Shown here: positions 1 through 64,000 of the stretch, one piece after another
Layout: every line of letters begins with the position of its first letter
Position numbering within the stretch: the stretch's first letter is position 1
From: Cryomorpha ignava
GTDB taxonomy: Bacteria > Bacteroidota > Bacteroidia > Flavobacteriales_D > Cryomorphaceae
Direction of reading: 5' to 3'
Assembly (NCBI RefSeq): GCF_010686655.1
Contig: NZ_JAAGVY010000001.1
Coordinates: 62,001-126,000, forward strand
Length of the DNA stretch: 64,000 nucleotides
Made by a program: the position numbers and the translations under genes
Notes under the pieces: generated by a model
What the model was told of the DNA's origin: nothing
What the model saw: the letters and a program-made list of their open reading frames with translations, nothing else
Database searches by the model: none

Positions 1-359
1 TTTGCACCGAGCTCCAGCACAAAAATATCGACATTCTCGTTTTCCAAAATCCAGTCTATACGGCTGAGGCCGGTTGCGGTAGTTTCACCACTTACTCCCG
101 CATTTACTACGGTATATGGGAGATTTAACGAATCTATTCTGACTTGAATCAGTGCCGGGAACGACTCGTCTGCCTCAACTCCATATCCCGCAGACAGGCT
201 ATTGCCGAAAAAGAGAATAATTTTTTTCTTAGCATTTGCCTTTTCATCGGCTGGGATTTCACTTTGGGTTTTTTCTGAAGTTTTTTCAGTTTCAGAAGTG
301 GTACAACTTATCAAAAAGATAATTAGAAAGAGGGTAAGCAGATGAATGGACTTCAGCAT
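1..359 (-). CDS. SGNH/GDSL-family esterase lipoprotein (N-terminal part; runs off the left edge)
   Basis: About 119 residues are visible. They begin with a lipoprotein signal peptide (hydrophobic stretch ending in the lipobox-like LISC), then a Ser/Glu/Lys-rich linker. Next comes SGNH block I, seen as ILFFGNSLSAGYG with GNSL instead of GDSL, then the ESFPALIQ and NAGVSGETTATGLSRIDW stretches typical of the TesA/arylesterase group. The window ends at LELGA, the start of block III, so the Asp-His catalytic end is not visible. A periplasm-facing acyl-esterase or lysophospholipase role is inferred from the family. The gene is a diverged paralogue of the truncated copy at 4338-4964. The two copies bracket the three-gene cluster between them. 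Confidence 0.85.
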   Translation of the reverse strand, partial: MLKSIHLLTLFLIIFLISCTTSETEKTSEKTQSEIPADEKANAKKKIILFFGNSLSAGYGVEADESFPALIQVRIDSLNLPYTVVNAGVSGETTATGLSRIDWILENENVDIFVLELGA

Positions 360-526
360 ATTGATTTATAGTTTTCTGATTCGAGTAATTCGAAGGTTTT
401 TATTAGAATAAGCAAATTTAGGGAATTGTCAGTAGCATATGATTAAGAAGGCAACCCTCAAAATTGAATCGGAGATTATTCCCTTAAATCAAATAGAGAC
501 TTCCTTAACAAATTCAGTAATTTTAC

Positions 527-1567
527 TTATAGCGTTGCCAACCTACTATTGTACAAATAGTTGGAGTACAAATTTTTATATCTCACTTTTCGCTCAATAG
601 ATTTCACAACCTCTGTGGCAAAATCTTCCTCATACATTTGCGACATGATATTTAATCCGCCGGGGCTGAACACGTTTATCTCCATTAACTTATTGCCTAC
701 AATATCTATTCCCACCAGGAACATTCCGTCCTGAACCAATTTCGGGCGCACAATTTCTGCAAGCTCAAGAATCTGGTCGGTCATTTTTACTTTTTCCGGT
801 CTTCCACCTGCATGTATATTGCTGCGAATATCGCCGCTTGCATTTACCCTTTGCATCATTGCGTATTTTCCGTTTACCTGAAGCGGCTCACCGTTCATTA
901 AGAAAAGACGGGTATCTCCATTCTTCGCTTCAGCCAAATATTCCTGCGCTATTACATATCCGTCCCTGCATATCGCATCAATAGTTTGGGTAAGGTTGTG
1001 TTCGTTTTTCTTGTCCATCATAAACACATTTTTGCCCCCCGAACCTTGCAAAGGTTTCAATATCATTTTATTCTTTTGCTCTTTAAAGAAATCCTTTATC
1101 TCTTTTTGATCTCTTGAAATAATCGTTTTTGGACGTAATATTTCAGGAAAATGCTGAAAATACATTTTATTGACAGCGCTTGCCAAACTACTTGGGTGGT
1201 TTATGACCAATACCTTATCATTCACAGCGATACCTCCAAAAATAAACGCCGCATTCTGCGCCCAGTCTCTATCATTTATTTCATCAGAAGGATCGTTTCG
1301 CAAAAACAAAACATCCAGATCTTCAGACGTGATACGCGAAAATTCTTCTTTTTGCATAGCTTTAAAAAAGGTTTCCTGCGATTTAAAAGTACTGCCCTTT
1401 ATGGTTTTACATCGTGCAGAAAAATGTCCGTTTGAAGCATAAGCCAGCTCACCAATGCCTATAAAATAAACATCATTGTCTCGCTTATAAGCAGCATATC
1501 CAATAGCGGCAGTCGTATAATTCGGCTGCTCGGTACTGTGGTCGTTGATAATGAATGCTATTTTCAT
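527..1567 (-). CDS. GshB-like ATP-grasp ligase
   Basis: This 346-residue protein has the layout of prokaryotic glutathione synthetase: an N-terminal preATP-grasp fold (MKIAFIINDHSTEQ), the glycine-rich ATP-binding segment MILKPLQGSGGKNVFMMD, and the catalytic stretches GDTRLFLMNGEP, GDIRSNIHAGG and MEINVFSPGG. The family makes a peptide-like bond by activating a carboxylate with ATP. No gamma-glutamylcysteine ligase is nearby, so glutathione itself is not a safe product. It lies 87 bp downstream of the DUF1704 peptidase gene on the same strand and probably shares its transcript. The neighbours (an amidohydrolase and a metallopeptidase) suggest that it joins an amino acid or small peptide to something these enzymes also handle. 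The ATP-grasp identity is firm; the substrate is unknown. Confidence 0.88.
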   Translation of the reverse strand: MKIAFIINDHSTEQPNYTTAAIGYAAYKRDNDVYFIGIGELAYASNGHFSARCKTIKGSTFKSQETFFKAMQKEEFSRITSEDLDVLFLRNDPSDEINDRDWAQNAAFIFGGIAVNDKVLVINHPSSLASAVNKMYFQHFPEILRPKTIISRDQKEIKDFFKEQKNKMILKPLQGSGGKNVFMMDKKNEHNLTQTIDAICRDGYVIAQEYLAEAKNGDTRLFLMNGEPLQVNGKYAMMQRVNASGDIRSNIHAGGRPEKVKMTDQILELAEIVRPKLVQDGMFLVGIDIVGNKLMEINVFSPGGLNIMSQMYEEDFATEVVKSIERKVRYKNLYSNYLYNSRLATL

Positions 1568-1654
1568 GTTTTAAATTTAAGGGTGTGAAATCGCTATAAA
1601 TTAGATTTTTCTAAAAAAAATCAGATTCACTATTTGATCTAATACAACCCTAAA

Positions 1655-3469
1655 TTATTCTAAAAGTTCGGTAACCTCAATGCCGTGACGCAGTATTTCC
1701 AATCGGACTCTTACCGAATCTCTCTGCAAAAACCGAGGCAATACAGGGGGTTTGACAATATTTCGATGCATCAATTCTTCAATCATATCTACATGATTTA
1801 TATTGAATTTTCCGGTGTAAAGCGTCTCTAAATTTCTGCCTTTTTTCAAATAATCCATTACATCGAGCAATCCTGCAAGATAAACAGCATCTTTCACCAA
1901 CCCACCGCCACGATAAATGCGCATGGCAATGTAATATGAAGTATAATCTGAAAAACGGCGTGCACGCAAAAGGTTAAATGTTTCTATGAAACTTGCCCCT
2001 TTTACCATAGATTCTGCCGCTATCACCCTTCCGGCAAGTGTGCGCATTCTGTTTATACTTAATCCTTTAACTAGGTATTCTGCCAGTACCGCAAGCCCTT
2101 CCTGTAGCTGATCGTATCGCGAAAACCCGGCATACATTTGCTTTAACGGCTGATTTCGCCCATTACAATAAGTAACAATATGGGTCGCAATTTCGTGCTG
2201 AATCAATGCATCGCACCGGCGCTCATCAAGTGTAAACTGGTCGCTAATCAGCAAGGAGCTTTGGGAAACCATAATACCGTTTACATCCTTTCTTATTTCC
2301 AGACATAGAGGTGTTTCAGGAAATTCTTTTTGATAATAATCCAGTTCTTTCTGCGCGCGGCGCGCAAAGTCGTGGCAGCTTAACGCTGTTATTTCTTCGG
2401 AGCTGTCCTGATCTGGAAATTTCTCCAAAATTTGGTTGGCTGCAACGATCACGCGGTCTTCTATTTTACCGTAAAGGCTTTGGCCGATGTAGCGAAAGTT
2501 AATGGTATTTCGCTCCTCAAGCATGGTGAGCTGCTTTTCGATTTCCAATCGTTTGTCGCGCAAAATATATGCTATGGTTGGATCCTTAATCTTTTCTAAA
2601 GGAATATTGTAAAGCTCGCGCTTTTTCCTTTCGGGATCTATAGAAATAAGACGATAATTGAATGCGGGCACTTTGGTAAAGTTATTCTTTTGGAAATTTT
2701 CCCACTCCGTTGTTCCATTTACCGGAGTTACTCTAAGCAAAAAAGACATTTCTTCGCTAATTCCTGCTAACAGGCTGTCGGCATTTAAAGTAACTTTCTC
2801 CAGCTTCGTTTTTCCCAGCATGAGATAATGCCCAAAGGGATTTGAGGTTTGCACGCGAATAAATTCAAAAGCCGCCCGCTTTATAATCTCTGAAAAATAG
2901 GAGTAAAAACGTCTGTAAAACAGGGAATAAATTTCTTCCTCCGCTGTATTTTGATAAATAGCAGGCACTGCAATTCCAATAATCAAACTTCCAGATTCTT
3001 TTGATTCATCTACATTCATCAAAGGCGCCAAATCTCCGCGTTGTCTATTCTTAGTGTTTATCACTTTGGCAGAAACACCCGGATAGATTTTTTTTATCTT
3101 TTCAAATCCTTTTTTCAACGAAGCAATCGTTGCCACTGCTTTATTCTCGGGACAAAATATTCCAAACTGCGCATCGTGTGCCGTTCGCACAGGCCACATT
3201 TCCAAAATCAAAAAAGCATTTAGTTTTTCTGATACCGATATTGAAATCTCTTTCAAAAGTTCGGAAATATCCAGTTCGGCATCGGCAATAAGGTACGAGG
3301 CCTGCGTTTTTAACAATCCGGCAAAGTAGGGATCGTCATTCTTAAAACGGTAAACACAAATATACGGAAGCGGCTTTTCGATATGTAGCATTCCATTTTT
3401 GGGCAGTTCTAAATTTATAGACTCACCGGCTTCAATTTTGCTTTTTACTGTTTGAATCGTTTCAATCAT
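1655..3469 (-). CDS. DUF1704 / QEGLA-motif putative metallopeptidase
   Basis: The 604-residue protein belongs to the family annotated as flavohemoglobin expression-modulating QEGLA motif protein (TIGR02421/DUF1704). Zinc-site residues are visible as HEIATH (H425, E426, H430) followed by the naming motif LQEGLA, with E457 as the likely third ligand. Animal members of DUF1704 (MATCAP/TMCP) are tyrosine carboxypeptidases with the same HExxxH arrangement, so a peptidase or carboxypeptidase role is a reasonable inference. There is no signal peptide, so it should act in the cytoplasm. Its start overlaps the end of the amidohydrolase gene by 4 nt (ATGA), a sign of translational coupling. The flavohemoglobin label comes from annotation history; nothing here points to nitric oxide metabolism. 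Confidence 0.87.
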   Translation of the reverse strand: MIETIQTVKSKIEAGESINLELPKNGMLHIEKPLPYICVYRFKNDDPYFAGLLKTQASYLIADAELDISELLKEISISVSEKLNAFLILEMWPVRTAHDAQFGIFCPENKAVATIASLKKGFEKIKKIYPGVSAKVINTKNRQRGDLAPLMNVDESKESGSLIIGIAVPAIYQNTAEEEIYSLFYRRFYSYFSEIIKRAAFEFIRVQTSNPFGHYLMLGKTKLEKVTLNADSLLAGISEEMSFLLRVTPVNGTTEWENFQKNNFTKVPAFNYRLISIDPERKKRELYNIPLEKIKDPTIAYILRDKRLEIEKQLTMLEERNTINFRYIGQSLYGKIEDRVIVAANQILEKFPDQDSSEEITALSCHDFARRAQKELDYYQKEFPETPLCLEIRKDVNGIMVSQSSLLISDQFTLDERRCDALIQHEIATHIVTYCNGRNQPLKQMYAGFSRYDQLQEGLAVLAEYLVKGLSINRMRTLAGRVIAAESMVKGASFIETFNLLRARRFSDYTSYYIAMRIYRGGGLVKDAVYLAGLLDVMDYLKKGRNLETLYTGKFNINHVDMIEELMHRNIVKPPVLPRFLQRDSVRVRLEILRHGIEVTELLE

Positions 3470-4485
3470 AATTCCATTTCCATAAATTCAGCGGCTTGCT
3501 GCGGAATAAGTTTTATCAGTTGTTGCTCTGTAGCTCGCACTATTTCGGGAAATTCTATCCCTGTTTCTTCATCACAATATACTTTGGCTATTTCGGTGGC
3601 GAGTACAAGCGTATTTTTAAAATGCGCTGTAATGTACTTTAGAAAAAATCCGTTTCCCTGAAATGTATCATTTATTTTAGCGCCCGATTTTATCCTTTCG
3701 GGAAATGTAATCTCAGCCAGTTTCTCTCTCCATGATTCAGCAATTCTGCCAAAGCGTTCATTGTTTATATTCCCTGTTCCTATATTCCATGTAGGTATTT
3801 CTCTGTCCCACCTTTTTCTATTAAAGCTGTGCATATCAAATACCACAGCCCTACCGTGAATATTTTCAACTTTGGCCACCAACAAAGCTATCACTTTATA
3901 AAATGCAGTGTGCTTTTCGATGCTTTGTTCCCTCTCCAGATCAGTAAGCGGTTGTTTCCAAAGTTTCTTTCCCCACGCATCGTCGTAAATAGCATTTTCG
4001 GGATCGCGGTTTAAGTCATATTCAAAGCGGCTGTCTCGCCCGGCAATAACTATGGGGTGCGATTGAACCATTTCTTTTGTACAAGGATCTTCCTCGTACC
4101 AGCGCTCGTATTCGCTATGCGTACATTTTTCCCAAAGCTCCTTTCTAAATTGATGACCATCGTGCACTGCGCCGCATATATATGGAGTGTAATCTGCTAT
4201 TTTAATTGTAAAAGAGTAGTCGTAAGCCACGGCTTCAAAAGTCTGCTCCTTATTTATATTGTCAATAATTTCAGAAATACGAAGTTTTTGCATTGCTTCC
4301 ATGATTGCTGTTGTTTGAAAATAATCAACCTTTAAAATCAATAAAAGTTCAGAAAAGGCTTGAGATGGATCGGAATCATAATTAATGAAAACTCCTTTAT
4401 GAGTATTGTAAACAATCGTCGCCAAATGGTAGTTTTGTTGTCGCAAATAGTGCAGATCTCCATTAGTAAAAATTTCTTTGCGCAT
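3466..4485 (-). CDS. N-formylglutamate amidohydrolase family protein
   Basis: At 339 residues it carries the FGase (PF05013) signatures: GRDSRFEYDLNR, VVFDMHSFNRKR, NDTFQGNG and ATEIAKVY. The family hydrolyses N-formyl or related N-acyl amide bonds with a metal ion. No hut genes are in view, so histidine degradation is unlikely. The start codon sits inside the 3' part of the truncated esterase ORF (4338-4964) with no promoter-sized gap. Expression must therefore depend on transcription started in or upstream of that esterase remnant, or on a promoter inside it. It is the first gene of a minus-strand trio with the DUF1704 peptidase and the ATP-grasp ligase. The family call is firm; the physiological substrate is unknown. 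Confidence 0.88.
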   Translation of the reverse strand: MRKEIFTNGDLHYLRQQNYHLATIVYNTHKGVFINYDSDPSQAFSELLLILKVDYFQTTAIMEAMQKLRISEIIDNINKEQTFEAVAYDYSFTIKIADYTPYICGAVHDGHQFRKELWEKCTHSEYERWYEEDPCTKEMVQSHPIVIAGRDSRFEYDLNRDPENAIYDDAWGKKLWKQPLTDLEREQSIEKHTAFYKVIALLVAKVENIHGRAVVFDMHSFNRKRWDREIPTWNIGTGNINNERFGRIAESWREKLAEITFPERIKSGAKINDTFQGNGFFLKYITAHFKNTLVLATEIAKVYCDEETGIEFPEIVRATEQQLIKLIPQQAAEFMEMEL

Positions 4486-4964
4486 GTCAGAACCATCATG
4501 CCGGCCAGGATAATTTCAGACTTTGGGTGAACATTTCTAACGCATTCAATCATCGTTATCAAATTCTTTTTTGTCTCTGCCGGCGGAAGTCCGCGCAGAC
4601 CATCATTAGCGCCGAGGTCCTGAATGAAAAGATCGACATCTTTTTTTTCCAAAACCCAGTCAATTCGGCTTAAGCCGGTAGCGGTAGTCTCTCCGCTCAC
4701 TCCGGCATTTACAACAGTGTAGGGCAGATCTAAGGAATCAATACACATCTGAATCAAGGCAGGAAAAGATTCATCTGCCTCAACCCCATAGCCGGCGGTG
4801 AGGCTGTTGCCAAAAAAGAGGATTGTTTTTTTGTCTTCTGATTTTACTCTAGTCGATGTTGTATCACTTTTAACGGGTTCAGATTTATCGCTCACATCGT
4901 TATTAGAACATCCGACTAATGCGAAGAAGACAATGGACGAAAATAATTGAATGGTTCTTTTCAT
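4338..4964 (-). pseudogene. SGNH esterase lipoprotein, 3' end lost and fused into the next gene
   Basis: The first ~157 residues are a good arylesterase: a signal peptide with lipobox-like VGCS, block I as FFGNSLTAGYG, ESFPALIQ, AGVSGETTATGLSRIDW, block III LGANDGLRGLPP, and EIILAGMM. After AGMMV the reading frame stops looking like an esterase and runs 147 nt into the amidohydrolase gene in a different frame. The tail is therefore junk and the block V Asp-x-x-His catalytic pair is missing. The deletion junction falls almost exactly at the amidohydrolase ATG (4485). A paralogue with about three-quarters DNA identity by eye lies at 1-359. The protein should be inactive, but its promoter and transcript may now drive the downstream trio. 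Confidence 0.8.
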
Positions 4965-5159
4965 TTAGAATCTTTGATGGCAGTAAAAAACACAAAATTG
5001 GAGAATCCCTAATTATTAAGGCTTGGCTTCAGGAAAACAAACGAATAATGTGTTGAATTTGTAGCAGATAGTCACATATAAATCGATAAACCCAAATAAA
5101 TTATTGGTTTAAACTAAAATTTGTTAACTTCATTCAATAAATCCAAAAAACTCTAAATT

Positions 5160-5568
5160 ATGAAAGCACACACACACACACTTACTTGCTAATCAAAGAT
5201 TTATAACAACATCTCTATTGTTGTTTATTTTTACACTTATGGCCTCGCTTCAAGCAAAATCTCAAACTCAATTGCATTTGTCCAATAAATCAGACTGTGA
5301 TTTTGCGGTAGAAATTGTTCTTTGCAACACTAGTACTGTAAGTTCGGCCTGTGCACCAAATGATGTTTACACCGTTTATTTAGTTGATAACATCGATTAT
5401 TTCAAAGTCTTTTTTGTTCCAATTTTAAATTTTTCGACTCCCGATGTTGAAATTTCCCCGGGTATTAATTGTAACACTTATTATCAATCTGGAACAAGTC
5501 CATGTGGTGGATATCAAGCTGGCCCTTCAACAGGAATCCCACAACAATATAATTTTGCAGCCTACTAA
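5160..5568 (+). CDS. Small secreted protein, start out of frame through a (CA)7 tract (possible phase-variable gene)
   Basis: As sequenced, the ATG at 5160 reads only ten codons across a (CA)7 run and stops at 5090+2 bases into the next triplet set (TAA at 5190-5192). The long frame starts just beyond and is open from 5164 to 5568, but its first possible start is a TTG at 5218. Adding one CA unit (or removing two) joins the ATG to the long frame. This gives a 136-residue protein whose beginning is a textbook signal peptide (a basic/polar start, then TTSLLLFIFTLMASLQAKSQ). The mature part is ~105 residues with six cysteines and no family I recognise. It ends 6 nt before the next gene, so the two are probably co-transcribed. 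The state shown would be OFF or weakly expressed. A sequencing indel is the main alternative. Confidence 0.6.
5167..5180 (+). repeat. (CA)7 dinucleotide tract in the 5' end of a coding region
   Basis: Seven CA units directly follow ATG AAA G and are followed by CTTACTTGC. A tract of this type at the extreme 5' end of a gene is a classic slipped-strand contingency configuration. Eight or five units put the ATG in frame with the signal peptide downstream; seven or six do not. Confidence 0.85.
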
Positions 5569-5574
5569 TCTGAT

Positions 5575-7527
5575 ATGTTACGAATGTGTCGAAATACACT
5601 CTTTTTAGCGCTACTCTTTTTTTACTCACAGTTCTTATTTTCGCAAGAAAACCAACTGGTTTATAAAAAGGTAATTCCGGGGTCATCATTTCGGTTTGTG
5701 CCTTCACCAGATAGCTTAGGTTATGCAATAACCTACCAATGGCAATCATTTGGTACTCCAAGCGTAGATATTGGTGTTTGGTCTGAAATTCCTCAAAATT
5801 TGGTTTTAGATGGAACCACTTTTACCAGAGGGCTTATTTTATATGATTTTAATTTTGAACCAACCGGAGCCACTCTTATTAATGCTTTAGGAAGCCAAGA
5901 TATTGCTTGGCTTCCTAGCGGTCAAGCGATAATAAATTTTAATCGAGAATCGGATTTTAATACAACTCCAGAGTTATTTCCAACTATTCCAACAATCGAT
6001 AATTACCCATCGCCAACCTATGGTCAGAATGTATTTATAAGATACGACCCCGCAACTGAAACTAATATAGGACTTTTGAACTTTTCAGTTTCTTTCTTCG
6101 CGGAAGATCAAGAGCCCTTTAATGGTTACAATCATGCTGTCGACTGGCTATCGGTAAGCAATAAAAACTATAAAAATACAGTTGTAGTAAGCGATAGTAT
6201 TTTGATATCGTATGTGTTACTAGATGGAGAACAGACTCTAAACAATTCATTTGAATTCACAAACTGGGGAGGTCAAGTACATCTTGTGAGATTAGAATTA
6301 AATCTAAATACCAATGAATTGACCAGTCAACAAATTGGTTCATCCACAGGCAGCCAGTTTTTATCGCGTGTAGAATCAAGTCCAAATATGCCATTCTTAT
6401 GGAGAGCTGGAATTGTGCGTGGGAACGATACGCCCATCAGTATTTCGGGAGCAGAACTTGAAATGGCTTCTAATGACTCACTTTACCATGTTTATATAAC
6501 AAAAGAGTCTATTACTGGAGAAACCGAGTGGCTAACTGAGCTATATGCTTACAATAATTTATTCCCAGATACTGCACTTTCGTTTGACACAAAAATTTCA
6601 GTCCGAAATCATATAAACAATATTTTAAACAAAAATGACAACACGTATATAAGTTCCACTTTTTCCGCCTTAAGTCACGACGGTGATACCCTATTGTTCA
6701 GAAACCATTTAGGACAAGACAACTCATATATAGATTATTTTCCAAGCTCTCCAATACTACCGGAACAACTACATATCTCCTATTCCGAAGCCAGCCTATA
6801 TAAAATAGATGATAATGGAAATGTAACCGGTAAGTTGAGCTATACCTATGATGCAATGAATTTTTTCAACCGCAATCCAAGAGTTTCTCTTTATGATGTT
6901 GAAGACAGGCTCGCATGGGTACAATCCTATATTGCTCTAAATGATACTACCATAGTGTTCACACTTACAGAATCTGATGGAAGTGAGCAAACTACAAACC
7001 TTAGCCTGCCAGCAGGGAAAGGAACGGTGATAATATGGCTCGATGAAGATTTAAGTATTTTAAACCAATGGATCATTCCCTATCAGCACAATATTGGCAG
7101 TGGTGGTTTAAGCATTAACGCGATTCTCCCTTATCGAGGTGATACCTTACTTATTCAAGGAATGTTGGGTTATAATACCTCTTCTGATCTAAATCCATTT
7201 GCTGAAACTGAACTTATCACTACAGAAAGCCCAACCTCTTTCTTTGCATTTTACTCTGCTCCTGAGATTTTTACGAGTACAGAGAAAATTAAAAGTCCTA
7301 CAAACTTTAAGGTATATCCCAATCCCTCCTCCGTCTATATTCGTGTTTCGGGAGCATATGGCCAACAAGCCAATTTCAAAATCTTTGATCTATCAGGGCG
7401 TATAATTCAGTCTGGTAATATCTCCCAAAATGAATTGATAAGTACTGAAAATCTGAATAGTGGTATGTATATGCTGTGGATAGATTCTGAAAATGGAGGT
7501 GGGACGGCTAAGTTTGTAGTAGAGTAA
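5575..7527 (+). CDS. Type IX secretion (type A) cargo protein, ~650 residues
   Basis: An N-terminal signal peptide (LFLALLFFYSQFLFSQ) is followed by ~540 residues rich in Asn, Ser and Thr with no recognised catalytic motif. The end is a clear type A type IX sorting domain: NFKVYPNPSSVYIRV, FKIFDLSGRIIQSG, and LNSGMYMLWIDSENGG near the terminus. The mature protein should be exported by SecYEG and then by the type IX system to the surface or medium. The repeated short beta-strand pattern in the middle looks like a propeller-style surface protein, but this is only an impression. It follows the small secreted ORF by 6 nt, so the pair may be co-expressed and share the repeat-controlled upstream region. 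Molecular function is unknown. Confidence 0.85.
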   Translation: MLRMCRNTLFLALLFFYSQFLFSQENQLVYKKVIPGSSFRFVPSPDSLGYAITYQWQSFGTPSVDIGVWSEIPQNLVLDGTTFTRGLILYDFNFEPTGATLINALGSQDIAWLPSGQAIINFNRESDFNTTPELFPTIPTIDNYPSPTYGQNVFIRYDPATETNIGLLNFSVSFFAEDQEPFNGYNHAVDWLSVSNKNYKNTVVVSDSILISYVLLDGEQTLNNSFEFTNWGGQVHLVRLELNLNTNELTSQQIGSSTGSQFLSRVESSPNMPFLWRAGIVRGNDTPISISGAELEMASNDSLYHVYITKESITGETEWLTELYAYNNLFPDTALSFDTKISVRNHINNILNKNDNTYISSTFSALSHDGDTLLFRNHLGQDNSYIDYFPSSPILPEQLHISYSEASLYKIDDNGNVTGKLSYTYDAMNFFNRNPRVSLYDVEDRLAWVQSYIALNDTTIVFTLTESDGSEQTTNLSLPAGKGTVIIWLDEDLSILNQWIIPYQHNIGSGGLSINAILPYRGDTLLIQGMLGYNTSSDLNPFAETELITTESPTSFFAFYSAPEIFTSTEKIKSPTNFKVYPNPSSVYIRVSGAYGQQANFKIFDLSGRIIQSGNISQNELISTENLNSGMYMLWIDSENGGGTAKFVVE

Positions 7528-7616
7528 TGTATTTGTGTTTAGCATAAACATTCCCCGCGATATGGTAGTTTTGTATGCGAGAATAGCCTATAAAATTTTC
7601 ATTGAAAAAAAGGAGA

Positions 7617-8318
7617 ATGCCTCAAAACTCAATACTTCAAGTTTCAAATCTCACCAAAACCTATAAAAGCGGTGAATCATCTCTTACGGTGCTTCGAAAC
7701 GTAAGTTTTGAGGTAAACCGCGGTGCCAGCTGCGCCATTGTGGGTCCTTCGGGAAGTGGAAAAACTACCCTTCTGGGACTTTGCGCCGGCCTCGACAACC
7801 CCAGCGAAGGTTCTGTAATGCTGAATGGAATTGTACTCGACAAGCTAAGCGAAGATGAAAAAGCAAAAGTGCGAAACCAGCATGTGGGGTTTATCTTTCA
7901 AAATTTCAACCTGCTACCTACGCTTACTGCGCTTGAAAATGTAATGATACCGCTTGAGTTGCAAAACCGTTCGCATCCGCGAAAGCGTGCCATGGAGCTT
8001 TTAGAAAAAGTTGGACTTGGAGATCGCGTAAAGCATTATCCGGCCCAGCTTTCTGGTGGTGAGCAGCAAAGGGTTTCTATTGCCCGGGCTTTCGCCAATG
8101 AACCGGCAATTCTCTTTGCCGATGAGCCTACCGGAAATCTGGATGGCGAAACCGGTGCCACAATAGAAAGTCTGATTTTAGAATTGAATAAAACAGCCGG
8201 AACAACGCTAATAATGGTTACTCACGATCTCGATTTGGCGAAGCGGACAGACAGAGTAATCACAATGAAAAACGGCAAAGTATATACTGATTCTCTGCGA
8301 CCTCTACAAACCCAATAA
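7617..8318 (+). CDS. ABC transporter ATP-binding protein, LolD/MacB-like
   Basis: The 233-residue ATPase has Walker [10 protein letters not shown], a Q-loop in [13 protein letters not shown], signature [14 protein letters not shown], Walker [13 protein letters not shown] and an H-loop in MVTHDLD. The TGNLD and [11 protein letters not shown] features place it in the LolD/MacB/YbbA (MJ0796-type) subfamily, which powers FtsX-fold permeases. I prefer the ATG at 7617 (MPQNSILQV), preceded by AGGAGA. A TTG five codons upstream at 7602 is also possible. It ends 4 nt before the permease gene. A TAGTTTTG -7-like box sits at 7566-7573. The substrate is not readable from sequence; lipoprotein release, peptide efflux or envelope remodelling all fit. 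Confidence 0.9.
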
Positions 8319-8322
8319 GCGC

Positions 8323-10842
8323 ATGAATATTTCCTGGCTTTTTAAAATGGCTTTGCGTGATAGCCGCACAAACAAGGGGCGATTACTCCTTTTTATGAGC
8401 AGCATCGTACTCGGAATTGGAGCCTTGGTAGCGATAAATTCTTTTGGTGAAAACCTGCGCAACCAAATTGAAAATGAAGCCAAGGAACTTCTCGGCGCCG
8501 ATCTGGAAGTGAGCAGTCGTACTCCCATTAACGACAAAGTTCGCGCTCGGTTTGACTCGCTCAATTTTGAGACTTCCGAAGAAATTTCATTTGCCTCAAT
8601 GGCGTATTTCCCAAAGAATGGCGGAACCCGGCTGGTGAATGTGCGTGCATTGGAGTCAGGATTTCCTTTTTACGGAACCATTGAGACAAATCCCGTAAAT
8701 GGAGCCGATGGAATTGCAAATTCTAACAAAGCACTGGCAGACCAAACGCTTATGCTTCAGTTTGATGCTTTACCCGGCGACTCGGTAAAAATAGGTAAAG
8801 TAAGTTTTGATATTGCCGCCCGTGTTATCAAAGTTCCCGGAAGATCGGCGATTACTACCACAGTGGCACCTCCCGTTTTTATTCCCTTTAAGTCTATGGA
8901 AGCAACCGGGCTTTTGCAGCTGGGAAGCCGAATGAATTATAAGATTTATGCCAAATACCCCGACAACTTCGATCCCAAGAAATTTGACACTTTCTTAAAA
9001 CCCTGGCTTGAAACTACCGATTTAGATTTTGATGATGTAGGCCAGCGAAAAGAAAGCATCGGTGATGCATATAGCAACCTTACGGGATTTTTAAACCTTA
9101 CAGCATTTGTGGCGCTAATCCTCGGCTGCGTGGGCGTAGCAGGATCGGTGAGTATCTACATCAAAGAAAAAGTAAAGTCGGTTGCGGTTCTGCGCTGCCT
9201 GGGTGCTACGGGCAAGCAGGCTATGGCTATTTATCTTATTCAAGTGGTGATTATGGGATTTATAGGATCTGTAATCGGTGCTGCGCTCGGCGCGGGAATC
9301 CAGTTTCTCCTGCCCGGCCTCTTCTCCGATTTTCTTCCTGTTACTGTTGGCGTAAGCCTAAGCTATTCATCTATTATTCAGGGAATTTTACTCGGTGTAA
9401 TTGCCGCTTTACTCTTTGCGTTACCTCCACTTTTGCGCATTCGTAAAGTTTCTCCACTCAAGGCCATTCGCGCATCTTTCGAAAGTGAAACGACGGCAAA
9501 AAGTCCATACTTCGTCTATTTCCTGATATTGATTTTTATTCTTTCATTTTCATGGATACAGCTTGATAATTTGTTCCGTGCTGCCATTTTCACCGCCGGA
9601 CTTCTAATAGCTTTTGGCGTGCTTGCGGGCGTGGCAAAGGCTATAATTTGGTTGGTTCGTAGATTTTTTCCCACAGGCAGCTCTTTTGTGCTACGCCAGA
9701 GCTTATCAAATCTGTATCGGCCAAATAATCAAACGCTTATCCTGATTGTAACCATTGGTTTGGGAACGGCCTTAATCGCCACTTTGCTAATAAGCCAGGA
9801 GCTTTTGGTTGACAAACTCAAGTTTTCGTCGGCCTCGACTGACAGGCCGAATATGGTTCTTTTTGATATCCAAAGCAATCAATTAGACTCGGTCGAAAAG
9901 TTGGTTACAACAAGTAATTTCCCGGTTTTGGGACAAGTACCCATTGTTACCATGCGGCTGGAATCAGTAAAAGGTCGCAGCGCATCAGAGCTTCGTGCCG
10001 ATAGCACTTCAGAGGTGAGCGATGGCATGCTAAACAGAGAGTACCGAGTAACTTATCGTGATTCACTTACGGACGCCGAAGAAATTATAGAAGGAAAATG
10101 GAACGGCAAGCATATCAAAGGTGAGCCCATTTATATTTCCATGGATGAAGGATTTGCCGAAAGGATGGATGTAACTGTTGGCGACGAACTCGTATTTAAT
10201 GTGCAGGGCGCTTTGATGAAAACTACACTGGGCAGCTTACGCAAAATAGATTTTCAGCGGGTTACCACAAATTTTCTGGTACTTTTCCCGGAAGGAGTAC
10301 TTGAAAACGCACCCAAATTTCACGTCATACTTACACGTTTCAAAAATCCGGATGAATCGGCGGCTCTGCAAAGCAAGGTTGTAGCCGCTTATCCTAATAT
10401 TTCGATTATTGATTTAGAGCTGGTGCTAAACACGGTCGATGAAGTACTTGGAAAAGTGTCATTCGTGATTCAGTTTATGGCTTTCTTCAGCATTTTCACA
10501 GGCATTATCGTCTTGCTGGGTTCTGTGCTACTAAGCAAATATCAGCGAATCCAAGAAAGCGTGCTGCTCCGCACATTGGGAGCGCAAAGGCATCACATTA
10601 TTCGCATCAACTTACTGGAATATCTCATTTTAGGAAGCTTGGCTGCCCTTACGGGGATATTTATTGCGTTGATAGCCGGCTGGCTCCTCGCCTGGTTGAG
10701 CTTTGATACGGTGCTTACGCCAAATCTTCTTCTACTTCTAATTATGTATCTCGCCATTACCGGACTTACCATTCTTATTGGCTTAAGCAATAGCCGTGAT
10801 GTGCTGCGTAAACCACCGCTTGAGATTTTGAGAAGAGAATGA
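8323..10842 (+). CDS. FtsX-like ABC permease (YbbP-type, two FtsX domains)
   Basis: The 839-residue membrane protein starts with a transmembrane segment (LLLFMSSIVLGIGALVAI). A large extracytoplasmic MacB-PCD-like region follows (~residues 50-250). Then come FtsX block one (LTAFVALILGCVGVAGSVSIYIKEKVKSVAVLRCLGA, with two more helices), a central pair of helices, a second periplasmic domain, and FtsX block two (FSIFTGIIVLLGSVLL, VLLRTLGAQRHHI). Two FtsX domains in one chain make it a YbbP-like permease that can pair with two copies of the ATPase encoded 4 nt upstream. Families of this type move or extract hydrophobic molecules, or transmit force, across the inner membrane. No periplasmic adaptor gene is visible. 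Confidence 0.9.
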   Translation: MNISWLFKMALRDSRTNKGRLLLFMSSIVLGIGALVAINSFGENLRNQIENEAKELLGADLEVSSRTPINDKVRARFDSLNFETSEEISFASMAYFPKNGGTRLVNVRALESGFPFYGTIETNPVNGADGIANSNKALADQTLMLQFDALPGDSVKIGKVSFDIAARVIKVPGRSAITTTVAPPVFIPFKSMEATGLLQLGSRMNYKIYAKYPDNFDPKKFDTFLKPWLETTDLDFDDVGQRKESIGDAYSNLTGFLNLTAFVALILGCVGVAGSVSIYIKEKVKSVAVLRCLGATGKQAMAIYLIQVVIMGFIGSVIGAALGAGIQFLLPGLFSDFLPVTVGVSLSYSSIIQGILLGVIAALLFALPPLLRIRKVSPLKAIRASFESETTAKSPYFVYFLILIFILSFSWIQLDNLFRAAIFTAGLLIAFGVLAGVAKAIIWLVRRFFPTGSSFVLRQSLSNLYRPNNQTLILIVTIGLGTALIATLLISQELLVDKLKFSSASTDRPNMVLFDIQSNQLDSVEKLVTTSNFPVLGQVPIVTMRLESVKGRSASELRADSTSEVSDGMLNREYRVTYRDSLTDAEEIIEGKWNGKHIKGEPIYISMDEGFAERMDVTVGDELVFNVQGALMKTTLGSLRKIDFQRVTTNFLVLFPEGVLENAPKFHVILTRFKNPDESAALQSKVVAAYPNISIIDLELVLNTVDEVLGKVSFVIQFMAFFSIFTGIIVLLGSVLLSKYQRIQESVLLRTLGAQRHHIIRINLLEYLILGSLAALTGIFIALIAGWLLAWLSFDTVLTPNLLLLLIMYLAITGLTILIGLSNSRDVLRKPPLEILRRE

Positions 10843-10881
10843 TTAGTACCGTACGCACTCATTTCAATCGTCGGCTTGAAA

Positions 10882-10907
10882 GTCTTAACAGTGCTATTCG
10901 TTAAGAC
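10882..10907. terminator. Hairpin between convergent genes
   Basis: An 8-bp perfect stem (GTCTTAAC / GTTAAGAC) with a 10-nt loop lies between the permease and the convergently transcribed M90 peptidase. There is no strong U-run, so it is a weak terminator candidate. Confidence 0.4.
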
Positions 10908-10941
10908 CGAGAATGCGCATCACTCTCACAATCCAAATAGG

Positions 10942-11730
10942 TTACTCCTCTTCAGGCTGACCAAAAAATGAATTGAAAGCCTTCCACAGTTCGGGATGCT
11001 TCCTTTTCATGAGATTGGGACGTTCGAAAAAATATTCAGAAGCAACAGCAAAAAACTCACTCTCATTTACGCCTCCATAAGGCCGGATATCAGATGACTC
11101 ATTATGTATATCGGCCATTCCTTTTTGAATGAGTTTCATCCATGGAATACTGTATTGATGCTCAATAAGTCTATCAGGAACTCCGTCAATAGACCCATCT
11201 AAACCATCTATTAAATGCACGAATTCGTGAATTCCGGTATTCGATTTATCCGTTTTATTGCTAAAACCCAAACGCAATGCCTTAATTGAAAGAATCATCT
11301 GTTTTTCGAGCTTTCCAGAGCCAACCATTCCGGTAATCATTCTGTCTTTTTCTTCTGAAGCGTAGCCAAGATCACTGTTAAACCTATCGGGATATAAGAG
11401 CACACCGCTCAAATTAGAATAGTGCCATTCGGGAAAATTAAAAACGGGAATAATTGCGCTGCTGGCTACAAGCAATTTATCGAGATCTGTTACGGACACA
11501 TTTACGCCTTCAATAAAAACGTCGTTGAGAAAAGTTTTTATTCTTTCAATAAATGCAATTTGATCCGTTTCGTTCAGTTTTTTGTAAAACAATACATTTT
11601 CCGAAAGGTTATTCTTAATTTCTGAATCAGAGAGGGTTATACCTTTGCTGGAAGGCTTTTTAGGCGACCTTAAAATGAAAAACAATATAACCGCAGCGAG
11701 AGCCAACAAGAAGTACATCATAGTTTGCAA
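10942..11730 (-). CDS. M90 (MtfA-like) zinc peptidase, membrane-anchored
   Basis: The 262-residue protein has an N-terminal hydrophobic anchor (residues 3-20) followed by a soluble domain with HEFVHLID (H168, E169, H172), the gluzincin motif of MtfA/M90. Further on, SEFFAVASEYFFERP supplies the downstream Glu-containing helix of this family. E. coli MtfA is cytosolic and linked to Mlc and the glucose PTS. This version carries a membrane anchor, which is usual in Bacteroidota homologues; its substrate is unknown. It is transcribed alone, convergent with the ABC permease gene and separated from nrdA by a terminator. Confidence 0.85.
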   Translation of the reverse strand: MQTMMYFLLALAAVILFFILRSPKKPSSKGITLSDSEIKNNLSENVLFYKKLNETDQIAFIERIKTFLNDVFIEGVNVSVTDLDKLLVASSAIIPVFNFPEWHYSNLSGVLLYPDRFNSDLGYASEEKDRMITGMVGSGKLEKQMILSIKALRLGFSNKTDKSNTGIHEFVHLIDGLDGSIDGVPDRLIEHQYSIPWMKLIQKGMADIHNESSDIRPYGGVNESEFFAVASEYFFERPNLMKRKHPELWKAFNSFFGQPEEE

Positions 11731-11798
11731 AAATAGATTACTTGGTAGATAACTGGTGCGAAAGTATTTAGTTCATAAACCTCCTCATATAAAAAGAA

Positions 11799-11830
11799 CA
11801 AAGCCCTGCTGCGAGTGCAACGGGGCTTTG
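11799..11830 (-). terminator. Rho-independent terminator after nrdA
   Basis: The stem CAAAGCCC / GGGCTTTG has a 16-nt loop. On the minus strand it is followed by TTCTTTTT, as expected for an intrinsic terminator of the nrdBA operon. Confidence 0.7.
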
Positions 11831-11856
11831 TAACTCTTAATTAAAAAATTTCTTTC

Positions 11857-13647
11857 TTAAGCCTCACAGCTTGCGCAATCTTTCTTCTGTTTAAATTGTT
11901 GAGCAGCATTCATACTGTGCTGGTAGTACAATGATTTCAATCCCATTTTCCATGCAGTGATATGGATGTTATTGACGTCCTTAATCGGCATATCTGGGTG
12001 AACAATAATATTTAGAGATTGCCCCTGATCGATATGATTTTGGCGGTTTGCTGCCTGATACACAATATCCATTTGATCAATTTCAGAATAGGTTTTAAAA
12101 ACTGCCTTTTCTTCGTCAGTCAAAATATCCAAATGCTGAACAGAACCGTCGCGGTCGCGAATGCTTTTCCATACTTGATTGGTGTTTTGACCTTTTTCAT
12201 TCAATAGTTCTTCCAGGAAAGGATTCCGAATAGTCGTTTTAATTTTCGCAATATCCTTCACATAGCAATTTGACCAGATGGGCTCAATACCTTGAGAAAC
12301 CTGCCCGAGAATAAATGCCGATGAGGTAGTTGGTGCAACCGCATTAAGGGTTGCATTTCTACGTCCGTATCCTTTCAGCACTTTTGGTTCGCCAAATACT
12401 TCGGCCAATTCTTCTGAAGCTTTATAAGATCTGTCTTTAATTTCTTTGAAAATTTCGCTGTTCAGATTGTAAGATTCCTGACTATCAAATGAAAGTCGTT
12501 TTGATTGTAATAAAGAGTGCCATCCCAAAACTCCCAAACCTAAAGCGCGGTTATCTTTAGCGAAATTGTATGCGCGCTCCATAAACATAAATGTCAGGCG
12601 ATCTTCACGTGATTCTGAATCGCGGTATGCTTCCAGTTTTTCAATAAACTCGGTGATTACCGCATCGAGGAAATAAACCATTGTCTCAACCGCATCGGTA
12701 TCTTTCCATTTATCGTAATGCAAAACATTTACGCTGGAAAGTACACATACAAATGACCAATCGTGATTTGATGGCAGCATAATTTCTGTACAGAGATTGC
12801 TGGCATAAATCGGCAGGTCTTTGTCTTTATAAACATCAGGTTTCCCGCTATTGGCATTGTCTGTAAAGAAAATATATGGGTAACCTATTTCGCCACGACG
12901 TTGAAGCACACGTGCCCATAGGCCGCGTTTTTCGTCATCGCCGGCGATCATTTCTTCCATCCATTTGTTGGTTACGGTTACGCCATGCGTAAGCTCCTGA
13001 ATGGGATTTCCTTCAGTTCCAATTTCCAAAAATTCGCGAATATCTTTGTGATCGATAGGCAAATAAGGTGAAAAACGGCCTCTGCGAACAGATCCCTGGC
13101 TCACCACATCTACCATAGATTCAAACAATTGCATAATATGCACAGATCCTGATGCTTCGCCATTGTTGCGAATCGCTTCACCTCTTGGTCTTATTTTTCC
13201 GAAATATCCGGATGTACCACCGCCGAGCTTTGACATCATTCCCACTTCTGACTGGGTGTACAAGATATTTCCCATATCATCGTCGATATGCGATCCAAAA
13301 CAGCTTATTGGAAGGCCACGTCTTTTTCCAAAATTAGACCAAACGGGAGATGCCAGCGAGAAAAACCCTTCAGACATATAGTGATAGAATTTATCGGCAT
13401 AGCCCGGCATTTTCAATATTTCTTCTGCTCTCTCGCCAATCTCGCGTATACGTGCCTCGGGAGTAGCATCGTCAGTAAGGTATCCCGATGCCAAAAACTT
13501 TCGGCTGTTTTCATTCAGCCACTTAAACCCCCCTGTTTTGGTGTTAGCTTTCATTCCTTTTAATGCGTTTTTGCGCGCATCAACAAGCGTTTGGTTAGCG
13601 CCTTCAATTTTTTCTTCAGATTCCTGTAGGTTTGTGTTTAATTCCAT
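11857..13647 (-). CDS. nrdA: Ribonucleoside-diphosphate reductase alpha subunit without its own ATP-cone
   Basis: The 596-residue class I catalytic subunit shows the first active-site cysteine in GLPISCFGSH, the radical cysteine region NLCTEIMLPS, LSSVNVLHYD, the PTTSSAFILG segment and the C-terminal redox pair CASC (C591, C594). It reduces ribonucleotides to deoxyribonucleotides with a radical delivered by NrdB. It is shorter than E. coli NrdA (about 760) because the N-terminal ATP-cone is absent. That regulatory module is on the beta subunit encoded 3 nt upstream (13651-14925). The initiator region has long acidic helices (MELNTNLQESEEKIEG). The two genes clearly form one operon on the minus strand, closed by the hairpin at 11799-11830. 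Confidence 0.93.
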   Translation of the reverse strand: MELNTNLQESEEKIEGANQTLVDARKNALKGMKANTKTGGFKWLNENSRKFLASGYLTDDATPEARIREIGERAEEILKMPGYADKFYHYMSEGFFSLASPVWSNFGKRRGLPISCFGSHIDDDMGNILYTQSEVGMMSKLGGGTSGYFGKIRPRGEAIRNNGEASGSVHIMQLFESMVDVVSQGSVRRGRFSPYLPIDHKDIREFLEIGTEGNPIQELTHGVTVTNKWMEEMIAGDDEKRGLWARVLQRRGEIGYPYIFFTDNANSGKPDVYKDKDLPIYASNLCTEIMLPSNHDWSFVCVLSSVNVLHYDKWKDTDAVETMVYFLDAVITEFIEKLEAYRDSESREDRLTFMFMERAYNFAKDNRALGLGVLGWHSLLQSKRLSFDSQESYNLNSEIFKEIKDRSYKASEELAEVFGEPKVLKGYGRRNATLNAVAPTTSSAFILGQVSQGIEPIWSNCYVKDIAKIKTTIRNPFLEELLNEKGQNTNQVWKSIRDRDGSVQHLDILTDEEKAVFKTYSEIDQMDIVYQAANRQNHIDQGQSLNIIVHPDMPIKDVNNIHITAWKMGLKSLYYQHSMNAAQQFKQKKDCASCEA

Positions 13648-13650
13648 CTT

Positions 13651-14925
13651 TTAAAATAAGTCGTTACTGGTGATACTTTGAGTTCTTTTACTGTAGTTAA
13701 TCGATCGTTTTACGAAAAAATCGCCGTGTTTTGTGCCGATAATTTCATCGTCAAACCACTCCGTTTGGTGAAGCAATTCCTGATCGATATCAAATACTTT
13801 TTCGATTCCAATACTCTCAAGAGAGTTGTTGAATCTGTTTTTAATAAATTCATTAATAACGGCTTTCGGAAGAAAATCGAGCTCACCTTCTTCAAAAATC
13901 CAATCCACTATTTTACTTTCCGAATCAAAGGCTTCTTTACACATTTCGCGAACCATGATATGGTATTCATCATCAAACCAGGTGGGGTTTTCATTTTTAA
14001 TAATGCGGATAATATCAATACCGAAATCGCCGTGTATTTGCTCTTCTTTTGATGTCGCTTCCACCACATTCGAAATCCCTTTCAGCATATTGCGATGCTT
14101 GTTAAAGGCCATAATGATCAAGAACTGTGAAAACAAGGATACGTGCTCAATGAAAAGCGAGAACAGCAATATTGACTCGGCGTACTCTTTCTTGTCTTCC
14201 GTTTTTGCATTCTTTAATGCCGCCTCCAGATATTGAACCCGTCGCATAATAACCGGCTTTTTCTTCAGGTTTTCGAATTCATTGTTGAGACCCAGAATTT
14301 CAAGCAGGTGCGAGTAGGCATCGTGATGGCGCACTTCGCTTTCCGCAAATGTTGCCCCTACAGAGCCTACTTCCGGCTTGGGCATGCGGTGGTGGATATC
14401 GCCCCAAAAGGTTTTTACGGCTACCTCAATTTGAGAAATGGCGAGCATGGTGTTTTTAATAGCGTTTTTCTCCATTGGAGTTAAGCGCGTTCTAAAATCC
14501 TGTATATCACTCGTGTAATTAAATTCGGTATGAATCCAATACGAATGTCTTATTGCAGAGACATATTCGTATAGCTGCGGATACTCATAAGGTTTTAGGT
14601 TAATTCGCTTTTCAAAAATATTTCTTTGACGCTCCTGGGCTCTTTTATTTCTATAAACGATGTATGCCTTTGCAGCATCCCGAAACTCACTTTCCATGAG
14701 TTTGTTTTCAACTTCGTCCTGAACCGCCTCAACGGTTGGCACATAATTCTCATCATCCTTATTTCGCTTCAACAGCTCTTCATGCACGCGATTTGCAATC
14801 ATATCGGCATCATTGGCACCTCCATGATTTACGGCTTTCATCGCCTTAAAAATAGCGTGTGATATCTTGTGAAGTTCAAAGGGTTGGGGGCTAAAATTCC
14901 GCTTGGTTATCTGAGATATTTCCAT
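13651..14925 (-). CDS. nrdB: Ribonucleoside-diphosphate reductase beta subunit with fused N-terminal ATP-cone
   Basis: The 424-residue protein begins with an ATP-cone (about residues 1-95: ITKRNFSPQPFELHKISHAI...VEAVQDEVENKLMES...AYIVYRNKR) and continues as a class I R2 four-helix protein. Metal and radical residues visible are E197, H200 and Y204 in ESEVRHHDAY, and the second Glu-x-x-His in EEQIHGDFGIDI. In the Leeuwenhoekiella blandensis enzyme of this design, dATP binding to the NrdB-borne cone makes inactive beta tetramers, so overall activity is controlled from the radical subunit. That behaviour is expected here by homology. The C-terminal tail (SITSNDLF) would dock to NrdA. The gene is first in the operon with nrdA. 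Confidence 0.94.
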   Translation of the reverse strand: MEISQITKRNFSPQPFELHKISHAIFKAMKAVNHGGANDADMIANRVHEELLKRNKDDENYVPTVEAVQDEVENKLMESEFRDAAKAYIVYRNKRAQERQRNIFEKRINLKPYEYPQLYEYVSAIRHSYWIHTEFNYTSDIQDFRTRLTPMEKNAIKNTMLAISQIEVAVKTFWGDIHHRMPKPEVGSVGATFAESEVRHHDAYSHLLEILGLNNEFENLKKKPVIMRRVQYLEAALKNAKTEDKKEYAESILLFSLFIEHVSLFSQFLIIMAFNKHRNMLKGISNVVEATSKEEQIHGDFGIDIIRIIKNENPTWFDDEYHIMVREMCKEAFDSESKIVDWIFEEGELDFLPKAVINEFIKNRFNNSLESIGIEKVFDIDQELLHQTEWFDDEIIGTKHGDFFVKRSINYSKRTQSITSNDLF

Positions 14926-15265
14926 AATATATTCTGCTTAGAAACTGGGGTGATCAAGTGAAATACAAAATTGCCAATTAAGAACCTATGGTTTCACAAA
15001 TGCTCGAAAAGTTCTTAACACCTTATCCACGAATAAGGCGTATATTTTTGATTTTCAAAAACTTAAACCAGAATCAAATTATCAACTATTTAAATTGGAA
15101 GATACCCCAAAACCCGCTTTATGATTGGGAGTCAGGCTGCCCTTCCGGGAATATTTATTGTATTGAATACCCAATTGTTTCTCGCTTTTAAGCGCTGGAG
15201 GTCTTGAGAAGAAAATGATCTTTTATGGAATTTCAAGGACTATCTCATCTCAATGAAAAAGACTT
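14926..15265. other. Divergent intergenic region between nrdB and the TonB-plug/sigma operon
   Basis: These 340 bp must hold the nrdBA promoter (minus) and the promoter of the plug-sigma operon (plus). A small hairpin CCTTAT-ccacga-ATAAGG at 15021-15038 is followed by TATATTTTTG. The TATTTTTG at 15043-15050 matches the Bacteroidota -7 box, but I see no TTG at the right distance upstream. No convincing ORF is present. Confidence 0.4.
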
Positions 15266-15970
15266 ATGAAAACGATTCTTACAACACTTATTTTCCTTCT
15301 GGGAATATTTGCCGTAAAGGCACAAAATTATGGCGAAATACACGGACGCATTCTGGACCATGCCACAGGAGAGCCCATTTTATTTGCTACAGTTAGCACC
15401 GAATACGGCGGAAAACTGATAGGTACTACAACCGATGACGAAGGACGGTTTAAACTCAAACCGCTACAGCCCGGAACTTATGCGGTGCAAGTGAGCTATT
15501 TGGGTTACAACCCGAGGAATATCGAAAATATTGAAGTGACCTCGGGAAAAATTTACTTTCTGGGCAGTGTAAATATTTCAACAAACAACGAGCTTGTTGA
15601 ATTTGAAGTAGTAGGTCATAAGCTTATCGATGTTGATGAACCAAATACATTGGTAATAAAGGCGGCTGAATTAAAGCACAACGCCATGATTAAGAGCCCC
15701 GCAAAGCTAATTGGAAGCATTACTCCCGAGCTCAAAACCGACGAAAACGGCCAGTTTATCGTTCGTGGCTCCCGCGCAGGCACATCAGCTACATACGTAG
15801 ATGGAATGCGGCTTACAGGAGGTTTAGGGAATTTTCCGGGATCGTCTATCAAGTCAATTTCCGTTTATACAGGAGGAATACCCGCTAAATACGGAGACAT
15901 AACCGGTGGTGTAGTTGTGATAGAGACTAAGAGTTATTTTGATTATTTCTATGATCAGAATTCGAGATAA
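15266..15970 (+). CDS. CarboxypepD_reg-like plus TonB-plug protein lacking a beta-barrel
   Basis: The 234-residue protein has a signal peptide (TTLIFLLGIFAVKAQ). A carboxypeptidase regulatory-like Ig fold follows at ~20-110 (GEIHGRILDHATGEPILFATVS, GTTTDDEGRFKLKPLQPGTY), then a TonB plug-like segment at ~130-225 (VDGMRLTGG, SIKSISVYTGGIPAKYGDITGGVVVIETK). A normal TonB receptor would continue with ~500 barrel residues; here the stop comes right after the plug and the protein is complete. It lies 7 nt upstream of an ECF sigma gene and likely shares its mRNA. It may serve as a periplasmic or outer-membrane-associated signalling or plug module rather than a channel. Start choice is supported by the signal peptide. 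Confidence 0.82.
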   Translation: MKTILTTLIFLLGIFAVKAQNYGEIHGRILDHATGEPILFATVSTEYGGKLIGTTTDDEGRFKLKPLQPGTYAVQVSYLGYNPRNIENIEVTSGKIYFLGSVNISTNNELVEFEVVGHKLIDVDEPNTLVIKAAELKHNAMIKSPAKLIGSITPELKTDENGQFIVRGSRAGTSATYVDGMRLTGGLGNFPGSSIKSISVYTGGIPAKYGDITGGVVVIETKSYFDYFYDQNSR

Positions 15971-15976
15971 AGCAAA

Positions 15977-16558
15977 ATGAAAAATCACAATCCGGCATAT
16001 GATAAAATGGAAAATGAGCAGCTACTGGGTGCCTTTTCTACTAATCGCAATGCCGTTTTGGAAGAGCTTTACAAACGGTACAGCACAAAAACTTATGGTC
16101 TCTGCATAAAATACCTCGGCGATCGTGAAAAAGCAAAAGATGCCGTCTCTGATATTTTTATGCGCCTTCGCAGAGATTTGGAAAAGCATGAGATAAAACA
16201 GTTTAATGCCTGGTTTTATATGTATGCCAAAAACCATTGTCTGGGGGAATTGCGAAAGGCCAAAACCGCAGCCAAACACCAGGAGATATACCAAAAGGAA
16301 AAAACTGATGTATTTGCTCCGCATCAGTTTGCCGATGAAGATCTGAATAGGCTCGAATCAGGTTTGGATACCTTAAAAAACAATCAACGTGAGTGTCTTC
16401 GTCTGTTTTATTACCAAAAACAATCTTACACAGAGATTGCTGGAGTTTTATCGATTTCAGAAAAGAAAGTAAAATCTCATTTGCAGAATGGGAAGCGAAA
16501 TCTGCGTTTGTTTTTAGAGAGCTTTAACCAAAACACCGATCAGAAGAGAAATGGATAA
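15977..16558 (+). CDS. ECF-type RNA polymerase sigma factor
   Basis: The 193-residue protein has sigma region 2 (LLGAFSTNRNAVLEELYKRYSTKTYGLCIKYL...AKDAVSDIFMRL) and region 4 (LESGLDTLKNNQRECLRLFYYQKQSYTEIAGVLSISEKKVKSHLQNGKRNLRLFL). It would direct RNA polymerase to an alternative promoter set. Its 3' end overlaps the anti-sigma candidate by 8 nt and it starts 7 nt after the plug-only protein. The three therefore form a tight signalling operon. Confidence 0.9.
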   Translation: MKNHNPAYDKMENEQLLGAFSTNRNAVLEELYKRYSTKTYGLCIKYLGDREKAKDAVSDIFMRLRRDLEKHEIKQFNAWFYMYAKNHCLGELRKAKTAAKHQEIYQKEKTDVFAPHQFADEDLNRLESGLDTLKNNQRECLRLFYYQKQSYTEIAGVLSISEKKVKSHLQNGKRNLRLFLESFNQNTDQKRNG

Positions 16559-17573
16559 GGAAGCGATAAATATTGAACGCTTTATAAATGGCGGAATGGA
16601 TGCGGGAGAGCGAACTGGTTTCGAAGCCCGGATGGCCAGTGATCCGTTTTTGGCAGAAGCCGTGGACGGTTTTCTGCAAGACCCCGCTGCGCTTTATGAT
16701 TTGCCAATTTGCAGCGCTGTTAAAATTAACTGGTGGTGGTCTATAGTTGGGGCTGTTGCTGTGGCAACGGTTTTTCTCACAATTCCAAATAGGATAAGTG
16801 AGATTCCGGGATCTTCATTTTCCAGAGTACGTACTGTAAATATTGATTTGGAGAAAGTCGAACTGCAATCTCAAGAACAAACAACACCCGTATGGAACAT
16901 CGAGCTCGATAATACAATTAAAAAAAGTGGAGTTACACCAGTTTGGGATGAAAACCATTCTCCTAATTTGCTGACGGCTGATTTTGTTGATTCAAAGTCG
17001 GCAAAGCCCATTCTCAAAATTGAGTATCCGAAACTTAAAGTGGATGAGATGATTCTTTATGTTCTCGATCTGAAGGTCGTTAAAAGCAAACTCATAGAGG
17101 TAAACAAACCGGAAATTGATTTATCGGAATTAACCGATTTCACACCTGCTAATTTTTCAACAACCATTGCTTATAAGCGCTCCAAGCAATATGAAGGTAT
17201 TTTTCCAGAACCTAAGACCGAGACTTACATGGATAAACTCGAATCAGGTTTGCGCTATTTCAAAGCTGAAGATTACGTCAAAGCTTTAAATGTGTTGTCG
17301 AACCTTTTAATTGAAAACAATCAGGATCCGAATGCACAGTTTTATTCAGCACTAAGCCATTACCATTTGGGTGATTATCAGATGGCAGAAGCCGGTTTTG
17401 AACAAATGGAAAAATTAGCAACACTTAGTTTTGCTCCGGAATCGGAATGGTATCGAGCTTTGAGCTTGCAAAAGCTGGGCAGAACTGACGAAGCTCGTGA
17501 CTTGCTTTTGGAGATTGCTGATGATGGTGGGCATTATGCGGAAAGGGCTATGGTGTTGCTGGAGAAAGAGTGA
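16551..17573 (+). CDS. Membrane protein with zinc-less anti-sigma-like N-terminus and periplasmic TPR (putative anti-sigma)
   Basis: The 340-residue protein has ~60 cytoplasmic residues (INIERFINGGMDAGERTGFEARMASDPFLAEAVDGF), which resemble the ASD-like start of Bacteroidota anti-sigma factors. One transmembrane helix follows (WWWSIVGAVAVATVFLTIP). The outer domain ends in tetratricopeptide-like helices (~230-335: LESGLRYFKAEDYVKALNVLSNLL, AQFYSALSHYHLGDYQMAEAGFEQM). By position (8-nt overlap with the ECF sigma) and topology it is probably the cognate regulator. The TPR part could bind the plug-only protein encoded first in the operon. Anti-sigma function is inferred, not shown by a signature motif. 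Confidence 0.75.
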   Translation: MDKEAINIERFINGGMDAGERTGFEARMASDPFLAEAVDGFLQDPAALYDLPICSAVKINWWWSIVGAVAVATVFLTIPNRISEIPGSSFSRVRTVNIDLEKVELQSQEQTTPVWNIELDNTIKKSGVTPVWDENHSPNLLTADFVDSKSAKPILKIEYPKLKVDEMILYVLDLKVVKSKLIEVNKPEIDLSELTDFTPANFSTTIAYKRSKQYEGIFPEPKTETYMDKLESGLRYFKAEDYVKALNVLSNLLIENNQDPNAQFYSALSHYHLGDYQMAEAGFEQMEKLATLSFAPESEWYRALSLQKLGRTDEARDLLLEIADDGGHYAERAMVLLEKE

Positions 17574-17610
17574 TGCCAATAACACAAAGCCTTCTCTAAT
17601 TCCAAAAATC

Positions 17611-18756
17611 ATTCGTGCATTAGTGGCAAAGAAAAAGCGCCGAAGGCGCTAAAAAATCTTGCCACGAATGCACGAATAAAAATGCGTGGACTAACATTTA
17701 TCCTTTCGGTTGAATTATAAATCACAATATAAATTACCTTCAACAAAGCTCTCTCCGATTCCAAAAATCATTCGTGCATTCGTGGCAATAAAAACGTGCC
17801 GAAGGCGCGCCCCAAATAAAGTAATCAATTAGAAAATTATAAAAGTCTAAATGAGTTCCATCAATCTTCCTTAAATTAGAGAAAACATAACCAAAATAAG
17901 TAGAAATGGAACACCTAAAATATAAAGAAGAGAGCTATGTAATAATCGGCAAATGCATGGAAGTCCACAATAACCTTGGCCCGGGATTTCTGGAAATAGT
18001 TTACAAGGATGCTCTGGAGTATGAATTTTATACTGCCGATATTCCCTATGAGCGTGAAAAGAAGTACGAAGTAAATTATAAAGGAATTATATTACCGCAT
18101 AGCTTTTACGCGGATTTTGTGGTTTTTGACAAGATTATTTTAGAAGTCAAAGCTGTAAGAGCAATGCCCGACGAGTATATCGCCCTATCCATTAATTATT
18201 TAAAAGTTTCTGGAAATGAATTGGCTCTATTGGTGAATTTTGGAGAGTTGCGATTAAATTCTAAACGGATAGTATTCTAAATTACAATACCACTTATGGC
18301 GCTTAAAAAGGTAGCCACGAATGCACGAATAAAAAATGCGTGGATTACAAACCAAACTTTCTGATGAATTGAAATCAGTAGTTGAATCACCTTCCACATA
18401 GCTCTCTCCAATCACAAAAATTATTCGTGCATTCGTGGCAATAAAAAGCGCCGGAGGCGCTAAAAAAGGTAGCCACGAATGCACGAATAAAAAATGCGTG
18501 GACTACAAACTAAACTTTCTCCTGAATGGAAAATCGAAATTAAAATCACCTTCACAAACCATCTTCAAACAACAAAATTCATTCGTGCATTAGTGGCAAT
18601 AAAAAGCGCCGGAGGCGCTAAAAAAGGTAGCCACGAATGCACGAATAAAAAATGCGTGGACTACAAACTAAACTTCCTCCTGAATTGAAAATCAGAATTT
18701 AATTCGCATTCCACAAAGCTCTCTCCAATCACAAAAATTATTCGTGCATTCGTGGC
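17611..18756. repeat. Tandem ~158-bp palindromic repeat array, five copies, one carrying a gene in its loop
   Basis: Each copy contains a left arm ATTCGTGCATTCGTGGC, a small GC hairpin GCGCC-gga/gaa-GGCGC, and a right arm GCCACGAATGCACGAAT, followed by ATGCGTGGA and ~80 bp of shared spacer. Left arms begin at 17611, 17770, 18423, 18581 and 18740. Right arms begin at 17661, 18314, 18472 and 18630. Spacing is 158-159 bp. In copy 2 the left arm (17770) and right arm (18314) are separated by the GxxExxY gene, which sits where the central hairpin loop should be. Copy 5 keeps only the left arm and hairpin and abuts the sucB stop codon. Confidence 0.9.
17906..18280 (+). CDS. GxxExxY protein
   Basis: The 124-residue protein has the family signature GPGFLEIVY (GxxExxY) plus a PD-(D/E)XK-like pattern: YADFVVFDKIILEVKA (Asp, then Glu-x-Lys) and the closing stretch LLVNFG with ELRLNSKRIVF. 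The family resembles small nuclease folds and is abundant in Bacteroidota; no experimental function is known to me. Here the gene lies between the two halves of a long palindromic repeat unit and is transcribed independently of its neighbours. That arrangement suggests a selfish or repeat-maintaining element rather than a housekeeping gene. The start at 17906 is preceded by an A-rich leader (AAAATAAGTAGAA). Confidence 0.88.
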   Translation: MEHLKYKEESYVIIGKCMEVHNNLGPGFLEIVYKDALEYEFYTADIPYEREKKYEVNYKGIILPHSFYADFVVFDKIILEVKAVRAMPDEYIALSINYLKVSGNELALLVNFGELRLNSKRIVF

Positions 18757-18764
18757 AATTAAAA

Positions 18765-18777
18765 GCGCCGAAGGCGC
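18765..18777 (-). terminator. GC hairpin at the end of sucB
   Basis: GCGCC-gaa-GGCGC, the central hairpin of repeat copy 5, sits 3 bp beyond the sucB stop codon and is followed on the minus strand by TTTTAATTGCC. It may act as the operon terminator, so the repeat array could have been recruited for that job. Confidence 0.5.
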
Positions 18778-18779
18778 CC

Positions 18780-20123
18780 TTAAAGCCCCAACAAAACTTC
18801 AGCAGGATCTTTAGCTCCAAAAAGCATTTTCTCCGGCTGCTCAAGCATCTCCTTCACTTTTACCAAAAAGCTTACAGATTCTTTTCCATCAATAATTCGG
18901 TGATCATAAGAAAGTGCCAGATACATCATCGGCAATATAACCACTTCGCCATTTACAGCCATCGGTCGATCAACGATATTGTGCATACCCAGAATAGCCG
19001 ATTGTGGCGGGTTAATAATAGGTGTGCTCATCATCGATCCAAAAACACCACCATTGGTAATTGTAAAGGTACCACCCTGCATCTCATCAATGCTGATTTT
19101 CCCATCGCGGGCTTTGATTGCAAGGCGCTTAATCTCCGATTCTATTTCGGCAAGGCTCATCTGCTCTGCGTTGCGCACTACAGGAACCATAAGCCCTTTT
19201 GGTGAGCTTACAGCAATTCCAATATCAGCGTAATTATGGGTTATCATATCTTCGCCATCCATCATCGCGTTTACAGTCGGAAACATATTTAACGCCTCTG
19301 TTACGGCTTTGGTAAAGAATGACATAAAGCCAAGTCCAACACCGTGATTTTCTTTAAAAGCCTCTTTGTATTTGGTACGCATGTCCATAATCGGCTTCAT
19401 ATTCACCTCATTAAAAGTGGTGAGCATAGCCGTTTCGTTTTTCACACCTACCAGGCGCTCTGCAACTTTTCGGCGAAGCATCGACATGCGCTTTTTCTCT
19501 GTGTCGCGTGTACCGCCCCATCCGGCAGCAGCCGAAGTATCAAAACCACCAGCCATTGCACTTACAACATCCTGCTTGGTAATTCGACCATCAGGACCAG
19601 ATCCTTTTACTTTATTGGCCGGAACATTGTTCTCGTCCATCATTTTCTTGGCCGATGGAGAAGGGTGGCCTTTTGCGTACGATTCTTTTTCTTCCGGTTT
19701 CTTTGATTCAGAAGATGCTTTTTCGGGTTTTGGCTCTTCCTTTTTCTCTTCTTTCTTTTCAGCAGGTTCTGCTGTCACTGACTCTTTTTTAGACGCATCA
19801 GCTTTTGGCGAAGACTTTACTTCTTCCGATTTCTCTTCCGGCTTTTCCTTCTCATCTGTTTTTGCGTCTCCTTTTCCTTCTGGCTTTGCCGCATCAGTAT
19901 CAATTAAACACACTACCTGACCTACCGCCACAGTTTCGCCTTCTTCTGCTTTAAGCTGCACTACCCCGGCCACTTCTGCAGGAAGCTCAAGAGTAGCCTT
20001 ATCAGAGTCAATCTCTGCAATGGGTTGATCTTTTTCTACGTAGTCGCCATCGCTAACCAACCAGGCGGCAATTTCAACTTCAGATATGGATTCGCCCGGA
20101 CTGGGCACTTTCATTTCAAACAT
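18780..20123 (-). CDS. sucB: 2-oxoglutarate dehydrogenase E2, dihydrolipoyllysine succinyltransferase
   Basis: The 447-residue protein has a lipoyl domain (1-75; the lipoylated Lys is in [13 protein letters not shown]) and a long Glu/Lys/Pro-rich linker (~90-155). The peripheral subunit-binding domain is at ~160-195 ([32 protein letters not shown]). A catalytic acyltransferase domain follows, ending in [16 protein letters not shown] with the active-site His and Asp. It transfers succinyl groups to CoA in the TCA cycle. It lies 5 nt downstream of sucA on the minus strand. The E3 gene is not in the window. Confidence 0.95.
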
Positions 20124-20128
20124 GATAC

Positions 20129-22870
20129 TTATTTTTTAACAGGCTGTTTAGCATTTTCAAATAATGTTGTCAAAATTCGTTTCTGACGTATTTCAGCAGT
20201 TTTGCTCGAACCCGAAGCTGGACTAGCACTCGGCTTACGCGAAATTACTTCCAGGTTTACCTTCCGGTAATTTAAAGCCATAAATGCCCAGGCACCCATA
20301 TTCTGGGGCTCTTCCTGAAGCCAGATATGCTTCTTGGCGTTCTTATATTTTGCTACAATAGCATCTAATTGAGTCTCCGGCAATGGATAAAGTTGCTCAA
20401 CGCGCACTATCGCCATATTGCTTCCGCTTTCGGTATTCTCCTTCTCTTCAAGCACTTCGTAATATATTTTTCCGGAACAGAAAACCACGGTATCTACTTC
20501 ATCAACTTTCGCTTGGGTATCGTCAATAACCTCCATAAACCGGCCATTCGCCAATTCGTCCATTTTAGAAACAGCTTTTGGATAGCGAAGCAATTTTTTT
20601 GGTGAAAAGTGAATCAATGGCTTGCGAAAGTTGCGATGCATTTGCCTGCGCAAAAGGTGGAAAAAGTTTGCCGGTGTAGTGGTATTACAAACCTGCATAT
20701 TATACTCGGCACACGATTGAAGAAAACGCTCCATCCGTCCGCTTGAGTGCTCACTACCCATGCCTTCGTATCCGTGTGGAAGCAGCATAACCAATCCATT
20801 CATCGTCCGCCACTTATCTTCAGCAGCAGTAATAAACTGATCTACAATAATTTGAGCTCCATTGAAGAAGTCACCAAACTGCGCCTCCCAAATAGGCAAA
20901 CACTGCGGGCTCGCAAAAGCATAGCCATAATCAAATCCAAGAACTGCATATTCAGAAAGCAGCGAATTGTAAATGGTAAAGTTTCCTTTCGATTGGCTTA
21001 CGTGATTTAACGGCAGATATTCTTCTTCATCATTCTCAGTTTTCAGCACGGCATGACGGTGCGAGAAAGTTCCCCGCTCTACATCCTGACCCGAAACGCG
21101 CACGTCGTAACCCTCATCGAGCAGCGTAGCAAAAGCCAACTGTTCCCCAAGCGCCCAGTCAAGCGTATCCTCTTTAATCATTTTAAGCCGGTCTTTCATC
21201 AGCTTATTTACCTTCCGGAAAAAGACTTTATCTTTTGGAAGTGTATTGGCTGCATTCGCCAATTTCAGAAGTGCTTCTTTATTAAATCCCGTTTCAGGCG
21301 ATTTTTCAAAATCATGCGGTTTCGCAGGATGCATATTCTTCCAGGTATTTTCCAAAAAGTGTTTTAGATACACGTTTGGAACTTCCTTTGAAGCATCGTA
21401 TTGAGCCTCAAGCAAAGAATCAAATTTTTCTGTAATACCATCAGCACCTTCCTGCGAAATAACATCTTCTTCGAGAAGCTGTTTTATATAAATCTCTCTC
21501 GGATTGGGGTGATTGGCAATAAGATCATATAGTTTCGGCTGGGTAAATTTCGGCTCATCACCTTCATTATGGCCATATTTTCTATAGCAAAGCAGGTCGA
21601 TAAATACATCCCTTCCAAACTCTTGTCTGTACTGAAACGCCACAAGCATGGTTTGAATCACAGCTTCAATATCGTCGCCATTTACATGGAATACAGGCGA
21701 TAACGTTGTTTTAGCTACATCGGTACAGTAGGTAGATGATCGCCCATCAAGATAATTGGTTGTAAAGCCTACCTGATTGTTTACAACGATGTGGATGGTT
21801 CCACCCGTGCGGTATCCGTCAAGCTGAGCCATTTGCACAATTTCATACACTACCCCTTGCGCAGCAATCGCGGCATCGCCATGAATTAAGATTGGCAGAA
21901 TAGCCTTTTCGTCCTTTAAGTAATTATCAATCTTTGCGCGTGCCATTCCTTCTACTATCGGGTCAACGGCTTCAAGATGCGACGGATTAGGGCAAAGCGT
22001 CATATGAATAGGCTCGCCGTTTTCGGCGGTTATCGTATTTGAATAACCCAAATGATATTTTACGTCACCGTCAAATTCCTCACCGTCAATATCGTACTCA
22101 TATTGCTTTCCTTCAAACTCACTAAAAATATTCTTAAAGTCTTTTTTAAAGATATTTCCAAGCACATTCAATCGTCCACGGTGTGCCATTCCGAACACCA
22201 TTTCCTTTACGCCGTAATTAGATCCTCGTTGGATAAGGGCATGAAGAGCCGGAATCAAAGCTTCTCCGCCTTCCAGAGAAAATCGTTTTTGACCGACAAA
22301 TTTCTTTTGCAAAAACTGCTCAAACGAAGTAGCTCTATTGAGCATATTGAATATAATTCGTTTTTCGCGTGTATCGAATTTTGGCAGATTATCGAGTTCG
22401 ATTTTATCTTTCAACCAGCGTCTGCGCTCGGGATGGCGGATATAAGAAAACTCAATTCCGATGCTCCCACAATATACTTTCTTTAAGTGGGCTATAATAT
22501 CGCGAAGGGTTGCAGGGCCAATGCCCACTTCTTCACCCGCTTGAAACACAGAGTCCAAATCACTTTCAGAGAGATCAAAATTCTCCAATGCAAGTGTAGG
22601 CTTATACTGGCGTCGCTCGCGTACCGGGTTGGTTTGTGTAAAAAGATGTCCCCGAGAGCGATATCCTTGGATAAGGTTCAGAACTTTAAACTCATTCCGA
22701 ACATCTGCGCACATGAGCTCTTCGGACTCATAATTTGTACGTGCGAATTCAAAACCTTCAAAAAAATGCGCCCAATCCGGTTCTATGGAATTGGCGTCCT
22801 TTCGATATTTTTCGTATTGATCCTCAACCCAATCTATCGAAGCATTGCCGAGAAATGAAAATTTGTCCAT
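20129..22870 (-). CDS. sucA: 2-oxoglutarate dehydrogenase E1
   Basis: The 913-residue thiamine-diphosphate enzyme starts with the E1 N-terminal motif [17 protein letters not shown]. It contains the His-bearing stretch [12 protein letters not shown] and the ThDP/Mg site around [14 protein letters not shown] and [15 protein letters not shown]. The transketolase-like domain has [21 protein letters not shown] and [14 protein letters not shown]. The C-terminal domain ends in [15 protein letters not shown]. It decarboxylates 2-oxoglutarate and passes the succinyl group to SucB. It is the first gene of the operon; a TATTTTTG -7 box at 22901-22908 lies ~31 bp upstream of the ATG. Confidence 0.96.
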
Positions 22871-22900
22871 GTACTATTCCACTATCTTAGATAATAGCTG

Positions 22901-22908
22901 CAAAAATA
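22901..22908 (-). promoter_or_regulatory. -7 promoter box for sucAB
   Basis: On the minus strand this reads TATTTTTG, a full match to the Bacteroidota TAnnTTTG element, 31 bp before the sucA ATG. I do not find a TTG at the ideal upstream spacing. Confidence 0.45.
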
Positions 22909-22971
22909 CAATTTTAAATATGCCTGTAGCCTAATTAAGCGTGATATTGCTCAACGCATTAGTAATTTAAT

Positions 22972-23340
22972 CTATTGATTGCGCATTTTGTATCGCCAAA
23001 TCACTTTTTCAAAACATCGTTTCAATATTTTATCAGCGAAAAATAGATAGGTATTCTGGGCATTAACATTTTGAATATTTGCAACTAAGTCGCTTTCATT
23101 CAAATCTATCTGATAAAGAATAGCCCGCATTTTAGGGCTTTCTATGAATTGGATTTTCTCCATTTCCAACGCCAGTTCTTCCACGATTTTTGGATATTCT
23201 AAATCGTTAATATTCAATAAAAGCGCTATTCCGTGAAGGGCAAAATCCTTTTCTACCTGACGCAAAGTGTCTTCGGCCATATTGCTTTTTAATTGCCAGT
23301 GCGGGGGTTGTGCCGCGCGATATGGCTTTAAATTGCTCAA
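22972..23340 (-). CDS. Conserved small protein, function unknown
   Basis: The 122-residue protein has a charged N-terminus, an alternating helical pattern and a basic end (ILKRCFEKVIWRYKMRNQ). There is no signal peptide or metal motif. Its ATG overlaps the stop of the upstream M61 peptidase gene by 4 nt, so it is translationally coupled to it. I do not recognise the family. Confidence 0.7.
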   Translation of the reverse strand: MSNLKPYRAAQPPHWQLKSNMAEDTLRQVEKDFALHGIALLLNINDLEYPKIVEELALEMEKIQFIESPKMRAILYQIDLNESDLVANIQNVNAQNTYLFFADKILKRCFEKVIWRYKMRNQ

Positions 23341-25187
23341 GCGTTTATCCAGCTTTTACGAATTTTTAGTTGCTCGGGAGATGGATTATCCATAGGCTCA
23401 AGCACATCTCTTCGTGTACGATCTATCTCCAAAGATTTGGCTTTAAGCTTTTTAGTCTTGTTTACCTCTTTGCTGTTTTTGCGCGCTACCAGCACTGTCA
23501 CTTTTTCGCCGGGAGCGATATTTTTTTTGTATTGATTCAGTACTTCCTGCACATTTTCAATGTCAATGGGTACCCCATTCCATTCCAAAATCTCATCGTG
23601 GTATTCCAACCCGAGATCTTTACCAAAATCATCCATTTCTTTTACATCAACTACCACCATTCGTTCGGTCTTAGGGTTGTATCCCAAGCTAAAATTCCCA
23701 CCCGACACGACTTTTTCCGTAAGGGAATCGCGAAACATTATTCCGGCATAGCCCAACAATTCTTCAAACGGCAATGGTTCGGGATTTCCCACGTAGCGCT
23801 CCAAAAAGGTAGTTGCCTCGGGGTAGCCCGAAATCCGGCCTATTTCGCTGAAAAGCGTACTATCTACAAATGGTTTATCGGGGCCATAGGCTTTCGCCAA
23901 ATCGCGCATTAGCTCTTGTGTACCGTATTCTCCCTCACTTAGTTTACGCAATTTTAAGTCGAGTGCCATGCCAATCAGCGCACCTTTTTCGTATACATTT
24001 CCGAATTGACTCTCGTGCTCGCCAAGCACTTTTTTGCTCACTTCCGTAAATGCAATCCCGGTATCGTAACCCGATGATGAAATTATCTTGTTACGCATCA
24101 CCGTTAAAAATTCCTTCATTGGCATTAGCCCTTCTTTTACCTGTACATGCTGCGCAGCATATTCGGTGCATCCCTCGTAAAGCCAGAGGTGGGCGCTCAT
24201 CTGCGGATTCATAAAATCGTAATCAGCAATCTGTTCAGAATGAATACTCAGCGGGGTAACAATATGAAAAAATTCGTGCGCCGTAACATCTTTAATCGTT
24301 TGCCCAAGAATACCAATCGGCACATCAGGAAGCACAAAAACGGTAGATGTATTATGCTCAAGCGCACCCATTCCTCCACTCATAGACGGGCCACTCATCA
24401 GGTAGACCAAAATAGTGTATTGATCTACCGGCAGCGTTCCCCCTAAATAGCTTGCAGCCGCAGGAAATAAATCCTCAACTGTTTCAAGCACATCGGTGCT
24501 GCTCATCTTTTTTCCGGGCGAAAAAACAGAAACAGCGATTCGCGTTTTGCCTACCAGCATACTCGCCGTATCGGGCTCGCAATAAAGAATAGGACAATCG
24601 TGAAGTTGAAAATAATCCTTGGCGGAAAAAACATCGGTGGTATCATTGCCTGATATCCGCGGAAGCGAGGTTTCACCGTAAAAATTAACGGGTTTGGTTA
24701 CGCTTACCGCGAATGGTGTGTTCTTAAAACCATCAAAGTAGCCCACAAAATCATACGGGTTTAGCACCACTACCTCTCCTGAATCTATTTTCGTCCCTGA
24801 CGGTTCAAAAATTCCGCTTGAGCGATCATCAAAAGTTCCATTTACACGGTATTCCAGATGCTGCAATTGAGTAGCATTGGCAACAGCCCAGCGGTTTTCA
24901 TCCAATTTTTCCACATTCAAAGGATCGCCGCTTTTGTCTATTGCCTTCAGGTCTTCAATATATCTACCAAAATCACTTATAGAATAAGTTCCGGGTATGA
25001 TTTTAGGCATGTTGTAAACAAGGGTATCAACCGTAATTTCGGGTGGAAATACCTTTACCCTCGCCTGGTCATTAACCATATTCTTTACATCAATTTCTAC
25101 GCGATATCCTAAGTCAGTTTTTCCTGCACTTTGTGCAGATAAGAAGGTAATGGTGAGCGTTAAGAACACAGTGAAAATAAAGCGCAT
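23337..25187 (-). CDS. M61 (glycyl aminopeptidase-type) peptidase with PDZ domain
   Basis: Starting at the ATG at 25187, this 616-residue protein begins with a signal peptide (RFIFTVFLTLTITFLSAQSAG). An M61 N-terminal beta domain follows, then the catalytic HEFFHIVTP (H304, E305, H308) with the downstream LYEGCTEYAAQ Glu. A PDZ domain is near the end (LGLEYHDEILEWNGVPIDIENVQEVLNQY). It is likely a periplasmic or surface-associated metallopeptidase. An upstream in-frame extension exists but lacks a signal peptide and covers the promoter, so I reject it. A strong promoter is at 25215-25244. Confidence 0.9.
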   Translation of the reverse strand: MRFIFTVFLTLTITFLSAQSAGKTDLGYRVEIDVKNMVNDQARVKVFPPEITVDTLVYNMPKIIPGTYSISDFGRYIEDLKAIDKSGDPLNVEKLDENRWAVANATQLQHLEYRVNGTFDDRSSGIFEPSGTKIDSGEVVVLNPYDFVGYFDGFKNTPFAVSVTKPVNFYGETSLPRISGNDTTDVFSAKDYFQLHDCPILYCEPDTASMLVGKTRIAVSVFSPGKKMSSTDVLETVEDLFPAAASYLGGTLPVDQYTILVYLMSGPSMSGGMGALEHNTSTVFVLPDVPIGILGQTIKDVTAHEFFHIVTPLSIHSEQIADYDFMNPQMSAHLWLYEGCTEYAAQHVQVKEGLMPMKEFLTVMRNKIISSSGYDTGIAFTEVSKKVLGEHESQFGNVYEKGALIGMALDLKLRKLSEGEYGTQELMRDLAKAYGPDKPFVDSTLFSEIGRISGYPEATTFLERYVGNPEPLPFEELLGYAGIMFRDSLTEKVVSGGNFSLGYNPKTERMVVVDVKEMDDFGKDLGLEYHDEILEWNGVPIDIENVQEVLNQYKKNIAPGEKVTVLVARKNSKEVNKTKKLKAKSLEIDRTRRDVLEPMDNPSPEQLKIRKSWINA

Positions 25188-25214
25188 AGCAAGGTTTCTG
25201 AATGAGTGAGCGGC

Positions 25215-25244
25215 CAAAGTTATGCTGTATTCACAATCAACCAA
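25215..25244 (-). promoter_or_regulatory. Bacteroidota promoter of the M61 operon
   Basis: On the minus strand: TTG, exactly 19 bp, then TAACTTTG, ending 28 bp before the ATG at 25187. Both elements and spacing fit the TTG-N19-TAnnTTTG consensus and support the downstream start. Confidence 0.65.
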
Positions 25245-25310
25245 TAAATATTATAGAATTTTAAGAGGTGCTTTTATTGATAATGCGGATATTGCCGATA
25301 AAATAACCCT

Positions 25311-25853
25311 ATGCAAGAAAAACTTATTCCAGCTATATTAGAATTAGAATCAGATGAATACGCCGACTTTTATAAGGAATACATCTCAAATATCCCAGGC
25401 GGCACCTTACAAGATATTTTAACCGCCGACCTCACTAAATGGGAAGCATTATTTAAAAACCTTACCGATGCTGAAGGTTTAAAAGCTTACGCTCCCGGCA
25501 AATGGACTGTGAAGGAAATGATTCTGCATTGTATAGATACTGAAAGAATATTTTGCACCAGAGCTTTGATGATTGCCAGAGGCGAGACAAAAAGCATCTC
25601 CGGCTACGACCATGAATTATACGCCGCCCATTCTAATGCAAACGACCGCTCTATAGAAAGCCTGAAAACAGAACTCCTTGCCCAGCGCCATTCTACCCGC
25701 ACATTGTTTGATACATTCTCAAATAGCGATTTGCAAAAAGCCGGTGTGGCAAACAACAATAAACTATCGGTAAGAGCTATTGCCTATATTATTCCCGGTC
25801 ATTGTATGCATCATTTTAAAGTGCTTCGGGAGAGGTATGGGGTTAGTTTTTAG
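25311..25853 (+). CDS. DinB-family four-helix protein
   Basis: The 180-residue protein has the DinB/YfiT pattern: WTVKEMILHCIDTERIF with one metal-binding His, and the C-terminal HCMHHFKVLRERYG carrying the HxxxH pair. Members bind a divalent metal; some are thiol-dependent transferases, and most are uncharacterised. It stands alone, divergent from the M61 peptidase. The substrate cannot be told from sequence. Confidence 0.85.
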   Translation: MQEKLIPAILELESDEYADFYKEYISNIPGGTLQDILTADLTKWEALFKNLTDAEGLKAYAPGKWTVKEMILHCIDTERIFCTRALMIARGETKSISGYDHELYAAHSNANDRSIESLKTELLAQRHSTRTLFDTFSNSDLQKAGVANNNKLSVRAIAYIIPGHCMHHFKVLRERYGVSF

Positions 25854-26235
25854 TTCTTGGTTTTTAGTTCTTGGTGTTTGGTGTTGGGTTTTCGCAGTCG
25901 CCAGGCTTTTAGCTTGGGGACTAATCGTCCGCCGGGTTCTCTGGGGAAATGTTTAATTTATTTCAATAGATCAAGGACTATATCCATTCATTAACTCCAT
26001 TAAAAATCCTGGCGAGACGCCGGAGTAGACTACCCTCGCGGGACGCGAGCGTGTGCGTCAGGAGCGAAACCTAAGAAATTCTCATCCCAAAAACCAACGA
26101 CCGAAGGGAGCCCGTATGGGGAACTAACAACCAAAAACCAATCACCAAAAACTCACACCGAACACCAACGTCCGAAGGGAAGCTCGAACTGGGAACTAAC
26201 AACCAAAAACTAATCACTAAAAACTAATCAAAAAC
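25854..26235. repeat. Non-coding stretch of degenerate direct repeats
   Basis: No ORF is convincing here. Motifs of the kind TTAGTTCTTGG / CCAAAAACTAATCA recur. A ~70-bp unit (CCAACGxCCGAAGGGA ... AACTAACAACCAAAAAC ... ACTCACACCG) is present twice, at about 26094-26160 and 26165-26242. The second copy overlaps the last codons of the NifU-like gene, so the unit seems to have duplicated from that gene end. Confidence 0.6.
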
Positions 26236-26835
26236 TCACACCGACTCCGCCACAACTTCTTTTACAACAGGCAATTCAGCTGTCAATATACGTTCTATTC
26301 CCTGTTTAAGCGTTACAGTAGAAGAAGGACACCCAGAGCAAGAACCGCGCAACTCAACAGTTACCACACCATCTTTAAAAGAAACAAAATCTATGGCGCC
26401 ACCATCGCTCTCTACAGCCGGTTTTACCATTTCTGTCAAAATGTTTCTTATGGCATCATCGTATTCACTTGCCTCGATATTGGCATATTTTTTCGGCTTT
26501 TCAGCTTTTGCTTCAACACTCTTTTCTTCCGGAATTCGCTCAACCGCCATTTCAGTTTTTACCAGATATTCGCGGATGAACTCGCGCAACTCAAATGTTA
26601 TTAAATCCCAATTTAAATCAGCCGATTTTGTGATAGTTACAAACTGGTTGGCAATAAACACTCCCTTTACAAAAGGAAAATTAAAAAGTTGGTAAGCAAG
26701 CTCCGACGAGCCTTTGGCCTCAGATTGAGATTTGTATTCTACCGGATCTGACGATTTAAAAATAATTCGGTCAGATACGAACTTCATTGTATTTGGGTTG
26801 GGAGTAAGCTCCGCATATAGTGTAGTTGGAAACAT
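26236..26835 (-). CDS. NifU/Nfu-type iron-sulfur scaffold
   Basis: The 199-residue protein has an Nfu N-terminal domain (~1-90: LYAELTPNPNTMKFVSD...FNFPFVKGVFIANQFVTITK) and a C-terminal NifU-like domain with the cluster-binding GSCSGCPSS motif. It would assemble or carry [4Fe-4S] clusters to target proteins. I start it at the ATG at 26835; the longer ORF would swallow the divergent promoter region. It is divergent from the metal-linked operon at 26884. Confidence 0.9.
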   Translation of the reverse strand: MFPTTLYAELTPNPNTMKFVSDRIIFKSSDPVEYKSQSEAKGSSELAYQLFNFPFVKGVFIANQFVTITKSADLNWDLITFELREFIREYLVKTEMAVERIPEEKSVEAKAEKPKKYANIEASEYDDAIRNILTEMVKPAVESDGGAIDFVSFKDGVVTVELRGSCSGCPSSTVTLKQGIERILTAELPVVKEVVAESV

Positions 26836-26856
26836 GTCTTGAAAATTGTATTTTTG
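26826..26856 (+). promoter_or_regulatory. Promoter of the HYC_CC_PP / TonB receptor operon
   Basis: TTG at 26826-26828, a 20-bp spacer, then TATTTTTG at 26849-26856, 28 bp before the TTG start at 26884. It overlaps the first codons of the divergent NifU-like gene. Confidence 0.6.
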
Positions 26857-26864
26857 CAAAGATA
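26857..26864 (-). promoter_or_regulatory. -7 box of the NifU-like gene
   Basis: On the minus strand it reads TATCTTTG, 22 bp from the ATG at 26835. It directly abuts the plus-strand -7 box at 26849-26856, so the two divergent promoters cannot easily be occupied together. Confidence 0.5.
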
Positions 26865-26883
26865 AAACCTTTATTAGACTCCT

Positions 26884-27303
26884 TTGAATCAAAAGCGACA
26901 TAATAAAATTTCCTGGTGGAAAACTACAGGCAGCCTTATTCTGGCAATGTCTATGCTGGTGTATTCCGGATTTTCGGCGGTTACTACTATGGAGTGTTTT
27001 ATGTCTGGCACCAAGACGGTTAAGGTAGGTTCTGAAGACAGTTGCTGCAAAGCAGAAGCTGCTCCTATTGCCTCATTAATTGCAAAATGCTGCGATGTAG
27101 AAAAATCGGAAGTTACCTTTCACAGCTTTAAAGTAGAGCACAAAGATTTCTTGCTTCTGCCCTTGCTTTCGACTTTTGTTCAGTTTGAAACCTATTTAGA
27201 GCCTTTTCTATCGACACAACAATTTCTTGTTGCTCAATTCGCTCATGCGCCTCCCCTCTCGGGTCGCGACATACTCACCCAAATTTGCAAGTACACCGTT
27301 TGA
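26884..27303 (+). CDS. HYC_CC_PP-type small exported protein
   Basis: The 139-residue protein starts at a TTG and carries a signal-anchor (SLILAMSMLVYSGFSAVTT). Cysteines follow in pairs (SCCKAEAAP, AKCCDVEK), then an HSF stretch and a PP-containing end (AHAPPLSGRDILTQICK). This matches small proteins that sit directly before TonB receptors in Bacteroidota (HYC_CC_PP family). Paired cysteines and the HMA protein downstream suggest handling of a soft metal such as copper, which is an inference. The TonB receptor starts 48 nt after its stop. Confidence 0.72.
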   Translation: MNQKRHNKISWWKTTGSLILAMSMLVYSGFSAVTTMECFMSGTKTVKVGSEDSCCKAEAAPIASLIAKCCDVEKSEVTFHSFKVEHKDFLLLPLLSTFVQFETYLEPFLSTQQFLVAQFAHAPPLSGRDILTQICKYTV

Positions 27304-27351
27304 TTTTAAGCTTTTTGAAATTCTATTTCTAAACGCTTAAATCAAAATTAT

Positions 27352-29562
27352 ATGTACAAATACATCCTAATATTACTTGGTATCGGGATATTTTTCCCTG
27401 CCAAATCTCAATCGCTTCAGGGCACAGTTCGCGATAAGCAAACCAAAGAATCTTTGCCCGGTGCAAACGTTTACTGGAGCAACACTACTACCGGTGCCAT
27501 TACCGACACCGATGGGAAGTTCTCTCTTGAAGCTGTAAAAACTCTCCCACACACCCTAATTGTCAGCTATGTGGGCTATCGAAACGATACCCTTTTAGTT
27601 AAATCAACAGAGAAACCGCTTACCATTTCGCTTTCATCGACCGTGGAAATGAATGCTGTGGAAGTAACCGAAGATCGGGGTGCTTTTACCATGTCATCCG
27701 TAGACAAGCTTAATACAGAGCATATCAACCGCGGCATTTTGCGAAAAGCTGCATGCTGCAATCTTTCCGAAAGTTTTGAAACAACGGCATCGGTAGATGT
27801 GGTGCTAAACGACGCCATTACAGGTACTCGCAAAATTCAAATGCTCGGTCTGGATGGAGTTTATGTCCAAAATCTATTCGAAGGAATTCCATTTACCCGC
27901 GGGCTGGCAAATGTGCAGGGATTCGACCAGATTCCCGGACCGTGGATTAGTGCTATACAGCTCACCAAGGGAGTTGGTACAGTGCAAAATGGATATGAAA
28001 GCATGACCGGCCAAATCAATATCAACTTCTTACCTTCAGATGGGGATGAGACGATTTATTTAGACGCTTTCGCGAATAGTCAAAACCGATTAGAAGCCAA
28101 TGCCGTATGGACAAAACCACTAAACGAGCGTTGGTCAACTGCCCTTTTCTTTGGTGGAAACATAGAAAACAAAAGAATTGATAATAACAAAGATGGCTTC
28201 ATGGATATGCCTCTGCGCGAAGGAATAAAACTGATGAATCGCTGGAAATACGCTGGTGATTTTCTACGCAGCCAGTTTATAGTACGATACAATACCGAAG
28301 AACGAACTGCAGGGCAAATTGGCTTTGATTATGACGACGATTTTGGTAAGGGCAGCAACTACGGTTTCGGTCTAAACTTCGATCAAGTAGAAGTTATGGG
28401 GAAAGTCGGAATACTCTCAAAAGAGCGAGAAGACCGGAGCCTGGGACTTACCGCTATTTATAGCTACACCGACGTGGATTCGTATTTCGGAAATACAATT
28501 TACAAAGGTGTTGAGCGATCAGCGCGTTTCAACTCACTGTTTGCTAGTAAGTTTTCGAAATATTCTGATCACAGCTATACAGCGGGAGTTCACTTTCTCT
28601 ACGACAATTATGAAGAAACTTATGCCGATTCGGCTTTTTCGAGAGAAGAAATTGTGCCGGGCGCATTTGTGGAATATACTTACGAGAGACCGCGATTTAC
28701 TTTCGTGGCCGGACTCCGATCAGATTTCCACAATTTATATGGCACTCAAATTTCACCACGTATGCACGGTAAGTACAACTTAAAACCACTTACGACGCTA
28801 AGAGCTACATTGGGCCGGGGATTTAGATCGCCCAATGCTTTCGCTGACCAACTCGGGGTTTTGGCGAGTTCGCGTCACGTGCGTGTCTTGCAAACACCCG
28901 AAGCTGAATCGAGCTGGAATACCGGAATCTCGCTCTTGCACAAATTTCAATTATTCGGCAAGGATGCCGCATTCAACGTAGATTATTATTACACCACTTT
29001 CGAAAATCAACTGGTGGTAGATCGCGATACTGACGTAAATCAATTGCTTTTTTACAACCTGAATGGAAATAGCGATGCCCATAGCTTTCAAGCCGATATT
29101 CAAGCAGAAGTGGTTAGAGGACTTGGCGTAAAGCTTTCGTACAAATATCAGATCGTAGAAGTGGATTATATTTCAGGAAAACTGGAAAAACCACTTGTGC
29201 CTAATAACCGAGCTCTTTTTAATGTTGGCTATACATCGCCTCAAGGGAAATGGTATATTGATGCAACGGCCAACTATTACGGTTCGTCACGCTTGCCTGA
29301 CACATCGCAAAATCCGGAAGCTTTTCAAATTGCTTCAGATTCGGAAGATTTTTTTATTTTTAACTCGCAGATTACTCGCGTACTCGGAAAGTTTGAAGTG
29401 TATGTAGGGGCAGAAAATATTGGTGACTTTATTCAAAAAGATGCCATTATTGATGCGGAAAATCCTTTTGGATCAAATTTTGATTCATCAATGATATACG
29501 GCCCTGTAAATGGACGGACCTTCTATGCCGGAGTGCGCTTAACCATTACAAATCCAAAGTAA
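27352..29562 (+). CDS. TonB-dependent outer-membrane receptor, probably metal-related
   Basis: The complete 736-residue receptor has a signal peptide (LILLGIGIFFPAKSQ) and a CarboxypepD_reg-like domain (~18-105: LQGTVRDKQTKESLPGANVYW). The plug (~125-225) contains CCNLSESFETTASVDVVLNDA and LGLDGVYVQNLFEG. A beta-barrel follows to the terminal aromatic-rich strand (GRTFYAGVRLTI). The CCNLSESF motif in the plug is shared by receptors linked to copper or heavy-metal gene sets in Bacteroidota (recalled, not checked). Lying between the cysteine-rich protein and the HMA protein, it probably imports a metal complex using TonB energy. Confidence 0.9.
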   Translation: MYKYILILLGIGIFFPAKSQSLQGTVRDKQTKESLPGANVYWSNTTTGAITDTDGKFSLEAVKTLPHTLIVSYVGYRNDTLLVKSTEKPLTISLSSTVEMNAVEVTEDRGAFTMSSVDKLNTEHINRGILRKAACCNLSESFETTASVDVVLNDAITGTRKIQMLGLDGVYVQNLFEGIPFTRGLANVQGFDQIPGPWISAIQLTKGVGTVQNGYESMTGQININFLPSDGDETIYLDAFANSQNRLEANAVWTKPLNERWSTALFFGGNIENKRIDNNKDGFMDMPLREGIKLMNRWKYAGDFLRSQFIVRYNTEERTAGQIGFDYDDDFGKGSNYGFGLNFDQVEVMGKVGILSKEREDRSLGLTAIYSYTDVDSYFGNTIYKGVERSARFNSLFASKFSKYSDHSYTAGVHFLYDNYEETYADSAFSREEIVPGAFVEYTYERPRFTFVAGLRSDFHNLYGTQISPRMHGKYNLKPLTTLRATLGRGFRSPNAFADQLGVLASSRHVRVLQTPEAESSWNTGISLLHKFQLFGKDAAFNVDYYYTTFENQLVVDRDTDVNQLLFYNLNGNSDAHSFQADIQAEVVRGLGVKLSYKYQIVEVDYISGKLEKPLVPNNRALFNVGYTSPQGKWYIDATANYYGSSRLPDTSQNPEAFQIASDSEDFFIFNSQITRVLGKFEVYVGAENIGDFIQKDAIIDAENPFGSNFDSSMIYGPVNGRTFYAGVRLTITNPK

Positions 29563-29605
29563 ACAAAACAATTTAATAGAATTATAAATTTAAAAACCAC
29601 AAACA

Positions 29606-29938
29606 ATGAAGTATTTAATAGCAAGTATCCTATTCATTCTCACCTTTTCGATGGCTTCGGCTCAAAAACAAGAATTGGTTGTAAAATCTACCATCGTTTG
29701 CCAAATGTGCAAAGAAACTATTGAAGATGGCTTGGCTTATACCGATGGTATAAAATCAGCACGTGTAGATGTAGATGCTAATGAAATAACTATAAAGTAT
29801 AAAGCCAACCAAATTTCTGAAACGGAAGTTAAGAAGGCCATTACTGATCTGGGCTATGCCGCTGGCGATATGCCTGCCAACAAAGAAGCCTACGACAAAT
29901 TAGACGGATGTTGCAAATCAGGAGGAGGGTGTGATTAA
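29606..29938 (+). CDS. Exported heavy-metal-associated (HMA) domain protein
   Basis: The 110-residue protein has a signal peptide (KYLIASILFILTFSMASAQ) followed by a ferredoxin-like HMA fold with the metal-binding CQMC (C32, C35) and the VDVDANEITIKY strand. The tail ends in a cysteine cluster (CCKSGGGCD). It would bind Cu(I) or a similar soft metal in the periplasm and could receive it from the TonB receptor encoded just upstream. It overlaps the next gene by 8 nt. Confidence 0.88.
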   Translation: MKYLIASILFILTFSMASAQKQELVVKSTIVCQMCKETIEDGLAYTDGIKSARVDVDANEITIKYKANQISETEVKKAITDLGYAAGDMPANKEAYDKLDGCCKSGGGCD

Positions 29939-30455
29939 TCAAAAACCCATTATCCAACAGATTAACGGTATGGCTCCCTTCATCGGGGAGCATACCTTTA
30001 TTGCTCCAAATGCTACGATTCTGGGCGATGTTCATATCGGATCTAACTGTAGCATTTGGTATCAGGCTGTTCTTCGTGGCGATGTGGGCAGAATACTAAT
30101 TGGCGATGAAACCAATATTCAAGATGGTGCTGTTTTGCATTCCACTACCGGCAAAAGCCGAGTAACGATTGGAAACAGAGTTACCGTGGGGCATCGCGCC
30201 ATTGTGCACGGCTGTACCATTCACGACAATGCGCTGATAGGAATGGGCGCCATAGTGCTCGACAATGCGGTGGTAGAAAGTGGAGCGATTGTAGCTGCCG
30301 GAGCTGTTGTTCTTGAAAATACTATTGTACCGAGCGGCACCATTTGGGCGGGCGTGCCCGCCAAACAAGTTAAGCAATTAGATTCCGACGAATCAATTGA
30401 GCAAATGCGCAAAATGGCTGAAAGTTATGTGGGGTATAAGGATTGGTATAGTTGA
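29931..30455 (+). CDS. Gamma-carbonic anhydrase family (left-handed beta-helix) protein
   Basis: The 174-residue hexapeptide-repeat protein begins at a GTG preceded by GGAGGAGG, an unusually strong Shine-Dalgarno for this phylum. Its start overlaps the HMA gene. The candidate zinc histidines lie in VLHSTTG and VGHRAIVHGC, as in the YrdA/PaaY/Cam group. It may hydrate CO2 or be a metal-binding acyltransferase-like protein; members of this group often lack measurable activity. The tight coupling to the metal operon is notable. Confidence 0.88.
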   Translation: MINQKPIIQQINGMAPFIGEHTFIAPNATILGDVHIGSNCSIWYQAVLRGDVGRILIGDETNIQDGAVLHSTTGKSRVTIGNRVTVGHRAIVHGCTIHDNALIGMGAIVLDNAVVESGAIVAAGAVVLENTIVPSGTIWAGVPAKQVKQLDSDESIEQMRKMAESYVGYKDWYS

Positions 30456-30460
30456 TTTTT

Positions 30461-30760
30461 AAATCTAACTTGATCCCGCAGGTTTTAGAATCCCGCTTTG
30501 CGGGGGTGGATGCCACTTACATACGCACGCCCGTTGGTCGACGAAGCGTCTCTAATAATTATAGTGAGGAATAGATTGGTAGAACTTGAACAGAATCAAT
30601 CAAATCTAACTTGACCCGCAGGGTGGATGCCACTGCGGAGCGACTCATAATTTCAGGGAGGAATAAGTATGAATGCAATCAATCAAATCTAACTTGATCC
30701 CGCAGGTCTTAGATCCCGCTTTGCGGGGGTGGATACCACTTACATACCTTTAGATTTGTC
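30461..30760. repeat. Short direct repeats upstream of the IS110 remnant
   Basis: AAATCTAACTTGATCCCGC or a close variant occurs at 30461, 30602 and 30685, each followed by GCAGG and a GGTGGAT(G/A)CCACT(T/G) block. Spacing is irregular (141 and 83 bp). A GTTGGTCGACGAAGCGTCTC segment at ~30533 reappears in slightly changed form inside the broken transposase (about 31356). No gene is present. Confidence 0.6.
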
Positions 30761-30852
30761 TCACCCTTTTAATCTTTTCAAGATTGTTGATAGTGTTGTT
30801 GAAAAGAGGGGGTTTGGGGGAGACTCGAAACTTCGTAAAATTGTGAATAAAA

Positions 30853-30923
30853 AAAAGAATGGGGTGAACTATCTTACATACTAGGCCTCTATGCCTACAG
30901 TGCGTATTAGTCCCCATTCTTTT
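30853..30923 (+). ncRNA. Structured leader of the IS110 remnant (candidate bridge-RNA relic)
   Basis: AAAGAATGGGG and CCCCATTCTTT form an 11-12 bp stem enclosing ~47 nt. That segment contains a second hairpin TAGGC-ctctat-GCCTA (30882-30897). The structure ends ~95 bp before the transposase ATG. IS110-group elements encode a bridge RNA in this 5' non-coding end. The assignment is by position and foldability only. Confidence 0.45.
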
Positions 30924-31018
30924 ATAACCGTTGTCAGCGCCAATTAGAATACTAGACGTTAGGGTCTCATTAAAGGTAATAGCGGGAGACAACATTTATT
31001 TATTAAAAACTCAAAAGT

Positions 31019-31474
31019 ATGAAAAATTACAATGAAACTGTCGGAGTGGATATATCCAAACTCACCATTGACGTTCATCTGCACCTGATTAATCAGCATA
31101 AGCAATTTGCAAATAATGCTAAGGGATTTAAAGCCTTGCTCGCTTGGATCAAGAAGCATAAAGTAAAGTCAGATGAAGTTTACTTCTGTTTCGAACATAC
31201 TGGTCTGTATTCACTTTCTTTAGCAGCTTTTCTAGCTGAAAAGAACATACTGTTCTCTATGGTATCCGGTTTGGAAGTTAAACGTTCGATGGGTGTTGTG
31301 AGAGGAAAGAATGATAAAGTAGACGCTGCCCGCATCGCAGAATACGCACTCCCATTGGTCGACGGAGCGACTCTAGATAATTTTTTTCATGAAAATGAAG
31401 TCTCGATACGAGGTCTAAATTACAATGCATTGCTAGCTGATTTAAACCCAAAGATTTTTCTTCTCGAGCTTTAG
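31019..31474 (+). pseudogene. IS110-family transposase, truncated
   Basis: The ORF has 151 residues. Residues 1-~115 are the RuvC-like DEDD domain: VGVDISKLTIDVH (Asp), CFEHTGLYS (Glu), and RGKNDKVDAARIAEYA (the Asp pair). After EYALPLVDGAT the similarity ends, and the C-terminal transposase_20 domain with its catalytic serine is missing. A full IS110 enzyme is ~320-340 residues. The breakpoint contains TTGGTCGACGGAGCGACTC, resembling a segment at ~30533, so a repeat-mediated rearrangement is a likely cause. The 3' end overlaps murI on the opposite strand. Confidence 0.85.
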
Positions 31475-32311
31475 TTTTTTACCAAAAAAGAGTTTGGTAC
31501 TCGCATCAAATGAAGGTGTAATATCCGATACATAAAAATGGTGAACGCCACCACTTTTTTGATTCAAGAGACCATGTTTTTCTAAAACGTGATGGGTGTG
31601 TTCTGCTACAATCTCTGTTGAGTCAATTACTTCAGTATGTGATTTATAATACTTCTGAACCTCATTTTTAATCAACGGAAAATGGGTACAACCCAATATC
31701 AATCCATCAATATCTTTGAGATTAGATTTGCTTAAATAAGAATCTATTATGGCCTGAGAAATATTGTTATTGAAAAATCCCTCTTCTATCATACTCACCA
31801 GCAGAGGTGTGGCGAGCATAGTTACTTTCAGATTCTCGTTACGCTTTTCTATACGCTTGGCATAGATGCGGCTGTTTACCGTAGCCTTTGTTGCAATTAC
31901 GCCTATCTTTCCCTTACTAAATTTAGAAGCAACATAGCGCGAGGTAGGGTCTATTACATTAATTACAAGAATATCTTTCCCTGCGAGAGCTCTTACCGTA
32001 GTGGTAGCAACTGCCGAAGCTGTATTACATGCAATAACTACCGCCTTGCAGTTTTTAGACTTTAGAAATTCAAATATTCCCGCCGAGTACGTGCGTATTG
32101 CGTCAGGTGATTTGTCGCCGTAGGGCAAATGGGCTGTATCGCCAAAATAAATTATTTGCTCATTGGGCATTCTTTTCGCAATGGCCGATGCGACAGTGAG
32201 CCCTCCTATTCCGGAGTCAAAAATACCAATTGGCCGATTGTCTGATTTTGTTTTCAAAGCTTTAAAAGAATGCCCCTTTCGGAATTTTAGTACATATAAA
32301 ATATTCAACAA
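31442..32311 (-). CDS. murI: Glutamate racemase
   Basis: The 289-residue ORF contains the MurI signatures GIFDSGIGGLTVASAI, the first catalytic cysteine in VIACNTASAVA and the second in LILGCTHFPLI. It makes D-glutamate for peptidoglycan. There is no ATG; candidate TTG starts are at 32311, 32308 and 32257. The last gives a start (MKTKSDNRPIGIFDSG) closer to homologues and may be the real one. It is transcribed alone on the minus strand, and its 3' end runs against the IS110 remnant. Confidence 0.92.
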   Translation of the reverse strand: MLNILYVLKFRKGHSFKALKTKSDNRPIGIFDSGIGGLTVASAIAKRMPNEQIIYFGDTAHLPYGDKSPDAIRTYSAGIFEFLKSKNCKAVVIACNTASAVATTTVRALAGKDILVINVIDPTSRYVASKFSKGKIGVIATKATVNSRIYAKRIEKRNENLKVTMLATPLLVSMIEEGFFNNNISQAIIDSYLSKSNLKDIDGLILGCTHFPLIKNEVQKYYKSHTEVIDSTEIVAEHTHHVLEKHGLLNQKSGGVHHFYVSDITPSFDASTKLFFGKKLKLEKKNLWV

Positions 32312-32397
32312 CCCATTTAAATTCGCGGAAGCAAACTACCGGCAAATCTATACCTCCCAATTCTCTTACTCGTGACTCTCCCCACACCTCACGCGAG

Positions 32398-32439
32398 ACT
32401 CAATACGCAATACTCAATACTCAATACTCAATACTCATT
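32398..32439. repeat. Heptanucleotide tandem repeat (ACTCAAT)6
   Basis: Six consecutive 7-bp units, with ACGCAAT as unit 2 and ACTCATT as unit 6. It lies in the gap between murI and the Skp/BamA operon terminator. Confidence 0.85.
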
Positions 32440-32455
32440 ATCAAAAGTACAAAAC

Positions 32456-32484
32456 AAAAAACATCCCAAAAGAGGGATGTTTTT
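32456..32484 (-). terminator. Rho-independent terminator of the uppS-bamA-skp operon
   Basis: AAAAACATCCC-aaaaga-GGGATGTTTTT forms an 11-bp stem. On the minus strand it is followed by a T-rich run, 22 bp after the last stop codon. Confidence 0.75.
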
Positions 32485-32506
32485 AAATTATGCTTAAACG
32501 GGAAGA

Positions 32507-32998
32507 TTAAATTCCCAGTTTCGTTTTAATTTTCGGAGTTACATCTTCACCACCTGCGTAGAGCAAGCTTCCATTGCTGGCGTCGAATATGTAGGTATAA
32601 GAATCTGCTTTTCCAACCTCAACAGCTGCAGCGCGCACTTTGTCAATCATCTTGCTCATAAGTTCGTTCTGTTTATTTTCTATTTCGGTATAAGCCGTTT
32701 GCTGAAACTCCTGAATGCGTTTTTCCATATCGGCAATTTCGTTTCTGAGGCTTGTACGCATACCCGAAGTAAGGGTGGTGTCGCTTTGAAAATCGGCAGT
32801 TTTGGTTTGATAAGCCTCAACCATCGAATTCAATCTGGCTTCCAGTTTTTTCTGTAAATCCTGAACTTCCTTCTCGGCTGCTGCCCGTTCAGGCAAAAGG
32901 CTTACGATTTCTTCAAAGTTTGCATGGCCAAATTTTTGCGCCATAGATTGTGTCATTACTCCAATAGTAAGTACTGCCAGTAAGATTATTCGCTTCAT
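32507..32998 (-). CDS. OmpH/Skp-family periplasmic chaperone
   Basis: The 163-residue protein has a signal peptide (IILLAVLTIGVMTQSMAQ), a start strand (KFGHANFEEIVSLLPE) and a long coiled-coil (~45-125), closing with the beta strand TYIFDASNGSLLYAGG. Skp-like trimers grip unfolded outer-membrane proteins. It is the last of two Skp genes behind bamA, 31 nt after the first. Confidence 0.9.
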   Translation of the reverse strand: MKRIILLAVLTIGVMTQSMAQKFGHANFEEIVSLLPERAAAEKEVQDLQKKLEARLNSMVEAYQTKTADFQSDTTLTSGMRTSLRNEIADMEKRIQEFQQTAYTEIENKQNELMSKMIDKVRAAAVEVGKADSYTYIFDASNGSLLYAGGEDVTPKIKTKLGI

Positions 32999-33029
32999 AT
33001 TGTATTGTTTGTATTCGTGATTTTAAAAA

Positions 33030-33641
33030 TTATCTTTTGTTTCCTGTATCTCTTGATGGTTCTTCGCGCTGTTGCGAATTATCGTCTAAACTATCGCTGT
33101 CATCAGCATCGTCAGTAGTTCTGTCTTTTGCACTTATACCGAGCCTGCTTAGCACCCGGTCGCTTTTGTCGTACCGTGGGTCGGCGTATAGAATATTGCT
33201 CTGATTGGCCTTATCAAAAATTACTGAAAAGCCTCCACCCTGGGCTACTTCTTTAATGGCGTTGTAAATATCGTCTTGAATAGGCTGAATAAGCTCCTCA
33301 CGCTTTTTAAACAAGTCGCCATCTACGCCAAATCGGCTACGCTGTAGCTCTTTCGCATCTTGTTCTTTTCTTACGATTTCATCTTCACGCTCTTTGCGCA
33401 TCTCTTCAGTTAAAAGAACCTTTTCGGCCTGATAAGCCTTGTACAATCTGTCGATAGATTCGTAGCGTTGCTCAATTTCAGTTTGCCATTGCTTCGATAG
33501 CCTGTCAAGTTCTTTCTGCGCATCGCTATAAGATGCGAGATTCTTTAAAATATATTCTGTATCAACATAAGCATAGCGCTGGGCTGATGCCGAAAGCATA
33601 CAAAAACTTGCTATAACTAAGGTGAATATGAGCTTTTTCAT
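33030..33641 (-). CDS. OmpH/Skp-family periplasmic chaperone (longer paralogue)
   Basis: The 203-residue protein starts at the ATG at 33641, which gives a good signal peptide (KKLIFTLVIASFCMLSASAQ); the upstream extension has none. It contains the Skp start strand (RYAYVDTEYILKNLASYSDAQKELD), a coiled-coil rich in Glu, Lys and Arg, and GFSVIFDKANQSNILYADPRYD. A low-complexity acidic tail (TTDDADDSDSLDDNSQQ) is extra. It lies between bamA and the second Skp gene. Confidence 0.9.
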   Translation of the reverse strand: MKKLIFTLVIASFCMLSASAQRYAYVDTEYILKNLASYSDAQKELDRLSKQWQTEIEQRYESIDRLYKAYQAEKVLLTEEMRKEREDEIVRKEQDAKELQRSRFGVDGDLFKKREELIQPIQDDIYNAIKEVAQGGGFSVIFDKANQSNILYADPRYDKSDRVLSRLGISAKDRTTDDADDSDSLDDNSQQREEPSRDTGNKR

Positions 33642-33685
33642 AAGTTCTGATGACTCTTTAGGCGATGAGCGAAAATACAATTTTT

Positions 33686-36211
33686 TTAGAGTTCTCCAAG
33701 ATTCATGCCAATAGTAAAGTGAAACTGGCTGCGTGGCATAGATGGTTTAAGCAGTACATCATCAAATCTCCAACCGTAGTCGAGCCCCATAAGCCCAAAC
33801 ATTGGTAAGAATATTCGTAGACCAACACCCGCAGAACGATACATTCTGAAAGGATCAAAGTTTTCAATACCATCATAAGTATTACCTGCTTCCAGGAATC
33901 CAAGCGCAAAGATTGTAGCCGAAGGATTTGGCGATATCAAATAGCGAAGCTCCATGGTCTGCTTAATAACAATATTAGACCCGGTAGCAGGCGACAAACT
34001 CAAATCATCATATCCACGTAAGCCGATAATTTCGCGGCCATCAAGCGCAAATCCAGAAAGTGCAGAACCACCTAGATAAAATCTTTCGAAAGCAGATACG
34101 CCTTTATCACGGTTGTAATATCCCAAAAAGCCGAAACCACTGCGCGTCATTAATACTAGTTTTGGAGCAAGCTCGGTGTACCACTCGGCAACCAGTTTCC
34201 ATTTGTAGTATTCCGCATTTTGATAACGCGTTTCATCCGTAATGTCACCGGCGTAATCTATACCATCCCAAAGTGAATAAGGAAGCGTGACTTTTGTATT
34301 TAAACGAATATTTGATCCATAACGCGGATAGATCGGATCAAAAACAGAGTTTCTGGAAAGGTTAAAAATAAATGACAAGTTATTTGAGGTTCCGTTTGAA
34401 AGAGCGAATATTCCTGTATTGTTTCCACTTCGGTAATTTTGAATATCATAGTACAGGTAGCTAACTCCACCCAGAATCTGGAAGTAATCATCTGGCCAAC
34501 CTAGTCGCTTACCAAGACTTACACTACCACCGGTAATTATCAGTGCCTGACGCTCAAAACCGTTTGATTCTTGTTTTTTCGTAACCCCATTTGTTTGAAT
34601 AGAGCGTTGAACACCAACTGTAAAGGAATTTGGTTTCTTACCACCCAGCCACGGCTCGGTAAACGATGCATTGTACGACTGAAAAAACCTTCCATTAGTC
34701 TGCGCACGAATCGAAAGTCTCTGCCCATCGCCTGATGGCAATGGATCCCATGCTCCAGCCTTAAAGAAATTGCGCATAGAGAAATTTGTAAACGACAATC
34801 CCAGCGTACCTACAATACTTCCTGCACCCCAGCCGCCCGAAAGTTCAATCTGGTCAGAAGGTCGTTCGGCAAGGGTGTAAATAATGTCAACCGTTCCGTC
34901 CTGATCGTTTTGAACAGGGTTGATCCCAAATGATTCAGGGTCGAAATACCCGAGCTGCGAAAGCTCGCGCTGCGTTCTAATAATATCAGACCGGCTAAAA
35001 AGATCGCCCGGCTTGGTTCTGATTTCCCGGCGCACTACGCGGTCGTTGGTCTTGGTATTTCCTTTAATTATAACTCTATTAATGCGGTATTGACGCCCTT
35101 CATAGATTTTAATCTGTACGTCGATTGTATCATTCTGAACACTTTTCTCAACAGGGATTGCTTGAAATGCCAAATACCCATCATCGAGGTAAAGCGAACT
35201 TACATCGCCCCCATTGGCACTCATGATTAGTCTAGACTCAAACTTAGACTGGTCGTAAATTTCGCCTTTCTCGATACCGAGTATTTCCGACAATTTTGAA
35301 GACGTGTATTTTGTATTCCCAACCCATTCAATATTACCAAAGTAAAACTGATTGCCTTCATAGATATCGATATCAATACCTACAGTACCATCTGGATTTC
35401 TATAAACAGAATCGTTCTGAATCTTCGCATTCCGATACCCCATTTCATTGTAAATCGCGGTAATCTTTTTCAGATCTTCGCGATAAGAGGCGCGGATAAA
35501 CTTACTGCGCTTCCAAATTCGGAAGAAATTCTTTTCCTTGGTGTTTTTCAATGCCCGGCGCAGCTTGGCCTCAGACACATCATTTACACCCGTAAAAGTG
35601 ATATTTCCAATTTTTACCTTATCATTTTTCTGCACGTCAAGAATCAGGTATTCGCTGTTCGGAACAAGCGTATCGGGATGTTGAGAAATATTTACCTCGG
35701 TATCGAGATACCCTTTTTCTTCAAAATATTTCTCAATAATATTAGAAGTATTTGTAAGGAGATTTTCGTTTACAATGGAGCCACGAATAAGATTAATCTT
35801 TTCGCGCAGGTTCTCGGCTTCACCTTTAGAAATTCCCTCAAACTTATATCTAGAAAGGCGAGGTCGCTCCACAAGTCCGATATCAAGAAATATCTCATTT
35901 CCTTTTATTTCGGAAATGCTAATCGTAATATTATCAAAGAGTTTTTGCTTCCAGAGGTTCTTAATGGCCTGTGAAATCTGGTCGCCGGGAATGGTAATTT
36001 TTTGACCTACGCTAAGACCCGAAAACAGGATAATGGCCTGTGTGTCAAAATTGCGTGCACCAGAAACGGTGAGACCGCCAATGGTAAATTCGCGCGGACT
36101 TCTATAATCTATATTAAAATCGCCAACACCAACCTGAGCCGTAGCCGGATGGTAAAAACCCATTATTCCCACCATGCAGGCGAGAATAAGATTAATGCGC
36201 GTTTTGTTCAC
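33686..36211 (-). CDS. bamA: Outer-membrane protein assembly factor BamA
   Basis: I start it at the GTG at 36211, giving 841 residues with a signal peptide (KTRINLILACMVGIMGFYHPATAQ). A longer ORF exists but would overlap uppS deeply. POTRA domains occupy ~40-450 (IGGLTVSGARNFDTQAI, KIGNITFTGVNDVSEAKLRRAL, RVIIKGNTKTNDRVVRREI). The Omp85 barrel follows (GLSFTNFSMRNFF, FTEPWLGGKKPNSFTVG, FYLGGSALSGF, terminal strand FHFTIGMNLGEL). It inserts beta-barrel proteins, including the TonB receptor and PorP/SprF proteins of this window. Its start overlaps the uppS stop by 20 nt. Confidence 0.94.
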   Translation of the reverse strand: MNKTRINLILACMVGIMGFYHPATAQVGVGDFNIDYRSPREFTIGGLTVSGARNFDTQAIILFSGLSVGQKITIPGDQISQAIKNLWKQKLFDNITISISEIKGNEIFLDIGLVERPRLSRYKFEGISKGEAENLREKINLIRGSIVNENLLTNTSNIIEKYFEEKGYLDTEVNISQHPDTLVPNSEYLILDVQKNDKVKIGNITFTGVNDVSEAKLRRALKNTKEKNFFRIWKRSKFIRASYREDLKKITAIYNEMGYRNAKIQNDSVYRNPDGTVGIDIDIYEGNQFYFGNIEWVGNTKYTSSKLSEILGIEKGEIYDQSKFESRLIMSANGGDVSSLYLDDGYLAFQAIPVEKSVQNDTIDVQIKIYEGRQYRINRVIIKGNTKTNDRVVRREIRTKPGDLFSRSDIIRTQRELSQLGYFDPESFGINPVQNDQDGTVDIIYTLAERPSDQIELSGGWGAGSIVGTLGLSFTNFSMRNFFKAGAWDPLPSGDGQRLSIRAQTNGRFFQSYNASFTEPWLGGKKPNSFTVGVQRSIQTNGVTKKQESNGFERQALIITGGSVSLGKRLGWPDDYFQILGGVSYLYYDIQNYRSGNNTGIFALSNGTSNNLSFIFNLSRNSVFDPIYPRYGSNIRLNTKVTLPYSLWDGIDYAGDITDETRYQNAEYYKWKLVAEWYTELAPKLVLMTRSGFGFLGYYNRDKGVSAFERFYLGGSALSGFALDGREIIGLRGYDDLSLSPATGSNIVIKQTMELRYLISPNPSATIFALGFLEAGNTYDGIENFDPFRMYRSAGVGLRIFLPMFGLMGLDYGWRFDDVLLKPSMPRSQFHFTIGMNLGEL

Positions 36212-36935
36212 TGATTTTCCCAAATCTTCTTTCTCGATTTTGATAAGCAACAACCGCTTCAAAGAAATTTTCTTTCTTGAAGTCCGGCCAGAGCGTTTCG
36301 GTAAAATATAATTCACTATAGGCGATTTGCCACAGCAAAAAGTTACTAATTCTTTTTTCCCCACTAGTTCTTATGAGCAATTCCGGGTCGGGGTAATTTC
36401 GGGTCTCAAGATATTGACTTATGGTATTTTGATCGATGTCATCGGGGGTTATCTCACCGCTTTTAACATCTCTTGCAATTTCCTGAACTGCTTTTTGTAT
36501 TTCCCAGCGCGAACTATAGCTCAATGCCAGTGTAAGCGTAATACGCTCATTTTTGCTCGTTTTATCAATAGCTTCAAGCAAGGCATTGTGGCAATTTTGG
36601 GGAAGCATTGACAAATCGCCAATTGCTTTCAGGCTCACTTCATTCTTTTGTAGCGAATCAATTTCTTTGAGTATGGTTTGCACCAAAAGATCCATTAATG
36701 CCGATACTTCTTCGCGTGGCCTGTCCCAATTTTCGGTACTAAAAGCGTAAAGAGTCAAAAATTTAACGCCTATTTCAGTGGCTGCTTCCAGAGTTTCGCG
36801 AACACTGTTTACACCATTCAGATGACCAAAAACCCTGTCTTCACCGCGATTTTTAGCCCAACGACCATTGCCATCCATTATTACGGCGATGTGTTGAGGT
36901 ACCAGATCTGACTTTATTTTACTTTTAAGACTCAT
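36192..36935 (-). CDS. uppS: Isoprenyl (undecaprenyl) diphosphate synthase
   Basis: The 247-residue cis-prenyltransferase has HIAVIMDGNGRWAKNRG (catalytic Asp), LTLYAFSTENWDRP, and the C-terminal PDPELLIRTSGEKRISNFLLWQIAYSELYF. It makes the C55 lipid carrier for cell-wall synthesis. I prefer the ATG at 36935 over a TTG at 36953. It is the first gene of the uppS-bamA-skp-skp operon. Confidence 0.95.
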   Translation of the reverse strand: MSLKSKIKSDLVPQHIAVIMDGNGRWAKNRGEDRVFGHLNGVNSVRETLEAATEIGVKFLTLYAFSTENWDRPREEVSALMDLLVQTILKEIDSLQKNEVSLKAIGDLSMLPQNCHNALLEAIDKTSKNERITLTLALSYSSRWEIQKAVQEIARDVKSGEITPDDIDQNTISQYLETRNYPDPELLIRTSGEKRISNFLLWQIAYSELYFTETLWPDFKKENFFEAVVAYQNRERRFGKISEQNAH

Positions 36936-37827
36936 ATCAATTGCGGGCTGCAAATGTCTGAATTTTAGATCAGATCAGAAAACGAAATTTTTCGTGCTGG
37001 TTTTAACATGTTTGCCGGGCTAAACTTCCGGTTGCTGATTTAGTAAAATGCTTACAGAAACCAATGCCTTGTGCTAAACTTGTAAAAGTACGATTAATTG
37101 TATTAGAAGGGATAAAGAAATAGAAAAGCCGTAAGAATATTAACAGAATAGGTTTTTATTTTCTGAAAAGAGCTGGAAAACGCCTTAAGAAATGCGTGGG
37201 TAGCAACGATGTGGAGCTAAGAATTTGGTGTATGGAAAAATACCTGGATTAGTGTAAATCATACTCAAAACTTGTGTGGTAGCATCTCCTGGTACCGAAA
37301 TCCAGTGCCGCTCAATTGCAAACTACTGTCATTCAATCCTTCCGCGCACCCCCGACCCCTTCCATACAGACTCCCAAATGGTCGAAAGGATAGTTTTCGC
37401 CGCACACATTTCGACTAAGCATTTCGACAGGCTCAATAACCACTCAATGCATCGCATTATCGTTCCGTGAAAAGCTTCATTTTAGTTATGCTAAATAATA
37501 GCATATTCATGAATAAAATTACTCCCGTGTATAATCTTTGCGGTTGCGCTCTTTCTGCATCCGACTAGGTTTTTTGCCGAGAGGAAAGCACAGGCGCGGG
37601 AAGGCACTGTTGTGAAGCTATCCTTAAGCTCCAAATATCCAAAGTCAAATTTCACTAAACATGTATCAAGTGATTAGTTAGACCACAGTAAATCCTTACG
37701 GACAAGGCTTTCTATCCAAAACTATTGATAACCTATTAAATAAAAAAGCTAAAGCTAATCCTTTCTGAAAAGCCTCTCTCGACTAGAGACTAGAGACTAG
37801 AGACTCGCGACTAGAGACTAAACGCTC
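36936..37827. other. Long intergenic region with repeat fragments
   Basis: About 890 bp with no convincing gene. Around 37327-37461 it has fragments of the same GC-rich mosaic seen at 54.8-55.1 and 61.4-62.4 kb (CCGCACACATTTCGAC, CTCAATGCATCGCAT). It ends in the heptamer array at 37781-37822. Confidence 0.5.
37781..37822. repeat. Heptanucleotide tandem repeat (GACTAGA)6
   Basis: Six consecutive 7-bp units. Unit 4 is GACTCGC and unit 6 GACTAAA. It lies 5 bp from the stop codon of the last PorP/SprF gene. Length and design match the array at 32398-32439. Confidence 0.85.
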
Positions 37828-38775
37828 CTAAAAGTACCGCGGATTTTTCGTTTTAACATCCTTACTAAAAAAGTCGTAGGTCAGCATAATCTCATGGCTT
37901 CCATTGTGATAATTTCTCAAATTACTGGTTCCAAAATCATACGAATAGCCCGCCTGTAAATGGTCAGTAAACTGAAACGAAACAATAGCTGCTACGGCAT
38001 CCTGATAACGGTATGCGGCTCCAAGCCAAAGTTTTTGCTTAATCAAAAAGTTGGCAGAAACATCAAAACTCACTGGTGCGCCATTTACAGCTCTCACCAC
38101 AACCGATGGCTTAAACATTACGCCTACACTATCTTGACTAAGGCTGAATACATAACCTGCCAAAAGGTAATAATGTCTGTTGTTCAAGTCCTCTCCTTTG
38201 CTTCCGGGATTGTTTCCGCTATTCAATTCATTTTCAAGAATCGTAGGGCTCGAAATACCAACATAACCGCGATTTCCGTAGTAATAAGCACCAAATCCAA
38301 AATTGGGAAGGAGGTTGTTTTCAACGTTTTTCGTAAATGCCGGGTCATTGGCATCTATATTATCCAGATCGCGCAAGTTGGCTTGATGAATTCCGAAACC
38401 GGCTCGAAGGCCGAAAGAAAGTTTGGCTTTTTCGCTTGTTTGAATTCTATATGCAAAATCTCCCCATACGCCGGTATTATTCGACGGCCCAATATGGTCG
38501 TTTTGAACGGTAAGTCCCAGACCAATTTTTTCATTTGGCAACGGACTGTGAATAGAAATAACCTGTGTAGATGGAGCACCGTCTAACCCAACCCATTGCT
38601 CACGCCACACAGCCGAGGCCGTAATAGCTTCACGGCTTCCCGCGTAAGCAGGGTTGACTACCAGCTGATTCCACATATACATGGTATAAAGCGGCTGTTG
38701 CTGAGCGTATGCCCCGGCAGCAGATACCAACCCGATGGTTAGCAAGGCCAACTTGAAAACACTTGAATTTTTCAT
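37828..38775 (-). CDS. PorP/SprF-family type IX secretion membrane protein (pair 3)
   Basis: The 315-residue protein has a signal peptide (LALLTIGLVSAAGAYAQ), the family opening QQQPLYTMYMWNQLVVNPAYAGSREAI, the WVGLDGAPSTQ segment, and the closing strands LQAGYSYDFGTSNLRNYHNGSHEIMLTY. It should be a 14-strand-like outer-membrane barrel. SprF-like proteins are needed for secretion or attachment of type B CTD cargo, so its partner is the CHU_C protein encoded 20 nt upstream. It is the last gene of the six-gene operon. Confidence 0.92.
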   Translation of the reverse strand: MKNSSVFKLALLTIGLVSAAGAYAQQQPLYTMYMWNQLVVNPAYAGSREAITASAVWREQWVGLDGAPSTQVISIHSPLPNEKIGLGLTVQNDHIGPSNNTGVWGDFAYRIQTSEKAKLSFGLRAGFGIHQANLRDLDNIDANDPAFTKNVENNLLPNFGFGAYYYGNRGYVGISSPTILENELNSGNNPGSKGEDLNNRHYYLLAGYVFSLSQDSVGVMFKPSVVVRAVNGAPVSFDVSANFLIKQKLWLGAAYRYQDAVAAIVSFQFTDHLQAGYSYDFGTSNLRNYHNGSHEIMLTYDFFSKDVKTKNPRYF

Positions 38776-38795
38776 CTTTTATCTCTTTAAAATGA

Positions 38796-41700
38796 TTATC
38801 TGTTTAAATAAATATATCCTTTTCGAATATCAGTTCCATCGCCAAGGTCGAGTACATAATAGTACGTTCCTACCGGTAGTCCGTTATCCGAATTTAAACC
38901 GCCATCGGCTTTCCCTTCCCAATTGTTGGTGTAGGGACGGGCTGTAAAAACTTCCTCTCCCCATCGGTTAAAAATAAGCAGGCTGCTATTTGGATATTGC
39001 TCAATATTGCGGACAATCCATATATCACCTATTCCATCATTATTCGGGGAAAACCCTTGTGGGATCACAATAGTTTTATCAGTACAGTTAGCCTGCGAAA
39101 CATTCACAATCAAATCAGACGCAATATCGCCGCATTCCGGGCTGGTTACAGTATAGGTAAATGTGAAAACACCTGTCGTTTCCGGATCGAAAACACCGTT
39201 TATAACTGTGCCATCCGCATTTGTCCAAACACCACCCGGTGTAGCACCACTTACATAATCAATGAGATTAAAGGCAGGATCGCTAATACAAACCAATAAT
39301 GGGTTCTGTGGAATTCCGGCACTTGGCCCCAGCTCTACATTAAATGAAACTGCTGTTGAATCGCTTTCGCAAGGAGAACGGTCAATAATATAGGTGTAAA
39401 CATAGGCTCCGGCATTGTCAATGCGTGTTTCGTCATTCACGATATTTGCATCCTGATCTATCCAGTATCCATCCAGATCTGGATCGACTAAATAATCGAA
39501 TAAGTTAAGGTCTTCTCCGGCGCATACATCTGCATTTCCAACCGATACACCAGCATCTGGCACAGCTATCACATTTAAGTTAAAGCTTGAAGTTCGCGAC
39601 CCGCAGGCACTATTTGTTACCACATAGCTGTATCCGAATAAACCGGGCTCTGTGAGCGTAACGTCTGCAGAAATTGGATTATTATCAGAATCGATCCATT
39701 GGCCGCCGGTTTGTTCACCAGTTACAAAGTCAAATAAATTTATGTTTCCATCTGATAGACATACCGAAGTATCATCAATTGGTACACCAGGGTTTGGTTC
39801 CGGAAGAACATTGAGCGTAATCACAACACTTACAGGATCGCAAGGAGCAGTTCCCACAGTGTACGTAAACCCAAAATTACCTGCGATACTCGGATCGTAA
39901 ATAGAATCAATTTCTGTACCTCCGGCATTTGTCCATGCGCCACCTTCATCTTCTCCTTCTATATAATCAAAGAGATTTACAGGATCTGATCCGGCACAGG
40001 TTTCAATCAATGAAATCGAATTTCCTGCTATTGGTGCAGGCTCAATGGTTACCTCAGTGCTTGTTACTGTAGGACAGCGGCCTGTGGTAGTGAAAGTAAC
40101 GGCATAAGTTCCTACTGCACTTTGCGAAGGGTCAATTGTACCCGAAACAGAATCTATTGACAATCCCGGTATATCAACAGTGTAAACTCCTGAATTAACT
40201 CCATTTAATTCTACAGGCACCAAACTTTCATTAGCACAAAAGCTCGTTTGACCATATTCTATATCATTCGGGAAAAAGCAAGTAAGTGTCGGTGTATTTT
40301 CACCTTCCTCATTGGGTTCACCATTTCCGTTTAGATCGGGATTACTACCTACATGAGAAAAATCCTGTCCGTTGAAAGGTCCGTTTACACCATCATTGAT
40401 AACACCATTTTTACTTGTTACCGTTACCTGATTAAAATAACCATCTTGCACCGCAGCATTCATGTCAACTCTTACAATAAGGTCTATAGCATCAGCTGCA
40501 CTACCCGGAAGAGATCCATTACCTGGAAGCAATTGTTTTACGGTTACTCCGTCGAATGCAGGGTTAACACCACCTGACAAAATTCCAAATGCAATGGATG
40601 GAGACCCAATTAATTCAGCTGTCGCTCCTACTGGCAATCCCCCGTTAATGTTTTCAATTACCTGAATGTTTTCGCTTGGGCTAAATGCCAAATTTTCAAT
40701 AAAAATGCGGTAGGTAACATCAAATATTTTTGATCCTGGAGCAGTCTCTGCAACGTTTTGAACTTGCTTAGCAGCACCAAGTGTTGAAGGACAAAATGGT
40801 ATCGCAAAATTATTAGATGGAAATCTAAATCCACAAGCCAAATCAATTCCTTCTACTACATAGTTTCCTGCAAACTCTGGAAATAATGTATTGTCAGTAG
40901 CTCCGGGAAGCTCTTCTCCATTAAAATACCATTGGTAGGTGTCAAAACCAAAAACCTGAAGTACCGCGTTACCGGGAATACACGGTAAAGTTCCTGAAAC
41001 ACCCGAGCTCAATCCTACAACCGGCTCTAAAGTAAATCCTGAGAAATACCCGGCAGTACCTACGTTATTGTCGCGGGTAAGCAAGGCCACATTCATAACC
41101 GAATCACTTTCTATAATTACATTGTCAGAAGGAGAATTAAACGCATAGGTAACCCAATCAGCGTTTCCCGTTACCGGTTGGGCACCAGTTATAGGTGTCG
41201 GGTTTTCATTTACATAAACAGAAGTTCCTGCTTTGGTAATAATATTAATTCGTCCCTGACCTGTACCACCAGACAGGCTGTTTACAAATGGAAGGTTTAC
41301 TTCTTTTGCCCCAATACAATTAAGCGGCGGTATAAAACTAAGCCCTACGGTCTGTCCAATATTCGTGGCAGAACCAGATAGGGTTTGATACAAGTATACC
41401 TTATTAGTTGCGAGCACATATAAGTTGTCGTTGGCAGTAAAGTCGGCAGTGGGTATAATATAAAACTCACCTTCATCTAAGTTGGCCACAGGTGTTGCAC
41501 CATCGTTAAGATAAACCTCTGTATTGTCTTCAGTGGCAATTACAATAGGGCGCTCAGTAGATTCATCGCCCAATCCGCGAACGAGGATATATTCCTGTCC
41601 GGTAATTTCGGCAGGCACTAATTGGTCTGATCCAATACATTGCCCAATTTCATTTCCGGCAAGCCAAGACCCCGTATTACATACAATATTTTTTGTGCTG

Positions 41701-42419
41701 GTAATTCGTGTTCCATTAGCCAGGTTGATTGTGGAATTATCAAATTGGCCGTGATCAATCCCTATTACATAAGATTCAAAAGCATCGAGCACTACTGTTA
41801 TAGGCTCCCCCGGAGTTTGACCTACATAAGTAATAGGTGCTTTTATCATATCGAAAGTTACAATCGTATTATCTTCAGTTGCCATGACTGAAATAAAGTG
41901 CGAGCGACGCTCCAGGTTCCATGAATTATCATTGTTATATCTATTATAAACATGACCTGAATAAAATCTTTTCCCCTTAGCGATTTGTCCTTTTGAAGTC
42001 AGTGAGGTACCCTGCGAACCTGATTTATGGCGCATATTCACAAAAAACGGCTGGTAGCTTTCAAAATACAAACCTTGCGATCTGATTTTTAAATTTAAGC
42101 TATCAGTGGGAATAACGTTAAGTGGGTAGGTATTTGTGTTTGCATTTCCGATAGGCCCCAGCGTATATTCTGCAGGCGCATTACGCGAAATTTCAATGAT
42201 ATTTACAATCTCACCGTAGCCATTTCGAATAGTAACGGGAATAGTGTCCTCGCTTGGCGTTGAGAGACTTACAAAGTGTTTTTGAATATTACTTGTACCT
42301 GTATTCGCTCCCGGCTTGGCATAGAAAGGCGGTATCCAGTGTTTCGTATCAAGTTGAGCAGTAACTTGCGTGCATGTGAACAGCAAGAATCCGAAAAGGA
42401 GTAGATAACGTGTTTTCAT
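38796..42419 (-). CDS. Type IX cargo with IgGFc-binding-like N-domain and CHU_C (type B) sorting domain
   Basis: Starting at the ATG at 42419 it has 1207 residues. There is a signal peptide (TRYLLLFGFLLFTCTQVTAQ). An IgGFc_binding-like region (~30-450) contains YVLATNKVYLYQTLSG and PPLNCIGAKEVNLPFVNS. A single DUF11-like segment follows (~550-700). At least four repeats of ~85 residues come next (pattern GVWTNADGT...FDPETTGVFTFTYTV). The CHU_C domain ends the chain (IPQGFSPNNDGIGDIWIVRNIEQYPNSSLLIFNRWGEEVF ... YYYVLDLGDGTDIRKGYIYLNR). It should be a surface-exposed fibre or adhesin. It lies 22 nt after the previous PorP/SprF gene. Confidence 0.9.
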   Translation of the reverse strand: MKTRYLLLFGFLLFTCTQVTAQLDTKHWIPPFYAKPGANTGTSNIQKHFVSLSTPSEDTIPVTIRNGYGEIVNIIEISRNAPAEYTLGPIGNANTNTYPLNVIPTDSLNLKIRSQGLYFESYQPFFVNMRHKSGSQGTSLTSKGQIAKGKRFYSGHVYNRYNNDNSWNLERRSHFISVMATEDNTIVTFDMIKAPITYVGQTPGEPITVVLDAFESYVIGIDHGQFDNSTINLANGTRITSTKNIVCNTGSWLAGNEIGQCIGSDQLVPAEITGQEYILVRGLGDESTERPIVIATEDNTEVYLNDGATPVANLDEGEFYIIPTADFTANDNLYVLATNKVYLYQTLSGSATNIGQTVGLSFIPPLNCIGAKEVNLPFVNSLSGGTGQGRINIITKAGTSVYVNENPTPITGAQPVTGNADWVTYAFNSPSDNVIIESDSVMNVALLTRDNNVGTAGYFSGFTLEPVVGLSSGVSGTLPCIPGNAVLQVFGFDTYQWYFNGEELPGATDNTLFPEFAGNYVVEGIDLACGFRFPSNNFAIPFCPSTLGAAKQVQNVAETAPGSKIFDVTYRIFIENLAFSPSENIQVIENINGGLPVGATAELIGSPSIAFGILSGGVNPAFDGVTVKQLLPGNGSLPGSAADAIDLIVRVDMNAAVQDGYFNQVTVTSKNGVINDGVNGPFNGQDFSHVGSNPDLNGNGEPNEEGENTPTLTCFFPNDIEYGQTSFCANESLVPVELNGVNSGVYTVDIPGLSIDSVSGTIDPSQSAVGTYAVTFTTTGRCPTVTSTEVTIEPAPIAGNSISLIETCAGSDPVNLFDYIEGEDEGGAWTNAGGTEIDSIYDPSIAGNFGFTYTVGTAPCDPVSVVITLNVLPEPNPGVPIDDTSVCLSDGNINLFDFVTGEQTGGQWIDSDNNPISADVTLTEPGLFGYSYVVTNSACGSRTSSFNLNVIAVPDAGVSVGNADVCAGEDLNLFDYLVDPDLDGYWIDQDANIVNDETRIDNAGAYVYTYIIDRSPCESDSTAVSFNVELGPSAGIPQNPLLVCISDPAFNLIDYVSGATPGGVWTNADGTVINGVFDPETTGVFTFTYTVTSPECGDIASDLIVNVSQANCTDKTIVIPQGFSPNNDGIGDIWIVRNIEQYPNSSLLIFNRWGEEVFTARPYTNNWEGKADGGLNSDNGLPVGTYYYVLDLGDGTDIRKGYIYLNR

Positions 42420-42441
42420 AAGGGGGATCATGATTGTAAAT

Positions 42442-43353
42442 TTAATTTTCTTTATCGACCAGCTGTTTTTTTCCAAATCGGAGTTGAATTAAAATCTCGT
42501 GAGTTCCATTTGTATAAGCCTGTATATCAGACGTTGCAAAATCATAAGAGTAGCCTAAAGTAAGATAATCAAGTACATTATAACCTGCAAATATCGCAAT
42601 TGCATCAGAAGATCGATACGATCCGCCGATCCAAAGGTTACTTTTGTAGATGATTCTGGCACTTAAGTCGAATTGAGCCGGTACAGGCGTTACGTACTTT
42701 ATCAACGTAGATGGCTCTATGTCAATCTCTTCAGAAACATTAAATAGGTAACTCCCTGTAAAATAATAATGTACTGCCATTTTCCCGTCTCCGTCGCCCG
42801 GAAAAAGATCAAGATCATTGTTTAAGATCTGCATGGCCGAAGCTCCAACTTTAAATTTGTCGGAATACCAAAGCACCCCAAAACTTGCATCGGGTTTAAG
42901 TTCAGATTGCATTGATCCATCCATAGCTTTGTCGCTACCTTCACGAAGTGTGATTTGCGAACCATCTATTGTAAATTGGGTAAGCCCAAAAGATGCTCCC
43001 AGCGATAGTTTTGAGCTTTCGCTAACTTGCAGATGATAGGCGTAAACACCCTGAAAACCAAATCTTTTTGTGGGGCCTGCCACATCGGTAGTGATATGTC
43101 CGCCAAAACCCATTTTACCAGATTTTGAGGGAGCGTGCAGGCCGAGTTGATAAGTTCGTGGCGCATCTGTAATACCCGTCCATTGCGTGCGGTGAGTGGC
43201 ATAGGCATTAAAATAAGTGTCGCTTCCTGCAAATGCCGGGTTATAGCTCAAGCCCACCCATTGATACTGCGTAAATTGCTGTATTTGTTGCGCGCTGATA
43301 CTCGTTCCCAAAAGGAGGAGTGCGAATAGTGATATGTACTTCATAGCGCGCAT
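42442..43353 (-). CDS. PorP/SprF-family type IX secretion membrane protein (pair 2)
   Basis: The 303-residue protein has a signal peptide (ISLFALLLLGTSISAQ), the family start QQIQQFTQYQWVGLSYNPAFAGSDTYFNAY and the closing YLTLGYSYDFATSDIQAYTNGTHEILIQLRFG. Its ATG overlaps the stop of the giant SprB-repeat gene by 1 nt (TAATG), which ties expression of the two. It is the likely outer-membrane partner for export or anchoring of that adhesin. Confidence 0.92.
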   Translation of the reverse strand: MRAMKYISLFALLLLGTSISAQQIQQFTQYQWVGLSYNPAFAGSDTYFNAYATHRTQWTGITDAPRTYQLGLHAPSKSGKMGFGGHITTDVAGPTKRFGFQGVYAYHLQVSESSKLSLGASFGLTQFTIDGSQITLREGSDKAMDGSMQSELKPDASFGVLWYSDKFKVGASAMQILNNDLDLFPGDGDGKMAVHYYFTGSYLFNVSEEIDIEPSTLIKYVTPVPAQFDLSARIIYKSNLWIGGSYRSSDAIAIFAGYNVLDYLTLGYSYDFATSDIQAYTNGTHEILIQLRFGKKQLVDKEN

Positions 43354-46300
43354 TATCTGTAAATTGTTATTGGTCCGGTAAGTGGATCCGGGAATCGGTC
43401 GTCATTTAATTCAATGGTATAATAATAGGTTCCCACCGGCAATTTCTCTCCTTCATAAGTTCCATCCCAGGCATTTCCACTATTGTATGGCGTTTGACTG
43501 TACACAGCCTGCCCCCAGCGGTTAAAAATGTTTACGACATTGTTTGGAAACAGTTCCATATTATCAATAACCCAGGTATCGTTTACGCCATCGCCATTCG
43601 GCGTAAAGCCTGAAGTAACAATTACATCGGGAAGTACTTCAACATAAACAGTATCTCTGCCCAGGCATCCATTCTGATCACTTACTACAACTATAAAATC
43701 AGTAGATTCAAGCAAATAACCTGAAGGATTTGCACTAGTAATATTCAACGATTCTGTGGGATTTGGCGACCATAGATACGAAACTGCGGTTGCAGAAGTT
43801 GGGTTTCCACCCAATGTAAACACCTCTTCTACAAATACCTCACGATCAATTCCTGCATCTGCATCCGGATTGGCAAGAACCTGAATATAAATGGTATCCT
43901 GCGTTTCACAGAATCCATCAGTACCGTAAAAGATATAGGTATACGCTCCTGGAGTTTCAAAAAATTCGAGTGATGCCGTATCGCTCAATAGATTTCCGTC
44001 TAAATCGAGCCATGAAAATTCATCTACATTTTCTCCGGTTCCCGTAAAAGTTACTGGCAAGTCGCTTTCGCAAATAAGCGTATCAGTACCTGCATTAACA
44101 GAAACTTCAAGTGTGAAATCAACTTCCGCAGCGGTTGTTGCTTCACAACCATTGTTATCCGTTAAAATCAAATTGTATGTACCGGAAGGAACTCCGCTTA
44201 AATCTTCTAGCGTAGATGTAAAACTGTTGGATCCTGTCCAGGTAAATGTATAAGGCTCGGTTCCGCCAGAGACTGTAATGCCAACTGATCCATCAGGAGA
44301 TGTATTACAGCTTGCATCAAAAATTTCTGATTCGATTGCGATTGGAGCCGGATCTATAATTTCAATTGTTTCTGTGAATGAACATCCGGCAGAATCATTT
44401 ACCGAAAGCGTGTATTCTCCTGCAATAAGATCGGTAATCGACAATTCAGAACTGGTAAACCCGGCTGGGCCTGTCCAGTTAATTTCATAAGGTTCCATGC
44501 CCCCGGTTATATTGGCGAAAGCCTGACCGTTGTTTTCGCCTGCACAAAGAATATCTTGCGAAACGACCTCAACATCAATGGGTTCAACATCAAGGATCAT
44601 AATTTCTCCTGTCAGTTCACAGCCGCTTGCATCGGTAATGGTGTAATTATACAAGCCCGGCTCAAGATCTATCATGGCAAAATCTATGGAAGAAAAACCA
44701 TCAGGTCCTGTCCAGGCAATGGAATAATTTGGTGTGCCACCGCTTACTGTTAATTCTATCGATCCTAAATTTCCGAAAGCGCTACAGCCGGCAGCCACCA
44801 CGGTGGCAGTAATTGTAATGGGTTCCGGTTGAATGATGGTAATCATTGAATCAAGAACGCAGCCAGAACTATCGCTAACTTGAAGCACATACTCCCCACC
44901 AATCAATTCACTTAAGTTTGCATCAGTTGAAATAAAGCCATCAGGACCAGTCCAACTAATCGCAAGGGGTGCAAGCCCGCCGGAAACTACCACGTCTATT
45001 GCTCCCGTGCTATCGCCGGAACAGGAAATATCTGTCTTGGTAATATCAACCAGAATTTCAGGATTCTCGGTAATTTCAAAGTCACTCGTTACTGTACAGA
45101 GATTCGAATCTGTAACGGTTACCTCATAGGTTCCCGGAGCCAAATTATCAATATCTTCATCTGTAGAAGAATACCCATCCGGGCCGATCCATGTAAATTC
45201 AAATGGCTGATTTGCACCGTTAAGGTCGAGCGAAATTGAACCTGTGTTCTGTCCAAAACAAGATTTAAATACCTCGCCGGATAATTGAATTGAATCAGCC
45301 GGATTAACAACAGCCATATCGATATATTCACAGCCATTATTTCCGGTTACGGTATATTCGTAAATGCCGGGTTCGAGATCAAAAATATCTTCCTGATCTG
45401 AAGTAAAAGCTCCAGGACCTGTCCATGCTACTGTGTAAGGCTCTTCCACGTCTGCAATTTCAAGTACAATAGAACCATCGTTTGAGCCAGGACAAGTAAG
45501 CCCTGTTGCAGTAAGGCTAATATCCGCATCGGGATTAGTCAGAGTAATTGTGGTATCGATAGCACATCCGTTATCGTCTGATCCGCTAAAAATATAAATT
45601 CCTACTCCCAGCCCTGTTAAATCGGCTGTGGCGGGATACGTATTTCCATCGGGATCTGTCCACGAAATAAAATAATCTGTGCTAACCACCCCGCCTGAAA
45701 GCACTACCGAAATACTTCCATTATCAACCGCACAATCGGGTTGAACGATGGTATAAACCGCTTCGATAGGCGTGTTTTCTGTAATAATAATTGTTTCTGC
45801 AATTGAACAATTTTGAGCGTCGGTAATCGTAACTGTATAATTTCCTGCCGGTACATCGGCAATATCTTGAATGGTGCTAATAACAGCTGCACCATCACTC
45901 CACGAATAAGACAGCGGACTAACACCCCCTGAAATTGTCAGGTCGATTGATCCACTACTTTCACCTCCGCAGAGTACATTTTCTACATCGGCGGAAGCCA
46001 GAATATCGTCCACAGCCAGAATCTCAACAGACCCTGTAGTAGAACAGAAATTTGCGTCGGTAATGGTATAGTCGTAAATACCAATATCGAGATTTGAGAT
46101 ATTGATTCCTGTTGCGGTAAATCCACTTGGCCCGGTCCATTCTACAGTCACCGGATTGCTTGCATTTGTAATTTCGAGTGAAATTGCTCCATCTCCTCCA
46201 TTGCAGGAAACACCTGAAATGGTTTCTGCAACCGAAATTGGTGCAGGATCAGATATATTAAAAGATGCTGTGTAAGTACATCCATTATCGTCAGTAACTA

Positions 46301-49300
46301 CCACATTATACGTACCGGCAGCTATACCAGAAATATCTTCGTCGGTAGAGATCACAGAAATACCATCAGACCATTCATAAGTAAATGGCTCGGCACCATT
46401 TACCACCGTTACATCGATAGCAGCATCAGCATTGCCCACACAAACAGGGGCTGAAATGATGCCATCTACACTTCCTGAACTATCAGAAATGGCAACTGTT
46501 TGAGTAATTACGCAGCCTGCATCATCAGTCACTTCAATAGTGTAAATACCCGAAGAAAGATTGCTAACTGATAAACCGGTTGCAATTTCGTTTCCGACAT
46601 TATCAAGCCATCTTACCGAAAGTGCTCCTACTCCACCAAAGACTACTGCCGATGCAGAACCGTCTGCCTGCAAGCAGTTTGAGTTTACAATGGTAAGATC
46701 TATCAATATCGAATCTGGCATAAAAAGCTCGGTTGTATCCTGCTTGGTGCATCCGTTCTCGCTTGTTATGCTAACTATGTAAACTCCCGCATCGAGATTT
46801 GAAATATTTTGATTTGCTGACGAAAATGCGTTGGGCCCTGTCCAGTTAAAGCTAAAAACACCCGGCGCACCGGAACTTGGAAAGGCATCGGCAGTGATGC
46901 TACCAGTCAGTTCGCCCGTACAAATCGGGTTTGTGGGAGTGAGCACGATCGCAAAATCGTCACCAACAGTTACATCAATAAGGGTATCTTTTGTACATCC
47001 GTTTACATCTGTAACTGAAGCAGTGTAGCCACCGGAAACCAGATCATCAATATCTAAAGTGTTGGCAGTAAACCCATCGGGACCTATCCAAGTCACCAAG
47101 AAACCTGGTGTACCGCCTGTAATTGTCAAATCAATAGCACCGTTCATTTCACCTGGGCATGATTCGGCCAAAACGATGGCCGAAAATCCAATTTCATTGG
47201 GCTGATCAACATCATAAACCACATTCAAAATACATCCGGCGGCGTCTTCTACATTTACTTCGTACTGTCCTGTCGCTAAGTTTTCAATCAGTGAATTAGT
47301 TGATGTGAAACCGTCGGGACCTATCCATGAATAAGTGTAGGGAGCAGTACCATTTATAGGTGAGAGTTGAACACTTCCATCGGCCGCTCCAAAACAACTA
47401 ACTCCATTTACGGCTGCAATAATATTAAAATTGACTCTTGTTAACTCAATGGTTTGTTGAATAGTACAGCCATTGTCATCAGTAACTGTAATGGTGTAGT
47501 CGCCCGGTCCTAAATTTACAATTGAGGCAGTGGTTCCAACTTCTATTCCCATTCCATTTTCCCAGCTATAGGTGTAATCTACAGCTATAGTACCACCAGA
47601 AACATTTGCCGTAAGGACGCCATCATCTGCAAGGCAACCCGGCTGAATGATTTCTACGGTCATTTCAAGAATTGCCGGCTCCGTAATTGAGGCCGTTCCA
47701 CTAATAATACAATTGTTTGCATCAGTAACCGTGAGCTGGTATAGCCCGGAATCTAAAGCGAGAATATTTTGCTGTGTTGAGCTAAAACCATCTGGGCCTG
47801 ACCATGCAAAAGCATAAGGAGTTGTGCCGCCGGTAAGATTCGCCGTAAGGCTACCATCGCCATTTCCGGCACAAGTAATATTTTGAATATCGATAGTGAG
47901 ATCAAGCGCATCGGGCGATCCCACAGTTATGATTTGTGTAATTGTACAGCCCCCATCGTCACTTAGTGTGATTTCATAATCGCCGGTAGCCAAATCTGCA
48001 ATCGAAATATCGTTGGATGAAAATCCGTCGGGACCCGTCCAAGAAACGGTATAAGGCTCTGCCCCGCCTTGTGGCGTAATGTCTATTGATCCATTTAAAT
48101 CTCCGAAACACAATACGTCTGACACATCTTCAGAAATGGTTAAAACAACTGTTTCAATCACAACATATTGATGTGAAACGGTACAACTGTTATTATCAGT
48201 AACGGTGAGGTTATATGTTCCGCCCACCAGCCCGGTGATACTTGGCATTGTAGATGTAAATCCTGCGGGACCTGTCCAGGCCAATGAATAAGGTGCTACG
48301 CCATTTGATACCGTAACAGAAATACTTCCATCTGAATCGCCGGCACAAAGCACGTCAGTAATTGTAGCATTTACAGTTATTTCCAAAGGCTGATTTACCA
48401 CATAATCTCTTGATCTGCTACACATTATTGCATCAGTAACCGTTAGCGTATAGGTTCCGGCCACAAGACCAGTAACATCTTGGGTAGTAGCTGAAAAACC
48501 ATTTGGCCCCGACCAGGAATAAGTATATCCGGGAGTTCCACCGTTTACAATTGCATCGATAGATCCATTGGCTCCACCAAAACAGGTAACGTGAGTAATA
48601 GGACCGGTAACATTTATTTTGGGAGGCTGGGTTATAGTAACTGAAAGAAATCCTGCACAGCCGTTTGCATCAGAAATTTGAACGCTGTAAGAGCCACCTA
48701 ATAATCCGGTAATATTTTGATCGGTAGAAATAAATCCGGCCGGACCAACCCATACAAATGAATATGGAGCTACTCCACCCGAGGGATTAGTGTTTATAGA
48801 ACCATCAGAAACCCCAAAACAAGACGCGTTTACTTTGGTAAATGTAGCCGATAAAGCCGACGGGGCATTGATTATATAAGTTGCAGAAGCAGAACATAAA
48901 TTGGCATCGGTTACAGTTACGGTGTAAGACCCGCCGGGTCTGTTGGTCAAATCTTCATTTGTACTGGTAAAGCCCGCTGGTCCCGTCCATGCATAAGTGT
49001 ATGGTTCTGTACCACCGGCCGCTGTTATATCTATTGCGCCATCGTTGCCATTAGAGCACGAGCTAGAAGTTACGGTTGCAGTAACTGCTATGGAAGCCGG
49101 ATTGGAAATATCTACTGTTTCAATAATTTGACAATTGTTTCCGTCGGTAATTGTAAGCGTGTATGTACCGGAAGAGAGCGAACTTATATCCTGATTTGCG
49201 GAAGTAAACCCTGCCGGCCCCGTCCAAGAAGTAGTATAAGGTACAGTGCCTCCAGATATGGCTGACACGATTGAACCGTCACCACCATTATTACAAGTGA

Positions 49301-50990
49301 TATCGCTTACGGTGAAGCTGGCCTGAATCGAATCGGGCTGTGTTATTTCGATAGATTCTTCGTACGTACATAGAGCGGCGTCGGTGATAGTAACGCTGTA
49401 AATACCCGCCAAAAGGTTTGTAATACCGGGGCCGTTTGCACTAAATGATGCAGGGCCGGTCCAGGCATATGAATATCCTGCCGTACCACCAGAAGCTGAT
49501 GCAGTTGCCACGCCGGTTGCTCCGCCTGCACAAAGCACATTGCCAGATGTAAAATCAACATTTATTTCTGCGGGTTCGCCAATTGTAATTTGCAAAGTGA
49601 GCGTACAAAGGGCAGCGTCGGTAATGGTAACTTCATAAAGCCCGGAAGCGAGACTGCCAATATTTTGGTTGGTATCCGAATAGCCATCCGGTCCGGTCCA
49701 CACATAGCTATAAGGAGTTGCGCCACCTGCGGGTGTAATATTTATAGATCCGGTAGATCCGCCACCACACGCATTATCTATTTTAGAAGAGGTCGCGGTA
49801 AGCAATAGATTTTCAGTAATTGTAAAGACTGTATCTGCCAAACAATTGTTTGCATCTTCTACTTGCAGGAAATAATCTCCCGGCTCCAGATTAGAAATGT
49901 CTTCGGTAGCGGCTGTAAATCCATTTGGCCCTGTCCACGAAGGGGTAAAACTACCAACACCGCCCGAGATTGAAACATCTATTGCTCCATTATTATTTCC
50001 AAAACAATCTATTTCCGTAATCGCAGCAGTAAATTTTATGGTGTCCGGTGGGTTGGGATACGTATAAGTTGTATCGTACATACAGCCCATCTGATCTTCA
50101 ATATTTAATGTGAAAACGGGGCAGAGCATACTTGCGTTTAAACCCGTTTCGCCACTTGACCAGCTAAGAATGTAACCACCGTTTCCACCAATAACTATCG
50201 GAGAAGCGGTTCCATTGCACACATCAGCGCAAAGTGGAGGCGATGCATTCATAGAAAAAACGGTAAGTGGTCCAGGCTCATTTATAAAAACGTCTATATT
50301 ACAAGGAGCACCCTGTCCCACATCAAAAATAATTACAGTATAAGTTCCGGCGCCCACATTGTTCCATTGCCTCGTGGTAGGCCCACCAATCCATTGATAG
50401 GTATAAGGACCCACACCATCTACTGGAACTTCTACCGATGCAACTCCGTTGCTAAAACCATTACAGGTAGGCCCGGTAGAATTTGAAACGATGGTAAAAA
50501 ACGGACAAGACCCGCTCGCTTTGGGCAGGTCAGCAAATTTCTCGTATCCCTTTTTTGATTTAAACTCAATTTGGTCAGAGAGGTTTTCAGGATAATTGTA
50601 ATAACCTTCCTTGCCCTTCACAACTATTTTTACGTTGCGATCTAAAACAGTTTCATCTGAGATAATGCAGGAACTGTTAATTTCTATGGCACCATTTTTC
50701 TTTGCAGTAAATGTTATTTTTCCGTTTCCGGCAGTGGTCAGCGCTTCCGCGAAAGCGTTTTGATCAAGCCAAATTGAAATCGGTTCTGAAGTTGAAATAA
50801 ACGCTACATCTCCCTGCTGGGGATAGTGCGCTGCACCCGTGCCATTTACCGTCCAGCTATCCGGATTGTGCCAGCTTCCGGAGCCACCCACCCATGAATA
50901 AACCTGATGTGCCTGTGCCATGGCATAATTTGACACCCACATGAATATGAAGGTATAAACGAAGGGCAATATATTTTTGAGCTTATTCAA
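43353..50990 (-). CDS. Giant SprB-repeat adhesin with CHU_C (type B) sorting domain, 2545 residues
   Basis: A signal peptide ([17 protein letters not shown]) is followed by a ~150-residue N-domain ([17 protein letters not shown]). From ~170 to ~2270 I count about 27 SprB-type repeats of ~78 residues. Each has the frame (V/I)xCxGxxxGSIxxxxxGGxxPYxxxWTGPxGFxxxxxxIxxLxxGxYxxxxTDxxxC with a cysteine pair. A PKD-like part follows, then CHU_C ([38 protein letters not shown]). SprB of Flavobacterium johnsoniae, a mobile surface adhesin for gliding, is the reference. Homologues exist in non-gliders, so motility is not proven. The DNA repeats are diverged, which argues against recent expansion. Confidence 0.92.
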   Translation of the reverse strand: [2545 protein letters not shown]

Positions 50991-50995
50991 TATTT

Positions 50996-51931
50996 CTAGT
51001 CATAAGCATTGCATGGTACAAAACCTACTTTTTGGCTTCGAGGACAGGCACTAATTCCGAGGATAATTTCGTGAGAATTTGCCGATCCAAATCGCATTTT
51101 AGAGTAGGTAAAGTCGTATGCATAAGCGATTGTAAAATAGTCTAAGAAGTTAAATTTAAGCATACCCGATACGGCGTCCTGAGATCTGAAAGCGACCCCG
51201 AGGGCAACCCGGTTATCGTAATCTGCCCAGAAGTTTACGTCAATCGACGGTACAGAGTTACCTGTAAATTTTAATTGAGCCGCCGGTATGTAGCTCATTT
51301 TGTCGCCTGACTCGAAAATGCGGCCTGCCATAAGGTTAAAATTGGGTTGTAGTTGAGTATCAATCCCGATCTCATTCAAGGTAGGATTTGTAAGATGTGC
51401 ACCACTGAATCCCACAAACCAGAGTTTGCCGTATAGCCATACTCCGGCTTTTATATCTGGAAAAATCAGCTCTGATTGCGATTGCTGCGTAACAGGATCT
51501 GCCTGATTTGGCACATTGAGCTGCGCTGCATCCAGCCGGTATTGAAAGGCTCCTATTGCCACTCCAAACGATAGCCTCACCTTTCGCGTAAGCGGCACGT
51601 GAACGGCGTAATTGAGATGCATCGTAGTGCGGCTGCTGGGGCCGGTATTGTCGGCTTCAATGTCGAGACCCGCTCCGTGAATTACGCCGCGTTCATTGCT
51701 TATCGCATCAATGCGTTGGTGGGCGTTTACGAAAATAGTTCTTGGATTGTCTTCAAAACCAACCCATTGTGTACGGTAACCCGCCCTGGCATCTAAACAT
51801 TTTTTGAGTCCGGCATTGGCGGGATTTATTGCAAATGCGTTGAAAAGAAAATTGGTAAACTGTGGATTTTGCTGCGCAGAACCCGCTATACTAAAGGCCG
51901 TAAATAGCAGTATGGCGAAATATTTTCTCAT
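50996..51931 (-). CDS. PorP/SprF-family type IX secretion membrane protein (pair 1)
   Basis: The 311-residue protein has a signal peptide (FAILLFTAFSIAGSAQ), QNPQFTNFLFNAFAINPANAGLKKC and the closing FTIAYAYDFTYSKMRFGSANSHEIILGISACPR. It overlaps the upstream CHU_C gene by 4 nt (ATGA) and precedes the giant adhesin gene by 5 nt. It is more divergent from the other two copies than they are from each other by eye, and ends with an unusual cysteine-containing tail (PRSQKVGFVPCNAYD). Confidence 0.91.
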   Translation of the reverse strand: MRKYFAILLFTAFSIAGSAQQNPQFTNFLFNAFAINPANAGLKKCLDARAGYRTQWVGFEDNPRTIFVNAHQRIDAISNERGVIHGAGLDIEADNTGPSSRTTMHLNYAVHVPLTRKVRLSFGVAIGAFQYRLDAAQLNVPNQADPVTQQSQSELIFPDIKAGVWLYGKLWFVGFSGAHLTNPTLNEIGIDTQLQPNFNLMAGRIFESGDKMSYIPAAQLKFTGNSVPSIDVNFWADYDNRVALGVAFRSQDAVSGMLKFNFLDYFTIAYAYDFTYSKMRFGSANSHEIILGISACPRSQKVGFVPCNAYD

Positions 51932-52977
51932 CTCAATATCGTAACAGAACCCGTGTAAGGATCTGAATTAAAATCAACCGGATTTAATTCTATAACATAG
52001 TAATAAGTAGCAGCAGGAAGGTCGTCGCCACCCCAATCATTCTTGTAATTGGTAGCCTGAAAAACCCTTGTACCCCAGCGCGAATAAACATTTATCTGTG
52101 CATTTTGCCACTTTTCGATATCTTTTATTTCCCAGGTATCATTTATCCCGTCGGCATTTGGCGTAAAGGCATTGTATGGCAAAATGGCCGGCCTCACCAA
52201 AACACTCAATGTTTCGGAATAGATACATCCGTTAATAGTCGTCTCTACAATGTATTCAAAATTTTGATCAACACCCACCGGAATTGCTGTGACCACCGGC
52301 CCAGAAGTTTCATTTAAAGCCTCACCTGTCCATGAATAGCCTGTAAGATCGGGGTTTGTAGTTAGCACAACGGTTTCTCCCGAAAGCAAAATATTTCTGG
52401 ATTGATCGCCATCCGGATACCAGTCGGCTTCGAAATCGTAAGTTACAGCCGGCCCTGAAACCGAAATGCTCACTTCGCATTCTCCGGGATTAATGGCTGG
52501 CAAATCTCCTTGAAAACCGCTGATCATCACAGTATAGGTAGTAGATGGATCGAGATCGTCAAGCGGAATATCAGTTGCCTGAAATAAGGTGTCGCAAGCA
52601 ATTGGCGCATCAAAAGTCGATTCGTCGCAGGCATTTGTAGCAGCAAATACAGCATACAAAATTCCCTCGCCAAAGGTCGAATCCTGAAGACAAGAAATAT
52701 TGCCAATTGAAAGCGTTGCAGTTGGATCGTCGAAGCTCAAGCCGGGAAACTGACTTAAATCGAGCGTTTGGAAATCAAAAAATACGGCATTTTCGGCTAT
52801 ATCGAAACAAAATGATGCGGGAACCGGTGTGTTTATTCCATCGGCTGTCGAAAGGGTTTCAGGAGCAGATTGCCCGCAAAGCAATTGAGGATCAGCACAA
52901 TCTTGCGCCACCGCACGCGATGAAAGGAAAACAATAGCCACAAAAGCAATCACCGGCCAGGCCGAAACTGTGTTCAT
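51928..52977 (-). CDS. CHU_C (type B) type IX cargo protein, first gene of the operon
   Basis: The 349-residue protein has a signal peptide (WPVIAFVAIVFLSSRAVAQ). A cysteine-rich Ig-like domain follows (~25-190: ADPQLLCGQSAPETL ... SCLQDSTFG), then a short PKD-like part (NPDLTGYSWTGEALNETSG). The CHU_C end (YNAFTPNADGINDTWEIKDIEKWQNAQINVYSRWGTRVF ... YYYVIELNPVDFNSDPYTGSVTILR) targets it to the type IX system. The whole six-gene block downstream is tightly spaced, so its promoter probably lies in 52978-53186. Confidence 0.9.
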   Translation of the reverse strand: MNTVSAWPVIAFVAIVFLSSRAVAQDCADPQLLCGQSAPETLSTADGINTPVPASFCFDIAENAVFFDFQTLDLSQFPGLSFDDPTATLSIGNISCLQDSTFGEGILYAVFAATNACDESTFDAPIACDTLFQATDIPLDDLDPSTTYTVMISGFQGDLPAINPGECEVSISVSGPAVTYDFEADWYPDGDQSRNILLSGETVVLTTNPDLTGYSWTGEALNETSGPVVTAIPVGVDQNFEYIVETTINGCIYSETLSVLVRPAILPYNAFTPNADGINDTWEIKDIEKWQNAQINVYSRWGTRVFQATNYKNDWGGDDLPAATYYYVIELNPVDFNSDPYTGSVTILR

Positions 52978-53186
52978 AAGGGGAGGTACTTTAATAGCTA
53001 AAGATACGTAATACCATCGCTATAGAGTTTCAAAAAAGATGTCTTTTCCACAGCTGCCTGTGGGTAAGGTGTCGTTTTGGAATCATTTATACCGATTGTA
53101 TTTTTAAATGTCGCATAGATGCTCCTTAAAATTTACATCGGCATCATTTGCAAAATTTTCTGCGACATTACAGATTTAAATTCATA

Positions 53187-54599
53187 TTACAGAAGGTTAT
53201 ACAGAAGAAGACCTAGGAATGCAGCGAAAATAGTGGTTAGCAAATTCACAATATCGTTTGTAATAAAACGAAAGCCCATCATCTCCTGATTGGGCGATTC
53301 TGTTGGGAAATCACTCCATTGGGCGGTTGAATCGGAACGGTATTTTACTTGCAAGAGAGCACCCAGCAAGCTATCCATAATATTTCCGGCCATGCCTGAA
53401 ATAAGTAGAATTAGAAAAAGCTTCCAGCTAGAACTATCCATAAGCCCAATAGAAATAAGGCTAAATAGTGCTGTAAATACAAAACCTGCACCCATCCCAA
53501 CGAGTGAAACGCCACCACTTAGACCAGAGATTACTTTTTTGCCGGTGAGAATATTATAGGTTTTACGACCATATCGGCTTCCTATTTCAGAAGAAGAAGT
53601 ATCGCTCATAGCCGCAGATAGTGCCGACAAACCACCGATCAGAAACATGAATTGGTTAGTCAGAAAATAAACGCTAATAAACACAGTGGCTATCCCTCCA
53701 TTGTAAAACACCTGATTAGCCGTTCGCCCACCTAGCGATTCTTCCTTATTTGATTTTGGAAGGAATGAGATTAAACTCCCTGCAACGAAGAAAAAAAGTG
53801 CCGGAATAATCCATTTTGGTTCTGGTGAAATGAGCAATAAACAACCCAGTAAAAAAGTGGCAACCGCTCCTGCCGATGTTAGCCAGCGCTTTTTGTAAGT
53901 AAAAAATACGATTGCAGTGATTACAACGATCAGTGCCAGTGAAAATAGATTTATAAACGTAGTGTCCAACAATATCCAATACGCAACAGCCAGTGGAACC
54001 CAGATATTATCTCGACCTTTTATTGACAATGCTTCTAAAAGTGTGAGAAACACAGAAACAATAATCAGGGCCGAGAATGAATCAAAGGGTGACCTGATAA
54101 AAGGCAAAAACTTCGGGATAATTTCAAAACTTAAAATCGTAAAAAAGAGAAAAGCAGTAGAGCCTTCCCATGACTTTGTTTCTTCACCAAACGAAAAAGT
54201 CCGCTTTCCGAATAGATTTCCAACTATTGTAGCAAACCCATCAGCCAAAGCCAGCACCAGCATCGGAAAAAACACCAGCTCGTTATTCTTGGGGAAAAGC
54301 AATAATAGAGTCAGTAAAACGGCGGCAAAATAAACAATGCCCCAGCTTTTTCGGCCTTGGTCAGCATCGATAAAGAAACCGTATTTAACCAGGAAAAAAA
54401 GTACTGGAACCGCCACCCCAACAACAATAACGAGAATGTGATGTGGAATAAAATAAGGCGATACTGCGCTTATAGAAATAGCTACAATATGCAGAATTTT
54501 TCTCGCAATGGTTTCGCTCACTATACCGCGGCTATAGAGCACACGCGATAAGAAAACAAAAAAGAGTATGATGCATAAAAATAGACCTGCAACTTCCAA
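53187..54599 (-). CDS. Fused phytol/dolichol-kinase-like (VTE5) and DUF92 (VTE6-like) membrane kinase
   Basis: The 470-residue polytopic protein has two halves. Residues ~1-210 match the VTE5/SEC59 group: ARKILHIVAISISAVSP, VLALADGFATIVGNLFGKRTFSFGEETKSWEGSTAF (the LADG..G..FGK..KS.EGS pattern). Residues ~225-470 match DUF92/TMEM19: GAVATFLLGC, LGGRTANQVFYNG, LSALSAAMSDTSSSEIGSRYGRK, ISGLSGGVSLVGMGAG, AGNIMDSLLGALLQ. In plants VTE5 phosphorylates phytol and VTE6 adds the second phosphate to give phytyl-diphosphate. The fusion would thus turn an isoprenol into the diphosphate in one chain. The VTE2-like UbiA enzyme at 60199 could use the product. Confidence 0.85.
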   Translation of the reverse strand: MEVAGLFLCIILFFVFLSRVLYSRGIVSETIARKILHIVAISISAVSPYFIPHHILVIVVGVAVPVLFFLVKYGFFIDADQGRKSWGIVYFAAVLLTLLLLFPKNNELVFFPMLVLALADGFATIVGNLFGKRTFSFGEETKSWEGSTAFLFFTILSFEIIPKFLPFIRSPFDSFSALIIVSVFLTLLEALSIKGRDNIWVPLAVAYWILLDTTFINLFSLALIVVITAIVFFTYKKRWLTSAGAVATFLLGCLLLISPEPKWIIPALFFFVAGSLISFLPKSNKEESLGGRTANQVFYNGGIATVFISVYFLTNQFMFLIGGLSALSAAMSDTSSSEIGSRYGRKTYNILTGKKVISGLSGGVSLVGMGAGFVFTALFSLISIGLMDSSSWKLFLILLISGMAGNIMDSLLGALLQVKYRSDSTAQWSDFPTESPNQEMMGFRFITNDIVNLLTTIFAAFLGLLLYNLL

Positions 54600-55115
54600 A
54601 TAGAAATGGTTTTACGGGCTAAAATATGATTTAATCTCTTTGCCTGTAGCCATAGGTTTGTAAAATTTATTGGATTTTCGGTTTAGGTCTAAATAAAGCA
54701 ACCAGATCATTCCAAAACCTAAATATCATAAAATCTTCAGTTCTTTTCTTTCGAGCTATCCTTTTTTCTTTGCCATCATACTAATCTCTAAACACATTGG
54801 GTGTGTGTGAAAAGTGACTGCGGAAAGCTCGGTCTTCTAAATCTCTTCTAATCAACGCCTTCTCGCACCCCATCCCTAAACTAATCTCTATAGACAGCGT
54901 AGTTGATAATTATATTCGTAAATTTAAAACCAATTATAAAGCTGTATATCAACACCTTCCCGCACCCCATCCCTAAAGGGAGTCCACCGCACGAATTATT
55001 GTTTCAAAAGCTAATTTGAATTCTCAAAACAAAAGCCCTCTTGCAGGTTGAAGCTTCAGGCTAACGGCTAAGAAACTCTCTGCCGCACCCGTTCGAGAAG
55101 GAGATTGCTCTTGGC
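54600..55115. repeat. Non-coding stretch with mosaic repeat fragments
   Basis: It contains CACCCCATCCCTAAA twice (near 54866 and 54965), the second continuing to GGGAGTCCACCGCACG, and GCCGCACCCG near 55083. These belong to the family at 61.4-62.4 kb. No gene is evident before the cytochrome fragment. Confidence 0.55.
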
Positions 55116-55334
55116 ATGATACAAATGACACTTGACATCAATGCGAAATATTTCCAACCTCATTTTCCGGATCCCAAACCAGAACAGGTCTTTGTAGCAA
55201 ACTGCGTAATGTGCCACAGGGGATCAGTCAATCCTGAAAAGTATTTATCCAAAATGGGGACCATGTACAAAACATACGATCCGGATAGAGACAATAGAAA
55301 AGAGAAGATTCTTGAGGAAATGGATAAGAAATAG
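55116..55334 (+). pseudogene. C-terminal fragment of a reaction-centre-type cytochrome c subunit
   Basis: The 72 residues contain MIQMTLDINAKYFQ and a single haem motif CVMCHRG followed by the typical NPEKYLSKMG tail. In Bacteroidota this belongs to ~130-150 residue proteins of the CytoC_RC-like family, which have a signal peptide that is absent here. The 5' half is replaced by mosaic repeat DNA, so the ORF is almost certainly a remnant: without a signal peptide the haem could not be attached. Confidence 0.65.
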
Positions 55335-55415
55335 GATCTTGGTAACCCCATTACTCGTCAAGTGATATAATTTAATCTCCTGTAAACAATCACCGGGAAG
55401 ATTACTTTTATAACC

Positions 55416-56177
55416 ATGCAAAATAATATTGCAAAAAAAAGAAGTCTATCATTGGAATTGGAAGATCAATCGTGGTTTCCAACAAGCTTGCGCGCATATC
55501 AGACCGATTTTTTGGGCGCCATTGCCAAACTACTGGGCATTTATAAACCCGCTAAGGCATTCCTTAAACAAAGAATTAATACCAATGACCAGTTGGTCGA
55601 TTTGGCATCGGGCAGTGGAATACCTGCATTAATCACTGCACCTAACACGGATGTTTCGTTAACCCTTTGTGATAAATTTCCCAATCCGAAAAATATTGGT
55701 TTTGTCAATAGCGAATCTAAGGGAACCTATTTATCGAAATCGGTTGACATCATAAATGACCAACTCCCAAAAGCCGATATTTACCTCATGTTTAATGGTT
55801 TGCATCATTTTGATCAGACCGAAATTATCTCAATTCTCAAAAAAATTAAGTCGACTCATTCGCGGGCTTATTTCTTTGAACCAATTACGCCCCATTTTTT
55901 CACATTCCTAAAAGTTGGCATTGCCACGCTCCTCCTTCCATTTTGTACTGCTCCTTTTACAAAGCCTTTTAGGTGGGATCGGTTACTATTCACTTACTTA
56001 ATTCCGGTTGGTGTGCTCGCTACTTTTTGGGATGGGATGGTATCTGTACAAAAATCTTATTCGGTTGAAAAGCTGGAAGGTTTAAAGGAAGCTTGCGCGG
56101 AAAATGGATTGGATATTTCTGTTGGAATTCTTCGTGGTCGGTTTACTTCTGTTACTTATCTTGAATATTTATCATGA
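55416..56177 (+). CDS. Class I SAM-dependent methyltransferase, membrane-associated
   Basis: The 253-residue protein has the SAM-binding motif I VDLASGSGIPALI, an acidic loop at LTLCDKFPNP and motif IV-like LMFNGLHHFDQ. A hydrophobic stretch follows (~165-215: FFTFLKVGIATLLLPF, LLFTYLIPVGVLATFWDGMVS) that could sit on the membrane. The C-terminal motif GILRGRFTSVTYLEYL is important: a diverged copy of the same tail sits directly before the UbiA gene at 60138-60197. It was therefore probably once adjacent to UbiA, and could methylate a prenylated aromatic product. Confidence 0.8.
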   Translation: MQNNIAKKRSLSLELEDQSWFPTSLRAYQTDFLGAIAKLLGIYKPAKAFLKQRINTNDQLVDLASGSGIPALITAPNTDVSLTLCDKFPNPKNIGFVNSESKGTYLSKSVDIINDQLPKADIYLMFNGLHHFDQTEIISILKKIKSTHSRAYFFEPITPHFFTFLKVGIATLLLPFCTAPFTKPFRWDRLLFTYLIPVGVLATFWDGMVSVQKSYSVEKLEGLKEACAENGLDISVGILRGRFTSVTYLEYLS

Positions 56178-56248
56178 AAGTAGCATTCTTAAAGTGGTCG
56201 ATTCTTTCCTAAAAGAAGCGCAACTAAATTCTACTCAATTTGTGAAAT

Positions 56249-56404
56249 ATGAAGGCTAAAAAAGAAAAATCCTTTGACACCGTGAAGTTTTTCCGTCAAG
56301 TGAAAACGTTATTAGCTGAAAAAATGGAAGGTATGAATTTGGCAGAACAAAAGGAATTTATACGGAAAGTCAGGGAAGGAGAAATTAAACTGTCAGTAAG
56401 GTAA
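56249..56404 (+). CDS. Small orphan antitoxin-like protein
   Basis: The 51-residue charged protein (MKAKKEKSFDTVKFFRQVKT ... EFIRKVREGEIKLSVR) resembles the short antitoxins that precede PIN-type toxins in Bacteroidota. No toxin follows within 300 bp, only repeat and remnant DNA. It starts at the ATG at 56249. Confidence 0.5.
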   Translation: MKAKKEKSFDTVKFFRQVKTLLAEKMEGMNLAEQKEFIRKVREGEIKLSVR

Positions 56405-56629
56405 AGTATAAACCATAGTAGCATTTGAGTAGTAGCCAATTAGCTCCGCAATACCCTTCTCCGCGATAAATGAAGAATCCGCTCCGCAGCATTCCCCTTA
56501 TCGCGGAAAACCGATTGATTTCTATAGGTGACGTCTGTTGGCTTCGCTGCATTTATTCCCTTCGGTCATGAGATCGTTGCACTAAGTTGCAATGCTGCGG
56601 TTTAATTCGACCAAGTTCTCAATTCTATC
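56405..56629. repeat. Left arm of an inverted repeat around an XRE remnant
   Basis: GCTTCGCTGC...CATGAGATCG-TTGC...AAGTTG at ~56538-56590 is mirrored by CAACTTAGCAACGCGATCTCATG...GCAGCGAAGC at ~56754-56808 on the other side of the remnant. The arms are imperfect (~55 bp). No gene is seen. Confidence 0.5.
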
Positions 56630-56723
56630 CCTTGCTCGAAAGGCTAAACAATACATGGATTTTCCGAAAGACGAGCAGGACGATATTGTTCATCCGATAA
56701 TTAAAGATTAATGCGTTGTGAAG
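56630..56723 (+). pseudogene. XRE-family regulator fragment (C-terminal)
   Basis: CTCGAAAGGCTAAACAATA followed after a frameshift by DFPKDEQDDIVHPIIKD-stop. It aligns with the better-preserved fragment at 57919-58104 (LKRLNDIMAFPKDEQDHIIYTI) but has a frameshift and an internal deletion. It is a dead copy of the same antitoxin-like HTH gene. Confidence 0.55.
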
Positions 56724-57000
56724 ATGTAAATATACTTTGTTCTAAATCATTACAACTTAGCAACGCGATCTCATGATTGAAATGACTCCGTACGGACGCA
56801 GCGAAGCAGGTAAATGCTAAAATCAATTTCGATATTGAAAGAAGGGATTCGGACTTATATTAATCGCGATAAAGTTTAGAGACGTGATTTCGCAGCATCT
56901 CAGATGCTGCGGATCGGGAAAATTGCCTTTGCAAAGAACCCTCTCTTCTTGCGTTTAGCAGGAGATGATTGCGGGCCAGACTGCAAGTTCTAAAACCGCC

Positions 57001-57494
57001 TTAGCCTCTCAGCTGTATTTTAGAAGGATGCATTTCCGTTGCGAAGAAGTCGGTTACATAAACCGTTTTCTTTGACTCATCAACAAAATAAATAATTTTT
57101 ACCGTCCTTCTTCTTGTAATGGCGTAAACCAAAAAGCGGTGACGTTTATTCAAGTAACTTAAATTATCTTCTAACCTTCCCCTATTCGGTTTACTTGATA
57201 AAGACAGGGCTTTTTCCAGAATCTCAACGAACTTTTTATTTGCGCTCTTTTCGCTGTGACTTTCATACAAAATATACATTAAGTCTAAGTAGAGTCTGTC
57301 AATACACTCAAGTGGCTGAATCATAAAGTTCAATAGCAAGGCGCATGCAGAATTGAAAATCAAGGAGTTGACATTTGTCAATAACTGTTTTCAATTCAAG
57401 TGCAACGCCGATAGTGGACTTTATGGACAGGCACTAAGTAGTACTGTTCTGCTTCAGGAGTAATCTCTACTTGGTTTGCTATTTTACTTTCCAA
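57001..57494 (-). pseudogene. ParE/RelE-type toxin interrupted by a 141-bp MITE
   Basis: The visible 3' part encodes a ParE fold: SHSEKSANKKFVEILEKAL ... LSYLNKRHRFLVYAITRRRTVKIIYFVDESKKTVYVTDFF. The 5' part lies beyond the insertion (57434-57494) and starts at a TTG overlapping the antitoxin stop: MESKIANQVEITPEAEQYY. Removing 57285-57433 (the element and one 8-bp duplication) joins the two parts in the same frame into a 114-residue ParE (VEITPEAEQYYLDLMYILYE across the junction) with no stop. As sequenced, only a product from the internal ATG at 57279 (92 residues), lacking the first strand, could be made, probably non-toxic. The cognate antitoxin gene is intact. Confidence 0.85.
57293..57433 (-). 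mobile_element. 141-bp MITE, copy 1, with 8-bp target duplication
   Basis: It is flanked by direct CTAAGTAG at 57285-57292 and 57434-57441. The ends are imperfect inverted repeats (AGTCTGTCAATA / TGCCTGTCCATA). Two nested stems lie inside: outer GAATTGAAAA/TTTTCAATTC (57350-57359, 57388-57397) and inner TTGACA/TGTCAA (57368-57373, 57376-57381). It codes for no protein. An 8-bp duplication fits IS1595-like and some other transposase families. Confidence 0.85.
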
Positions 57495-57724
57495 TTTGCT
57501 ATTTCTTCTTTAAAAGAACCCAAAGATCTCGTTTTTCCTTTCTCAACTGATTGTAAAGATGCTTCTGCTCTTTTCTTTAAATCGGCTGTTGTAGTTGAAA
57601 AAAACATGGTTCTTGTTTTGGCTTTTCGGTAAGCCAGCAAACGTTTAAAAGCTTCTATCAAATCAGGATCTTCTACAAAATCTAACTCTGATTTTATCCA
57701 TTGAATATCGGTCTTTAAACTCAT
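57479..57724 (-). CDS. Antitoxin of the interrupted ParE system
   Basis: From the ATG at 57724 it encodes 81 residues: SLKTDIQWIKSELDFVEDPDLIEAFKRLLAYRKAK, then a C-terminal toxin-binding segment LKKRAEASLQSVEKGKTRSLGSFKEEIANWK. The architecture is typical of short antitoxins paired with ParE/RelE toxins in Bacteroidota. The toxin start overlaps its stop codon, as in a classical TA operon, but the toxin is broken by the MITE. Confidence 0.7.
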   Translation of the reverse strand: MSLKTDIQWIKSELDFVEDPDLIEAFKRLLAYRKAKTRTMFFSTTTADLKKRAEASLQSVEKGKTRSLGSFKEEIANWKVK

Positions 57725-57918
57725 ATCGTCGCTTCTATACAAAGTCAAGCCTTTAAAATGGCAATTCATTGTTTTCGTGGCGGTATCGGCTCTGATCGGA
57801 TTTACTATAAGTTATATTTCCATCTGTGATTCTTTAAACAAGTAAAATGACTAAGCATTTAGCTCACACTACGGACCTGTTCAAGCCTTAGTGCCTCAAT
57901 ATTGCACATGCAGGGTAA

Positions 57919-58104
57919 AAACTGGCTGCAGTACTGGATACCACAGTAGGCTATCTGCTCGGCGAAACGGCCGACCAAGTGCTCAAAGATCCGTCTATGC
58001 TCAAAAGGCTAAACGATATTATGGCTTTCCCGAAGGATGAGCAAGACCATATTATTTATACGATTGATGCGATGATTAAAGCGGCGAAGATTAATGCGTT
58101 GTGA
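57919..58104 (+). pseudogene. XRE-family HTH regulator, C-terminal fragment
   Basis: The 61 codons are open from a stop at 57916: KLAAVLDTTVGYLLGETADQ ... DPSMLKRLNDIMAFPKDEQDHIIYTIDAMIKAAKINAL. This is the end of helix 3 and the C-terminal dimerisation tail of a common Bacteroidota XRE protein. The HTH start is missing, so it is a fragment. Confidence 0.75.
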
Positions 58105-58114
58105 GGGCTGTAAA

Positions 58115-58849
58115 TTAAAACCCTATAAAACTCGCCCTTGGTGAATTTGTATTAGCTAAAGTGTCATAATCAACAATTATCCTTCCCAAATATTCATCTT
58201 TAGAAAAGATGAGCTTCCCAAAATAAGTACTTGCTTCACTTCCACCGTAGAAATACAAATAGTAATATTCCCCGTTTATTGATTCGTATAACTCGATAGG
58301 TCGCTCAAATTCATTTTCAGGTATTGATCTAACTAAGTTATATAAATTCGAATAAGCATGGAAAGGGATTGAAATAATTGCACTATCAATGTTAACACAT
58401 AATGTATCTACTTGAAAACTTGGCAAGATGTATTCCGCGCCATAGGGGAACATTCCATCAATTAAACTACAGCAATATCCATTTTTGGTTAACGTTATTT
58501 CATGCTTAACGGAATCAAATTTCGCAAAATCCATTTGTAGGTAAATATCTTCACCTTTCGAAGTAGTATCCCGAAACTCTATCTTTAAATTATTGTAAAC
58601 TCCTTTTAACTTTCTTAAAAGCCTTCTATCTGCGATAAATTTATACTGCCCGGGATATTCAAGATTATTAGCAATTACAGTTTGTGCCAATGCGAGATTG
58701 GCATTAGTAGTATGATATCTCTCTTCATTACCGAGCAATGGATACCAAGTCTTATCAATTGACTTTAAATGAGTTTTATATTCACTTTGGTTCTGTCCAA
58801 AAAGAAAAAGTGTCTGAAATATAAATAATATAATAAATAATAGCTTCAT
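58115..58849 (-). CDS. Exported protein, probable immunity partner of the Rhs tip
   Basis: The 244-residue protein has a signal peptide (LLFIILFIFQTLFLFGQ) and no known domain. It lies 14 nt after the Rhs C-terminal toxin gene on the same strand, the usual position of an immunity gene. Periplasmic location would fit protection against a peptidoglycan- or envelope-acting toxin. Immunity function is inferred from position only. Confidence 0.6.
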   Translation of the reverse strand: MKLLFIILFIFQTLFLFGQNQSEYKTHLKSIDKTWYPLLGNEERYHTTNANLALAQTVIANNLEYPGQYKFIADRRLLRKLKGVYNNLKIEFRDTTSKGEDIYLQMDFAKFDSVKHEITLTKNGYCCSLIDGMFPYGAEYILPSFQVDTLCVNIDSAIISIPFHAYSNLYNLVRSIPENEFERPIELYESINGEYYYLYFYGGSEASTYFGKLIFSKDEYLGRIIVDYDTLANTNSPRASFIGF

Positions 58850-58863
58850 GGGAACAATTTCTT

Positions 58864-60024
58864 TTAATTAGTTCGAACATTTCGATTTTCTTGACTTCTT
58901 TCAATTGATTTTCCCTTTATTGGCTCAATTTTATTCAATCCTTTTGTTCTTGCCGTAGACTCTGTCTTTAATAAGAATTTCTTTCCACTTAGTAAGTCAC
59001 CATTTTCACCACCATTAGCGTTCACATACATATCTCTAATTTTATTCAAGGCTGTGCCAGTATCATTAAAATATAAATCTATGTATGTTTCGTCTTCATC
59101 AGAATTGTCAACTGACCATGGTTCAGTTTCGCTACAAGCAATACATCCAATATTGCGAATTGGATAATTCGTAGGGTGGATAAATATATTATCTCCTTGA
59201 GTTCCATCATTTCTCGTGTAAGTGTACTCTACATGAATTGCTTGATTCTTCCATTCTCCTTCGTGTCTGCTCATTTCTCTATCATAGGATAAGGGTATAG
59301 TTATACCTTTTGGGAGTGAAACCCTATCATCACGACTTCCCATGTACATTGTTTGATCCATGCTGTATTCTACATTGTTGCGTATTACAGAAAATGTGAC
59401 TAAAAATGTTTCTATGTTATTCTTAGTATACAAGAATTTCCGATGTACCATTAAGGTGTCAAGTCCGTCGCTATCAGTAAACCAAATTGGGTTGTTCGCG
59501 AAAGCGGCGTAAGAACTCTCGTGATGTTTTACAACGGGATCAATGTTCCATCTTCGCATTAAACGTGAATCGTATCCAAAGTCACCAAAAGAATAATGAT
59601 TCCCAACCCCCTTGACTTCATCGTCTTTCTCCATTCCATTAAAGCCGTATCTCGTTGCGCTACTGTTGAATGAGCGCCCTGGCATGATAGACCCGCCGGG
59701 ATAATAATTATTCCCTGCAACCATATCAGGCTCAAAATCAACGGGCACAGTTGCTGTGAGCGTAGCGTATTTTTCGTCTGATACCACCGCCCTTACATTG
59801 CCCAAATGGTCGGCAAGCTCATATACCTTATCATTTAAGATACGGGTGTACACATTCGGTTCGGGGTCACCGGGTGGGGGCGATATTATTATCTTTTGCA
59901 TGGGCATGTAATACTTTAAGCCATAAGATGTGCTTGGAAATACGGTTTTATTGCTAAAGGTATAATTTCCATCTGGATTATTTATTACCCGCAAGTAAGG
60001 AGCAGTATAGCCGACGATATACAT
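58864..60024 (-). CDS. Orphan RHS-core end with toxin tip (DUF5675-like)
   Basis: This 386-residue ORF begins inside an RHS-associated core: ILNDKVYELADHLGNVRAVVSDEK, RYGFNGMEKDDEVKGVGNHYSFGDFGYDSRLMRRWNIDPV. It then switches to a distinct tip from ~150 on (FIHPTNYPIRNIGCIACSETEPWSVDN) that resembles DUF5675/L,D-transpeptidase-like folds around the GCIAC cysteine. A full Rhs protein would have >1000 residues before the core, so the N-terminus is lost and secretion is doubtful. The tip plus immunity cassette is the unit that commonly moves between Rhs genes. Confidence 0.75.
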   Translation of the reverse strand: MYIVGYTAPYLRVINNPDGNYTFSNKTVFPSTSYGLKYYMPMQKIIISPPPGDPEPNVYTRILNDKVYELADHLGNVRAVVSDEKYATLTATVPVDFEPDMVAGNNYYPGGSIMPGRSFNSSATRYGFNGMEKDDEVKGVGNHYSFGDFGYDSRLMRRWNIDPVVKHHESSYAAFANNPIWFTDSDGLDTLMVHRKFLYTKNNIETFLVTFSVIRNNVEYSMDQTMYMGSRDDRVSLPKGITIPLSYDREMSRHEGEWKNQAIHVEYTYTRNDGTQGDNIFIHPTNYPIRNIGCIACSETEPWSVDNSDEDETYIDLYFNDTGTALNKIRDMYVNANGGENGDLLSGKKFLLKTESTARTKGLNKIEPIKGKSIERSQENRNVRTN

Positions 60025-60137
60025 ATTGATTCACTATACCCATATCAATATCGTGGTAAAATAAAGCCCCATTTTCGTCGCTTCGGGAACAAAATAAACA
60101 TAAAAACTATGAATACGTTAATCTCAAAAAGCGTTTA

Positions 60138-60197
60138 GTGATATCTACAGGAATTCTTGGCGGCCGGTTTACAAATCTCACTTATATTGCCCATTGA
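60138..60197 (+). pseudogene. 3' remnant of a second methyltransferase copy
   Basis: Twenty codons read VISTGILGGRFTNLTYIAH-stop, matching the end of the methyltransferase at 55416-56177 (DISVGILRGRFTSVTYLEY). DNA identity is moderate, so this is an old or diverged copy. It lies 1 nt upstream of the UbiA ATG. Confidence 0.75.
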
Positions 60198-60198
60198 A

Positions 60199-61083
60199 AT
60201 GAATAGCATTATCAGTCTTTGGAAATTTGCCCGCCCACACACCATTATTGGGACTATCACCAGCGTATCAGCACTTTTTATTATTGCCACATCGCAATAC
60301 GTGTCGTGGCCGCGTGCTTTCTGGATATCGCTTATCAGCGCAGTTACCTGCAATGTTTTTATTACCGGCTACAATCAGTTGGTAGATGTGAAATTAGATG
60401 AAATCAACAAACCCTATTTACCCTTGGCGTCGGGCGAGATGACCATTCTTACCGGTAAAAAAATCGTTTGGTCCGCTCTGATTATTTCTCTATCCACAGC
60501 CTATTTTTTGTCTACGTTTTTCTTCGCGCTCGTTTTGCTTATTGCAGCTATTGGATTTCTCTATTCCTGGAAAGCTGTTTATCTAAAAAGGCAGCACCGG
60601 TTGGCTGCCATTGCTATCACCCTTGTTCGTGGGTTTTTAATCAATGCCGGGTTTTATCTCTACTATTCAGGGCACAATGCTGATATTGGCGCCATCACAA
60701 ACCCGCTTTGGCTGCTCATTATTTTTGTTGCCCTTTTTAGTTTGGGCATTTCATGGTTTAAAGATATTCCCGATGTAGTTGGCGATAAAACAGAAAAAGT
60801 GGCCAGCCTGGCGATCACTATTGGCAGCAAACGCGCCTTTAACTACGGTGTATTGGTGGTGGCTCTTGGGTATACACTCGCCGCTTTTGCTCCAATTTTT
60901 GTGAATATGAATGGCTTAAACCTCGGTATATTGACTATTGGAAATGCAATCGCCGGATTTATTTTTCTGGGAATGGCTTCTCGTGTTAAACCTGAAAATC
61001 AAGAATCGATCAAAAGATTCTACCTTACTTTTTGGGGACTTTTTGTGGTAGAGTATCTCATTTTTGCCATTGCGGCAATTTAG
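60199..61083 (+). CDS. Homogentisate-phytyltransferase-like UbiA prenyltransferase
   Basis: From the ATG at 60199 it has 294 residues and about nine transmembrane helices. It carries the VTE2/HPT start LWKFARPHTIIGT and the first Asp-rich motif NQLVDVKLDEINKPYLPLASGE, which is very close to plant and cyanobacterial homogentisate phytyltransferases. The second motif is KDIPDVVGDKTEKVASLAITIG. The family transfers phytyl or polyprenyl diphosphate to homogentisate or a similar aromatic acceptor. The VTE5-VTE6 fusion upstream could supply the prenyl diphosphate. The UbiA stop touches the 3' end of the convergent tRNA-Arg gene. Confidence 0.88.
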   Translation: MNSIISLWKFARPHTIIGTITSVSALFIIATSQYVSWPRAFWISLISAVTCNVFITGYNQLVDVKLDEINKPYLPLASGEMTILTGKKIVWSALIISLSTAYFLSTFFFALVLLIAAIGFLYSWKAVYLKRQHRLAAIAITLVRGFLINAGFYLYYSGHNADIGAITNPLWLLIIFVALFSLGISWFKDIPDVVGDKTEKVASLAITIGSKRAFNYGVLVVALGYTLAAFAPIFVNMNGLNLGILTIGNAIAGFIFLGMASRVKPENQESIKRFYLTFWGLFVVEYLIFAIAAI

Positions 61084-61155
61084 TGACCCCGCCAGGAATC
61101 GAACCTGGATCAAAAGTTTAGGAAACTTCTATTCTATCCATTGAACTACGGGGCC
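61084..61155 (-). tRNA. tRNA-Arg (anticodon CCT)
   Basis: A complete class I cloverleaf on the minus strand: acceptor GGCCCCG/CGGGGTC, anticodon loop TTCCTAA (anticodon CCT), T-arm CCAGG-TTCGATT-CCTGG, discriminator A. CCA is not encoded. The gene is 72 nt and abuts the UbiA stop codon with no gap. Confidence 0.95.
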
Positions 61156-62427
61156 GAAAACTTGTCGGCGAAATTAAATATTTTTAGGGGATGATATTTT
61201 TCTTTCTAGAATCACGTGATTGGTTTTTTAAGTAACGGGGTTAACGGTTTGCACTTATTCTGCCTTATTGTAGATCATTCTACATGATGTGTGCGGTTGT
61301 GCCCTTTCGACTTAGCTAATCTGTATAAACAAATCTGATTGTTCCTTCAATTACATGTTCTAAACCCTCAGAAGATATCACCATAATTAGACAATATATC
61401 TGGGCTCCAAGTAGAGAAATGAATCCATCTTGTTGATTTTCAAGGCTCGTGCGCGCCCCTCCCCTAAAGGGTGCCACCGCACAGGTTATTCATGCGAGCG
61501 ATACTATTTATTTATTTGCTGTTCTTTAACATAATTAAATTAAGCTTCTACAGGAACGATATGTGTGCGGCGGACGCTCCCCTTTAGTGGCCTAATCTCT
61601 TTACACATTTCGACGCCGCTCAATGCATCGCATCTATTGAGAAAATTCAGATGATTGCAGTTACCTTCATTAAGTATCCCCATGTAATGCCCTCACGCGC
61701 CCAGTACCCGGAAGGTTCAGCCGCACAGATCATATAAGCCAATAATCTTAATCATTATTATGCCACCTCACTGAATACTGAAGTTTCACAAAATGAAATT
61801 CCTAACGAAACAATAATGCGTGCGGTAGACTATCTTTAGGGGTGGGGCGCGCGAAGGAATTGATTTACAATTCTCTGGCTAACGATTTCTACAGCATTTC
61901 AGAAAATAATAAATTTGTGTAAAGAGATTAGTTTAGTGGCTGGGGGCGAGAGATTACATTGATAGACAGTAAGTTGTATTGATCTGCAAATAGATTTATT
62001 GACATGATGAGTATAACAATTATATCTATTCGCTGTTACCCTATACGAAGTAAGTTAGATCACAAAAAATGTGTAAAGAGATTAGGGCCCTAAAAAGAGA
62101 CCACCGCACACAACATTCTAAGGACAAATATTTATCATTAAAATTCTATAGCATAGCTACCATGAGATTCACCAAACCATGCCTTCTCCCGGAACGATAA
62201 GATGTGCGGAGGGCTCGCCCCTTTAGGGGTTGGGGGCGCGCGAGGGCATTGATATGCATTCAATTAAATTGATTTCTTTTAAAACCATAATTGGCATGTC
62301 GAAAAAAGAAAAATATCATTTTCAATCGTAAAAATGATGTCTGTAGAGATTAGTTTGGCCAAAGGGAATCCGTATGGACAGGACTTTTTTAGTTGGAGCG
62401 CAGCTTAGGGAAAATGATATAGTAATT
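61156..62427. repeat. 1.3-kb mosaic of GC-rich palindrome-like repeat fragments
   Basis: No gene. Recurrent pieces in both orientations include (CCCC)TAAAGGG..CCACCGCAC at ~61452, TGTGCGG-GGACGCTCCCCTTTAGTGG at ~61561, GTGCGGTAGACTATCTTTAGGGGTGGGG at ~61818, GTGTAAAGAGATTAG at ~61917 and ~62070, CCACCGCACACAAC at ~62102, and GTGCGGAGGGCTCGCCCCTTTAGGGG at ~62208. The same family occurs at 37.3 and 54.8-55.1 kb. Confidence 0.65.
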
Positions 62428-62910
62428 TTACCTCCCAATCTCCAAAGCCGAAAGCGGCATTTTCCGACGAATACTCTGCTCAAGCGAAATCATAGTCTCC
62501 GTCCGTTGAATCCCGGCAACCGCCTGAATCTTTTCATTGAGCACAGTGCGCAGATGATTTGTATTTGAACAAACAATCTTAGCAAAAATGCTGTAGCCAC
62601 CTGTTGTATAGTAGGCTTCCATTATCTCCTCAATCTTTTCCAGTTCGGGAATGACTTCTTTGTAATTCACACTTTTCTCAAGATAAATCCCAATGAAGGC
62701 TGTAAGATCATAGCCAAGTTTTGCCGGATCGATTACCAGTTCAGTGCCGATTACGATTCCCATTTTTTCGAGCTTTCGCATGCGCACATGTATTGTACCG
62801 GGCGACACAATGAGTTTTTGGGCTATTTCTGTATAAGGCGTTCGGGCATTTTCAAGCAGTATTTGCATGATCTGCCGGTCTATATTGTCAATCTGATAAT
62901 CTGAATCCAT
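62428..62910 (-). CDS. Lrp/AsnC-family transcriptional regulator
   Basis: From the ATG at 62910 it has 160 residues: an HTH (IDNIDRQIMQILLENARTPYTEIAQKLIVSPGTIHVRMRKLEKMG) and a RAM/AsnC ligand domain (FIGIYLEKSVNYKEVIPEL...YYTTGGYSIFAKIVC). It would respond to an amino acid or aromatic acid and form octamers. The gene normally expected divergent to it is absent: the plus-strand promoter-like DNA upstream runs into a MITE. Links to homogentisate or tyrosine metabolism are possible but not shown. Confidence 0.9.
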   Translation of the reverse strand: MDSDYQIDNIDRQIMQILLENARTPYTEIAQKLIVSPGTIHVRMRKLEKMGIVIGTELVIDPAKLGYDLTAFIGIYLEKSVNYKEVIPELEKIEEIMEAYYTTGGYSIFAKIVCSNTNHLRTVLNEKIQAVAGIQRTETMISLEQSIRRKMPLSALEIGR

Positions 62911-63081
62911 AAAAAAAGTCTTAAAATACTGATTAAACAATGAAAGCGCATTTCAAATATCAATAATACAAAAATATTGGCAAATATTTATATTATTATG
63001 AATTTATGATTGTCTGCTTTATCTTTGACATAGTTCATTACACAAAAAAGGTAAAACAGTTAACTGGCAACGGCCAAATTA
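62911..63081 (-). promoter_or_regulatory. AT-rich control region of the Lrp gene
   Basis: A TATTTTTG -7 box (minus strand, 62969-62976) lies ~60 bp before the ATG at 62910. It is embedded in AT-rich inverted repeats such as AATATTGGCAAATATT. A plus-strand TATCTTTG at ~63020 faces away, toward the MITE. Confidence 0.4.
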
Positions 63082-63222
63082 ATTTTGTACATACACTCGA
63101 GTGTCTCGGTCAGAAAGTCTGAGAACAAGGCACGCGCTGTTTAGAAAACCAAGGAGTTTACAATTGTAAATGACTGTTTTCTAAACAAGCGTAACGCAGT
63201 TATCGGGCTTTATGGACAGACA
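63082..63222 (-). mobile_element. 141-bp MITE, copy 2
   Basis: It has the same length and layout as copy 1. The outer stem is GTTTAGAAAAC/GTTTTCTAAAC (63139-63149, 63176-63186) and the inner stem TTTACA/TGTAAA (63157-63162, 63165-63170). Base changes relative to copy 1 are compensated on both stems. No target duplication is clear, so it is older or has been rearranged. Confidence 0.8.
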
Positions 63223-63232
63223 CTTATTATAC

Positions 63233-63357
63233 TGTGGGGTGATGAAACAGGCAGACATGCCCCCCTGTCTCGGGGGTGGAGAAAATGGGATAAATCACTG
63301 CTATGAAATGGCACACCGGCTAACCTCTCCTTGAAGGTTCGAATCCTTCCCCTACAG
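63233..63357 (+). tRNA. Atypical tRNA-like gene with a giant variable arm (GTC anticodon position)
   Basis: A full cloverleaf can be drawn: acceptor TGTGGGG/CCCTACA, D-arm ATG...CAT with GG in the loop, anticodon stem CCCCC/GGGGG with 7-nt loop CTGTCTC, T-arm GAAGG-TTCGAAT-CCTTC, and discriminator G. The D-arm looks Leu-like (class II). Between anticodon and T arms there are 53 nt forming a 5-bp stem (GGAGA/TCTCC) with a 43-nt loop. Position 37 is T, unusual for a working tRNA. It may be a novel or decayed tRNA, or one with an insertion in the variable arm. Confidence 0.5.
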
Positions 63358-63359
63358 CT

Positions 63360-63393
63360 CAAAAAAAAACCCTGATCACAAATGTGATCAGGG
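63360..63393 (-). terminator. Rho-independent terminator of the right-edge gene
   Basis: CCCTGATCACA/TGTGATCAGGG forms an 11-bp perfect stem. On the minus strand it is followed by nine T residues (63361-63369), 26 bp after the stop codon of the edge gene. Confidence 0.85.
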
Positions 63394-63418
63394 CTTATTG
63401 ATTTCAATTCTTTTCTGA

Positions 63419-64000
63419 TTAATAATAAGAATACTGTATGGCAAACTTGATGTTCTCATAGTCGCCTTCGAGCATAGTTCCATCCAGTTTTTTAGAGTGT
63501 AACGAACCCGCATCGATATTTCCTATGGTATAGTATTGTGATGCTTGTGGCAAACCATAAAGGTAATCGATGGTAAGGGTTGAACTCTCTGTTATGAGCG
63601 GGAACATCGGATCAAGAGGTGCCTCGTAGGAAGTCATACATATATTTAGCAAGTTTGGTGAATCAACCAGTTTCTCTTTATAAACTACGAAAGGTAGTTT
63701 TGTAATTGGAAGAGGTTCACAAATACCAAATGAAGGGTTACCGAGATCAGCAATACTGTCTGTGCCGTTGATTAAATTTTCGGGGAAGCGCTGATAAATC
63801 ACAACCGTTCTCACGTATAAACCATTTGAGGCGGTCATGAATCCCTGATTGGCCGTAATTTTGAGATACGGGTCGCCAAGCCCAAAATTCTGAACTTTTT
63901 CAGCTTTTAATCCTGGGTATTGGTTGTGGTCGAGTTCCAATGTATCTGTATTGCCACCTTGAGCCAACAGACGATTGTAAGTATATTGATCCATAAAATT
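63419..64000 (-). CDS. Protein of unknown function, 5' end outside the window
   Basis: At least 191 residues are visible; the frame stays open to the window edge, so the Met at 63994 may be internal. It is rich in Tyr, Leu and Asn with alternating beta-like stretches (LKITANQGFMTASNGLYVRTVVIYQRF, STLTIDYLYGLPQASQYYTIGNID) and ends in IQYSYY. I see no catalytic motif. An exported beta-sandwich or lipoprotein is plausible. The gene has its own strong terminator. Confidence 0.6.
   Translation of the reverse strand, partial: NFMDQYTYNRLLAQGGNTDTLELDHNQYPGLKAEKVQNFGLGDPYLKITANQGFMTASNGLYVRTVVIYQRFPENLINGTDSIADLGNPSFGICEPLPITKLPFVVYKEKLVDSPNLLNICMTSYEAPLDPMFPLITESSTLTIDYLYGLPQASQYYTIGNIDAGSLHSKKLDGTMLEGDYENIKFAIQYSYY

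Follow-up and report, generated by a model that had tools for sequence, protein, structure and literature searches.

A CA-dinucleotide tract as a probable phase switch of a small secreted protein gene in Cryomorpha ignava

Does the run of CA units that follows the ATG at position 5160 act as a reading-frame switch for a secreted protein, or is it an accident of evolution or of assembly? The question concerns a window of 64,000 nucleotides from the genome of Cryomorpha ignava (the whole stretch of DNA that was analysed), in which a putative signal peptide and a small protein lie in a frame that this ATG does not read (Table 1). As the original prediction had stated, seven CA units lead from the ATG through ten codons to a stop, which was confirmed on the letters themselves. 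Its further claim, that eight or five units would lead into the signal peptide and a 136-residue protein, holds as well, the product being 136 aa long with eight units and 134 aa with five. Eleven units give 138 aa, whereas 3, 4, 6, 7, 9, 10 or 12 units give only 8-18 codons. A change in unit number therefore moves the gene in or out of frame, as in a simple-sequence-repeat contingency locus. Lengths of the first kind are called ON and those of the second kind OFF in the following, and the assembled genome is in the OFF state.

Table 1. Features of the CA-tract locus and of the gene downstream (positions in the window)
Feature	Position	Strand	Remarks
ATGAAAG(CA)7CTTACTTGC	start ATG 5160-5162	+	letters read off the window
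(CA)7 tract	5167..5180	+	plus one C at 5181; codons 3-7
OFF frame as assembled	5160..5192	+	MKAHTHTLTC, 10 codons, TAA 5190-5192
Putative ON-frame signal peptide	5182..5256	+	LLANQRFITTSLLLFIFTLMASLQA; preceded by MKAHTHTH with 8 units
ON coding region, small secreted protein	5182..5568	+	136 aa in total with 8 units; TAA 5566-5568
NKSDCDF motif	5284..5304	+	also in the small CA-tract proteins from G019 (as NKTSCDL) and G203 (as NTTDCDI)
Cargo gene	5575..7527	+	650 aa; ATG 5575, 6 nt past the small-gene stop 5566-5568
Type A T9SS sorting domain of the cargo	residues 580-649 (7312-7521)	+	Pfam PF18962 6.6e-12; TIGR04183 2.5e-13

The ON product reads MKAHTHTHLLANQRFITTSLLLFIFTLMASLQA / KSQTQLHLSNKSDCDFAVEIVLCNT...; its mature part, about 100 residues long, contains Cys. 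The N terminus of the product was judged by eye and hydropathy to look like a typical signal peptide, in whose n-region the tract codes for His-Thr repeats. This signal-peptide-like N terminus and the type IX secretion system (T9SS) cargo gene downstream mark the locus as one of surface or secreted products. The present sequence offers no normal start elsewhere from which the full signal peptide could be read. The TGA at 5161-5163, overlapping the ATG, shuts the ON frame upstream, and TTG 5218 is the first ATG, GTG or TTG codon of this frame past the tract. With seven units, the downstream frame can therefore start only at TTG 5218 or at a later codon, and such starts are without a charged n-region. 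It could be argued that translation nevertheless begins at TTG 5218 and that the tract is a mere leader with no switch, considering that TTG can initiate translation in bacteria and that the ORF 5218-5568 is open. However, such a product (MLFIFTLMASLQA...) would be without the Lys/Arg n-region, and the other loci described below join the tract to the signal peptide via ATGAAA. Relatives fixed at seven units with a working TTG start, which the original prediction had named as evidence against itself, were not what was found: the counterpart in genome G019 has six units and is in frame from its ATG. We consider a TTG start very unlikely.

The tract is the sole run of six or more CA units found by a genome-wide scan of the 5.0-Mb genome, (CA)5 being reached at just two further places; a first-order Markov model predicts (CA)7 about 0.01 times per 5 Mb. 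Its length is thus exceptional in the genome, which is another mark of a contingency locus, and this sole long run sits where gene switching is possible. It should be noted that one argument of the original prediction, namely that chance would seldom leave the DNA from the tract to the signal peptide free of stops, did not survive, because the 12 codons from the tract to TTG 5218 would be stop-free with a probability of 0.52. For the whole ON frame of 128 codons, openness by chance has p ~0.0005. The codon score of the ON frame was 0.18, compared with 0.29 (sd 0.10) for the true frames of the window genes and with a mean of -0.20 and a maximum of 0.11 for frame-shifted windows of the same genes; since one antisense frame scored 0.20, as high as the ON frame, the codon-score test is supportive and not decisive.

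An error of assembly or consensus would offer a simple account of the OFF state, in that the true length would be eight or five units and the gene constantly ON. The genome is a 149-contig draft, and a dinucleotide run is a plausible error site. On the other hand, the 15-nt run is far below read length, out-of-frame tracts occur in many independent assemblies (13 of the 19 loci discussed below), and eight units, if correct, would still make this the genome's one long CA run and leave it mutable. An assembly error is, on balance, improbable. An invertible promoter at 5160 was also considered and rejected: inverted repeats flanking a promoter were not found, the repeats around the start being a perfect 10-nt pair 213 nt apart and an 82% identical 17-nt pair 415 nt apart, both of which reach into coding DNA. 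Scans for sigma-70-like promoters and terminators performed no better than on shuffled sequences, and the Rfam search gave no match.

The small protein has no homologues detectable by sequence search in its own genome or in 150 relatives, and no matches in Pfam, NCBIfam or the PDB sequences; single-sequence AlphaFold prediction yielded no usable model (pLDDT 42.7). No copies of a shared leader were found elsewhere in the genome of the window. The next gene, 6 nt on, had been predicted to encode a type IX cargo protein, and the two sorting-domain matches of Table 1 bear this out. The nearest counterparts of the locus were found through the position of the tract, and not by sequence search. The first, in G019, belongs to the same order and to a different family, and has the leader ATGAAAACAATTTTTA(CA)6, in frame from the ATG and therefore ON; a small protein of 170 aa, with NKTSCDL near the mature N terminus, is followed after a 6-nt gap by a gene for a T9SS cargo protein of 635 aa. 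The 110 C-terminal residues of the cargo proteins of G019 and of the window can be aligned (31% identity, E 3e-9), and most of this stretch is the sorting domain. The second counterpart, in G203, which belongs to the same class, has (CA)11 and is OFF; its 190-aa protein with NTTDCDI precedes a T9SS-like cargo protein of 438 aa, the sorting domain of which is borderline (26.8 bits against a cut-off of 27). Gene order, tract position and motif are thus alike in both genomes, and we propose the CA-tract small protein and the T9SS cargo as a two-gene cassette.

The three small proteins have in common the motif N[KT][ST]xCD. The slightly wider pattern N[KTS][STN]xCD-hydrophobic has a chance of 0.0002-0.0003 per protein (2-3 per 10,000 shuffles of each), and a six-frame translation of the window, which includes the small gene, contains it once. 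The small proteins are likely, though not proven, to share an ancestor, because the motif N[KTS][STN]xCD was picked after the sequences had been inspected and because pairwise similarity of the window protein to those of G019 and G203 is weak outside it. The G203 small protein was modelled as beta-rich with modest confidence (pLDDT 62.6). Foldseek gave no matches for the model at E 0.001, and the model's Z-scores with unrelated beta-sandwich proteins were no more than mid-range (the best 8.1, with a Vps13 domain, and the others about 5), so that no fold is claimed.

The design that recurs at these loci is ATGAAA-N-(CA)n, encoding M-K-x-HTHTH, ahead of a signal peptide. When 395 genomes of the class were scanned for ATGAAA-N{0,9}-(CA)6, with the reversed pattern as control, five genomes (that of the window included) had the pattern and two had the reversed control; with (CA)8 the figures were four and none, all of these being small counts. 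CA-tract genes are therefore rare in the class. A scan for (CA)7 of about 85,000 species genomes gave 87 loci, about half of them in Bacteroidota, with scattered cases outside the phylum. Tract loci, defined as ATGAAA-N{0,12}-(CA)7+, were scored as successes if a single frame led on to a hydrophobic segment (within 35 residues) and stayed open for 90 or more codons, or as far as the contig ended. This was true of 22 of the 38 distinct Bacteroidota loci, as compared with 19 of 366 control ATGAAA sites drawn from the same DNA (Fisher p 2e-15) and with 4% of random positions, which indicates that CA runs after ATGAAA mark signal-peptide genes. The products include SusD (L067), an M60 peptidase, a beta-propeller and T9SS cargo proteins, as well as lipoprotein-like proteins in Mesonia, Flavobacterium and Cyclobacteriaceae. 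One carrier is a cultured strain, Mesonia hippocampi DSM 29568 (L031), whose tract has 9 units and is OFF. One further tract, in G060 (L137), was left uncounted because no signal peptide follows it.

Among 19 loci, the window locus and the G311 copies described below being excluded, six are ON and 13 OFF, the 1:2 ratio expected of a free-running length; the count is approximate, as L052 and L069 come from one MAG, L085 comes from an Ignavibacteriae MAG and a few loci run off contig ends. Some of the OFF loci are one unit short and some one unit over. These phases and mixed directions of shift argue against selection for a fixed length and against programmed ribosomal frameshifting. The original prediction of a CA-tract frame switch of a secreted protein is well supported by this comparison, in which both recurrence and phases point to a switch in the signal-peptide n-region.

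Similar tracts were observed in other contexts. Bacteroidales MAGs (Prevotellaceae, Dysgonamonadaceae and others; L022, L023, L034, L045, L050, L074, L093) carry the leaders ATGAAATATTTTGCTAA(CA)n or ATGAAAAATTTTGCTAA(CA)n, which encode MK[YN]FAN(TH)n; these do not lead into a long ORF with a signal peptide. Outside Bacteroidota, a CA-tract repeat family consists of multi-copy short elements in an uncultured Clostridium MAG (L024, L037, L054, L065, L066) and in Clostridia S26M_St_7 (L019, L044, L060, L094), where ATGAAAATACTA(CA)10-14 or ATGAAAGAACTA(CA)11 precedes a conserved tail that is a few tens of codons long. Three lipoprotein-like paralogues of Oscillospiraceae Glo450_bin9 (L039, L041, L097), with ATGAAAGCCACCCGC(CA)8-11, are all out of frame in the assembly; they look like an independent instance of such a switch beyond Bacteroidota.

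A set of tracts within one genome was found in G311 (Bacteroidia MAG-324, 99% complete), in which 12 leaders of the type TAACCCTTTAATTT...ATGAAAAAAT(CA)n precede a signal peptide (L114-L122, L013-L015). Their unit numbers are 5, 6, 6, 8, 11, 11, 12, 14, 15 and 18, plus one CG+(CA)13 and one degenerate 3. In the main group the 250-300 nt past the tract are about 94-98% identical and free of gaps, so that the tract is the part that changes length. Between L118 (18 units) and L121 (12 units), the first 80 ON codons show four synonymous and no non-synonymous differences; the pooled ON-frame pN/pS of 0.32 indicates that the ON frame is under purifying selection. Sequencing noise alone was rejected as the source of the tract lengths, being unlikely in view of their recurrence and of these paralogues. 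Two or more unrelated kinds of protein carry this leader, one with beta-propeller-like repeats and one with Ig/PKD domains (L117), suggesting an exchange of leaders among genes. In Neisseria, the opa genes form a family in which each copy has its own CTCTT pentanucleotide repeat in the leader-coding region. The G311 leaders resemble them in that each owns a tract and could switch independently, but they differ in having a CA dinucleotide in place of CTCTT and in preceding proteins unrelated to Opa.

These paralogues also bear on two further explanations of the window locus. A frameshifted pseudogene, left dead by a one-time change in tract length, would fit the OFF state of the assembly, and no sequence homologue in the 150 related genomes speaks for conservation. 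Nevertheless, the 128-codon frame is fully open with coding-like codon use, the G311 paralogues keep their ON frame under selection although all of them are OFF, and G019 has the same two-gene layout in the ON state; decay of the gene is thus an unlikely account. The other explanation is programmed ribosomal frameshifting on the repeat, by which OFF alleles would still be expressed at a low level. It would reconcile the purifying selection on the ON frames of G311 with the fact that none of the 12 copies is ON in the assembly (p 0.012, where one third ON is expected). However, the OFF loci would need opposite shifts and six of the 19 are already ON, whereas a programmed site keeps one direction and one sequence, and (CA)n is not known as a slippery sequence. 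We regard frameshifting of this kind as extremely unlikely; for the all-OFF state of G311, either the population is mostly OFF or the bias has some other cause.

The reading that we prefer is that (CA)7 is a contingency switch of the simple-sequence-repeat kind, which turns the small secreted protein on and off and is OFF as assembled, and that the OFF state probably lowers the cargo too; we think this likely, and the CA-tract switch as a whole is likely genuine. Replication slippage would add or remove CA units in codons 3-7. With 5, 8 or 11 units the signal peptide and the mature protein would be in frame with the ATG, and other lengths would stop early. The hydrophilic n-region would be expected to tolerate extra His-Thr pairs, and in-frame changes of length should matter little. 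An early stop would leave about 380 nt untranslated ahead of the cargo gene. As this gene starts only 6 nt downstream, the OFF state probably lowers its translation too, via lost coupling or polarity. The small protein and the cargo may act together at the cell surface, and any benefit might be bet-hedging with a surface protein in the face of phages, predators or hosts. Slippage in this species, its rate and its effect on the cargo gene are what we infer from the locus. MutS and MutL are intact in the genome of the window, in G311 and in G203; since seven units is also short, the tract of the window may switch slowly, with faster switching to be expected of longer ones like the G311 tracts.

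The closest described system is oipA of Helicobacter pylori, in which a CT dinucleotide repeat in the signal-peptide region sets the frame by its length (PMC10564699). The window locus is like oipA in having a dinucleotide repeat at the 5' end of a surface-protein gene, within the signal-peptide region, with OFF lengths that lead to an early stop. It is unlike oipA, a Hop porin gene, in that the repeat is CA, in that the product would be a small secreted protein and the next gene encodes a T9SS cargo, and in that it lies in a member of the Bacteroidota with intact MutS and MutL and is known here from one assembled sequence. Within the phylum, the invertible promoters of Bacteroides, which control SusC/SusD family and capsule loci, likewise cause on/off variation of secreted and surface proteins, and one of the tract genes encodes SusD; however, those promoters switch by invertase-driven DNA inversion, while the window locus would change in its coding frame. 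The passages on phase variation in a 2025 review require reversible switching at a rate detectable without selection and, for Bacteroides, deal with inversion systems only (PMC11868660).

The original prediction had held that CA-tract phase variation is little described in Bacteroidota, and our literature search, with most subscription papers outside it, found no account of it. Repeat-based phase variation is a known mechanism; its CA-tract form in Bacteroidota probably is undescribed, although novelty is not proven. We lean, by a little, to the broader view that Bacteroidota hold an overlooked class of CA-tract contingency genes, in which an ATGAAA-(CA)n-signal-peptide leader stands on T9SS cargo, SusD and lipoprotein-like genes and in at least one genome is shared by different proteins as a family of 12 copies, and that repeat-based phase variation of the secretome exists there beside invertible promoters. 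Phase variation in Bacteroidota is viewed mainly as DNA inversion, and if such a class is real, surveys of variable surface proteins miss a second mechanism. Gene callers would also drop or truncate such genes, most assembled copies being out of frame, and only part of a population might make type IX cargo.

Some other features were noticed during the analysis. On the minus strand, at 4338-4964, lies an ORF for a lipoprotein that by eye resembles GDSL/TesA-like esterases. Family-like sequence seems to be lost near its C terminus, and about 150 nt of the ORF overlap with the next gene (3466-4485); it is possibly truncated or frameshifted. Heptamer tandem repeats of the ACTCAAT, GACTAGA and AACTAATCACCAAA types occur at 26093-26230, 32398-32444 and 37781-37820 of the window, and similar ones on contig 5; they are possibly a dispersed intergenic repeat family. 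Contig 5 of G000 also contains, at positions 1-1160 of L002, a CRISPR array with the 37-nt repeat CTCAAAGACCAAATCCAGTAAGAACAAGGATTGAAAC, at the end of which two near-identical spacers resemble the genome's own A/C-rich repeats (window 26203-26227, three mismatches in 25). Finally, a 158-bp unit is present in three tandem copies, with 86% matches, at 18298-18777 of the window.

Follow-up and report, generated by a model that had tools for sequence, protein, structure and literature searches.

The 64,000-nucleotide stretch of the Cryomorpha ignava genome analysed here (the window) contains, between a gene that ends at position 17573 and the minus-strand gene at 18780–20123, which presumably encodes the E2 subunit of a 2-oxoacid dehydrogenase, a cluster of tandem repeats (17584–18778, plus strand, delimited from the sequence and the open reading frames) with a small plus-strand gene nested in it (17906–18280). 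This gene encodes a 124-amino-acid protein of the GxxExxY family, assigned by profile match and predicted fold to the PD-(D/E)XK nucleases of the RecB/Cas4 type. The repeat units are about 158 nt long and consist, in order, of a left arm, an AT-rich segment, a GC mini-hairpin, another AT-rich segment and a right arm. In copy 1, the left arm ATTCGTGCATTAGTGGC, the reverse complement of the words (17611–17627, plus strand), is followed by the mini-hairpin GCGCCGAAGGCGC (17637–17649; sequence and folding) and by the right arm GCCACGAATGCACGAAT, with two CACGAAT words 8 nt apart (17661–17677, plus strand). The arm search places the left and right arms of copy 2 upstream and downstream of the gene (17770–17786 and 18314–18330), those of copy 3 at 18423–18439 and 18472–18488 and those of copy 4 at 18581–18597 and 18630–18646, the last two copies also being recognized by folding; copy 5 is a left arm alone (18740–18756), for a total of five left and four right arms, all listed on the plus strand.

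The sequence CGTGCATTNGTGGC has nine exact matches in the window, all at 17614–18756, five forward and four reverse, and 11 matches when up to 2 mismatches are allowed, compared with a mean of 0.97 and a maximum of 4 in shuffled sequences. From one left arm to the next, the distances between start positions are 159, 653, 158 and 159 nt, the long interval arising because the gene segment adds about 490 nt. The spacing of 158–159 nt that the initial annotation attributed to all five copies thus holds between the gene-less units, but not across copy 2, and the fifth copy lacks a right arm. The same annotation placed the gene in the centre of copy 2, which is correct and can be stated more exactly: the gene lies in the loop of this copy, within the mini-hairpin and with a GGCGC word on each side. 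The left flank of the gene segment ends with ...GCCGAAGGCGC, with GGCGC at 17804–17808, and the right flank restarts at GGCGCTTAAAAAGG, with GGCGC at 18298–18302 (both on the plus strand); the presence of this word on either side of the gene could be due to duplication or to microhomology. When folded in single-stranded form, the three gene-less units that are complete give hairpins with z-scores of –9.2, –10.5 and –7.5.

In the 5.0 Mb genome as a whole, counted for the word family of the window, CGTGCATTNGTGG is present in 22 copies, 9 in the window and 13 elsewhere (0 in the backwards control). The 13 further arms are all located on other contigs, nine in number, none of which carries a GxxExxY match. 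The cluster is most readily read as a CACGAAT-type unit that is expanded into a tandem array in the window, with the gene in one of the five copies. Some of the arms elsewhere in the genome are associated with other repeats: two loci (L015 and L027, on contigs C9 and C68) have a word arm that is interrupted by a short REP-like sequence, as would be seen if a second repeat system had inserted into it, and at L019–L021, on contig C12, window-type arms alternate with the palindrome ctcggggtcgataccccgag in a composite tandem repeat. The window itself contains other tandem repeats, at 25843–26230, 32398–32444 and 37781–37820, with periods of 7, 14, 21 and 72 nt.

The protein encoded within the cluster matches TIGR04256 (E = 1e-36, 125.9 bits against a cut-off of 35) and PDDEXK_3 (PF13366, E = 1.1e-32); the latter is its sole domain match, with no HUH Y1 transposase domain. 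Sequence search against solved structures gave no convincing match to the GxxExxY protein. The AF2 model, which has a pLDDT of 94.3, has as its best match in the PDB SSO0001 (Foldseek E = 1.4e-4; Z = 10.4, 3.3 Å over 98 residues), which we take to be a Cas4, followed by lambda-type exonucleases, AddAB and other PD-(D/E)XK enzymes. The window protein contains D70, E80 and K82; among 186 relatives, D70 is present in 185, and E30, E80 and K82 are invariant, although the motifs around these three residues, ExK among them, were selection criteria. The nuclease-like fold suggested by the initial annotation is borne out by the match of the model to SSO0001 and by these catalytic residues, and a single-domain PD-(D/E)XK nuclease of the RecB/Cas4 type is the prediction supported for the family. 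The QxxxY motif is nearly as well conserved (Q94 in 183 and Y98 in 184 of the 186 proteins); the window copy may be impaired or losing activity because it has L94 in place of the conserved Q. GxxExxY genes were detected in 122 of the 247 genomes of the phylum.

The association of these genes with repeats extends far beyond the window. The Cryomorpha ignava genome encodes five GxxExxY proteins, with a different word repeated on one or both sides of each gene (CACGAAT in the window, CGCAAAG at L002, and GATT- or TTAAG-type words at L001, L003 and L004), and for all five, the inverted repeat across the gene exceeds the best of 30 shuffles. In a pilot at 27 order-level loci, from which the fragmentary matches L041, L042, L043, L051 and L052 were left out, the inverted flanks of 15 genes beat the best of 30 shuffles, all five Cryomorpha ignava genes being among them. 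A family-wide test then took one gene per genome from 60 genomes of the phylum, in regions of about 20 kb, and compared the 500-nt flanks of each gene with one another to score inverted and direct repeats, with 1773 windows of the same shape from the same regions as controls. On either flank score, 46 of the 60 genes exceeded the control 99th percentile, compared with 1.6% of the controls. In a second set of 80 named loci collected by protein similarity, which leans to the AG class of words (see below) because it was found with AG-word proteins, 54 of 78 loci passed the flank test, compared with 2.1% of 620 controls, two loci (L224 and L234) having been dropped for their short flanks; the test was failed by 14 of the 60 and 24 of the 78 genes. 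This set takes in Planctomycetes, Acidobacteriota, Gammaproteobacteria and Ignavibacteria, each phylum outside Bacteroidota being sampled by single loci, with some records possibly misbinned (e.g. the Methanothrix MAG of L220). Restriction of the pattern to the Cryomorpha ignava genome or to its phylum is rejected, given that named loci of other phyla show arrays. Three GxxExxY units from distant lineages (L085, L087 and L206) occupy what seems to be the same junction, in front of an arsenate-reductase- or phosphatase-like gene, which looks like an old insertion or a shared transfer.

The flanking repeat consists of arrays of a 7-nt word, C[A/G]CNNA[G/T] (CACAGAG, CGCAAAG, CACGAAT and others), spaced by 8–11 nt, mostly 9 or 10, with a second peak of spacing at 19–21 nt, as though a word had been skipped. 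Within 300 nt, 35 of the 60 genes have an array of at least three words and 51 have one of at least two words; arrays of the former kind reach a density of 1.86 per kb in this zone and 0.017 per kb beyond 3 kb, and the reversed-sequence control yielded 0 triple and 6 double arrays. A chance origin of the repeats is rejected by the shuffles, the backwards genome control, the control windows and the density of arrays near the genes. The arrays are mostly in the sense orientation 5' of the gene and antisense 3' of it, and in many units, the upstream array ends between a few and a few tens of nucleotides from the start codon. Many gene units are solitary, each with an arm pair of its own. Of the palindrome described in the initial annotation, the inverted arms stand, but the functional unit is more an inverted array of spaced words than a simple palindrome.

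Across the phylum, triple AG-word arrays are present in 44 of the 247 genomes (2 in the backwards control) and triple AT-word arrays in 33 (0 in the control). With the genome of the window left out, the AG class comprises 43 genomes with both gene and array, 78 with the gene only, 1 with the array only and 124 with neither (Fisher p = 1.6e-14); the co-occurrence persists without the large family f28 (p = 7.5e-10), and 6 of 20,000 within-family shuffles match it. For the AT class, the corresponding value is p = 1e-6. The repeats are therefore not widespread in genomes without the gene, since 43 of the 44 AG-array and 29 of the 33 AT-array genomes carry GxxExxY, nor are the genes usually devoid of flanking repeats, as the two flank tests attest; the link between gene and repeat proposed in the initial annotation is family-wide. 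In the remaining array genomes (G193 for the AG class; G107, G186, G242 and G262 for the AT class), there is no PF13366 match above the cut-off; the gene may have been lost there, or another enzyme may keep the arrays.

The arrays vary between elements, and this variation is structured. Word labels were obtained for 165 of the 186 distinct proteins (138 AG, 22 AT, 3 GATT and 2 TTAAG; 21 without a label). On the tree of these 165 proteins, the word class changes 8 times, compared with a mean of 25.9 and a minimum of 22 for shuffled labels, and when the set is thinned to 66 proteins with less than 65% identity, 9 times, compared with 14.1 (minimum 11 in 1000 shuffles). The spacing code changes 33 times, compared with a shuffled minimum of 50; after thinning to less than 70% identity, the signal is weak (30 changes compared with 34.1, with 13 of 500 shuffles as low). 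The trees were built with FastTree from about 126 columns, and many of their forks are poorly resolved. For the 36 elements with at least three words on each side, the left and right arms of one element had spacers of equal length in 92% of 79 comparisons, compared with 32% between elements, whereas the letters of the spacers matched in 51% between arms and 34% between elements. Spacer length is kept while the letters drift, and therefore the pattern fits a spacing that is read by a protein rather than base pairing alone. In these comparisons, word and spacing behave as a code that is common to both arms and goes with the protein clade. One clade, with the GNGFQEVIYQRA motif, is found inside restriction-modification operons (L001, L038, L046 and L141), with GATT-type words nearby; in one example, the neighbours of the GxxExxY gene are genes for an N6 methylase on one side and Methylase_S (hsdS) on the other.

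Copies of the arrays without a gene are dispersed in some genomes. The genome behind L183, a very fragmented MAG of Pyrinomonadaceae (Acidobacteriota; G349, loci L400–L419), contains 143 arrays. Among the 100 of these that were listed, 55 have 8+8 spacing and 45 have 9+9 spacing, and the 41 convergent pairs comprise 20 of the 8+8/8+8 and 21 of the 9+9/9+9 type, with none mixed. The gene-less copies in this genome are each a separate element of about 100 nt, and the sequences around them are unrelated, as judged from comparisons of 9 and 10 elements (L407, which ends at a contig edge, was left out). The 9+9 copies share TTAGCC...GGCTAA ends with a gene-bearing unit of the same genome (L373); none of its three GxxExxY genes has 8+8 arms, though the 8+8 family is abundant. 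In another genome (G245), three gene-less copies share the arm sequences of a gene-bearing unit, in inside-out order.

Whole units also come and go at a fixed site, located between map and a methyltransferase gene in Flavobacterium, that could be parsed in 23 of 30 loci: 16 are filled, 5 are empty (17–25 nt) and 2 are reduced. In the filled sites, GxxExxY is the sole listed open reading frame of at least 100 amino acids between the two genes, with no known transposase such as DDE; of the 16, nine belong to one protein clade and have AG words, and the other seven belong to the window-like clade and are labelled AT. Because the five empty sites lack the arms as well as the gene, gene and arms come and go together. 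Comparison of empty and filled sites did not reveal a clear target-site duplication. It is difficult to account for the swapping of complete gene-plus-array units at a single location unless they are mobile.

The architecture of the unit, the association of gene and array, the match between code and clade, the gene-less copies with the same ends and the presence or absence at a fixed site are each apparent in the compared genomes. In our assessment, GxxExxY genes probably encode the protein of a small and widespread mobile system that resembles REPINs but relies on an unrelated enzyme. The unit would comprise the nuclease gene between two inverted arrays, in which a word of 6–7 nt is repeated two to four times with a spacing of 8–11 nt. 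The nuclease would recognize its own arrays by word and spacing, probably with one protomer per word, and would cut there, whereupon either the whole unit or two arrays without a gene would be copied by repair or replication into further intergenic sites. A nuclease of 124 amino acids that lacks DDE, HUH and recombinase domains is not known to join DNA alone, and host repair or replication would be the likeliest partner for completing the joining. We further lean toward the broader proposition that these units represent an unrecognized class of prokaryotic mobile DNA, in which a lone RecB/Cas4-type PD-(D/E)XK nuclease would use one protomer per word to read the code of words and spacings at its own ends, and would thereby spread itself along with miniature gene-less hairpins through Bacteroidota, Planctomycetota, Acidobacteriota, Gammaproteobacteria and others, as a parallel to RAYT/REPIN with an unrelated enzyme. 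If this is true, a common 'unknown' gene family gains a function and a mechanism, a large class of intergenic repeats is explained, and an enzyme class is added to mobile DNA; moreover, because word and spacing vary naturally and in step with the protein clade, the DNA-recognition code is open to direct testing.

Some of the same observations can be read differently. The arrays could be made by something else, with the GxxExxY gene invading the array hairpins as a homing-type nuclease that cuts them and is copied in at repair. The window gene, located in one of five tandem units and between the two GGCGC words of a mini-hairpin, fits such an invasion, as does the large excess of gene-less hairpins over genes in the Pyrinomonadaceae MAG. 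However, the five empty Flavobacterium sites, without arms and gene alike, do not contain the pre-existing site that in homing survives in empty alleles; the spacing code is common to the two arms of an element and is matched to the protein clade; and many gene units are solitary with their own arm pair. This scenario appears unlikely.

Alternatively, another transposase, such as a RAYT, might move the arrays in trans, with GxxExxY as a passenger or regulator. Genes for Y1 (RAYT-type) transposases are indeed present in all 12 genomes searched, that is, eleven AG-array genomes, including the one with arrays in which no GxxExxY was found (G193), and the window's own. Yet, none of the 30 Y1 loci has a word array (a few of these loci being weak Y1 matches), several are flanked by short GC-rich palindromes, which are repeats of another kind, and both word and spacing follow the GxxExxY phylogeny. 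RAYT as the cause of the arrays is rejected on the strength of these 30 loci, and movement in trans by another transposase in general seems highly improbable. The possibility that the arrays are operators or transcript structures for GxxExxY expression, in a non-mobile unit with a host function (DNA repair, defence or partnership with restriction-modification), draws on the proximity of the upstream array to the start codon in many units and on the one protein clade within restriction-modification operons (four loci tested). It is at odds with the dispersal of gene-less copies, the inversion of the arms on both sides of the gene, the filled, empty and exchanged states of one site and the lack of a convincing PADLOC match, and we consider it quite unlikely. 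Mobility of the nuclease gene together with its own arrays remains the preferred reading.

The arrays around GxxExxY genes appear to be undescribed in the open-access literature searched, where no description of them or of a link to GxxExxY was found; the family is named in PMC8934634, with no link to repeats in the part of that article available to us. A phage origin is rejected: the 35 pattern matches in viral contigs include no relative by tblastn, and there is no PHROG match. Membership in a known defence family is rejected as well, the only PADLOC match being a weak one, to a methyltransferase model (E = 0.024).

Among known systems, the Cas4/RecB-family nucleases (SSO0001, lambda exonuclease and AddB) share with the GxxExxY family the fold and the D, ExK and QxxxY residues; GxxExxY, however, is much smaller and is the sole gene inside repeat-bounded units. 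Insertion sequences and MITEs resemble these units in having inverted ends, a short internal gene and gene-less miniature copies; in contrast, the GxxExxY unit has no known transposase domain, DDE or other, its ends are word arrays with element-specific spacing, and it shows no clear target duplication. The PD-(D/E)XK homing endonucleases are small nucleases encoded inside mobile units, and GxxExxY is also a small PD-(D/E)XK nuclease inside a proposed mobile unit, but it was not seen in an intron or intein, it has cognate arrays of its own, and its empty sites are free of arrays.

The initial annotation drew the comparison with REP/RAYT. In the REPIN/RAYT systems, as portrayed in the accessible portions of PMC3116915 and PMC8266576, a small nuclease gene has its own flanking repeats, gene-less hairpin doublets are dispersed, and a genome can hold several groups, each with a cognate enzyme. 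The GxxExxY gene likewise has its own flanking repeats, and its gene-less inverted doublets are dispersed and form hairpins, so that the likeness in the way of working stands. Membership does not: the GxxExxY system is not part of REP/RAYT because the HUH Y1 enzyme that defines the latter is absent from the unit, and RAYTs have repeats of their own. The enzyme of the one is a RecB/Cas4-type PD-(D/E)XK nuclease and that of the other an HUH Y1 transposase; the one has inverted arrays in which a 7-nt word recurs with spacers in between, where the other has single palindromes; and both systems are found together in single genomes, each with its own kind of repeat. By analogy, RAYT/REPIN is the closest working analogue of the GxxExxY units.
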